NCBI GenBank assembly: GCA_022508805.1 | Contig: JAFLUM010000002.1 | Span: forward strand, 179,394-217,262 | Origin: Oscillospiraceae bacterium | Lineage (GTDB): Bacteria; Bacillota; Clostridia; Oscillospirales; Acutalibacteraceae | Length of the DNA: 37,869 nt | Reading direction: 5' to 3' | Part shown: piece by piece, positions 1-37,869 of the stretch | Numbering within the stretch: position 1 is the stretch's first letter | Layout of the letters: each line of letters begins with the position of its first letter | Notes under the pieces: model-generated | Database searches by the model: none | Told to the model about the DNA's origin: nothing | Seen by the model: only the letters and a program-made list of their open reading frames with translations | Made by a program: the position numbers and the translations under genes

Positions 1-994
1 TGCTGCAAAACATAAGCGGACGCATAAGAGTCGGGTTATCCTTTGAAAGCTTTTGCTGCATTTTTAACGCAAAGGTCAGATTTTTCTCCCAATTCGGAAA
101 ATCCGTTACGTTACCGTCCTCACATCCGCTGATTATCATTATCTGTGCAGTCTTTTTGCCGTTTATGGTTGTGACAGGCTTTATCCTTGTACCGTCCTTT
201 TGATAAATTGAGTCGCGGTGAATATCTATCACTACCTGTATGGACGGATTATCCTTTATAATTTGACTTACAGCCGCACGTGAGCGGTCATATGCTCCGC
301 TTAACTGCTCATCGTATATATTTTTATCGTGGATAGTTTTGTAACCGTTCTGCTCAAGAATTTTACAAATTTCCTCTCCGATACGAACCATATTTTCGCC
401 CGCATTTTCACTTCGGGAGCTGCGTTCATTGGTATAAAATCCCCTGTCAAGCAGTTCGTACGTCTCGGTAGTATGTGTGTGATATATGAGTACCGACGGT
501 TCATCTTTGCTGATGTTCGCCCACACCTGCTTGGAAAGGTATTTTTCTATATCAACAGAGTGATTTTTTGTGGTATTCCTCACATATATTCCGTCATAAA
601 CGCTGGTGGCGTTTTTTCCGCTGTAATCCGCCTCTTCTATCACACCGTCCTTTGAGGAGCTTGCATATTTTTTCTCCGCATCAGCTACAAGCTTTAAAAT
701 ATCTGACGGAATAGGTGATTTTATTGAGGACACCTCCGCTGCATCGGAATTTCCCGCGGCAACTGTATTTTCCGATACTAAAATTTCCTTTGACGGCGTT
801 GTTGTTTCATTATCCCTTTTTATTATTGCGGCAGTTTCGGCGGGAAAAGTCAACGCCGTGCTTACAAACAGCAAACGTCTTGCCGTTGAAGGTAATCCTC
901 CCGAACCGAAAAGTATAGCCGCCAGCAAAACGGGAAGTATGATTCTGAAAATCAATTCCGTCAATTTATTCCCTGTGTTTGTCCTTTTTTGCAC
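1..994 (-). CDS. spoIIP: Stage II sporulation protein P, 3' end cut by window edge
   Basis: This is the N-terminal 331 residues of SpoIIP, the cell-wall amidase/endopeptidase that works with SpoIID and SpoIIM to thin septal peptidoglycan and drive engulfment of the forespore. The frame starts at a GTG (992-994) preceded by GGAG with 8 nt spacing; no in-frame ATG lies nearby. A hydrophobic segment near residues 12-30 (LIFRIILPVLLAAILF) would anchor it in the membrane. The catalytic-domain signature VLIYHTHTTETY is present, followed by a region containing VVIDIHRDS, both typical of the family. About 60-70 residues should be missing beyond the window edge, judged from the usual family length of about 400. 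It lies 58 nt behind gpr on the same strand, the order also seen in Bacillus (rpsT, gpr, spoIIP). The call is firm; only the start codon choice is inferred. Confidence 0.93.
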   Translation of the reverse strand, partial: MQKRTNTGNKLTELIFRIILPVLLAAILFGSGGLPSTARRLLFVSTALTFPAETAAIIKRDNETTTPSKEILVSENTVAAGNSDAAEVSSIKSPIPSDILKLVADAEKKYASSSKDGVIEEADYSGKNATSVYDGIYVRNTTKNHSVDIEKYLSKQVWANISKDEPSVLIYHTHTTETYELLDRGFYTNERSSRSENAGENMVRIGEEICKILEQNGYKTIHDKNIYDEQLSGAYDRSRAAVSQIIKDNPSIQVVIDIHRDSIYQKDGTRIKPVTTINGKKTAQIMIISGCEDGNVTDFPNWEKNLTFALKMQQKLSKDNPTLMRPLMFCS

Positions 995-1052
995 ATTATC
1001 ATCTCCATAAGGCTCACATATAAAACTATGAAAAAATATGCATAAAAATGAC

Positions 1053-1925
1053 CTACATTAAGGATAAAAAGGTTTGCGGTTCTAAGTCAGGCTGTAAAGC
1101 ACAGTTGATACTCATTGACAAAAGACGTGCCGCACGGTTTATTACGGTATCAATTTCTCTTGGAGTCACCATCATACTTTTTGCCTCTGCTCCCGTTTTT
1201 TCGCGGACTCGTTCATCATTTGTCAAATCGGAAACTATTGTTTCGCCGTCTACTACGGTTGGCACGCCGATGGCTATTACAGGAACTCCCAGTACGCTTT
1301 TATCTATCCGTGACCGCGCGTTTCCAACGCCTGAGCCGGGAGTAATTCCCGTATCGGACATCTGCACTGTACGTCCTAAGCGCGAAAGTCGACGTGAGGC
1401 AAGAGCATCTACGGTTATTACAGCATCGGGGCGAACAAGTTCAACAATTCCCTTAATATATTCGGCAGACTCGATTCCCGTTTGACCGAGCACACCTGTT
1501 GAGACGGCTGCGACAGGACGTAAAGAGTCAAATCCCAGCTCGTTGGCAGTAGTTTTTTCAATATGCCTTGTTGCAAATATCTGTTTCGCGCATAAAGGTC
1601 CCAACGCATCGGGTGTAATACTCTCATTCCCGAGTCCTGCCACAAGAACCGTACAGTTATCACCGGGCAAAAGACCGCGAATCGTCTCGGTCAAGGCGGA
1701 CAATCTGCCGTCAAGCAATTCGCTTTCGTGTGAAAACTCGGGCAATTCAACTGTAATGTATTTGCCGATGGGCTTACCGATGGAGCGTTCACCCTCCTCA
1801 TTCACTATTTCTATCTGCGTGACCGATGCGTTTTCCCGTTTCCAATTTTTTACGGTAACCCCACCGTGCTCTTCTCCGTTTAACATTTCCTGTCTTTCAA
1901 GGGCTAAATCTGTTCTGCAATTCAT
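1053..1925 (-). CDS. gpr: Germination protease (spore endopeptidase GPR)
   Basis: GPR is the aspartic-type protease that degrades the small acid-soluble DNA-binding proteins (SASPs) when a spore germinates, releasing amino acids. The 290-residue product has the family's N-terminal region starting with CRTDLALE, close to the site where the zymogen propeptide is removed in Bacillus, and later the conserved stretches VAGLGNESITPDALGP and VITVDALASRR, which carry conserved acidic residues. Length is as expected for clostridial GPR, somewhat shorter than the Bacillus protein. It is transcribed divergently from rpsT and in the same direction as spoIIP. In Bacillus the gene is read by forespore sigma factors; I could not identify a clean sigma-G/F promoter in the upstream 150 bases here. 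Confidence 0.95.
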   Translation of the reverse strand: MNCRTDLALERQEMLNGEEHGGVTVKNWKRENASVTQIEIVNEEGERSIGKPIGKYITVELPEFSHESELLDGRLSALTETIRGLLPGDNCTVLVAGLGNESITPDALGPLCAKQIFATRHIEKTTANELGFDSLRPVAAVSTGVLGQTGIESAEYIKGIVELVRPDAVITVDALASRRLSRLGRTVQMSDTGITPGSGVGNARSRIDKSVLGVPVIAIGVPTVVDGETIVSDLTNDERVREKTGAEAKSMMVTPREIDTVINRAARLLSMSINCALQPDLEPQTFLSLM

Positions 1926-2026
1926 TTTTTATACCTCACATTTACTGTATAGGAATAGTTTTTACAGAAATTTCCCGATATATTACCGTTTCATGCAAAA
2001 AATACCTCTCATTTCAGAAAAAAAAC

Positions 2027-2055
2027 TTGATTTTTATTTTATTTCGTGTTAACAT
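2027..2055 (+). promoter_or_regulatory. Sigma-A-type promoter of rpsT
   Basis: The sequence shows a -35 TTGATT (2027-2032), a 17-nt spacer and a -10 TAACAT (2050-2055), placed about 30 bases ahead of the rpsT start. The match is moderate (two departures from consensus in each hexamer at most), but the position is right for the only gene downstream. Confidence 0.55.
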
Positions 2056-2085
2056 ATGTATCTGTAAGTAAAGGAGGTGTGACGA

Positions 2086-2343
2086 ATGCCCAATATTAAA
2101 TCAGCAAAAAAGCGTGTTCTCGTTAACAGGACAAAGGCACAGCGCAACAAATCTGCAAATTCCGCGCTCAAAACTGCTATTAAAAAGGCAAATGCCGCTA
2201 TTGAGGCCGATACCGCGGATAAAACCGAGCTTGTAAAGGCTGCTGTTAAGAAGATCGATCAGGCTGCCGCTAAGGGTCTTATTCATAAGAATAACGCTGC
2301 CCGCAAAAAGTCCGCCCTCGTTACTAAGCTTAACAAAGCGTAA
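2086..2343 (+). CDS. rpsT: 30S ribosomal protein S20
   Basis: S20 is a small, very basic protein that binds 16S rRNA at the bottom of the 30S subunit. The 85-residue product begins MPNIKSAKKRVL and has the lysine/arginine/alanine-rich helical make-up and the C-terminal HKNNAARKKSALVTKLNKA motif that define the family. A strong ribosome binding site (AGGAGGTG) lies 7-8 nt before the ATG. It stands alone on the plus strand with its own promoter and terminator, divergent from gpr; the rpsT/gpr/spoIIP neighbourhood is widely conserved in Firmicutes. Confidence 0.98.
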   Translation: MPNIKSAKKRVLVNRTKAQRNKSANSALKTAIKKANAAIEADTADKTELVKAAVKKIDQAAAKGLIHKNNAARKKSALVTKLNKA

Positions 2344-2360
2344 TTTGTTCGCAGTTCTTT

Positions 2361-2389
2361 GCCGTTGACGTTAAGTCTTCGGCATTTTT
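2361..2389 (+). terminator. Probable intrinsic terminator after rpsT
   Basis: A hairpin of GCCG...GAC / GTC...CGGC with a small T/T internal mismatch spans 2361-2383 and is followed by ATTTTT. It lies 18 bases after the rpsT stop. The stem is short, so termination may be only partial. Confidence 0.5.
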
Positions 2390-2394
2390 CTTTG

Positions 2395-2445
2395 TTAGGG
2401 TTGAGAGAGTGGAGCCCGACTTGTGTTCAACTTTCTCAACCCTAA
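2395..2445. repeat. 16-bp inverted repeat between rpsT and a small membrane peptide gene
   Basis: The arms TTAGGGTTGAGAGAGT (2395-2410) and ACTTTCTCAACCCTAA (2430-2445) are complementary except for one G/T position, with a 19-base loop. There is no T-run immediately after the right arm, which argues against a simple terminator, and the next promoter begins only three bases downstream. It may be a second termination hairpin, an operator, or a copy of a dispersed palindromic repeat. Confidence 0.6.
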
Positions 2446-2448
2446 GCA

Positions 2449-2477
2449 TTGACTTTTTTGTAATATTTGTGTATAAT
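2449..2477 (+). promoter_or_regulatory. Near-consensus promoter for the 59-residue membrane peptide gene
   Basis: TTGACT (2449-2454), a spacer of exactly 17 bases, and a perfect TATAAT (2472-2477). The downstream ATG at 2511 has GGGAGG upstream. One of the strongest promoter matches in the window, which argues that the short ORF behind it is real. Confidence 0.8.
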
Positions 2478-2510
2478 AACTGCAATAATAAATTTACGGG
2501 AGGTAACTTT

Positions 2511-2690
2511 ATGAAAAAAGCTTTAAAGATTATCGCTATTGTAGCCGCTGTTGCGGGCGTTCTTGCAGCCACCTACGTTATCGTTAAGAAATACGTTGAC
2601 AGCAAAAGGGTAGTTATCGGCAACGACGCTGAAAATTACATTTCCTGCTCTTACTGTGACGATAGCTTTGTTTCAGAAACGGTTGCGTAA
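2511..2690 (+). CDS. Small single-TM protein of 59 residues, function unknown
   Basis: I do not recognise this family. The chosen ATG has a strong GGGAGG site 6 nt upstream and follows a near-perfect promoter, whereas the longer upstream extension of the frame runs back through the promoter and an inverted repeat. The product starts MKKALKIIAIVAAVAGVLAA, a positively charged start followed by one hydrophobic helix (about residues 5-25), then a basic stretch and a short acidic tail containing a CSYC pair (residues about 46-49). The tail could bind a metal or form a disulfide, but this is inference. The gene is followed directly by a strong terminator, so it is its own one-gene transcript. It sits between a ribosomal protein gene and sporulation genes. 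Confidence 0.75.
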   Translation: MKKALKIIAIVAAVAGVLAATYVIVKKYVDSKRVVIGNDAENYISCSYCDDSFVSETVA

Positions 2691-2711
2691 AATTACTATA
2701 TAATAAGAATT

Positions 2712-2745
2712 AAGGACTGTTCGCTCTGAACAGTCCTTATTTTTT
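2712..2745. terminator. Strong intrinsic terminator, usable from both sides
   Basis: An 11-bp perfect stem, AAGGACTGTTC (2712-2722) and GAACAGTCCTT (2728-2738), with a 5-base loop, followed on the plus strand by ATTTTTTA. It ends the small membrane peptide transcript and lies just past the spoVAE stop on the other strand, where the A/T-rich flank could make it work in that direction too. Confidence 0.9.
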
Positions 2746-3097
2746 ACTTTGATCTCGGTTTTGTTACGAAAGCAGTAATAAGTCCGCTTATCATCGCGAC
2801 CGTTATGCCCGCCGCAGCCGAGGTCAACGGTCCTGTTATTATCCCCAGCGCACCTTTTTCGCGAAGTATATCTTTCGTTCCTTGAACGAGAGCGTTACCG
2901 AAGCCTACCAGTGGTACGGTTGCGCCTGCACCTGCCCAGTCAACAAGCGGCTGATATATCCCCAGTCCCCCGAGTATTACTCCGAGCACCACAAACATCA
3001 CAAGTATTCGCGCGGGGGTAAGCTTTGTGTAATCAATAAGCAGCTGACCCACAACGCAGATGAGACCGCCGACAAAAAAGGCTTTTAAAAAAATCAT
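2744..3097 (-). CDS. spoVAE: Stage V sporulation protein AE
   Basis: SpoVAE is a membrane subunit of the SpoVA channel that moves calcium-dipicolinate into the forespore and out during germination. The 117-residue product (start ATG 3095-3097, with GGGAGG 7 nt upstream) has three to four hydrophobic segments and the family stretches GLICVVGQLLIDYTKLTPAR and GAGATVPLVGFGNALVQG. A longer frame back to 3154 exists, but it runs through the upstream gene's terminator, so I reject it. In most spore formers this gene follows spoVAC and spoVAD; here neither is adjacent, since a zinc-ribbon gene lies upstream. The other subunits should be elsewhere in the genome. Confidence 0.93.
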   Translation of the reverse strand: MIFLKAFFVGGLICVVGQLLIDYTKLTPARILVMFVVLGVILGGLGIYQPLVDWAGAGATVPLVGFGNALVQGTKDILREKGALGIITGPLTSAAAGITVAMISGLITAFVTKPRSK

Positions 3098-3140
3098 ATT
3101 TATTCCTCCCGACAGTATTTTGCCGTTAAAAGCCTTTTTT
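3074..3140. repeat. 15-bp perfect inverted repeat enclosing the spoVAE ribosome binding site and start
   Basis: The arms at 3074-3088 (AAAAAAGGCTTTTAA) and 3126-3140 (its exact complement) flank the GGGAGG site and the ATG of spoVAE. In the minus-strand RNA the 3' arm is codons 3-8 of spoVAE and the 5' arm lies in the leader. The start site would sit in a loop of about 37 bases. It could be a translation-control hairpin or chance A/T-rich pairing. Confidence 0.6.
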
Positions 3141-3149
3141 ATGCAAAAA

Positions 3150-3175
3150 AACACGGGACTTTACGTCCCGTGCAA
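3150..3175 (-). terminator. Intrinsic terminator after the zinc-ribbon gene
   Basis: On the minus strand an 8-bp stem CACGGGAC / GTCCCGTG with a short loop is followed by seven T residues. It lies just after the stop of the zinc-ribbon gene (3186) and ahead of spoVAE, so spoVAE probably needs its own promoter or relies on read-through. Confidence 0.85.
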
Positions 3176-3185
3176 TTTTCAAAAA

Positions 3186-3458
3186 TTATTCGCCCCTCAT
3201 TTTTGAAAAGCATTCACTGCAATAGACAGGTCTGTCGTCCTTGGGAATAAACGGAACCTTTGCCTCGCCGCCGCAGGAAGCACAAACAGCCGTATGAAGC
3301 TCTCTTGCGCCGTCACGGTTCTTTCTGGCTTGGCGGCACTCCTTGCATCTTTGCGGTTCATTTACAAATCCCTTTTCCGCATAAAATTCCTGTTCACCTG
3401 CCGTGAAAACGAATTCATTTCCGCATTCTTTACAGGTGAGAGTTTTGTCCTCGTACAT
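3186..3458 (-). CDS. Small double zinc-ribbon protein
   Basis: A 90-residue cytoplasmic protein with four CxxC pairs: Cys9/12, Cys38/41, Cys59/62 and Cys80/83. The first half (TLTCKECGNEFVFTAGEQ...QRCKECR) matches the treble-clef/zinc-ribbon domain found in many short bacterial proteins annotated only as probable zinc-binding; the second half is another ribbon (CASCGGEAKVPF...YCSECF). The chosen ATG (3456-3458) has a GAGGT site upstream; the longer frame adds 17 residues without support. The domain implies zinc binding and perhaps nucleic-acid or protein contact, but no specific role is known to me. It lies between spoVAE and the sigma-H-like gene, ended by its own terminator. Confidence 0.85.
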   Translation of the reverse strand: MYEDKTLTCKECGNEFVFTAGEQEFYAEKGFVNEPQRCKECRQARKNRDGARELHTAVCASCGGEAKVPFIPKDDRPVYCSECFSKMRGE

Positions 3459-3547
3459 TTTGTTACCTCGCTTGAAAATATTTTTACCCCATGCGGAATT
3501 GCACCGCAATCATTGAAACAATGCTCCTCTTTGAGTAAAGGGCAGAT

Positions 3548-4129
3548 TTATTTAACTTGATTATATTTGCGGCGAATTCTTTGCAGTGCGTTATCGACTG
3601 ATTTTTCACCGCAGTCAAGGATCTCGGCAATCTCACTGTAAGAAAGTCCGAGAAACCTCAGCTTTAAAACCTTTTTTTCGGTTTTTGACAAATTATTTTC
3701 AATAAAACTATTTACAAAATCGAGCTCTTCGTTATAAAGTAACAGTTCTTCAGGATCGGGATAAGCCGAAAGCAACTCTGTCTCATTTTCAATAGGAGTA
3801 TACTCTTTAAGCGGCAAATTACCCCTGCTGCTTGTACTGCGCAACGCGGAGAGCATTTTTCTTGTCACAAGAACTGAGGCATAAGTAGAGAAAAGAACAC
3901 CGCGGCTTTCATCAAAAGAGTATATCGCGCTGAGAAGCCCAAGCATACCCTCCTGATAAATATCGTCGCTTTCAAGTCCGGAAATATTTTTAAATGAGCG
4001 TGATTTTTGAAGCACCATATCCGAATAACGCGAGATCAGTGATGAAAGTGCCTGCGTCTCCCCTGCTTTCGCAAGAGAAATAAGCGTGATATCATCGTGA
4101 TTAGTATTTAAGGATACGGAACTCAACAT
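3548..4129 (-). CDS. sigH: RNA polymerase sigma factor, sigma-H (Spo0H)-like
   Basis: A 193-residue sigma-70 family factor containing only the region 2 and region 4 modules. Region 2 shows DDIYQEGMLGLLSAIYSFDESRGVLFSTYA, the typical core-binding and -10 recognition helices; region 4 shows KTEKKVLKLRFLGLSYSEIAEILDCGEKSVDNALQRIRRK, a helix-turn-helix whose KSVDNALQRIRRK end is characteristic of sigma-H. In Bacillus sigma-H drives the transition to sporulation, so its presence agrees with the sporulation genes around it. It is slightly shorter than Bacillus SigH (218 residues), mainly at the N-terminus. The alternative is a generic sporulation-type sigma of the same subfamily. A promoter is visible just upstream. 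Confidence 0.85.
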   Translation of the reverse strand: MLSSVSLNTNHDDITLISLAKAGETQALSSLISRYSDMVLQKSRSFKNISGLESDDIYQEGMLGLLSAIYSFDESRGVLFSTYASVLVTRKMLSALRSTSSRGNLPLKEYTPIENETELLSAYPDPEELLLYNEELDFVNSFIENNLSKTEKKVLKLRFLGLSYSEIAEILDCGEKSVDNALQRIRRKYNQVK

Positions 4130-4167
4130 ATCACCTCTTACTCATTAAATAAATATCACTATTTCAA

Positions 4168-4195
4168 ATTGTATCACAAAAATTTATCTTGTCAA
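4168..4195 (-). promoter_or_regulatory. Promoter of the sigma-H-like gene
   Basis: On the minus strand, TTGACA (4195-4190), a 16-base spacer and TACAAT (4173-4168), about 40 bases upstream of the start codon. Both hexamers are close to the sigma-A consensus. Confidence 0.75.
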
Positions 4196-4248
4196 CAAAA
4201 ATTTTTGTTTAATATTCATAAACGACAAATGTTAACAAAACAAAATAA

Positions 4249-4285
4249 AAAAAGCAGATTCCCGAATAAAACGGAAATCTGCCTT
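4249..4285 (-). terminator. Intrinsic terminator after pgm and the 32-residue peptide gene
   Basis: On the minus strand, GCAGATT...CCG pairs with CGG...AATCTGC around an A/T-rich loop, followed by a run of seven T residues. It closes the transcript that carries the phosphoglucomutase and the tiny membrane peptide. Confidence 0.85.
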
Positions 4286-4291
4286 CTATGG

Positions 4292-4390
4292 TTAAAATAA
4301 AAATATTCTGAAAAGTACCGTTACAGTACTGAGAAGCATAAGGGCCGCTAAAAATATGGCAGTCGCTTTTACGAATTTATCTCTGTTCAT
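4292..4390 (-). CDS. 32-residue single-TM peptide coupled to pgm, function unknown
   Basis: A short frame begins at ATG 4388-4390, only 4 bases after the phosphoglucomutase stop, with an AGGAG site lying inside the last codons of pgm. The product begins MNRDKFVKATAIFLAALMLL and continues with STVTVLFRIFLF: a charged N-terminus, one hydrophobic helix (about residues 8-30) and nothing else. It ends 7-10 bases before a strong terminator, so it is the last gene of the pgm transcript. The tight coupling, a good ribosome binding site and clean membrane character make it a plausible real gene. I know of no named family. Such peptides often bind a membrane complex, but that is speculation here. Confidence 0.55.
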   Translation of the reverse strand: MNRDKFVKATAIFLAALMLLSTVTVLFRIFLF

Positions 4391-4394
4391 ACAC

Positions 4395-6113
4395 TTATAC
4401 TCCTAAAATATCAGAAATACTGTCGGTTATAATTTCGGTTTTCTTTTGTGAGTCATCACGCGTGGTACCGCAGGCTGTTATATAGACCTTGATTTTCGGC
4501 TCTGTGCCAGAGGGGCGAACGATCACCTTGCTGTTATCGGGCAATGAATATGACAGTACGTTCGATTTTGGAAGTGTTATTTCTGTTTTTTCTCCGCTAA
4601 CAAGGTCAGTCGTAAAGCTCAATTTATAATCGGACATTTTCACGACAGCGCTGCCTGCTATCTCTTTGGGCGGATTATTTCGTAAGCCATCCATAATTTC
4701 GCCCATCTTTTTCATACCGTCTGCGCCCTCAAAAGCAAAATTGAGAACAGTATTAAGATACATACCGTATTTCTCATATATACCGTCCATAAACTGCTTT
4801 AAGGATATGCCGCGAAGCTTATAATACGCCGCCATCTCGCAGATAAGCATTGAAGCGACTACCGCATCCTTATCGCGCGCGTGAGCACCGCGTAAATAAC
4901 CGTATGATTCTTCCATTCCGAGTACAAATCGGTCGGTTTCGCCGTTTCTTTCAAGATTTGTGACAAGCTCGCCGATATATTTAAAGCCTGTAAGCAGATC
5001 GGCAGTCTGAGCACCGTATGAAGATGCAATCGTTTCCACAAGGGGAGTTGTTACGATAGTCTTGACAACGATAGGCTTTTCGGGAACCCTACCCTGCTCT
5101 TTCAGCGAAGAGAGGATATATTCGCAAAGCATTGCGCCGACCTCGTTGCCGGTCATAAGCACATAATCGCTGCCATCGCGTACTGCAATACCCACGCGGT
5201 CGCAGTCAGGGTCGGTGGCAAGAAGTAAATCTGCATCAGTCCCCTCCGCGGTCTTTATGGCACATTCAAATGCCTGTCTGATTTCGGGATTGGGATAAGG
5301 ACAGGTCGGGAAATTACCGTCGGGTTTTTCCTGCTCCTTAACGATCACAACGTCGCTGATGCCTGCTTTTTTAAGGATTTTGCGGACAGGCTTATTGCCC
5401 GTACCGTTAAGAGGCGTATAAACAACCTTTAAATCAGCCTTTTTAATGTCGTCGGGATTGACACGGCAGGAAAGCACCTGCTCATAGAACTCATCCATAA
5501 GCCAATCCTCGATAAAATCAATCATATCCTCGGCAAGAGCATCGTCAAAGCTCATAGTTTTAACGTCTGAGAACATATCGACCTTTTGGATGTATCCGTA
5601 TGTTTCTGCCGCTGCCTCGTCGGTCATCTGATAGCCGTTGGGATCATAGCATTTATATCCGTTATATTTTGACGGATTGTGACTGGCGGTTATGATTATA
5701 CCTGAAGAACAGCCGAGTCTTCTGACAGCGAAGGAGAGCATCGGTGTGGGGACAAGCTCGGGATAAATATAGACTTTGATTCCGTTGGCGGCGAGAACGC
5801 CTGCCGCACCCTTTGCAAATACCTCTGATTTTATTCTTGAGTCGTAAGCTATGGCAACGGATGGAGCCTCAAAATTAGCGTTGAGATAATCGGCAAGTCC
5901 CTGCGTTGCCTGATTGACCGTGTACACGTTCATACGGTTCGTTCCCGCGCCGATGACACCGCGCAGTCCGGCAGTACCGAATTCAAGATTTTTGTAAAAG
6001 CGGTCAAGAATTGCATCATCATCGCCGCTTATCTCCTTAAGCTCGGGAATAAGATCTTCGTCCGCTGTAGCGGATGTGAGCCACTGCTCATAAAGCTTTT
6101 TTATATCGTTCAC
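4395..6113 (-). CDS. pgcA: Phosphoglucomutase / phosphomannomutase (alpha-D-phosphohexomutase family)
   Basis: This cytoplasmic enzyme interconverts glucose-1-phosphate and glucose-6-phosphate (and often the mannose equivalents), feeding UDP-glucose synthesis. The chosen start is a GTG (6111-6113) with a full GGAGGT site 8 nt upstream; the frame extends a further 99 codons upstream but that part runs through the promoter region and matches nothing. The 572-residue product has all four mutase signatures: the FGTAGLRGVIGAG N-terminal loop, the phosphoserine loop TASHNPSKYNGYK, the metal loop DPDCDRVG and the C-terminal phosphate loop VRPSGTEPKIKVY. Length matches Bacillus PgcA. UDP-glucose made from its product is the substrate of the galE-encoded epimerase 8 kb away. 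It is divergent from yifB. Confidence 0.93.
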   Translation of the reverse strand: MNDIKKLYEQWLTSATADEDLIPELKEISGDDDAILDRFYKNLEFGTAGLRGVIGAGTNRMNVYTVNQATQGLADYLNANFEAPSVAIAYDSRIKSEVFAKGAAGVLAANGIKVYIYPELVPTPMLSFAVRRLGCSSGIIITASHNPSKYNGYKCYDPNGYQMTDEAAAETYGYIQKVDMFSDVKTMSFDDALAEDMIDFIEDWLMDEFYEQVLSCRVNPDDIKKADLKVVYTPLNGTGNKPVRKILKKAGISDVVIVKEQEKPDGNFPTCPYPNPEIRQAFECAIKTAEGTDADLLLATDPDCDRVGIAVRDGSDYVLMTGNEVGAMLCEYILSSLKEQGRVPEKPIVVKTIVTTPLVETIASSYGAQTADLLTGFKYIGELVTNLERNGETDRFVLGMEESYGYLRGAHARDKDAVVASMLICEMAAYYKLRGISLKQFMDGIYEKYGMYLNTVLNFAFEGADGMKKMGEIMDGLRNNPPKEIAGSAVVKMSDYKLSFTTDLVSGEKTEITLPKSNVLSYSLPDNSKVIVRPSGTEPKIKVYITACGTTRDDSQKKTEIITDSISDILGV

Positions 6114-6145
6114 AGAAATACCTCCTGTCAAATTTTTCTGCAAAT

Positions 6146-6174
6146 ATTGTACTCCTAAATTTATGAAATGTAAA
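6146..6174 (-). promoter_or_regulatory. Promoter of pgcA
   Basis: On the minus strand, TTTACA (6174-6169), a 17-base spacer and TACAAT (6151-6146), about 33 bases upstream of the GTG start. Confidence 0.7.
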
Positions 6175-6187
6175 TATAGAAAATAAT

Positions 6188-6216
6188 TTGAAAAATAACA
6201 GTTTGAGTGGTATAAT
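6188..6216 (+). promoter_or_regulatory. Promoter of yifB/comM
   Basis: TTGAAA (6188-6193), a 17-base spacer and a perfect TATAAT (6211-6216), 30 bases before the TTG start of yifB. It is back to back with the pgcA promoter. Confidence 0.8.
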
Positions 6217-6246
6217 TTATTTATATCGTTATAGGGTGGGGTTATT

Positions 6247-7773
6247 TTGTTTGCACGGGTAATAAGCTTAGGGCTGTTCGGAATGGATGCATACAAGGTT
6301 ATTGTTGAAGCGGATATTTCCGGCGGACTGCCGAGATTTGATATAGTAGGACTTCCCGACACGGCGGTATCCGAAAGCCGCGAGCGGGTGCGTGCCGCCA
6401 TCAAAAACACAAGCCTTCAGTACCCTGTCAGCAGAATAACCGTAAATCTTGCCCCTGCCCATATTAAAAAAGAGGGACCCCTTTACGATTTGCCTATACT
6501 TATCGCTCTACTTTGCGCAAACGAGCAGTTAAAATGTGATTTAGAGAATACGGCATTTATCGGCGAGCTGTCCCTTGACGGAACGCTTAGAAAGGTCAAC
6601 GGCGTTTTACCGATGGTGCTTTGCGCCAAGAAAAACGGTATAAAGAAAATATTTGTTCCTGCCGAAAACGAGTCTGAGGGCGCAGTGGTAAACGGAATTG
6701 AAGTCTATCCCGTTAAAAATGTTTTACAACTTTTAAATCATCTTACGGGAATAAAGGAAATGCAGCCTGTATCGGCGGAAAGCTATGCAGAATATCATTT
6801 GCCTGATAATATGCCTGATTTTTCGGACGTTCGCGGTCAGGCAGAAGTTAAACGTGCATTGGAAGTTGCCGCCGCCGGCGGACACAATGTGCTTATGGTA
6901 GGTCCTCCCGGCTCGGGAAAAAGTATGCTTGCCAAAAGGTTGCCGTCAATACTGCCTGATATGACCTTTGACGAGTCAATTGAAACTACGAATATTTATT
7001 CCATTGCGGGAGCGCTGCCCAAGGGAATTTCACTTATGAAAGCACGTCCGTTCCGTTCACCGCATCATACGGTATCACCTGCCGGACTTTCGGGAGGCGG
7101 AGCAGTTCCGCGACCCGGTGAGGTATCACTCGCCCACAACGGTGTACTGTTTTTGGACGAGCTGCCCGAATTCACACGTAATACCCTTGAGGTGCTGCGT
7201 CAACCTATCGAGGACGGAATTATCAGCATTTCGAGAGCTGCGGCAAAATTTCAGTATCCCTGCTCGGTTATGGTTGTTTGTGCCATGAACCCCTGCCCCT
7301 GCGGATATTACGGACATCCCACACGGCAATGCACCTGTTCACACGGAGCGGCACAGAGATATTTAAACAGAGTGAGCGGTCCGCTTATTGACCGACTTGA
7401 TATACATATAAACGTACCGCCTGTAGATTTTGAAAATTTGTCGGGATCGGGAAAGGCTGAATCATCGGCGGATATCAAGGCAAGAGTCAATAAAGCCCGT
7501 GCCATTCAGCACAAACGGTTTGAGGGTACGAATATTGCCTGCAATGCCAAAATGGATGCAGCCGCCACAAGAAAATACTGTAAAATGACGGAAAATGCGT
7601 TGTTCATACTGAAAACAGCCTTTGAAAGACTTTCACTTTCGGCAAGAGCCTATGACAAGGTGCTGCGTATTGCAAGAACGATTGCCGATCTTGCTGAGTC
7701 GGAAATTATTGAGACTGAGCATATCACCGAGGCGATACAGTACAGAAGCTTTGACAGAATATTTGAGGAATAA
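6247..7773 (+). CDS. comM: YifB/ComM-family Mg-chelatase-like AAA+ ATPase
   Basis: ComM-type proteins are hexameric AAA+ helicases; in naturally competent bacteria ComM drives branch migration of integrating DNA. The 508-residue product has the N-terminal ChlI-like domain (about residues 20-140), Walker A GPPGSGKSM near residue 220, Walker B VLFLDELPEF and the family's cysteine-bearing stretch MNPCPCGYYGHPTRQC, then the C-terminal lid domain. The start is a TTG at 6247 with a GGGTGGGG ribosome binding site and no better ATG until codon 15, which would cut the conserved N-terminus. It is divergent from pgcA and followed at 32 bases by an unknown membrane protein gene. Competence itself cannot be inferred from this gene alone, since the family is found widely in non-competent Clostridia. 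Confidence 0.93.
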   Translation: MFARVISLGLFGMDAYKVIVEADISGGLPRFDIVGLPDTAVSESRERVRAAIKNTSLQYPVSRITVNLAPAHIKKEGPLYDLPILIALLCANEQLKCDLENTAFIGELSLDGTLRKVNGVLPMVLCAKKNGIKKIFVPAENESEGAVVNGIEVYPVKNVLQLLNHLTGIKEMQPVSAESYAEYHLPDNMPDFSDVRGQAEVKRALEVAAAGGHNVLMVGPPGSGKSMLAKRLPSILPDMTFDESIETTNIYSIAGALPKGISLMKARPFRSPHHTVSPAGLSGGGAVPRPGEVSLAHNGVLFLDELPEFTRNTLEVLRQPIEDGIISISRAAAKFQYPCSVMVVCAMNPCPCGYYGHPTRQCTCSHGAAQRYLNRVSGPLIDRLDIHINVPPVDFENLSGSGKAESSADIKARVNKARAIQHKRFEGTNIACNAKMDAAATRKYCKMTENALFILKTAFERLSLSARAYDKVLRIARTIADLAESEIIETEHITEAIQYRSFDRIFEE

Positions 7774-7805
7774 ATAATAATTTTAATACATAAGGAGAAT
7801 TTTAT

Positions 7806-8669
7806 ATGAAACCGTTTTTAGGTATAGACATTACCGAAAACAAGAAGAATGAACATTTAAACGGTAATGAATTCACCGTATCCATTGCACCGTTGGCAAT
7901 GACAAACGCTCTTGAATCCACCTCGGAAGACGGAATAGAGTTGTTTAAAAAAGCCCAGCTTCCCCTGCCGATACGTATAGGTCATTGGATATGCGGCGCT
8001 ATAAGTGTTCTTATTATAATCGGTCTTACCAATGCTATATTGGATGAAGACGGTATCAGTCTTTCCCAAGCATACAGCAATGTTCCGTGGCTTTTTTGGT
8101 TGGGCGGAATATGTCTGCTTGTTTGGTTAGTGCTTGCCGTCGTAAGCCGTAAAAAAGCGTCGTCGGTCATGAAAAGTGATGAAAGTGAACGTGTTTCATC
8201 TAAATTAAATGCTCTTGCCGACAGTATTTATGCTGAATTGGGAGTTCCTGCCGATGCTGCTGACGTCGATATTCTTTCATTTACCTATAAGCTAAAGAAC
8301 GGTGAGCCGGTTGCCAAAGAACAAGGATTAAATCCCAATGCATACAACAATCCTGAATTCAAAATATTTGTCAGTGACGGTCAACTGTTTTTAGTGGATT
8401 TGGAAAAGAAATATTCCTTCCCCCTTTCAGAGCTTCGTGCCATTCGCACAGTCAAGAAAAATATAGCTATTCCCATTTGGAATAAAGAAACACCCTATAA
8501 TAAGGGAATATATAAGCAATATAAATTAGGTGTCGATCAGTTTGCAAACATCCACGTTAAGCCCTATCATATTCTTGAGTTAGAACACGGCGGCGAAACT
8601 TGGGGCATCTATTTTCCAAACTACGAATTGCCGACCTTTGAGACTCTCACAGGTTTAAAAGCAGAATAA
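7806..8669 (+). CDS. Two-TM membrane protein of unknown function
   Basis: I do not recognise this 287-residue protein. It has a soluble N-terminal segment of about 55 residues, two hydrophobic helices (about residues 60-80 with ISVLIIIGL and 95-115 with WLGGICLLVWLVLAVV), then a soluble C-terminal domain of about 165 residues rich in beta-type sequence. The C-terminal part contains FKIFVSDGQLFLVDLEKKYSFPLSEL, which resembles the strand pattern of bacterial PH-like membrane domains, but this is only an impression. It follows yifB by 32 bases with AAGGAG upstream of its ATG and is ended by a strong terminator, so it is probably cotranscribed with yifB. Confidence 0.8.
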   Translation: MKPFLGIDITENKKNEHLNGNEFTVSIAPLAMTNALESTSEDGIELFKKAQLPLPIRIGHWICGAISVLIIIGLTNAILDEDGISLSQAYSNVPWLFWLGGICLLVWLVLAVVSRKKASSVMKSDESERVSSKLNALADSIYAELGVPADAADVDILSFTYKLKNGEPVAKEQGLNPNAYNNPEFKIFVSDGQLFLVDLEKKYSFPLSELRAIRTVKKNIAIPIWNKETPYNKGIYKQYKLGVDQFANIHVKPYHILELEHGGETWGIYFPNYELPTFETLTGLKAE

Positions 8670-8686
8670 ACAGTTTTACGTATACA

Positions 8687-8719
8687 AAAAGCACTCATCA
8701 AAAAACGGTGAGTGCTTTT
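8687..8719. terminator. Intrinsic terminator between convergent genes
   Basis: AAAAGCACTCA (8687-8697) and TGAGTGCTTTT (8709-8719) form an 11-bp perfect stem with an 11-base loop. The A-run on one side and T-run on the other let it act for both the plus-strand unknown gene and the minus-strand thiT. Confidence 0.9.
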
Positions 8720-8742
8720 ATCTTTTAATTGTCAATATTAAA

Positions 8743-9399
8743 TTATTTTCTGATTTTAGTAATTTGCGGGATATTGCCGATAATGGCGGCGACGATCGTG
8801 GTTGCTATAAGTTCGGGGATCATAAAGAATCCGTTATAAATTATGGAATATATAAGTGAAAGCATTTTACCGCTGTACTTTGTAAGTATTGTTTGTCCCC
8901 AAGCATAGAAGCCTTCCTGTGAGAAGAACCACTCTGCCCATGCTCCGTACAGGATATAACCTGAAATGATGTGAGCGATATATCTCAGCAAAATGACGGT
9001 GAAAGCGCCGAGTGCCAATGAAAGCCAATTCTTTTTAATGACCTTTTTATACATTGAGCCGAGACCGAGAACGGTGAAAGCTACAATGTAATCAAGTACA
9101 AGCATCAAAATGGCTCCTGCAATTCCTAAACCGTCCTGATCCTGCGGTAAAAAAGCCGCTGTAACGGTTTTCATGCCCATCAGCATCTCAATAAGAGAAT
9201 ATGCAAAGCCTGTTATAAGGCCTTTTGCGATGCCGTATTTCCAGCCAACGAGTATGACCGGCAACATACTTACGATAGTTACCTGTCCGCCGAAGGGCAT
9301 TTCGGGAATTATCATTTTGGCGACCAGCTCCAAAACGACAGCAAGCGCTATCATAACAGCGCTTTCGGCAAGCCAATAGAGATCAAGTTTCTTTTTCAT
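8743..9399 (-). CDS. thiT: Thiamine-binding S component of an ECF transporter
   Basis: ThiT is the membrane protein that binds thiamine with high affinity and teams with the shared ECF energising module to import it. The 218-residue product has six hydrophobic segments and the family motif GGQVTIVSMLPVILVGWKYG near residue 37, followed by aromatic residues (WAEWFFSQEGFYAWGQ) that fit the thiamine-binding side. A TPP riboswitch and terminator precede it, which independently supports thiamine as the substrate. No ECF ATPase or T component is in the window, so the shared module must be encoded elsewhere. Confidence 0.95.
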   Translation of the reverse strand: MKKKLDLYWLAESAVMIALAVVLELVAKMIIPEMPFGGQVTIVSMLPVILVGWKYGIAKGLITGFAYSLIEMLMGMKTVTAAFLPQDQDGLGIAGAILMLVLDYIVAFTVLGLGSMYKKVIKKNWLSLALGAFTVILLRYIAHIISGYILYGAWAEWFFSQEGFYAWGQTILTKYSGKMLSLIYSIIYNGFFMIPELIATTIVAAIIGNIPQITKIRK

Positions 9400-9412
9400 A
9401 TGTTTTCCTCCA

Positions 9413-9451
9413 AATAAAAAAATTCAGCCAAGGGAACACCGCAAGGCTGAA
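9413..9451 (-). terminator. Riboswitch-controlled terminator ahead of thiT
   Basis: On the minus strand TTCAGCC (9451-9445) pairs with GGCTGAA (9429-9423) across a 15-base loop and is followed by a T-rich run up to 9413. It lies directly between the TPP aptamer and the thiT ribosome binding site, so ligand binding presumably permits this hairpin and stops transcription. Confidence 0.85.
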
Positions 9452-9455
9452 ACAA

Positions 9456-9542
9456 CTTCCTACGACGGCATTATCCGTATCAGGTTCAATGGTCAGGAGC
9501 GGAACAGCTCCAATCTCAGCCGACTTACCGTCAGCCCCCATA
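9456..9542 (-). ncRNA. TPP (THI-box) riboswitch aptamer
   Basis: Reading the minus strand, the conserved THI-box elements occur in order: a GGGGGCTGACGG opening, CTGAGAT, then the signature TTGAACCTGATACGGATAATGCC and GTAGGAAG close (split here: TGAACCTGAT and GGATAATGCC). The P3 side carries a small extra hairpin (GGAGCTGTTCCGCTCC). Thiamine pyrophosphate binding should switch off the downstream thiT through the terminator hairpin, a standard negative feedback on thiamine uptake. Confidence 0.95.
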
Positions 9543-9559
9543 AATATTTACTTGGCTAT

Positions 9560-11768
<2,209 letters not shown>

Positions 11769-11782
<14 letters not shown>

Positions 11783-12113
11783 CGAAAAAGTCCTTTAAAT
11801 GCTCTTTTTTCACAAGATAAATTCCGTTGCTTTCTTTACAGATCTCCATAAGACAGTCGCGCTCTTCTTCGCTTATTCCCATATCGAGCACGACTATTTT
11901 ACTGTGCAGACTGTCACCGAAAAGATTGAGTTTTATGCGCATGCCGTAAGCTTTTTTTCTGACTCCCACGGTGTCTTGGTCGCAAGGTAAAAATATGTAA
12001 TAATCTCTGTCGCTTTTCGGCAGTAATAATTTTAACATAATCACATAACAAATTGCAACCGTTCCCAAAAGAATAAGACATACAAAAACAGAACCGATAA
12101 ATGCGTTGAACAT
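11769..12113 (-). CDS. Small membrane-anchored protein upstream of recD2, unknown
   Basis: A 114-residue product with one N-terminal hydrophobic helix (about residues 5-30, SVFVCLILLGTVAICYVIML) and a soluble C-terminal domain of about 80 residues containing KIVVLDMGISEEERDCLMEIC. The domain alternates predicted strands and helices and resembles a small alpha/beta fold, but I know no named family. The gene overlaps recD2 by 14 bases and shares its transcript. A function in DNA repair is not implied by the sequence itself. Confidence 0.8.
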
Positions 12114-12177
12114 AATTGGTCACCTCAACACATTATACGGAAAATCCGTGTATTTGTGATTTTGATACATATAAAAA

Positions 12178-12203
12178 ACAGGACTCAAAAAGAGCCCTGT
12201 AAT
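12178..12203 (-). terminator. Intrinsic terminator of RNase P RNA
   Basis: On the minus strand ACAGG-CTC pairs with GAG-CCTGT around a T-rich loop (12200-12178) and continues into six T residues. It begins a few bases after the RNase P RNA 3' end. Confidence 0.85.
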
Positions 12204-12543
12204 CATGAGCGGATCTGTAAGCCGAGTTCTGTCATTTAAGGCAATTATCTATCTGCGGTGTGCGTTGCCGCACATCTGAAGCCATCCTTCGGAGTATCTG
12301 CCCAGCTGACAACTCCTGTCGATGTTGCATCGGGTAGGGTTTGCTCGGCCGCCGCATCTCTGCGGCGCCGGTGAGCTCTTACCTCGCCTTTCCACCCTTA
12401 CCGTTTGGGACAAGCCCTAAACGGCGGTAATTTTCTATGCACTTTCCCTAAGGTCGCCCTCGGCGGCTGTTAGCCGTTACCCTGCTGTGTGATGCTCGGA
12501 CTTTCCTCACAAATTACTTTGCGCAACTGCCCAATCCACTCAT
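12204..12543 (-). ncRNA. rnpB: RNase P RNA (bacterial class A)
   Basis: The catalytic RNA that trims the 5' leader of tRNA precursors. The minus strand shows the universally conserved blocks in order: GAGGAAAGTCCGAGC with the preceding GGGCAGT, then CAGGGTAACGGCTAA, AGGGTGGAAAGGCGAGGTAAGAGC, GCAAACCC, and the closing AACTCGGCTTACAGATCC. The two ends pair as helix P1 (TGAGTGGAT with ATCCGCTCA). Length of about 340 bases is typical, and the internal layout reads as the ancestral class A rather than the Bacillus class B form. It lies 14 bases after the HAD phosphatase stop; I could not settle which promoter drives it. Confidence 0.97.
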
Positions 12544-12557
12544 AATATTAAATTGTT

Positions 12558-13148
12558 TTATGCTATTTCAATGCCGTTCTTTTTGATTTGTATGATTTTG
12601 TCACCGTCAACCAAAAATACGTTTTGTGAAATATCCATAAGCGGCTTATCGCTCATCGAATCGGTATAAAACTCGTCTATCTGCACGTCGCCGTAAACCT
12701 GACTGAATGCTTTTACCTTGTTATCTTTATAGCATATACTTGTTATTGTGCCGTTTATGGGATCAACGTCAGATCCTATATAATGCTTTATGCCTACACG
12801 GTCACAAATGATTTTTAATAAGCATTCGGGACAGGCTGACACGATGATATCTTCTTCATCCTGAATTTTATAATAAAAATCCTTGATTTTTTTCTGATTT
12901 AAATCCCAGAACTTCTCAAACTCACCGAAAATATCATCGACTTTATGGCAATATTCCTTAAGAACTAAGCTGTAATCGTTCATTACCTCGTCCACGGTGA
13001 TTTTTCCGCGTTTATATTTAATGAAGCATTCTAAAAAATTCGGCGCATATTTAAGAAGTCCTTTTGGATCTTTTTTGAAGAAATACAGGAAAAGATCCAT
13101 ACCGCTTTCGCCGTCATAAATAGTGTTGTCAAAATCAAAAACCCGCAT
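12558..13148 (-). CDS. HAD-superfamily phosphatase (HAD-IB, SerB-like)
   Basis: A 196-residue cytoplasmic HAD phosphohydrolase. It opens with the DxDxT/DxDN-type nucleophile motif RVFDFDNTIYDGES (nucleophile Asp5, acid/base Asp7), has a cap region of about 80 residues, then the second motif serine in IIVSACPECL and the metal-binding acidic motif FYTDSMSDKPLM. The arrangement matches the HAD-IB (phosphoserine phosphatase-like) subfamily. The substrate cannot be told from sequence. It lies 14 bases after the TPM-domain gene and immediately before RNase P RNA, as the last protein gene of the long minus-strand run. Confidence 0.85.
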   Translation of the reverse strand: MRVFDFDNTIYDGESGMDLFLYFFKKDPKGLLKYAPNFLECFIKYKRGKITVDEVMNDYSLVLKEYCHKVDDIFGEFEKFWDLNQKKIKDFYYKIQDEEDIIVSACPECLLKIICDRVGIKHYIGSDVDPINGTITSICYKDNKVKAFSQVYGDVQIDEFYTDSMSDKPLMDISQNVFLVDGDKIIQIKKNGIEIA

Positions 13149-13162
13149 AATTACCCTCTTGT

Positions 13163-13948
13163 TTAAAATCCTCTTGAAGAGCCTCCGCCGCCGAAGGAAC
13201 CGCCTCCACCGCCAAAAGAGCCGCCTCCGAAACCTCCGCGTGAACCTCCTCCGAAGGAGCCTCCGCCGAAATGACCTCCGCCGAAAAACGGTCCGACGAA
13301 AACGCGACTTCTGCGCCGTCTGCTGAATAAAATTATCAGAACTATAATTATAATTATTGCCGAAATCAATTCACCGACAGGGTCTTCCAAGTATTCATCA
13401 TCATATACGTATTCATCGGGATAATACGACGATGCGCCCTCTGTCTCAACGCCGTATTCTTCACTGACTACGGAAATTATCGCTTTATACGCTTCGGTAA
13501 GTCCCGTTGAAAAATCATCGTTTGAAAGATACGGGATAGCGTAATTATCAAGAATTCTGCCTGTTTTTCCGTCCGGCAGACACCCCTCTAAGCCGTAACC
13601 GACCTGTACGGTCACTTGCCGCTCAGAGACTGCCAAAAGCAACACGACGCCGTTATTCTTTTCACTGTCGCCCACTCCCCATTCGCTGCCAAGCTCCAGG
13701 GCATAATCCTTAACATTGTAGCCGTCAAGGGTTTCAACAGTCACAACGACGACCTGTGCCGAGGTCTTTATATAAAGCTCGGCTCCCAAGGACATAATTG
13801 TCTCTTCGTCATCACTGTTTATCACGCCTGCAAAGTCATTGACGAAAAATCCATCGGTAGGATCAGGAAAATCCAGTGCCGACACGGTAAAGGAAAAAAT
13901 CAGCGTCAGAACGAGTGATACTGCAAAGATACTTATAAATCTTTTCAT
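13163..13948 (-). CDS. TPM-domain (YgcG-like) membrane protein with glycine-rich tail
   Basis: The 261-residue product has an N-terminal signal-like segment (ISIFAVSLVLTLIFSFTVSA), an external TPM domain (about residues 30-165, starting FPDPTDGFFVNDFAGV and including VVVTVETLDGYNVKDYALEL), one transmembrane helix (about residues 188-207) followed by RRRRSR, and a cytosolic or surface tail made almost only of Gly, Ser and Phe. This is the usual domain order of YgcG-type proteins. TPM-domain proteins commonly sit next to lemA, as here (12-base gap). The family is linked to membrane or photosystem repair in plants; in bacteria the role is unclear. Confidence 0.88.
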   Translation of the reverse strand: MKRFISIFAVSLVLTLIFSFTVSALDFPDPTDGFFVNDFAGVINSDDEETIMSLGAELYIKTSAQVVVVTVETLDGYNVKDYALELGSEWGVGDSEKNNGVVLLLAVSERQVTVQVGYGLEGCLPDGKTGRILDNYAIPYLSNDDFSTGLTEAYKAIISVVSEEYGVETEGASSYYPDEYVYDDEYLEDPVGELISAIIIIIVLIILFSRRRRSRVFVGPFFGGGHFGGGSFGGGSRGGFGGGSFGGGGGSFGGGGSSRGF

Positions 13949-13960
13949 ATTAAGTTAAAA

Positions 13961-14533
13961 TCAATCAAAATTAACTGTCGGAACAGTTTGGGATTCGGCA
14001 CTCGCTTCAAAATAATCCGCCTTTTCAAAGCCGAGCATACCCGCGAAAACAACGGTGGGGAATTTTTGTAAAGCAGTATTATATGTTGTTACCGCATCGT
14101 TATATTTCTTTCGTTCTGTCGAAATGCGGTTTTCAGTACCCGCTAATTCGTCCTGAAGATAAATGAAATTCTCATTTGCTTTAAGGTCGGGATAATTCTC
14201 CACAACTACAAGAAGTCTTGACAGTGCAGATGAATAAGCCTCGTCCGCCTCCGCATATTCTTCGGCATTTGACGCTGAATTCAGCTTTGCACGCGCATCG
14301 GCAAGGGCTGTGTATATCTCTTCTTCATGGGCTGCATAGCCTTTTACGGTATTTACAAGATTCGGAATAAGGTCTGCACGTCTTTGAAGCACGTTTTGTA
14401 TCTGCGCTTCGGTGTTCTGCACTGCCTCACGCTTATCGACAAGTCCGTTATAAGTGGAAATAATTCCGCCGACTATTAAAACTACTACAAGTATGACGGC
14501 ACATACGCCAATAAGTAAACCTTTTTTCTTCAT
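13961..14533 (-). CDS. lemA: LemA family protein
   Basis: A 190-residue membrane-anchored protein with an N-terminal helix (GLLIGVCAVILVVVLIVGGI) and the long helical LemA domain, including the signature VQNTEAQIQNVLQRRADLIPNLVNTVKGYA and the C-terminal YNTALQKFPTVVFAGMLGF. The chosen ATG (14531-14533) has AAGGGGAAG upstream; the longer frame to 14599 lies within the end of galE and is unsupported. LemA and TPM-domain genes are commonly paired and the pair is conserved here. The molecular role is not established. Confidence 0.9.
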   Translation of the reverse strand: MKKKGLLIGVCAVILVVVLIVGGIISTYNGLVDKREAVQNTEAQIQNVLQRRADLIPNLVNTVKGYAAHEEEIYTALADARAKLNSASNAEEYAEADEAYSSALSRLLVVVENYPDLKANENFIYLQDELAGTENRISTERKKYNDAVTTYNTALQKFPTVVFAGMLGFEKADYFEASAESQTVPTVNFD

Positions 14534-14550
14534 AATATCTTCCCCTTCTA

Positions 14551-15564
14551 TTAAAAGCCGTTTGGATTCATACTTTGCCAGCGCCAAGAATCCTCGCACA
14601 TTTCAAGAAGTCCGCGCTCAGCCTTCCATCCAAGCTCATTAAAAGCTTTTGACGCATCTGAATAACAGACATCGAGGTCACCCGGGCGGCGTTCGACAAT
14701 TTTGTATTCAATATGTTGTCCGGATGCCTGCTCAAACGCCTTGACGATATCAAGTACACTGTAGCCATTGCCCGTGCCGAGATTATAAATATGGACATCG
14801 GGTTTCTCATTAACAAGCTGTTCAACCGCCTTGACGTGACCGAGAGCCAAATCGACAACATGGATATAATCCCTTACTCCAGTGCCGTCGGGAGTGTCGT
14901 AATCGTTACCGTAAACGCTCAAATACGGCAACTTGCCTATTGCGACCTGTGTAATATATGGCATTAAATTATTGGGAATTCCGTTGGGATTTTCACCTAT
15001 CCTGCCGCTTTTATGAGCACCGATGGGATTGAAATAGCGAAGAAGGGTCACGCCCCATTCACTGTCCGCCTTATGGAAATCCTCAAGAATAATCTCTATC
15101 ATATACTTCGTTGTACCGTAAGGATTTGTAGTTCCGCCTGTTTTCATATTTTCCCTTAACGGCGAAGTATTATTCGTGCCGTAAACGGTTGCAGATGAGC
15201 TGAAAACGATTTTTTTGCAGCCGAATTCGCGCATTACCTCACAAAGAGCAAGTGTTCCGCCGATGTTATTATCGTAATATTCAAGTGGCTTGCGGCAGCT
15301 CTCGCCCACGGCTTTAAGACCTGCAAAATGGATGCAGGCATCTATTTTATGCTCGTTAAATACACTTCGCATTTTTTCTTTATCGCGGATATCGTAAGGA
15401 TAAAACGCAAAATCCTTGCCTGTAAGCTCACGAACTCTGTCAAGAGATTTTTCGCTGGCGTTATAAAGATTGTCAACTACTACAACGTCATACCCTGCAT
15501 TCAGCAGCTCTACGCAGGTATGTGAGCCGATAAATCCTGCCCCGCCTGTTACTAAAATTTTCAT
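14551..15564 (-). CDS. galE: UDP-glucose 4-epimerase
   Basis: GalE interconverts UDP-glucose and UDP-galactose in the cytoplasm, providing galactose units for surface polysaccharides and allowing galactose use. The 337-residue product has the NAD-binding [11 protein letters not shown] at the N-terminus, the catalytic SSSATVYG and YGTTKYMIE (Tyr-x-x-x-Lys) motifs and the substrate region [16 protein letters not shown]. Length is standard. The start codon overlaps the stop of the upstream SpoIID-domain gene in an ATGA arrangement, with GGAGG 8 nt before the ATG, which shows cotranscription. Its location downstream of two sortases and a peptidoglycan-acting domain gene suggests envelope supply. 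Confidence 0.95.
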
Positions 15565-17723
15565 ACATTTGCCTCCTTAGAAAGCGTTGTACCATTGAAA
15601 TAAGTTGAAAGTATTTTGCTGTAATTGGTATTTCTCGAAGCAAGATGGTTTGCTCCTGTCTGACTCATACCGACACCGAAGCCCTTACCGTATGCGGTGA
15701 ATGTAAACTCGCTCGTGGCATCATCATAAAATACGGTAAAGCAGTGTGACGGAAGATTATCCGTGCCGATAACTTTTGTGCAGAAATCGAGTCCTGACAT
15801 TTCTACTCCGCCCACATTCACCTTCGTAACATAGCCGATGCTTGAGGAAACTGCCGCGTCGTGTTCTGCAACGGTTATCCACATAAGAGGCTCATCGCTG
15901 AGATCCAGCGCACTGCTGAAATCGAGCAAAATTCCTTTAAGCTCGCCCAACGAATATGTTTTCTCAAACCTATAGTTTTCGGCTGAAATATCGGGATTGC
16001 CGTTTACCTGAACGCTTTTAAGATAAGGATAGTCCCCTTCAAATACCGAGGATCCGCCTGCGGTTTTATCTGCTGCTATCTGAAAATAAGGTGTTAAGGC
16101 GACCTCACCGTTATATGTAAGATATTCGCCGAAAACCGCCTCAACAGCACTCATAACCTCGTCGTTATATGTATCGCTTAAGGTCACACCGTTTATTTCA
16201 AAATTCGTATCTCTGTATTTAAGGTAAGTATAAATTACAACTGTCTGCGCTTTGATGGCTTCTATATCATAGCCATCGCCCATTTCTGTCATAACAAGTC
16301 TTGCAAGCGCTTCTTTAGCTTCAATATTTTGTCCGTTTATCTTTATTACCAACGGAGCGCCGGTATCCTTCTGCGTCTCAGGTTCTGTTTGGGCACTGCC
16401 TGTGGTGCTCTCGGCAGTGGTGGATTCCGCGTTGAATCGGTTTCTTTCGAGATTAATAAGATCAAGCATCATAAAATCCGACAGTTTCATAGCGGAGGGT
16501 TGTGCCTCAGTCGTCGGCTCAGTAGTGGGGTCGTTTTCCACAGGAGGCGCTGCATCTTCGGTAGTTGGCTCACCGCCGAAAATACTTCTGAGGGTCTGTG
16601 CAAATGCACCGTTCTCACCCTGAACCTTATATACTATTCCAAGGACGGCACATATGACCACAATGGCTCCCAACACACATGCCGACACTATCATCGGTTT
16701 TTTGCCTGTGCTCTTTTTTTCATTTGCTTGAGGAGCCTCTTTAACTCCGTCGCTTATTTCTATACCGATACTTTGGAGTCCCGCCGCTTTTTCTCCGATA
16801 AGCTCTATAAGCTCTATTGCCGCACTTTTTACGAACTCGCTGTCCGTCTCATCATCGGACATATAAAGCTTTCGCACAACGGCAGACTCATCGTTTGCAA
16901 CGGCAATACATAGGTATTTCGTGTCGCCTGCTGTGTAAATATCGCTTATTGATGCTCCGATATTGGCTGCGGAAAGATCAAGACTGACCTTTGCAAGCTG
17001 TGCCGCGTATTCGGTAACGTTTACCTCGCCCTTATCCTCAACGTGAGGGGTAAAAACAAACACGTCGTCAAAATTTTCTACACAGTCGCCGCAGCTTTTT
17101 AATACCTCGGCATTTTCGGTACCGTTAACAGCGGCGAGATAGCCAGACTGAATAAGGATTCGTACAGTTTCCCTGATTTTTTCGGTCTCCTGGGAATATT
17201 CACTTTCCTGCGTACCGTTTTCAGTCGGATCGCCTATGTATTTATTTAAAAAAGGTACCATACCGTTTCTTAAAATAAGGTCAATACGGTCGTTATCGAT
17301 AGGTACAAAAAGCAAATATTGGCTGCCGTTCTCTATTCCAAAACCGGAATAAAGTCCGTCCTTTGAAAGGAATACCTCAGCTGGTTCAGGAAATGACGAA
17401 AATGCCCTTCGCTGCTCGTCCTCCATATCCCTGCTGCTTTCAAGCATATTTAAAACCGACGGATCGTGCTTAATACCTGCACCTAATGCCTCAATAAGAA
17501 TGTTTTTAAATCTCAAGTAGTTCTTTATATCTGATGCGAGCAAAATCAGTTCGTCGTTCTCAAGAGCCGATTGCAGAGCCAAGAAAATACCTTTCATATT
17601 TTCAAAATACTCGAACGATGCATCACTGTCAATATATGACTTTATACTGCTGACGACCCTTGCCTGAAAACGGGTAAAGGGTATACTTTTGTCAACATTA
17701 AGTGCGAGCAATCTTACCTTCAT
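15561..17723 (-). CDS. Membrane-anchored SpoIID/LytB-domain protein with large cytosolic N-terminal region
   Basis: A 720-residue protein of unusual layout. Residues 1 to about 340 are soluble and match nothing I recognise; a hydrophobic helix follows (about 345-370, [20 protein letters not shown]); then a Thr/Glu/Pro-rich linker with repeated TTE/TTA units; then a C-terminal SpoIID/LytB domain (about 455-715). The domain has the glycan-binding start [31 protein letters not shown], which keeps the catalytic-type Glu in MTEMG, and the end motif [18 protein letters not shown]. In SpoIID this domain is a lytic transglycosylase acting on denuded peptidoglycan. The domain should face outside and the N-terminal half inside. 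The gene is between srtB and galE, overlapping galE by 4 bases. It is not SpoIID itself, which is much smaller. Confidence 0.85.
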
Positions 17724-17765
17724 AAATTCAAACCTCTCTTCAACACTAATAACCGTTTATAATCC

Positions 17766-19106
17766 TTAATTAGCTGTCCATTTTTCGGTATCAATATAAG
17801 GATTTTCAAGTCCCTTTGCATCATACCATGCCTGCGGATAACGCGGAGACGGATTAAGCGACACAGTGCCTGTATCCACCGACAAATCCTCATTTTCACG
17901 CACCATTCTGCCCATTACGACAAGTCTTGCCTCGTTAAAATCATATGTGCAGGTAACGAGGGTGATAAGTCGGTCGTCGGGCTGAACGGTAATATCGGTA
18001 TTTATTATACTTCTAAGCCTGACTTCTTCAATAAAGCTGATAAATTTTTCCTCAGTCGAGAAATCCGTGACCGTGAAATTGAAAATGTAGCCATCGTCCT
18101 CATCGGTCTGTGCATTAGTAACAAAAGCGGCAAACACCTTGAAATAATACGTATCGTAAAGCGTATTAAACTCGATCACGGGTGCTTCCTTATAGCCCTC
18201 AAGAGTTTTATACCTGTCAAGGTTTGAGAACATCAGTCCGTCAGGCATATGATGTCCGTAAATAACCGTGTTGTCATCAAGATCTTTTGCATTATTGCGG
18301 TAATCAAGATAAGGACAACCGTAACGGCTTGATTTTTTGTAAAAATCCCTGCGCAGATAGAAATCGTTATCCTTGCTTTGAACTACCTGAACGTCAAGGT
18401 TGGTGTTGCCTATTTTGAGCCACCCTGCAAGGTCCTGATTCATAGCGTAAAGGTATGCATATTTAAGATTCATACCCTCGGGAACCTGTATTTTGGGATA
18501 CTGGGCAAACAACTCTTCCCACGCCTGCTCATACTGATTTTCTTCCATATCTTCAGTTGCGACAAATTTGTTTTTAAGATCTTCTTCCGCCTTTAATTCT
18601 GCTCGGTACTGGCGGAAAAGCTCCCCAAAGGCGATAGCGCAGCCGATGATAGCTATAATAGAAATATCCATAACTATTTTTCTGACTTTTTCCTTAGTGC
18701 TGTCCTTGCCCAATGGAATAAATGCTTTGAAAAAGTCGGAAAAAATCTCGTTAAAGGTGCGGACTTTTTTAGTCTTTACGGGCTTTGATTCGCCGACAGT
18801 CCCGGCGCTCGGCTCTTGTTTTTTTACATACTGCGAGGTGATGTCAACAAAGGTCTTGCCGTTTTCCGTAACGACCGTGGGTCCGTCTTCGCTATTTGCA
18901 GCCTCTTCAAGTGTTTTTTCTATTTGCGCAGCAATATCATCGCCGAATGAGTCTGCGGAGCTTGATTTTAAGTCCGTTGTCGGCTCACCGCCGTTTTGCA
19001 GTGCATCAAAATCTATTATTTCTTTTTTTCCTTCGTCCTCGTCCATACCGAGTTTTTTACGGAGTTCATCGAAAGAAAGCATATCTTTGTTTTCATTGTT
19101 ATCCAT
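17766..19106 (-). CDS. srtB: Class B sortase, second of a tandem pair
   Basis: Sortases are membrane cysteine transpeptidases that attach proteins to peptidoglycan or build pili. This 446-residue copy has a long charged cytosolic N-terminal region of about 150 residues, a transmembrane helix (near VMDISIIAIIGCAIAFG), then the class B catalytic domain with catalytic His in VIYGHHMPDGLMFSNL, Cys in LITLVTCTYDF and Arg in ARLVVMGRMV. The chosen ATG (19104-19106) has GGAGGTG 7 nt upstream; it overlaps the upstream sortase gene by 8 bases. Beyond the catalytic Arg is a tail ending PSPRYPQAWYDAKGLENPY, also found in the partner sortase. No substrate with a sorting signal is encoded in the window. 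Confidence 0.9.
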   Translation of the reverse strand: MDNNENKDMLSFDELRKKLGMDEDEGKKEIIDFDALQNGGEPTTDLKSSSADSFGDDIAAQIEKTLEEAANSEDGPTVVTENGKTFVDITSQYVKKQEPSAGTVGESKPVKTKKVRTFNEIFSDFFKAFIPLGKDSTKEKVRKIVMDISIIAIIGCAIAFGELFRQYRAELKAEEDLKNKFVATEDMEENQYEQAWEELFAQYPKIQVPEGMNLKYAYLYAMNQDLAGWLKIGNTNLDVQVVQSKDNDFYLRRDFYKKSSRYGCPYLDYRNNAKDLDDNTVIYGHHMPDGLMFSNLDRYKTLEGYKEAPVIEFNTLYDTYYFKVFAAFVTNAQTDEDDGYIFNFTVTDFSTEEKFISFIEEVRLRSIINTDITVQPDDRLITLVTCTYDFNEARLVVMGRMVRENEDLSVDTGTVSLNPSPRYPQAWYDAKGLENPYIDTEKWTAN

Positions 19107-20061
19107 TACTGAGCACCTCCTGAGGATACCACTTTTCATCATCCTTATAAGGATTTGTGATTCCGTGCTTATCGTAATAAAGCTGCGGATATTTGGGATT
19201 GGGATTTACATAAGCCTTTTCCACGTTAACTTCCTCACTTTCGCCGTCTCTTACGGCTCTGGCAAGTATGGCAATTCTGGTATTCGCTCTGTACGTTCTT
19301 TTACCGTATTTATTATAAAGGTCAAGAGTTCGTATGCAGGTCGAAAGAATAAGCATTTTATCGTCGTCGTTTATATCCACATCGGTAACATAAAGTCTGC
19401 GCTTGTTTACCTCCGCGATAAAGCCGTCAAAATTGTCTCCGTCCATATACGGATAAATATAGTTGAAAACGTAGCCGTTATCCTCGTCAGCGGAAGCGTT
19501 GGTGATGAAAACGGCGTATATCTTCCACTTATATTTTCTCTCAACGGTGTTGAATTCAAACACGGGAGTTTTTTTGTAAAAATCTATATTTTCGTACTGC
19601 GTAAGCTCGGAAAACATTGTAGTATCATAATAATTATGAGAATAAATAATGGTATTTGCATCAAGGTCAACAGGATTATTGCGGTAATCCATAAACACTG
19701 CACCGCGGCTGTCGTATTCCTTATTAAAATTGTGATTAAGGTAAAAGCTGTTATCCACGGTTTTTACCACAGGATAGTTAACACTTGTGTTAGGAACGGT
19801 TACCCAACCCACAAAGCCGGAGTTTATTTCGAGTAATGCAGAATAATCAGGCGCGGCGGTTGCGTCCTCCTCTTCCTCGGCGTCCGTTTTTGGCTCAGGA
19901 ATAAGGTTGGCAAGACTTTCCATCTCCTGCTCGCTGCTGTGGACATCCAAATAATATCTTATGACCAGTGACGACGAGCATAAAAAGATAATGATGCACA
20001 ACGCCAGAATTATTTTTCTGACGGGACCCATTTTTTTCTTCGTCTTTGCCAAGTCAATCAC
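19099..20061 (-). CDS. srtB: Class B sortase, first of a tandem pair
   Basis: A 320-residue class B sortase with a short cytosolic start, a membrane helix (about residues 15-38, KIILALCIIIFLCSSSLVI), an acidic linker and the catalytic domain. Catalytic residues are visible in order: His in TIIYSHNYYDTTMFSEL, Cys in KMLILSTCIRTLD and Arg in ANTRIAILARAV. Its tail carries NPNPKYPQLYYDKHGITNPY, closely matching the tail of the partner sortase. It starts 8 bases inside the end of cinA and overlaps the second sortase gene by 8 bases. The two share the same domain layout but differ greatly in the N-terminal region, so they may act on different substrates or at different sites. Confidence 0.9.
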   Translation of the reverse strand: MIDLAKTKKKMGPVRKIILALCIIIFLCSSSLVIRYYLDVHSSEQEMESLANLIPEPKTDAEEEEDATAAPDYSALLEINSGFVGWVTVPNTSVNYPVVKTVDNSFYLNHNFNKEYDSRGAVFMDYRNNPVDLDANTIIYSHNYYDTTMFSELTQYENIDFYKKTPVFEFNTVERKYKWKIYAVFITNASADEDNGYVFNYIYPYMDGDNFDGFIAEVNKRRLYVTDVDINDDDKMLILSTCIRTLDLYNKYGKRTYRANTRIAILARAVRDGESEEVNVEKAYVNPNPKYPQLYYDKHGITNPYKDDEKWYPQEVLSNG

Positions 20062-20533
20062 CTACGATCTCGAGTATCATTTTAAGTGCTTCATCCGATG
20101 CACTTATGCGGTTACAGTTTCGAATATCCGTATCAAATATATTGTTAAGTCGTTTTACTCTCGTTTCTTCCCCGTCGGACACTGCAATGTATATAAGTCC
20201 TACAGGTTTATCCGTATTATCGGAAAGAGGTCCGGCTATTCCCGAGACAGCCACGGCCACATCTGCACCCGAAGCTGACAGTACACCGCTTACCATTTCG
20301 CGGACGGTCTGCTCGCTGACCGCACCGAATTTACGGAGAGTTTCTTCTCTTACCCCAAGGAGTTTTTCTTTGATTCCGTTACTGTAGCTTACTATTCCGC
20401 AGTTGAAAACCGCTGATGAGCCGCTGATGTCTGTAATTCTTTTTGCAATAAGACCGCCTGTACACGACTCTGCACACGCCATAACAAGATTTTTTCTTTT
20501 AAGCGCCTCAACGGTCATCTCTTCAAGCGTCAT
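20054..20533 (-). CDS. pncC: CinA C-terminal domain protein (nicotinamide-nucleotide amidase, PncC-like)
   Basis: The 159-residue product consists only of the CinA C-terminal domain, which in PncC deamidates nicotinamide mononucleotide to nicotinic acid mononucleotide, a salvage step of NAD metabolism. The family motifs AESCTGGLIAKRITDISGSSAVFNCGIVSYSN and AVSGIAGPLS are clear (given here in shortened form: AESCTGGLIAKRIT, GIVSYSN). The N-terminal MoCF-like domain of full-length CinA is missing, which is normal for the stand-alone enzyme. It lies 11 bases after thiI and overlaps the first sortase gene by 8 bases. A link to the NAD genes nadB/nadC at 32-34 kb is thematic only. Confidence 0.88.
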   Translation of the reverse strand: MTLEEMTVEALKRKNLVMACAESCTGGLIAKRITDISGSSAVFNCGIVSYSNGIKEKLLGVREETLRKFGAVSEQTVREMVSGVLSASGADVAVAVSGIAGPLSDNTDKPVGLIYIAVSDGEETRVKRLNNIFDTDIRNCNRISASDEALKMILEIVGD

Positions 20534-20544
20534 AAGGATAACTC

Positions 20545-21720
20545 CTAAAAACAGATATTTGTAAGTTTTGTATTCTCTATTGCTCTTTCAATGAGAGCAT
20601 CCGCATCTAAAGCCTCTTCTGCGGCAAGCAGTACGGATAACTGCGGTTTGGTTTTAGGATGCTTTGGAGTGAATACCGTACAGCAGTCCTCATAAGGCTC
20701 AATGGAAATATCAAAGGTATCGATTTTTCTTGATATTTTTATAATTTCGTCTTTATCCATTCCGATAAGCGGACGGAAAACGGGCATCGACACCGCCGCA
20801 TCCGTACAGGACAAAGCAAGAAGTGTTTGACTTGCCACCTGACCGAGGCTTTCACCCGTTATCAGAGCCTTACAGTCCTCACGCTCGGCAATTTTTTCGG
20901 CAATTCGCATCATAAAACGGCGCATAACCAGTGTGAATATGTCCTCGGGGCAGTTATCTCTTATCTGCTCCTGAATTTCGGTAAAACCTACCGTGAAAAG
21001 GGTGATATTTCCGCTGTATTTTGAGACCTGCCTCAAAAGGTCGTGCACCTTCATTTCCGACTGGGGAGACGTATAAGGCGGTGAAGCAAAATGGACGGCA
21101 GTGAGCGAAAGTCCGCGTTTAGCCATCATATATGCAGCGACGGGGCTGTCTATTCCGCCGGAAATGAGTATCGTCGCTCTGCCTGCAGTGCCCGAGGGCA
21201 TTCCGCCCGCACCCTTTGTCTGATTTCCGCGAATAAACGCAAATTTTTCTCTTATTTCAACAGTTACAAGAACCTCCGGATTTTTTACGTCTACCTTTAG
21301 ATGCGGAAATTTTTCAAGTATCGCTCCCCCGACCTGTGCCGAAAGCTCAGGCGAAGTAAGCGGAAACTTTTTGTCAGAACGCTTGCCCTCGACCTTAAAG
21401 GTTTTGGCGTTTTTAAGCTGCTCTGCAAGATATATAGGGGCGTTCTCCAGTATCGCTTCCATATTTTTTTCGGTCTGTAATGCCCGTGAATAGCAGGCAA
21501 TTCCGAAAACTCTGCCCACGCGGTCACTGACCTCGTCCATATCAACGCCGTCAGAAAGCGGAACTACCGTTACGGTAGACTGCTCTTTTCTGTACTCAAA
21601 CTCGCCGAGGGGTTTGAGTCTACGGCGGATATTTTTTATAAGTATATCTTCAAATGTGGAACGGTTAAGTCCTTTGAGCGCAAGCTCACCGTTTTTTATC
21701 AAAATAATTTCCTTCATCAT
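20545..21720 (-). CDS. thiI: tRNA 4-thiouridine synthase ThiI
   Basis: ThiI adenylates and thiolates uridine 8 of tRNA; in some bacteria it also takes part in thiazole formation. The 391-residue product has an N-terminal ferredoxin-like and THUMP region (about residues 1-165), then the PP-loop ATP pyrophosphatase domain with ISGGIDSPVAAYMM near residue 190 and the family's GESLGQVASQT stretch. The C-terminal rhodanese domain of Escherichia coli ThiI is absent, as in Bacillus. The ATG overlaps the stop of the cysteine desulfurase gene (ATGA), with AGGAGA upstream. In Bacillus a dedicated desulfurase encoded next to thiI donates the sulfur; the same pairing is seen here. Confidence 0.95.
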   Translation of the reverse strand: MMKEIILIKNGELALKGLNRSTFEDILIKNIRRRLKPLGEFEYRKEQSTVTVVPLSDGVDMDEVSDRVGRVFGIACYSRALQTEKNMEAILENAPIYLAEQLKNAKTFKVEGKRSDKKFPLTSPELSAQVGGAILEKFPHLKVDVKNPEVLVTVEIREKFAFIRGNQTKGAGGMPSGTAGRATILISGGIDSPVAAYMMAKRGLSLTAVHFASPPYTSPQSEMKVHDLLRQVSKYSGNITLFTVGFTEIQEQIRDNCPEDIFTLVMRRFMMRIAEKIAEREDCKALITGESLGQVASQTLLALSCTDAAVSMPVFRPLIGMDKDEIIKISRKIDTFDISIEPYEDCCTVFTPKHPKTKPQLSVLLAAEEALDADALIERAIENTKLTNICF

Positions 21721-22847
21721 TTTCTCCTGACCCGTTTTACTGTGTCTGCTATTCCATTATACAATAAATCCATATCTTTTTCATCGGTACTTTTTGACAG
21801 GCTGATTCTGACTGCGCTGTCTATTTGTGCCGCGTTCACACCCATGGATGAAAGCACTCCGCTGCGGTGTCCTTTAGAACAGGCAGAGCCTGCCGATACA
21901 TATATGCCTTCAGCCGAAAGAGCGTTGAGCATAACCTGTGACGGAACACCTTTTACGGAAATATTTATTATATACGGCAGTGCATCCGACGGCGAATTTA
22001 AGGTTATACCGTCAATATTTTTTATTTTTTCAAGAAAATAATCCCTTAACTCTGTTGCTTTTTCAAGATTTTTTTCAATATTTCCTATATCATTGACAGC
22101 TGCTGCAAAAGCACATATAGCAGGCATTGGCTCTGTGCCCGATATCAGTCCGTTCTCCTGACCGCCGCCGAGGATACTGGGTAAAAGACGGACATTTCTG
22201 TCGACAAACAGTGCTCCTGCTCCCTTTATACCGTGTATTTTGTGCCCGCTTATACTCATTAAATCAATGCCGAGCTTACGGGGGCTTAGCGGTATTTTGC
22301 CGAACGCCTGTACGGCATCGCAGTGAAAGTAAGCCGCCGATTTTTTATTATTAATTATTTCTTTTATTTTTGAAATTTCCTGTATTGAGCCGACCTCGTT
22401 ATTGACCGCCATAATGCTGACCAAAACGGTATTTGCGTCCACGGCATTTGAAATTGAGTCAAGACTTACTTTGCCGTTTTTATCCGGTTTTAGATAAACT
22501 GCTTCAAATCCCAAGGATTCAAGCAATTCGAAGTGTTTTAATACACTGGGGTGCTCAAGCAGTGTGGTGACAATTTTTTTGCCTTCGCGCCTCTTTGCAC
22601 GCGCTGTGCCGAAGATAGCAGTATTATTAGCCGCAGTTCCGCCGCTTGTAAAATATATTTCGCTGTCATTACACGAAAGGAATTTTGACAGAGTACGACG
22701 TGCTTCGTCAAGCTCTTTTTTAGCCTCGATCCCGCACATATGCAGTGACGACGGATTTCCGAAGGTACGCTCCATCATTTCAAGCGCTTTTTTGACGGCG
22801 GCCTGGCAGGGCTTTGTGGTCGCACTGTTGTCAAGATAAACGCTCAC
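21717..22847 (-). CDS. Cysteine desulfurase (NifS/IscS family), probable ThiI partner
   Basis: A PLP enzyme that takes sulfur from cysteine as an enzyme persulfide and passes it to acceptors, most likely ThiI because the two genes overlap. The 376-residue product begins VSVYLDNSATTKP; the GTG start (22845-22847) has GGAGG 7 nt upstream, while the ATG 21 bases earlier has no ribosome binding site. The PLP lysine is in SISGHKIHGIKGAG and the active cysteine in SAGSACSKGHRSG. Length and the GHRSG loop fit the short-loop group II/NifZ-like desulfurases. A near-consensus promoter lies immediately upstream, so this gene opens the long minus-strand operon. Confidence 0.93.
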   Translation of the reverse strand: MSVYLDNSATTKPCQAAVKKALEMMERTFGNPSSLHMCGIEAKKELDEARRTLSKFLSCNDSEIYFTSGGTAANNTAIFGTARAKRREGKKIVTTLLEHPSVLKHFELLESLGFEAVYLKPDKNGKVSLDSISNAVDANTVLVSIMAVNNEVGSIQEISKIKEIINNKKSAAYFHCDAVQAFGKIPLSPRKLGIDLMSISGHKIHGIKGAGALFVDRNVRLLPSILGGGQENGLISGTEPMPAICAFAAAVNDIGNIEKNLEKATELRDYFLEKIKNIDGITLNSPSDALPYIINISVKGVPSQVMLNALSAEGIYVSAGSACSKGHRSGVLSSMGVNAAQIDSAVRISLSKSTDEKDMDLLYNGIADTVKRVRRK

Positions 22848-22883
22848 TGCACATCCTCCGTTCCGCATAATATATCAAAATAA

Positions 22884-22912
22884 ATTATACAACAAAACTC
22901 GCCGTTTGGCAA
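22884..22912 (-). promoter_or_regulatory. Promoter of the desulfurase-thiI-cinA-sortase operon
   Basis: On the minus strand TTGCCA (22912-22907), a 17-base spacer and a perfect TATAAT (22889-22884). It lies 37 bases before the GTG start. No other convincing promoter appears before the spoIID-domain gene, so it probably drives much of the 10-kb run. Confidence 0.8.
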
Positions 22913-22969
22913 ATAAAAAATCATGATTTTAAGGCATATTTATAAATTTTTTGTAAACAATATTTCAAA

Positions 22970-23130
22970 GTAACCACTGATTAACTCAGAGCCACTCACC
23001 TTAGCGGCAAAATGTCCGTCATTTCGCCCAAAAATTCTCGTCAATACACAAAATATTAACTCAAATTTTTAGACAAACTGACGAAAAATTTTCTCGCTAA
23101 TGCAAGTACTCTGAATTAATCAGCGGTTAC
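22970..23130. mobile_element. MITE-like element with terminal inverted repeats, no ORF
   Basis: A 161-base stretch bounded by 22-base inverted repeats: the left starts GTAACCACTGATTAACTC (22970-22991), the right ends TTAATCAGCGGTTAC (23109-23130); 20 of 22 positions are complementary. Both ends are flanked by CAAA (22966-22969 and 23131-23134), a possible 4-base target duplication. Inside, further complementary pieces (TTAGCG with CGCTAA, and TTCTCGTCA with TGACGAAAA) suggest the whole unit can fold into one long imperfect hairpin. There is no coding capacity. This is the pattern of a miniature inverted-repeat transposable element moved by a transposase from elsewhere. It separates the desulfurase promoter from ypeB. 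Confidence 0.65.
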
Positions 23131-23154
23131 CAAATCATTTAAGGAGTGCTAAAA

Positions 23155-24501
23155 ATGAATGAAAAAAAGATGTCATTTCGCGCTAAAGCGAGAATCTTTT
23201 TATATACAGCGGCGGTAATAACCGTGCTTGGAATTTTCGGGATAGTGCAGTACACTAAGGCACAAAAGTTTGAGCGTGAAACGCAGCTTACAAAGCAGAT
23301 GGCACTTATCTCCCTTGACGAATATTTAGGCAATATCGCAGGAGATCTTGAAAAGACTATATACACGAGTACCCCCACAATGCTTTCGCAGCTTTCAACA
23401 GAGCTTTGGCGCCAGTCCTCAGGTGCAAAAAACAGTCTTATGATGCTCCCCACCACAAACGGAACACTTGGCAATACCTATAAATTTTTATCTCAGGTAG
23501 GAGAATTCGTAATGGCGCTGGGACGTAAAAGCTCGGCGGGTGAAGAAATAAGCGAAGAAGAACGCGAGCAGCTTAAAAAGCTTTACGAATACTGTACTGT
23601 GCTGAACGAGCAAGTAAACAGTATGTGCTACGATATGCAAAACGATGAGCTCACCTTTGAGGAATACAAGAGCACGCTGCTTGGCGGAAATACAGGTGTC
23701 AGCACGGTTGGAAAAAGCCTTGACGACGCGGAGCAATCGCTCTCCGACTTGCCGTCGCTCATTTACGACGGTCCGTTCTCCGATCACATTGAGCAGAGCG
23801 AACCGAAGTTTCTTAAAGGAACTGATGAAATCACCAAAAACAAGGCTTTGACCGTCGCCGGTGATGCGTGCGAGGAAGAAAAAGCGTCGCTTAAATTTGC
23901 ATATGAGGAATCGGGAGCAATTCCCTGCTATGTTTTCCAAAGTGATAACTGCACAGTGGCGGTCACTAAAAACGGCGGTAAGGTTTTATATATGATAAAC
24001 GCACAGTTTGCAGGCGAAATTCAAGTAAAATATGAGGAAGCTATAGAAACTGCCTTAAAATTTTTGAAAAAAATAGGATATACAAATCTTAAAGAAAGCT
24101 ACTATTTCACCGAGGACGGAATTTGTACCATCAATTTTGCAGGATATGAAAACGGTATAGTTTACTATCCCGATCTTATAAAGGTCAGCGTCAACCTTGA
24201 AACGGGAAAAGTGCATTCCTTTGACGCTTCGGGATATGTGTCAAATCATTTTAACAGAACCGAATCCACGCAAATAATAACAGAGGACGATGCAAGAGGA
24301 ATAATAAACCCAAATCTTCAAATATTGGGCGTTCAGCTGTGCGTTATACCGACGGAATGGAAAAGTGAACAGTACTGTTATGAGGTGCATTGCAGTACGG
24401 ACAACGGTCAGGAGCTGTTGGTGTATATCGACTGCACAACGGGTGAAGAGGATAATATTCTTATACTTTTGTACAGCGACGGCGGTGTGCTGACAAAGTA
24501 G
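23155..24501 (+). CDS. ypeB: Spore germination protein YpeB
   Basis: YpeB is a spore-membrane protein needed to hold and control the cortex-lytic transglycosylase SleB. The 448-residue product has an N-terminal membrane helix (FLYTAAVITVLGIFGIVQY), a helical region including LSTELWRQSSGAKNSLMMLP that matches the family, then PepSY-type repeats in the second half (for example AIETALKFLKKIGYTNLKESY). The ATG at 23155 has GGAG 8 nt upstream; an in-frame GTG at 23146 would bury the ribosome binding site. Its length equals Bacillus YpeB (450). In most spore formers sleB lies directly upstream; here the slot holds a MITE-like element and the divergent desulfurase operon. Confidence 0.92.
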   Translation: MNEKKMSFRAKARIFLYTAAVITVLGIFGIVQYTKAQKFERETQLTKQMALISLDEYLGNIAGDLEKTIYTSTPTMLSQLSTELWRQSSGAKNSLMMLPTTNGTLGNTYKFLSQVGEFVMALGRKSSAGEEISEEEREQLKKLYEYCTVLNEQVNSMCYDMQNDELTFEEYKSTLLGGNTGVSTVGKSLDDAEQSLSDLPSLIYDGPFSDHIEQSEPKFLKGTDEITKNKALTVAGDACEEEKASLKFAYEESGAIPCYVFQSDNCTVAVTKNGGKVLYMINAQFAGEIQVKYEEAIETALKFLKKIGYTNLKESYYFTEDGICTINFAGYENGIVYYPDLIKVSVNLETGKVHSFDASGYVSNHFNRTESTQIITEDDARGIINPNLQILGVQLCVIPTEWKSEQYCYEVHCSTDNGQELLVYIDCTTGEEDNILILLYSDGGVLTK

Positions 24502-24556
24502 AATAATACCGCATTTTAAGGGGATAATATAAATACCAAACTAAGGAGGGATAAGC

Positions 24557-24913
24557 ATGAAAAAAGCTGCAATTATCATGATAGCGGTCACGGCTTTATT
24601 CTGCATTTTTCTTACGGGCTGCGGTGACGCTGATGACGGCAAAATTACGGAAAATGCAAATCCGTCAGAAAACGTATCAGACAACTCGATGAATAACGCC
24701 GGACAAGCCAATTCCGGTGATACGGACAAAGGCAATAACAGAGCTGATTCCGATGCAGACAGAGATATAAGTGACGCTGTCTCTGATGTAGGTCAAGGTG
24801 CCGAAGACCTGGTGAGTGATGCAGGCGATATGGTAAGCGATGCTGCTGATGCCGTTTCGGATGCCGGGCACGGACTTGAAGACGGCGCAGAAGATATTGC
24901 CGACGGAAGATAA
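24557..24913 (+). CDS. Small acidic lipoprotein with heptad-like repeats
   Basis: A 118-residue product with a lipoprotein signal (MKKAAIIMIAVTALFCIFLTGC; lipidated Cys22 in the LTGC box). The mature part is very acidic and low in complexity: an Asn/Asp/Ser-rich linker followed by a repetitive stretch in which units such as DAVSDVGQGAEDLV, DAGDMVSDAAD and DAVSDAGHGLED recur with a spacing of about 7-11. These could form an amphipathic helix or coiled coil lying on the cell surface. I know no named family. GGAGGG lies 8 nt before the ATG. It follows ypeB by 55 bases and is closed by a terminator, so ypeB and this lipoprotein may share a transcript and a spore-related role. Confidence 0.85.
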   Translation: MKKAAIIMIAVTALFCIFLTGCGDADDGKITENANPSENVSDNSMNNAGQANSGDTDKGNNRADSDADRDISDAVSDVGQGAEDLVSDAGDMVSDAADAVSDAGHGLEDGAEDIADGR

Positions 24914-24928
24914 ATAAGCATATAAAGC

Positions 24929-24978
24929 AAAACCGATATTCTTATGCCAAAGCAGCATTATGAATATCGGTTTTTTAT
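24929..24978 (+). terminator. Intrinsic terminator after the lipoprotein gene
   Basis: AAAACCGATATTC (24929-24941) pairs perfectly with GAATATCGGTTTT (24962-24974), a 13-bp stem with a 20-base loop, followed by further T residues. Confidence 0.9.
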
Positions 24979-24979
24979 G

Positions 24980-25009
24980 TTGACCCGATCATATTTGATG
25001 TGGTAAAAT
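24980..25009 (+). promoter_or_regulatory. Promoter of the flavodiiron fusion gene
   Basis: TTGACC (24980-24985), an 18-base spacer and TAAAAT (25004-25009), 30 bases before the ATG at 25039. It begins directly after the lipoprotein terminator. Confidence 0.7.
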
Positions 25010-25038
25010 TATACAAATCAAATCTTGAGGTGTCAAAA

Positions 25039-26829
25039 ATGAAAATCAGTAACGATATTTTTTATGTGGGCGTTAACGACCACGAAATCGACCTTTTTGA
25101 AGGACAGTATGACGTGCCCAACGGCATGGCGTATAACTCTTATGTGATAATTGATGAAAAGGTTGCGGTCATTGATACGGTAGACAAAAATTTTACTCAC
25201 GAATGGCTTGATAATCTTGAAAAAGTACTTGACGGCAGAAAGCCAGATTATCTTATAGTACAGCATATGGAACCTGATCATTCCGCCAATATTGCTAATT
25301 TTATGAAGCTTTATACGGATACGACCGTTGTGTCCTCTCAGAAGGCTTTTGCAATGATGCAGAATTTCTTCGGCACGAATTTTGAGGACAGACAGATAGT
25401 TGTGGGTGAAGGAGATACCTTGGAGCTTGGTTCTCACACTCTCACATTTGTTACGGCGTCCATGGTACATTGGCCTGAGGTCATCGTTACCTATGACAGT
25501 AAGGACAAGGTTCTTTTCTCAGCGGACGGCTTCGGCAAATTCGGTGCGTTGGACGTTAAAGAGGATTGGGCTTGTGAGGCTCGCCGCTACTATTTCGGAA
25601 TAGTCGGCAAGTACGGTGCTCAGGTACAATCCCTTCTTAAAAAAGCTGCAACACTTGATATACAGACCATCTGCCCCCTGCACGGTCCTGTTTTGACTGA
25701 AAATCTCGGTTACTATATCGGTCTTTATGATACGTGGTCATCATATGCGGTCGAAAGTGAGGGCATTGTAATCGCATACACCTCAGTTTACGGACATACG
25801 AAAAAAGCTGTTGATGAGCTTGCGGAAAAGTTAAGGGCAAAAGGTTGCCCTAAAGTTGTTGTCAACGATCTTGCCAGATGTGATATGCCCGAGGCCGTTG
25901 AGGACGCATTCCGTTACGGCAAGCTTATTCTTGCAACGACGACATATAATGCCGATATTTTCCCGTTTATGAGGGAGTTTATTGAGTCTTTGACAGAACG
26001 TAACTTCCAAAACCGTAAGGTTGCTTTTATTGAAAACGGAAGCTGGGCTCCGCTGGCGGTAAAGGTTATGAAGGGAATGTTTGAAGGCTCTAAAAATCTC
26101 ACCTTTGCAAATAACGCCGTTCATATTAAATCTGCGTTAAATGACGAGAGCCGTACACAGCTTGATGCACTTGCGGACGAAATGTGCCAGGAATATCTCG
26201 CCACCCGTGAAGATACGGCAAATAAAAACGATTTGACCGCGCTGTTTAAAATCGGATACGGATTGTATGTTGTGACCACCAACGACGGCAAAAAAGATAA
26301 CGGACTTATTGTTAACACCGTTTCCCAAGTCACAAGCACGCCCAACCGCATTGCGGTAACTATAAACAAGGCAAACTACTCGCATCATACCATTAAGCAG
26401 ACAGGAGTTATGAACGTCAACTGCTTATCTGTTGATGCGCCGTTCAAAGTGTTTGAAAACTTCGGCTTTGTAAGCGGCAGAACCGTCAACAAATTTGAGG
26501 GTTGGGACACTCCACGTTCCGACAACGGACTTGTATTTTTACCGAGATATATCAACTCATTTATGTCGTTAAAGGTAGAGCAATATGTTGACCTTGACAC
26601 GCACGGAATGTTCATTTGCTCTGTTACGGAGGCAAGAGTTATTTCCGATAAAGAGACGATGACCTACAGCTATTATCAGAGCGATGTTAAGCCGAAGCCC
26701 GAAACCGCCGGCAAAAAAGGCTATGTCTGCAAGATTTGCGGTTATGTTCACGAGGGCGACGAGCTGCCCGACGACTTTGTATGTCCTCTTTGCAAACACG
26801 GCGCCGCTGATTTTGAGCCGATTGAATAA
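25039..26829 (+). CDS. Flavodiiron protein fused to flavin-reductase domain and rubredoxin
   Basis: A 596-residue O2 and/or NO reductase that detoxifies these gases in anaerobes. Four modules are visible. Residues 1-250 are the metallo-beta-lactamase-like diiron domain, with ligands in QHMEPDHS (His76, Glu78, Asp80, His81), His144, Asp163 and the His of CPLHGPV. Residues about 252-395 are a flavodoxin domain (IAYTSVYGHTKKAV). Residues about 405-545 are a flavin-reductase-like domain (KIGYGLYVVTTNDG...GLIVNTVSQVTSTPNRIAV). Residues about 550-596 are a rubredoxin with YVCKICGYVHEGD and CPLCKHG. In Moorella the last two modules form a separate protein, Hrb, that feeds electrons from NADH to the flavodiiron protein. 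The ATG has GAGGTG upstream; the longer frame of 13 codons is rejected. Confidence 0.95.
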   Translation: MKISNDIFYVGVNDHEIDLFEGQYDVPNGMAYNSYVIIDEKVAVIDTVDKNFTHEWLDNLEKVLDGRKPDYLIVQHMEPDHSANIANFMKLYTDTTVVSSQKAFAMMQNFFGTNFEDRQIVVGEGDTLELGSHTLTFVTASMVHWPEVIVTYDSKDKVLFSADGFGKFGALDVKEDWACEARRYYFGIVGKYGAQVQSLLKKAATLDIQTICPLHGPVLTENLGYYIGLYDTWSSYAVESEGIVIAYTSVYGHTKKAVDELAEKLRAKGCPKVVVNDLARCDMPEAVEDAFRYGKLILATTTYNADIFPFMREFIESLTERNFQNRKVAFIENGSWAPLAVKVMKGMFEGSKNLTFANNAVHIKSALNDESRTQLDALADEMCQEYLATREDTANKNDLTALFKIGYGLYVVTTNDGKKDNGLIVNTVSQVTSTPNRIAVTINKANYSHHTIKQTGVMNVNCLSVDAPFKVFENFGFVSGRTVNKFEGWDTPRSDNGLVFLPRYINSFMSLKVEQYVDLDTHGMFICSVTEARVISDKETMTYSYYQSDVKPKPETAGKKGYVCKICGYVHEGDELPDDFVCPLCKHGAADFEPIE

Positions 26830-27797
26830 TGGACAGCAATCTGCATAAACTGACCTTTGACGACATAAACAGCGCTGATTTTAAGCTGTATGAAAAAAAT
26901 CCGATCATAAAAAATTTCGGTGGCAGTTTTAACGCCGCTGATCCGTCAGTGCTGACTCCCAAAGAGTCAGGCGACGGACTGTGGCACCTTTTTTGCCATA
27001 CTTTTTTCGGAGTTTACCGCTTGGACAGTGACGACGGAATAAATTTTCGGTTTGTGGGAAAAGTTGTTCCCCGTGCGATGCGCCCGAATATAAACTGTAT
27101 CGGCGGCAGATATTACCTGTTTTATGAAAGAACGAAGCCGCTTTTGGGTAATGCATTAAGCCTTGTCGGCGGCAAATGGAAATCGGAGATATACGTCACA
27201 GAGTCAGATGACCTTGATAATTGGACTAAACCGCGACCGATCATATGCAAAACTCGTGATTTTGAAGCGGACCGCCGAGGTCAGGCGATTTCAAATCCGT
27301 TTTTAATAAAAATCGGCGACACTTACCGTATGTATTACTCCTGCGGGCAGACGTTTATAAAGGACTGCGGATTTTGTGAGCCGACCTACATAAATTATGC
27401 AGAAAGCAACAACATTGCAGACGGATATGTCTCGCGGACTGAGCCGATAATTCGTCCCGATAAAAATGACGAGCATCTTAATCTGTGCTCGGGATGCATT
27501 AAGGTTTACAGGCTTGCAGACTGCTACATAGGACTGCAAAACGGCATATTTGAAAAAGACGGAAAAAGCCATTCGGCAATAATGCTGCTGCGCTCCGACG
27601 GCGGAATAAAATTTGGCTTTGTAAAGGAATTTCTTACTCCGAGAGTGTGCGGTGATAACGACTGGATGGCGCAATACGTGTACGCCTGCTGTCTTACTTA
27701 TTACGAAAACAGGTTAAGGCTATATTTCAACGCACGTAACACTTCGGATTTGTTAAAAGGCAGAGAATGTATAGGGCTTTATGAAGCGCAAATGTAA
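26829..27797 (+). CDS. Beta-propeller glycoside hydrolase-like protein (GH43/GH32-type fold)
   Basis: A 322-residue cytoplasmic protein (no signal peptide) whose sequence follows the five-bladed propeller of the GH43/GH32/GH130 group: FNAADPSVLTP with the blade-one Asp, DGLWHLFCHTFFGVYRLDSDDGINF, YYLFYERTK, EIYVTESDDLDNWTKP, and YRMYYSCGQT. Individual substrates cannot be told, and the family could also act as a phosphorylase. The ATG overlaps the flavodiiron stop codon by one base, so the two are cotranscribed even though the functions seem unrelated. It converges with a GH38 alpha-mannosidase gene, which makes carbohydrate (possibly mannoside) processing a theme of the locus. Confidence 0.78.
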   Translation: MDSNLHKLTFDDINSADFKLYEKNPIIKNFGGSFNAADPSVLTPKESGDGLWHLFCHTFFGVYRLDSDDGINFRFVGKVVPRAMRPNINCIGGRYYLFYERTKPLLGNALSLVGGKWKSEIYVTESDDLDNWTKPRPIICKTRDFEADRRGQAISNPFLIKIGDTYRMYYSCGQTFIKDCGFCEPTYINYAESNNIADGYVSRTEPIIRPDKNDEHLNLCSGCIKVYRLADCYIGLQNGIFEKDGKSHSAIMLLRSDGGIKFGFVKEFLTPRVCGDNDWMAQYVYACCLTYYENRLRLYFNARNTSDLLKGRECIGLYEAQM

Positions 27798-27824
27798 CTG
27801 AAATCAACAAAAATTCACTTTTAA

Positions 27825-27873
27825 CGCCCTCAGTCAAAGCTGACGCTTTGCCAGCCCCCTCAAAAAGGGAGCG
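27825..27873. repeat. Dispersed hairpin repeat, clostridial CCCTCAGTC type
   Basis: The stretch starting CGCCCTCAGTCAAAGC contains a hairpin CAAAGC-TGAC-GCTTTG (27835-27850) followed by CCCCCT...AGGGAG. I recall near-identical units scattered between genes in Faecalibacterium-like and other Ruminococcaceae genomes. The copy looks truncated on its right side. Confidence 0.5.
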
Positions 27874-27900
27874 GATATAATCTCTAACATTCAAAATGAA

Positions 27901-27932
27901 ACGGCAAGGGATCGCTCCCCTGCCGTTTTTTG
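27901..27932. terminator. Terminator between the convergent glycosidase genes
   Basis: ACGGCAAGGG (27901-27910) pairs with CCCCTGCCGT (27917-27926) with one mismatch and a 6-base loop, followed by TTTTTT on the plus strand. A-rich sequence on the left lets it also serve the minus-strand mannosidase. Confidence 0.85.
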
Positions 27933-27943
27933 TGCATTTTCTT

Positions 27944-30900
27944 TTAAACAGTAACCTTGACCGTCATTATTTCATAGGGTTTAAAGTCAAGCTTAATGCT
28001 GTTATTCTGAACCTCAAGTTCACAGATATTATTTTCAAGCATATCGCAAAGGTATGCTTTTTTAATGTCAAAGCCGAACGATAAATTGGCTGACGTGCGC
28101 TTATTATAATACTCGCATCCGCGAAGGATCATACTGTCGCCGTCCTCAGCCATTTTTGCCGTTTCAAAAATAACGTTTTCGCTGTCCACCGAGAAGAAAG
28201 AATATTTCCCGGGCAAAGTGCCTGTGCCGCCCGCTTTTGCAGTGAGCATAGGAACGTTTATATCATACGCTTTTTGTATTGTTCCCGCCTCACGGTAATC
28301 GCCTGCGTGAGGATAAAGGGAATACGTAAAGTGATGCTCGCATTTATCGGCATCGGGATCGGGGAATGTTCCGCATTTGAGCATTGTAAGGCTCATCACG
28401 CCGTCGTGAATGGCATGACCGTATTTGCAGTCGTTGATAAGGCTTACGCCGTAGCCGTACTCCGACAAATCGCAGTATTTATGAGCGCAGACCTCAAAAC
28501 GGGCGGCATCCCAGCTAGTATTTTTATGTGTGGGACGTTCAACTGAGCCGAATTGAATATCGTAAACCGCCTTGTTGGAGTTTATATCCACGGGGAACGC
28601 TGTTTTGAGCACCAGATGCGACTCTTTCCAGTCAATAAATGTGTCAAAGTCAATGCGGTCGATATTATTGTAAAGATAAATGCTTTGAACTATGGCGCTG
28701 TTTTTGAATTTCTTTGTGATTTTAAGTCCCGCGCGCTCGCCTTCGTTGAGTATCTCCACTGATTCGACCGAATCAGCCTCCCAATGCTTTTCAGTATAAT
28801 AGCTGCTTATCTCCCAGTTATCATACTCGCGGGGATAATCCTCATAAGCTGTGATCACGTTGCCGCGCTGACCGTTTTTGAGCACCTCGCGGTTATTGCG
28901 CTTATCAAAAATCGAAGTAAACGTACCCTTTTCGTCAAGAACAAGACGGAAAAAGTCATTCTCTATTGATGAATCCGTAACGGTAACTCTTGATTTTTCA
29001 TCTGCGAATTTTACGGTTTTATAACCTTTTGCAGGGATGTTCTCGGCATAATAATATTTACCGTCGATTTCGACTGCACCGCTGTTCGTGAAGGAATGGG
29101 GATTGAATACAACGTAGCCGTCGGTATCAACATTTTCGGCAATTGTGTTCACGGCACTTTTAATTATTCCGTTACCGACCTTGCCGATTTGCTCATACTG
29201 CTCGCGGGATACCTCATAAACCTCTTTTATGGACGAGCCCGGGATAATATCGTGGAACTGATTGAGCAGTACCGTTTCCCAAGAATTCTGCAATTCCGTT
29301 TTCGGGTATTCCTTACCGCAAAGCTGACGGGACATAAGTGCCAGTGTCTCTGCTCTTTGGAGCATAAATTCGCTCTTACGGTTATAGCGCTTATTCCTCG
29401 CCTGTGAAGTATATGTACCTCTGTGGAATTCGAGGTACAGTTCTCCTGACCAATGAGGGAGTTTGGGGTTGTTCACGGTCTTTCGGCGAACATCCTCCAA
29501 AAAATCTCCCGAATATCCCATTTTGGCGGTGGATGTTCCCGGGATTCCGTGCTTTAAGCGGTCATAATATTCCAAATCCTTGCGGATAGGTCCTCCGCCT
29601 CCGTCGCCGTATCCGAATGTTATGAGCACATCGTCATAAAGCTCCTTTTGCTGATAACGGTCATATGCGCCGCGAAGCTGATTGGCGTTGAGCTTGGCGT
29701 TATATGTAACGTTTGTCGCCGGTTCCTTACCCTTCACCTTATCCTGCGCGGTCATAAAGTAAGTGAAAATGGGGGTGTTGTCGATGCCGTGCCAAATGAA
29801 TGTATCGTAAGGCATTTTATTCATTTCGTTCCAGCCGATTTTTGAGGTTATGAACTTATCAATGCCGCACTTTTGCATAATTTGCGGAAGCGCCGCAGAA
29901 TAGCCGAAAACGTCAGGCAGCCAAAGCACACGGCTGTCAACGCCGAATTCTTCTTTTATAAAGCGTTTGCCGTAAAGGAACTGACGCACAAGGCTCTCGC
30001 CGCTTGACAGGTTGCAGTCAGCCTCGATCCACATTCCGCCTTCGACTTCCCATCTGCCCTGCTTGACCATTTCCTTGACTTCGCTATACAGCTCGGGGCT
30101 TTCCTCTTTAAGAAATTTATAAAGCTGTGGCTGGCTTGACATAAATTTGTATTCTGGATACTTTTTCATAAGTGCCAGCACGGTTGAGAATGAGCGCAAC
30201 ACTTTTTCACGGGTTTGGGCAAGAGTCCACTCCCACGCCACGTCAATGTGAGTGTGTCCTATACAGATAGCGTGTATTTCGCCCTCACGGCAGTATTTTC
30301 CGTAGAACTCGTTTTGAAGGTATTCCTCTGCCTTTTCAAGGGAAGCGTAATACTCCTCGGAATAGGGCTCACGCATATCAATAAAATTGATGGCGTTATT
30401 AAGATGCTTTTTGATTTCAAAATAGTTACGGGAATTTTCATCCTCATATTCAAGTATTTCAAAAGGCACTTTTAAATCATAATAAAGTTTTCTAATCTTT
30501 TTATCTATCAGGCGTAAAGTTGCAATAAAATCAACGTGCTCAGGGAAAACACTGCCTGTGTAAGCGTAAAGGTAAATTTCATAAGTGCCGGGACCGTCTA
30601 AAAATACCTCACGATGATTTTTGTCGATTCCCTGCACCAGTTTCCCGTTAACGTATGCTATAAACTGAGGGTTAACGTCTGCCCAGCCGACAGTTGCATC
30701 TGATGCTATTGAAAGCTCCGCCTCGCCTTCCGCAAAATCTTCAGGCACGGTTACTTTTTTGTAAAACCAAGCGTGTTTATCGCATTCCCCTGCCCAACGG
30801 TCTTTATATGTTACAAATTCACGGAATGTTCCGTCAATTTCAGGCAATTCGTTGCCCGATTTATAACCGCACTCCTTATATAAAAATCCGTCTTGCTGAA

Positions 30901-30976
30901 CGCTTGTTTTTACAATCAAGCGCTCAAATTCTTCTAAAAAGACTCTTATTCTGTCCTCAATAAAATCTTTGATCAT
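27944..30976 (-). CDS. Alpha-mannosidase, glycoside hydrolase family 38
   Basis: A 1010-residue intracellular retaining alpha-mannosidase; no signal peptide is present. An N-terminal beta-rich domain (about residues 1-225) is followed by the catalytic domain with the zinc-binding GHTHIDVAWEWTLAQTREK near residue 240, the nucleophile region GGMWIEADCNLSSGESLVRQ (Asp in EAD) and WLPDVFGYSAALPQIMQKCG, then the C-terminal beta-sandwich domains. Length and order match bacterial GH38 enzymes. A ribosome binding site (GAAAGG) precedes the ATG. It lies 14 bases after folC in the same direction, so it appears to be the last gene of the nadB-nadC-folC run. It converges with the beta-propeller glycosidase gene. 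Confidence 0.95.
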   Translation of the reverse strand: MIKDFIEDRIRVFLEEFERLIVKTSVQQDGFLYKECGYKSGNELPEIDGTFREFVTYKDRWAGECDKHAWFYKKVTVPEDFAEGEAELSIASDATVGWADVNPQFIAYVNGKLVQGIDKNHREVFLDGPGTYEIYLYAYTGSVFPEHVDFIATLRLIDKKIRKLYYDLKVPFEILEYEDENSRNYFEIKKHLNNAINFIDMREPYSEEYYASLEKAEEYLQNEFYGKYCREGEIHAICIGHTHIDVAWEWTLAQTREKVLRSFSTVLALMKKYPEYKFMSSQPQLYKFLKEESPELYSEVKEMVKQGRWEVEGGMWIEADCNLSSGESLVRQFLYGKRFIKEEFGVDSRVLWLPDVFGYSAALPQIMQKCGIDKFITSKIGWNEMNKMPYDTFIWHGIDNTPIFTYFMTAQDKVKGKEPATNVTYNAKLNANQLRGAYDRYQQKELYDDVLITFGYGDGGGGPIRKDLEYYDRLKHGIPGTSTAKMGYSGDFLEDVRRKTVNNPKLPHWSGELYLEFHRGTYTSQARNKRYNRKSEFMLQRAETLALMSRQLCGKEYPKTELQNSWETVLLNQFHDIIPGSSIKEVYEVSREQYEQIGKVGNGIIKSAVNTIAENVDTDGYVVFNPHSFTNSGAVEIDGKYYYAENIPAKGYKTVKFADEKSRVTVTDSSIENDFFRLVLDEKGTFTSIFDKRNNREVLKNGQRGNVITAYEDYPREYDNWEISSYYTEKHWEADSVESVEILNEGERAGLKITKKFKNSAIVQSIYLYNNIDRIDFDTFIDWKESHLVLKTAFPVDINSNKAVYDIQFGSVERPTHKNTSWDAARFEVCAHKYCDLSEYGYGVSLINDCKYGHAIHDGVMSLTMLKCGTFPDPDADKCEHHFTYSLYPHAGDYREAGTIQKAYDINVPMLTAKAGGTGTLPGKYSFFSVDSENVIFETAKMAEDGDSMILRGCEYYNKRTSANLSFGFDIKKAYLCDMLENNICELEVQNNSIKLDFKPYEIMTVKVTV

Positions 30977-30990
30977 AGTTTTTACCTTTC

Positions 30991-32232
30991 TTAAAATATG
31001 TCACTTATTAAATAAAACGAACCGCATACAAGAACGGTATCATCTTTTTCTGAGGTTAAAATAAGACGGTCATAGGCTTCTTTGGGATCACTTATAAATT
31101 CGCAATTATCACAGTATTTTTGAGCGATTTTCATTAAGTCTTTGCCGTCCATTGCCCGCGGATTTGAGGGCGTGACAGTCATCACGGACTTACAAAGCGG
31201 TACAATGTTTTTAATGTAGCTTTCGGTGTCCTTGTCCGCCATCATACCGATAAGAAGGCGTATATTTTTCACGTTGTTTTTTAAAAGATAATTACGCAAA
31301 GCCAATGAACAGCCCTCGTTGTGACCGCCGTCACGGATAACAAGTGGATCATTCCCAATTATCTCCATACGCGCAGTCATTCGGGTTTTTGATATTCCGT
31401 CCTTAATCGCTTTTGAACTTACACCTATTGCCTTTGCCGCTTCAATGGCGTTTACGGCGTTCTCAATTTGGTGCTCTCCTGCAAGGGTGATTTTGTATTT
31501 TTCTTCGTTATATAGAAACTCTGTGCCTAAAATGCTTTCAGATATGATTTTTGCTCTTTGGGGATCGGTTTTTATTAGTTTTCCGCCGCGTTCGGACACG
31601 GTTTGTTCTATTACCATTATGGCATCATCGGTTTGATTAAGTGATGTTATAACCTTAGAACCGTTTTTGATTATTCCGCATTTTTCAAAGGCTATTTTTG
31701 AAACCGTGTCACCTAAAATCGCCGTATGGTCAAGGGAAATTGAGGTGATAACCACAGTCTCGGGAGCCTTTAACACATTTGTCGCATCAAAGCGTCCGCC
31801 CAATCCCACCTCGATCACGGCGCAGTCGCATCCGCTTTCATAAAAGCAGAGGAAAGCCGCCGCGGTTATGGCTTCAAACTCGGTGATAATAATGTTATTT
31901 TTATTTAATTCTTCGATTTTTTCGCGAACTTTAGTAACACGCTGGGCTAAAAATTCTCCGTCAACGTTTTTGCCGTCAATTTGTATGCGTTCACAAAAGC
32001 TGATGACGTAAGGCGATACAAACAGTCCTGTTTTGTGTCCGTCACATATAAGAGCGTTTGCTATCATCGTCGAGGTTGAGCCTTTTCCGTTGGTGCCTGC
32101 AACGTGCACGGTTTTTATTTTGTCCTGCGGATCGCCGAGAAACTTTAAAAGCATTCGAATACGCTCAAGTCCCGGTTTTATCCCAAATGCCAGCAGAGAG
32201 TGGATATATTCAACAGATTGAGTATAATTCAT
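30991..32232 (-). CDS. folC: Folylpolyglutamate synthase / dihydrofolate synthase
   Basis: FolC adds glutamate to dihydropteroate and then extends the polyglutamate chain of folates. The 413-residue product has the Mur-ligase-like ATP-binding loop HVAGTNGKGSTSTMIANAL at about residues 43-61, the family's GLGGRFDATNV near residue 140, SLDHTAILGDTV and a C-terminal ligase domain. The start MNYTQSVEYIHSLLAFGIKPGLERI is typical of the family. It lies 2 bases after nadC with the same direction. No other folate gene is in the window. Confidence 0.95.
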   Translation of the reverse strand: MNYTQSVEYIHSLLAFGIKPGLERIRMLLKFLGDPQDKIKTVHVAGTNGKGSTSTMIANALICDGHKTGLFVSPYVISFCERIQIDGKNVDGEFLAQRVTKVREKIEELNKNNIIITEFEAITAAAFLCFYESGCDCAVIEVGLGGRFDATNVLKAPETVVITSISLDHTAILGDTVSKIAFEKCGIIKNGSKVITSLNQTDDAIMVIEQTVSERGGKLIKTDPQRAKIISESILGTEFLYNEEKYKITLAGEHQIENAVNAIEAAKAIGVSSKAIKDGISKTRMTARMEIIGNDPLVIRDGGHNEGCSLALRNYLLKNNVKNIRLLIGMMADKDTESYIKNIVPLCKSVMTVTPSNPRAMDGKDLMKIAQKYCDNCEFISDPKEAYDRLILTSEKDDTVLVCGSFYLISDIF

Positions 32233-32234
32233 AT

Positions 32235-33071
32235 TTATTTCATCTTCATTGAGATGTCAAATGCCTTGACGGAGTGTGTAAGGGCACCGAGAGAAATGAT
32301 GTCTACGCCTGTTTTTGCCACGTCGGCAATATTTTCAAGAGTTATGGAGCCCGATGCCTCGGTTTTGGCTCTGCCGCCGATATATTCAACACATTCTGCC
32401 ATCTGCTCATTTGTCATATTGTCAAGCATAATAATATCTGCACCGGCGGTCACAGCCTCTTTGACTTCGCCCAAGTCTCTTGTTTCGACCTCGATTTTTA
32501 CCATATGACCGAGCTTTTCACGAAGAGCCGCTACGGCTTTCAAAATACCGCCGCCTGCATCAATATGATTGTCCTTGAGCATTGCGCCGTCAGAAAGATT
32601 ATAACGGTGATTTTTTCCGCCGCCGCAGACCACGGCGTATTTTTGAAGAGCACGAAGTCCCGGAAGAGTTTTTCGGGTGTCGGTAACAGCCGCTTTGGTT
32701 CCCTTGCAAAGCTCAACTGCCTTGTTTGTCATTGTGGCAATGCCCGACATATGCTGAATAAGATTGAGTGCCGTGCGCTCACCTTTTAAGAGAGACGATG
32801 TTTTTCCGCTGAATTCAACTATTATGTCGCCCTTTGCTACCTTGTCTCCGTCTTTTTTATAAGCGGTATAGAAAAATGTTTCGTCCAAAAGCTCGAACGT
32901 ACGCATAGCCGCGTCCAGTCCGCACAGTACGCCGTCAGCCTTAGCTACAAAATACGCATCATTTCGCTGATTTTCGGGAATAAGATAATCAGTCGACACG
33001 TCAATATAATTGATGTCCTCACTGATAGCTTTTTTAATAAGCTCATCCAAATAAAATCGGTTAAGCGTCAT
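32235..33071 (-). CDS. nadC: Nicotinate-nucleotide pyrophosphorylase (quinolinate phosphoribosyltransferase)
   Basis: NadC converts quinolinate and PRPP to nicotinic acid mononucleotide in de novo NAD synthesis. The 278-residue product has the N-terminal LIPENQRNDAYFVAKADGVLCG, the PRPP/quinolinate-binding KAAVTDTRKTLPGLRALQKYAVVCGGGKNHR (shortened: VTDTRKTLPGLR, GGGKNHR), DGAMLKDNH and the barrel's VEVETRDL and ADIIMLDN motifs. Length is standard. Its ATG overlaps the nadB stop by 4 bases, so the two are translationally coupled. Confidence 0.97.
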   Translation of the reverse strand: MTLNRFYLDELIKKAISEDINYIDVSTDYLIPENQRNDAYFVAKADGVLCGLDAAMRTFELLDETFFYTAYKKDGDKVAKGDIIVEFSGKTSSLLKGERTALNLIQHMSGIATMTNKAVELCKGTKAAVTDTRKTLPGLRALQKYAVVCGGGKNHRYNLSDGAMLKDNHIDAGGGILKAVAALREKLGHMVKIEVETRDLGEVKEAVTAGADIIMLDNMTNEQMAECVEYIGGRAKTEASGSITLENIADVAKTGVDIISLGALTHSVKAFDISMKMK

Positions 33072-34534
33072 TTTTCGCTTACCTCCTTCAAGATAATATA
33101 CGCTACGGTGGCAAGGCTCAACGCCTCGCAGTAATCGGTAGTTATTTTAAATCTGCCGTTTTTGAGTCGCCTTAAAAGCTCGCTCACGCGCTTATATCCC
33201 GTTCTGACCGCATCGTCATTGGCGGGCATTACGAAATGCGAGCGCTGCATAATACCCCGTATTTCGGTACGTACGCCCTTCATAAGCGGCGCACCGTCAA
33301 GCTCCACGGGCGGTATATAGGTGTCACGAACCTTCGGGTAACCCAATTCGATACAGCGTTCAATATCATCGGCACAGCGTTTGGCGAATACCAAAGCCTC
33401 CAAAAGAGAGTTGCTTGCAAGCCGGTTTTTGCCGTGAACGCCTGTATTGGAGCATTCGCCCACTGCATAAAGGCGTGAAACGGTGGTTCTTGAGTTTAAA
33501 TCAACCTCTATTCCGCCCATCAGATAATGCTGACACGGGAAAATCGGAATAAGATCTTTTGTTATGTCCACGTTATATTTTAAACAGCCCTCGTAAATGC
33601 CGGGGAAACGGTTTAACAGATATTCGCGGTCACGGTGAGTAATATCAAGATAAAAGTTGTTACTGCCCGTGCGGCGGGATTCTATTATTATCGCCTTTGA
33701 CACAACGTCACGTGGGGCAAGCTCCAATCTTTCGTCATAGCGGTGCATAAATCTCTCTTTATTGCAGTTGAGAAGGTATGCGCCCTCACCTCTTACCGCC
33801 TCGCTGATTAAAAACTGCTCTCTGCCGTCGGAATTGAAAGCGGTGGGGTGAAACTGAACATAGCTTAAATTTTTTATTCTTGCGCCAAGCTCGTACGCAA
33901 GACGTATTCCGTCACCCGTGGCAACTGACGGATTGGTCGTGTATTTATAAACTCTGCCGATTCCGCCCGTAGCAAGTACGCAATAGCTCGCCAAATATTC
34001 GTCATATCCGCCGTCTGTCAGCGCATGGGCACAGATGCCGCTTTTCACTCTTGAAAGCTTGAATACAGGGGCATTTTCAACAAGCGTTATATTGCTTTTT
34101 TCGCGTACTTTTTTTAGGAGCTTGTCAACGATTTCGGCGCCTGTGGTGTCCTTATGATGGACTATTCTTCTGCGGCTGTGACCGCCCTCCAGCGTTTTTT
34201 GCAGAGTTCCGTCAGCATTTTTATCAAAATCCACGCCGTATTCCATAATTTTGCGAACCTGATCGGGTCCCTCGTGCACAAGAACGGTCACGGCATCAAT
34301 GTCGTTGGCATGCTGACCTGCGATCATAGTGTCCTCAATGTGCAAATCAAAGCTGTCATTTTCAAAGCTCAACACCGAAGCCACGCCGCCCTGAGCCAAG
34401 GAGCTGTTTGAAAGAGTGTCCTTATTTTTTGAAAGGACGGTAATATTAAAATTTTCAGGCAGGCAAAGAGCGGTATACAGTCCTGCCGCGCCGCAGCCGA
34501 CTATTAAAACATCGCACCTTTTAAGCATATTCAT
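33068..34534 (-). CDS. nadB: L-aspartate oxidase
   Basis: NadB is an FAD flavoprotein that oxidises L-aspartate to iminoaspartate, the first de novo step to NAD; in anaerobes fumarate replaces oxygen. The 488-residue product has the FAD-binding VLIVGCGAAGLYTALCLPE at the N-terminus, SSLAQGGVASVL, the catalytic-site ATGGIGRVY and HPTA, GEGAYL, and a C-terminal RLASNSLLEALVFAKRC. Compared with Escherichia coli NadB (540 residues) the C-terminal helical domain is shorter. Two ATGs lie near the start; the first (34534) is kept, but the second, 6 bases later, is nearly as good. The quinolinate synthase gene nadA, usual between or next to nadB and nadC, is not in the window. Confidence 0.95.
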   Translation of the reverse strand: MNMLKRCDVLIVGCGAAGLYTALCLPENFNITVLSKNKDTLSNSSLAQGGVASVLSFENDSFDLHIEDTMIAGQHANDIDAVTVLVHEGPDQVRKIMEYGVDFDKNADGTLQKTLEGGHSRRRIVHHKDTTGAEIVDKLLKKVREKSNITLVENAPVFKLSRVKSGICAHALTDGGYDEYLASYCVLATGGIGRVYKYTTNPSVATGDGIRLAYELGARIKNLSYVQFHPTAFNSDGREQFLISEAVRGEGAYLLNCNKERFMHRYDERLELAPRDVVSKAIIIESRRTGSNNFYLDITHRDREYLLNRFPGIYEGCLKYNVDITKDLIPIFPCQHYLMGGIEVDLNSRTTVSRLYAVGECSNTGVHGKNRLASNSLLEALVFAKRCADDIERCIELGYPKVRDTYIPPVELDGAPLMKGVRTEIRGIMQRSHFVMPANDDAVRTGYKRVSELLRRLKNGRFKITTDYCEALSLATVAYIILKEVSEK

Positions 34535-34624
34535 ATATCCTTTCTAAGGCGAACTTATACAAATAACATAATAACACATATTTATGAAAAATAACAGGAT
34601 TTTTTCCATATTTTATAACTTTCA

Positions 34625-34652
34625 GTAATTTGTATATAAATGTACAAATTAC
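34625..34652. promoter_or_regulatory. Operator-like palindrome over a candidate nadB promoter
   Basis: GTAATTTGTA (34625-34634) and TACAAATTAC (34643-34652) are perfect complements separated by 8 bases. On the minus strand the palindrome covers the spacer and -10 of a candidate promoter: TTGAGT (34660-34655), 16-base spacer, TATATA (34638-34633). That leaves a leader of about 95 bases before nadB. The layout fits a dimeric repressor; NiaR, the nicotinate repressor of many Firmicutes, is one candidate, but I cannot confirm its motif. Confidence 0.5.
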
Positions 34653-34695
34653 CAACTCAATATACAGAAAAATCACAAATTCATACGCTGTTTGC

Positions 34696-34724
34696 TTGAC
34701 ATAATTTGAAGCTTATGATATACT
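34696..34724 (+). promoter_or_regulatory. Promoter of scfA
   Basis: TTGACA (34696-34701), a 17-base spacer and TATACT (34719-34724). The -35 is a perfect match and the -10 has five of six bases. It lies about 50 bases before the scfA start codon, with GGAG at 34765-34768. Confidence 0.85.
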
Positions 34725-34776
34725 TTCACGGTAGACTTATTTGTCCGATTTTATTTTTTAGATTGGAGTTTTTTAA

Positions 34777-34926
34777 ATGGAAAGAATCAGAACTATCGAA
34801 ACAAGAGATCTTGTAGAGAGTGCCGAAAAAGGCGGCTGCGGTGAGTGCCAGACTTCTTGCCAGTCAGCTTGCAAAACCTCCTGCGGTGTTGCTAACCAGC
34901 AGTGCGAAAACTGCGAGGAGAAATAA
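34777..34926 (+). CDS. scfA: SCIFF (six-cysteine-in-forty-five) RiPP precursor peptide, variant
   Basis: A 49-residue ribosomal peptide precursor. It has the family's leader (MERIRTIETRDLVESAEK) and the very conserved core CGECQTSCQSACKTSC, then a short tail GVANQQCENCEEK. SCIFF peptides are modified by a dedicated radical SAM enzyme that joins a cysteine to a nearby residue by a thioether bond, and they are near-universal in Clostridia. Two points differ from the usual sequence as I recall it: the residue after the last cysteine of the core (position 37) is Gly where characterised SCIFFs have the acceptor Thr, and there is a seventh cysteine (Cys46). Cysteines are 21, 24, 28, 32, 36, 43 and 46. 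The gene has its own promoter, a good ribosome binding site and a terminator before the maturase. Confidence 0.95.
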   Translation: MERIRTIETRDLVESAEKGGCGECQTSCQSACKTSCGVANQQCENCEEK

Positions 34927-34955
34927 TTTTCGTTTTATTTAAGACGCACTAAAGG

Positions 34956-34987
34956 CAGGTAATGCAGTTTTGTATTACCTGTTTTTT
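34956..34987 (+). terminator. Intrinsic terminator/attenuator between scfA and scfB
   Basis: CAGGTAAT (34956-34963) pairs perfectly with ATTACCTG (34974-34981) across a 10-base loop, followed by six T residues. It ends 16 bases before the scfB start. Most transcripts should stop here, with read-through giving a smaller amount of maturase. Confidence 0.85.
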
Positions 34988-35003
34988 ATCATCGGAGGAA
35001 GAT

Positions 35004-36368
35004 ATGGTACATCAGTATAAGCTAAACGGCTATAACATAGTTCTTGATACCTGCAGCGGTTCAGTGCATCTGACGGATGAGGTAGCCTTTGACATTATTG
35101 CTGTTTTTAAAGAAAAATCGGCTAATGAGATAGCAGAATACATAACCGAAAAATACAAGGACGAAAAAATTACAACGCAGGATGTATTTGACTGTATTGA
35201 AGATATAAAAGCACTTGAAAGCGCAGGCAAGCTGTTCACACCCGACACATATGAGGATATGGCCTTCGACTTCAAAAGCCGTAATACAGTAGTCAAGGCG
35301 CTATGCCTGCACGTGGCGCACACCTGCAACCTAAACTGCGAATACTGCTTTGCAAGCCAAGGCAAATATCACGGTGAACGGGCGCTTATGAGCTATGAAA
35401 CGGGAAAGCGTGCTCTTGATTTCCTTATTGAAAATTCAGGAACACGACGTAATCTTGAGGTTGACTTTTTCGGCGGAGAGCCGCTGATGAATTTTGAGGT
35501 GGTAAAACAGCTCGTTGGATACGCTCGAGAGCAGGAAAAAATACATAACAAAAATTTCCGCTTTACGCTCACTACCAACGGTGTACTCATTGACGACGAT
35601 GTTATCGACTTTTGCAACAAAGAAATGAGCAATGTGGTCTTAAGCCTTGACGGCAGAAAAGAGGTCCACGACCGCTGGCGCAAGGACTACCTCGGACGTG
35701 GAAGCTATGATATTATAGTTCCTAAATTTCAAGAATTTGTACGTCGTCGCGGCGGTAAGAATTACTATATACGCGGCACGTTTACACACAATAACACAGA
35801 CTTTACTAACGATATTTTTCATATGGCAGATTCAGGCTTTACAGAGCTTAGTATGGAACCTGTGGTTTGCTCCCCCGAGGACGCAAGCGCATTGACTGAA
35901 GACGATTTGCCTGTTCTTTTTGAGCAGTATGAGATACTTGCCAAAGAGATGATCCGCCGCAAAAAGGCAGGTAACGGATTCACATTCTATCACTATATGC
36001 TTGATTTAAAGCACGGTCCGTGCATTTATAAGCGCATTTCGGGCTGCGGCTCCGGCACGGAGTATATGGCTGTTACGCCCGCCGGCGAGCTTTACCCCTG
36101 CCACCAGTTTGTGGGCGATAAAAAATATCTGCTGGGCAATATTTACGACGGCGTTACGAATAAGGAAATTCAAAATGAATTTAAGCTCTGCAACGCATAT
36201 GCGCGATCGGAATGTAAGGACTGCTGGGCAAAGCTTTACTGCTCGGGCGGGTGTGCGGCTAACTCGTATCATTCCACGGGAAAAATCACAGGTATTTATA
36301 AATACGGCTGTGAGCTGTTTAAAAAGCGTATTGAGTGCGCCGTAATGCTGCAGGTGGCAGATAAATAA
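35004..36368 (+). CDS. scfB: SCIFF maturase, radical SAM / SPASM thioether-forming enzyme
   Basis: A 454-residue radical SAM enzyme that cross-links the SCIFF peptide. An N-terminal peptide-recognition region (about residues 1-90, MVHQYKLNGYNIVLDTCSGS and onward) precedes the radical SAM motif HTCNLNCEYCFA with cluster cysteines 108, 112 and 115. The partial TIM barrel carries DFFGGEPLMNFE and TTNGVL; the C-terminal SPASM region has GCGSGTEYMAVTPAGELYPC and CKDCWAKLYCSGGCAANS, giving ligands for two further 4Fe-4S clusters. The ATG at 35004 has GGAGGAAG directly upstream; the longer frame to 34962 runs through the terminator. It pairs with scfA and is followed after 15 bases by the decarboxylase gene, so the two may be cotranscribed. 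Confidence 0.95.
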   Translation: MVHQYKLNGYNIVLDTCSGSVHLTDEVAFDIIAVFKEKSANEIAEYITEKYKDEKITTQDVFDCIEDIKALESAGKLFTPDTYEDMAFDFKSRNTVVKALCLHVAHTCNLNCEYCFASQGKYHGERALMSYETGKRALDFLIENSGTRRNLEVDFFGGEPLMNFEVVKQLVGYAREQEKIHNKNFRFTLTTNGVLIDDDVIDFCNKEMSNVVLSLDGRKEVHDRWRKDYLGRGSYDIIVPKFQEFVRRRGGKNYYIRGTFTHNNTDFTNDIFHMADSGFTELSMEPVVCSPEDASALTEDDLPVLFEQYEILAKEMIRRKKAGNGFTFYHYMLDLKHGPCIYKRISGCGSGTEYMAVTPAGELYPCHQFVGDKKYLLGNIYDGVTNKEIQNEFKLCNAYARSECKDCWAKLYCSGGCAANSYHSTGKITGIYKYGCELFKKRIECAVMLQVADK

Positions 36369-36383
36369 GTTAGAGGTACAGTT

Positions 36384-37730
36384 TTGGACACGCCGATTTT
36401 TGATTTTGTGAAAAATTACACAAAAAGTCAAAGGACCCGACTGCATATGCCGGGTCATAAGGGTGTGCCTTTTCTCGGCTGTGAGGGCTACGATATTACT
36501 GAAATCGGCGGTGCGGACGAGCTGTACTGCCCCAACGGAATAATACTTGAAAGCGAAAAAAATGCATCTAAGCTTTTCGGAACTGCGCGCACGGTATACT
36601 CTGCAGGCGGATCGTCGCAAAGTATAAATGCAATGCTGTTTTTGGCATATTCCAAGGCTGAAAAAGACGGCACTCGTTCTTTTGTACTTGCAGGCAGGAA
36701 TGCGCACAAATCGTTTATATATGCCGCCGCAAAGCTGAATATTGACGTCGAGTGGATTTATCCGCAAAACAGTAAGGATATTTGCAGTTGTGTTATTACT
36801 CCCGAAATGCTGCAAAATGCACTTGCAAAGCTTAATAAAAAGCCGTTTGCCGTGTTTGTGACAAGTCCTGATTATCTCGGCAAAATGACGGATATACGCG
36901 GACTGTCAAAAATATGCAGACAGTATGATATCCCCCTGCTTGTGGATAACGCGCACGGGGCATACACAGCATTTCTTGAAAAAAATGCTCACCCTATTCA
37001 TTTAGGTGCGGATATATGCTGTGATTCAGCGCATAAAACTCTTCCTGTCCTGACAGGCGGCGGATATTTGCATATTGCGAATGATGACCGCTTTGGTTTT
37101 GCTGACGGAGCGGTAAGGGCAATGGAAATTTTCGGCTCTACAAGTCCGTCATATTTGATTCTTTCCTCACTTGATCTTTGCAATAAATATATAAGCGAGG
37201 ATATAAAAAAAGATTTGTGTGACTGTGTGAAAAAAGCGGCAAAAATCAAAAAACTTATGAAAAAAATCGGTATTCCCGATATATCAGATGAGCCTTTAAA
37301 AATCACTGCTGATTTTTCGGAATTCACTGCTCCTGAAGGCGGATTTTCACAGTATTTCAGAGACTGCGGTATTGAATATGAATATGCTGACGGCGAAAAT
37401 ACAGTATTTATGCTCTCTCCGCAGAACAGTGATGAGGATTTCCAAAAATTAGAATCAGCATTTAAGAATTTGCCGTTAGGAATAAGGAATACATCAAGAG
37501 AGATTTTACCGATATTTCCCGCCCGGCGGGCTATGAGTGTCAGAGATGCGGTATTTTCGCAAAGCGAAGAAACAGACGTTTTTTGCGCCTTGGACAGAGT
37601 TTGCGCCTCGCCTACGGTATCCTGCCCCCCTGCCGTTCCCATTGCAGTGAGCGGTGAAATTATAAACGAAGATCATATCCGACTTTTTAAACGGTACGGT
37701 ATAAATAAAATTGCGGTTGTAACGGAATAG
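36384..37730 (+). CDS. Orn/Lys/Arg-type PLP decarboxylase
   Basis: A fold-type I PLP decarboxylase of the ornithine/lysine/arginine family, 448 residues. It shows the N-terminal RLHMPGHKG, the PLP-binding lysine in CDSAHKTLPVLTGGGYLH, the DNAHGAY motif and FGSTSPSYLILSSLD. It is shorter than Bacillus SpeA/YaaO (about 480-490) at the C-terminal end, as seen in YaaO-type proteins of Clostridia. The start is a TTG (36384-36386) with GAGG about 8 nt upstream; no ATG comes before the conserved LHMPGHKG. The substrate (arginine, lysine or ornithine) cannot be decided. It lies 15 bases after scfB. No clear terminator follows before the tRNA promoter. Confidence 0.88.
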   Translation: MDTPIFDFVKNYTKSQRTRLHMPGHKGVPFLGCEGYDITEIGGADELYCPNGIILESEKNASKLFGTARTVYSAGGSSQSINAMLFLAYSKAEKDGTRSFVLAGRNAHKSFIYAAAKLNIDVEWIYPQNSKDICSCVITPEMLQNALAKLNKKPFAVFVTSPDYLGKMTDIRGLSKICRQYDIPLLVDNAHGAYTAFLEKNAHPIHLGADICCDSAHKTLPVLTGGGYLHIANDDRFGFADGAVRAMEIFGSTSPSYLILSSLDLCNKYISEDIKKDLCDCVKKAAKIKKLMKKIGIPDISDEPLKITADFSEFTAPEGGFSQYFRDCGIEYEYADGENTVFMLSPQNSDEDFQKLESAFKNLPLGIRNTSREILPIFPARRAMSVRDAVFSQSEETDVFCALDRVCASPTVSCPPAVPIAVSGEIINEDHIRLFKRYGINKIAVVTE

Positions 37731-37755
37731 AACACTAATTTTTTAAAAAAAGATG

Positions 37756-37784
37756 TTGACATTTTAACCCAGTAGTGGTAATAT
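37756..37784 (+). promoter_or_regulatory. Promoter of tRNA-Arg
   Basis: A perfect TTGACA (37756-37761), a 17-base spacer and TAATAT (37779-37784), 24 bases upstream of the first base of the tRNA. It is strong, as expected for a stable RNA. Confidence 0.85.
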
Positions 37785-37808
37785 ATTTGGGCAGTAAAAA
37801 CTGAATAT

Positions 37809-37869
37809 GCGCCGGTAGCTCAGCTGGATAGAGTGTTTGGCTACGAACCAAAAGGTCGGGGGTTCGAAT
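37809..37869 (+). tRNA. tRNA-Arg(ACG), 3' end cut by window edge
   Basis: The first 61 bases of a tRNA: acceptor 5' strand GCGCCGG, D arm GCTCAGCTGGATAGAGT, anticodon arm TTTGG-CTACGAA-CCAAA with anticodon ACG, variable loop AGGTC and the start of the T arm GGGGGTTCGAAT. ACG, read as ICG after deamination, decodes CGU/CGC/CGA arginine codons. The 3' acceptor strand and tail lie beyond the window. Confidence 0.95.

Follow-up and report, generated by a model that had tools for sequence, protein, structure and literature searches.

SCIFF peptides are widespread in Clostridia (a match was present in 322 of the 391 genomes that we sampled there), yet the one studied bond has two conflicting mappings, as recounted in reviews (PMC8326336, PMC8172795). 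By their account, a single bond has been reported in each of the two SCIFFs studied: Tte1186a, paired with Tte1186 in Caldanaerobacter subterraneus, and CteA (thermocellin), paired with CteB in Clostridium thermocellum. Cys32-Thr37 was mapped in vitro for both (Bruender 2016, Grove 2017), whereas CteA made in E. coli was reported to carry Cys32-Thr34, joined through the Thr C-gamma (Hudson 2019; reviewed in PMC8326336, PMC8172795). In these reviews the discrepancy between the two CteA mappings stands, and the native bond set is left open (PMC8326336 / PMC8172795).

Here we describe a SCIFF pair in a 37,869-nucleotide stretch of DNA (the window) from an Oscillospiraceae bacterium. It shares with CteA/CteB the register of the mapped residues and the enzyme family, and with Tte1186a the mapped donor, Cys32; however, where CteA has Thr37 and the Tte1186a bond is described as reaching Thr37, the window peptide has Gly37, along with a seventh cysteine (PMC8326336, PMC8172795). 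Freyrasin PapA/PapB and QhpD, like the window maturase, belong with the radical SAM/SPASM thioether makers, but they are described as using Asp or Glu acceptors in other substrates (PMC8326336, PMC8172795, PMC11002830), and for PapB, Asp-to-Ala changes are reported to abolish the bond at that place (PMC8326336 / PMC8172795). Sactipeptides such as subtilosin A and ruminococcin C also contain radical SAM thioethers, and their C-alpha bonds would match a glycine acceptor, but they are made by other enzyme families.

The peptide and its maturase

The precursor gene scfA (34777-34926, forward strand) encodes 49 amino acids with cysteines at 21, 24, 28, 32, 36, 43 and 46 in the translated reading frame. 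It scored 81.3 bits against TIGR03973 (cut-off 50, E 3.3e-23) and 83.0 bits against the Pfam SCIFF model PF13165 (cut-off 27), so the family match is not due to chance. The residues of concern below are Cys32 (34870-34872), the donor in the published mappings according to the reviews (PMC8326336, PMC8172795); Thr34 (ACC, 34876-34878); Gly37 (GGT, 34885-34887), where the peptides that we call T-type have Thr; and the seventh cysteine, Cys46 (34912-34914). SCIFFs as defined by TIGR03973/PF13165 have six cysteines in about 45 residues, to which Cys46 is an addition, and an adjoining maturase that passes the TIGR03974 cut-off. This peptide is the only SCIFF found in a search of the window's own genome.

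After a 77-nt spacer follows scfB (35004-36368, forward strand), whose product scored 766.6 bits against TIGR03974 (cut-off 425) and 575.8 bits against the crystal structure of CteB (5wgg), its nearest solved relative, over residues 1-451. An RRE is described for CteB (PMC8326336 / PMC8172795), and by homology the window maturase probably has one at its N terminus. Among the best 25 of the 74 families matched, only TIGR03974 was over its cut-off: on the side of the freyrasin and QhpD thioether makers, TIGR03906 (274.3 bits) and NF047865 (282.6 bits) were both below theirs, and no sactisynthase family reached its own, the RumMC model NF035951 giving 113.9 bits against 720. The CX3CX2C motif (Cys108, 112 and 115) and Cys101, 340, 348, 366, 404, 407, 413, 417 and 436 were Cys in all 345 full-length maturases tabulated, a set in which repeats of one genome are counted and two rows without a peptide label are omitted. 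With TIGR03974 over its cut-off and every cluster cysteine kept, we rejected the possibility of a broken maturase. Judged from its sequence, this is a Gly37-type SCIFF pair of the standard kind.

The first-pass annotation had read the locus well in these respects: the family, the glycine at residue 37, the extra cysteine and the complete set of radical SAM and SPASM cysteines were as it described, and its expectation of an active enzyme agrees with what the TIGR03974 score and the intact cysteines predict. The Cys32-Thr37 register on which it relied is one published mapping; the second, Cys32-Thr34 through C-gamma, it had missed. Its choice between a bond on the glycine alpha carbon and one on some other residue therefore leaned on one of the two mappings recounted in the reviews; given that Thr34 is present in the window and that a Cys32-Thr34 bond has been reported, a glycine bond is possible but not needed.

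Distribution of Gly37 and of the tail cysteine

We extracted and aligned peptides by script from four samples. In the 80 named loci nearest by maturase similarity, a biased choice, all 78 peptides had Gly37; the remaining two loci (L043 and L091) are cut some 150 bases before the maturase begins and are without a peptide. All eight Faecalibacterium and all three Ruminococcus bromii loci in this set were of the Gly37 type, which therefore concerns abundant gut bacteria. Within the family to which the window belongs, a match was present in 144 of 200 genomes (the window's own counted), and their 145 peptides had Thr (70), Gly (61), Ser (11) or Ala (2) at residue 37, with one cut off at a contig end. 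Elsewhere in the class, eighty matching genomes spread over 78 other families (two of them sampled twice) gave 81 domains, 65 with Thr and 16 with Gly, the latter from 15 genomes in 15 families. Finally, a peptide was present in 23 of 39 genomes of the window's genus, always with Gly37. In these alignments Gly37 is a clade trait that marks a whole maturase clade in gut clostridia. A one-off change or sequencing error was rejected, as the residue is found clade-wide.

A cysteine beyond position 44 was present in 19 of the 23 genus genomes with a peptide but was rarer among the family's Gly37 peptides (7/61). At least seven cysteines were counted in 49 of the 145 family peptides, and at least six in 140 of them and in all 81 class domains. 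Among the peptides read, the tail cysteine is thus a common feature of the genus and of some of its relatives, R. bromii among them.

The first-pass annotation had proposed both of these counts, Gly against Thr at residue 37 and cysteines per peptide, and had presented Gly37 as a peculiarity whose novelty would fall if it proved common in the clade and a mapped Thr-free bond had been reported. Gly37 did prove common, and as a peculiarity it does not survive these frequencies. The other half of that proposition found no counterpart: a mapped bond for a Gly37 SCIFF did not appear in the portions of the literature searched, which included PMC11002830, PMC9413430, PMC12802319 and PMC13289728 and lay outside subscription papers. 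A Ser32-type SCIFF (see below) did not appear in them either. Taken alone, the locus is ordinary; its usefulness comes with the natural variant series to which it belongs.

The pair is patchy within the genus: 23 of its 39 genomes carry peptide and maturase together, both over the cut-off, and five genomes of 98-99% completeness (G098, G208, G230, G232 and G233) have neither over the cut-off. Elsewhere, one locus (L259, genome G240) holds two tandem SCIFF units in a single open reading frame, with 12 cysteines in total, and in one genome with a maturase but no scored peptide (G784) the peptide is interrupted by a run of N.

Natural variants and candidate cross-links

We tabulated residues 32, 34 and 37 across 391 loci (392 domains, with repeats of one genome counted). 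The combinations were CTG (213), CTT (160), STS (11), STA (1), CVT (4), SVT (1) and VTA (1), with one domain truncated (L271, at a contig end, left out at residue 37). Thr34 was kept in 213 of 213 Gly37 rows, where each of the four Thr codons encodes it, and Gly37 itself is written with all four Gly codons within the clade; at the level of codons, this mixture suggests selection on both residues.

Twelve of the 144 family-sample genomes, our unbiased basis, have a Ser32/Ser37-type peptide as their one SCIFF match, along with a full-length maturase that keeps every cluster cysteine. We also searched 398 family and 394 order genomes with a profile of Ser32 peptides (A1), which by design favours Ser32 with Ser37, and read the best 30 loci from each of the two sets of matches (291 and 292). 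Including these targeted loci, the type was present in 26 genomes of three families (L278, L340, L350, L354, L356, L359, L362, L364, L367, L373, L379, L380, L400-L422, L430, L435 and L442), 25 with Ser37, one with Ala37 and all 26 with Thr34. A maturase over the cut-off was found in 15 of 15 of these genomes tested, and maturase matches were also present in the loci of the other 11 genomes. This clade, with its maturase, shows that Cys32 cannot serve as donor in every SCIFF. One genus (g77) has both a Ser32/Ser37-type peptide (L350) and a Gly37 peptide (L480).

In the peptides read, the sole replacement of Thr34 was Val, which also has methyl groups in the gamma position and whose codons here are two base changes away from those of Thr. 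Eleven fragmentary or gap-broken rows (L453, L472, L474, L476, L487, L499 twice, L500 twice, L501 and L503) were omitted from this survey of variant genera. It occurred in 13 genomes of three genera: nine, in genera g55 and g87, combine it with Cys32 and Thr37, while the four genomes of genus g68 combine it with Ser32, Asp35 and Asn36 and keep Thr37. The g68 loci (L272, L494, L495 and L496) therefore have neither Cys32, Thr34 nor Cys36, and all four genomes have a maturase over the cut-off. Within g87, genome G740 has Thr34, whereas L275, L383, L504 and L505 are the Val34 peptides of G086 and G193, genomes of about 1 Mb; their 2-kb loci contain no maturase, and a maturase over the cut-off lies elsewhere in the genome. 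Cys36 is lost with Thr37 kept in L273, L285 and L485.

In the counts, residues 32 and 37 tend to go together. Where Cys32 is present and residue 37 readable, the latter is Thr or Gly in 377 of 377 rows; where Cys32 is absent, it is Ser or Ala in 13 of 14 (repeats of one genome counted in both). By genome, with the targeted loci included, the corresponding figures are 394 of 394 and 27 of 31, the four exceptions being the whole of genus g68. On maturase trees, for which no root was inferred, Thr37 is the dispersed state, and its lineages surround a single set that unites the Gly37 and Ser32/Ser37 types (48 rows, support 96; 81 rows, support 99 on another tree). Two Thr/Gly changes suffice on a 142-row tree, namely one switch and L025 (genome G083), the only Thr37 exception, whose adjoining maturase falls inside the Gly37 part; the same assembly, which may be mixed, has on a different contig one more peptide (L312), this one with Gly37. 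Cys32 was lost three to four times on these trees and, except in g68, residue 37 left Thr/Gly too. Because the losses are so few, the association falls short of significance (median p of the sign tests 0.25 and 0.5), but the pattern weakly hints at a link between 32 and 37.

We tentatively favour a reading in which the window pair is a Gly37-type SCIFF pair that joins Cys32 to Thr34 through C-gamma, with Gly37 not the acceptor. The conservation of Thr34 across the Gly37 rows despite four codons, suggestive of selection, argues for it, as do the C-gamma bond reported for CteA made in E. coli and the restriction of Thr34 replacements to Val, which keeps the gamma-methyls. The reported loss of the PapB bond upon Asp-to-Ala change is a further argument against any acceptor whose side chain is truncated. 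Against Cys32-Thr34, two in vitro studies map Cys32-Thr37 according to the reviews (PMC8326336, PMC8172795), the weak covariation of 32 and 37 hints at a link between them, Thr34 stays in the Ser32 clade where Cys32 is gone, and conservation of the core as a whole is too high for Thr34 to be distinctive. Moreover, the retention of Gly37 through four codons with one exception implies that residue 37 matters somehow. The in vitro mapping in T-type SCIFFs would instead suit a SCIFF maturase that makes a sactionine, keeping the 32-37 register and joining Cys32 to the Gly37 alpha carbon. The covariation of 32 and 37, the retention of Gly through four codons and the differences between G- and T-type maturases at positions 107 and 111 (beside CX3CX2C) and 350 all fit this bond. 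We nonetheless consider it unlikely: the coupling lacks significance, a whole genus without Cys32 keeps Thr37, PapB as described refuses Ala for Asp (PMC8326336 / PMC8172795), and the maturase differences follow clades. Indeed, Asp107, the residue of T-type enzymes, is found together with Ala111 in two basal Gly37 members, so no single maturase position decides between Gly and Thr; we rejected that idea, as 107, 111, 350 and 439 all track clades.

Also unlikely, though rather less so, is a physiological product with donors beyond or instead of Cys32 (Cys28, Cys36 or Cys46), linked to Thr34 or to different acceptors; the lone Cys32 bond would then be a partial in vitro product. Such donors would accommodate the Ser32/Ser37 clade and g68, both of which keep their maturases without Cys32 (and in g68 without Cys36), as well as the near-universal six cysteines and a native bond set that is open in the review cited above; but only one bond is reported for each SCIFF studied, and the odd lineages may have changed their substrate use secondarily. 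It is very unlikely, in our judgment, that residue 37 stands outside the chemistry in both types and that the Thr/Gly split is one inherited switch under core constraint. The two changes that suffice on the tree would allow this, and neighbours 38-41 are almost as conserved; yet Gly, with mixed codons, extends to 15 families besides that of the window, and Ser or Ala is seen at this residue solely in peptides that have lost Cys32. A wider scheme that splits SCIFFs by cross-link, into a Thr37 type, a Gly37 type with a Cys32-glycine C-alpha sactionine and a Ser32/Ser37 type with another donor, is distinctly improbable.

These lineages amount to natural experiments with their own maturases: Gly37 peptides are without Thr37, Val34 peptides without Thr34, the Ser32 clade without the mapped donor, and g68 without Cys32, Thr34 and Cys36. 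Such native variant pairs make the disputed cross-link testable and could help to settle its place.

Transcription and a proposed course of maturation

Upstream of scfA lies a sigma-70-type promoter-like site (34696-34724, forward strand; TTGACA-N17-TATACT, with a TG preceding the second hexamer), matching at 11 of 12 positions. Positions 34500-35100 contain three promoter-like sites against a shuffled mean of 2.2, so it is the score and placement of this one that speak for it. Between scfA and scfB, a hairpin ending in a U run (34951-34986, forward strand) can be read as an attenuator. The spacer (34927-35003) folds at -22.7 kcal/mol (z -4.43), and a stricter scan listed no terminator in 34500-35100. 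Of 368 spacers from relatives, a set that includes near-copies, 344 were 30-250 nt long; with a laxer script, a hairpin with a U run was found in 317 of these 344, against 112, 106 and 117 in three mononucleotide shuffles.

For the favoured Cys32-Thr34 bond, we infer the following regulatory and chemical steps. The peptide would be transcribed from the site at 34696, and the hairpin after its stop codon would allow no more than a fraction of transcripts to extend into the maturase gene, an attenuation that would keep the peptide in excess of the enzyme. The leader would bind the N-terminal RRE of the maturase, which would generate a 5'-deoxyadenosyl radical and take a hydrogen from C-gamma of Thr34; that carbon would then be joined to the sulfur of Cys32. 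Gly37 would be retained to maintain the core's shape, and the thiol of Cys46 would be an extra one. Downstream of the pair, a gene resembling Orn/Lys/Arg decarboxylases (36384-37730) starts 15 bases past the maturase stop codon and may belong to the same transcript.
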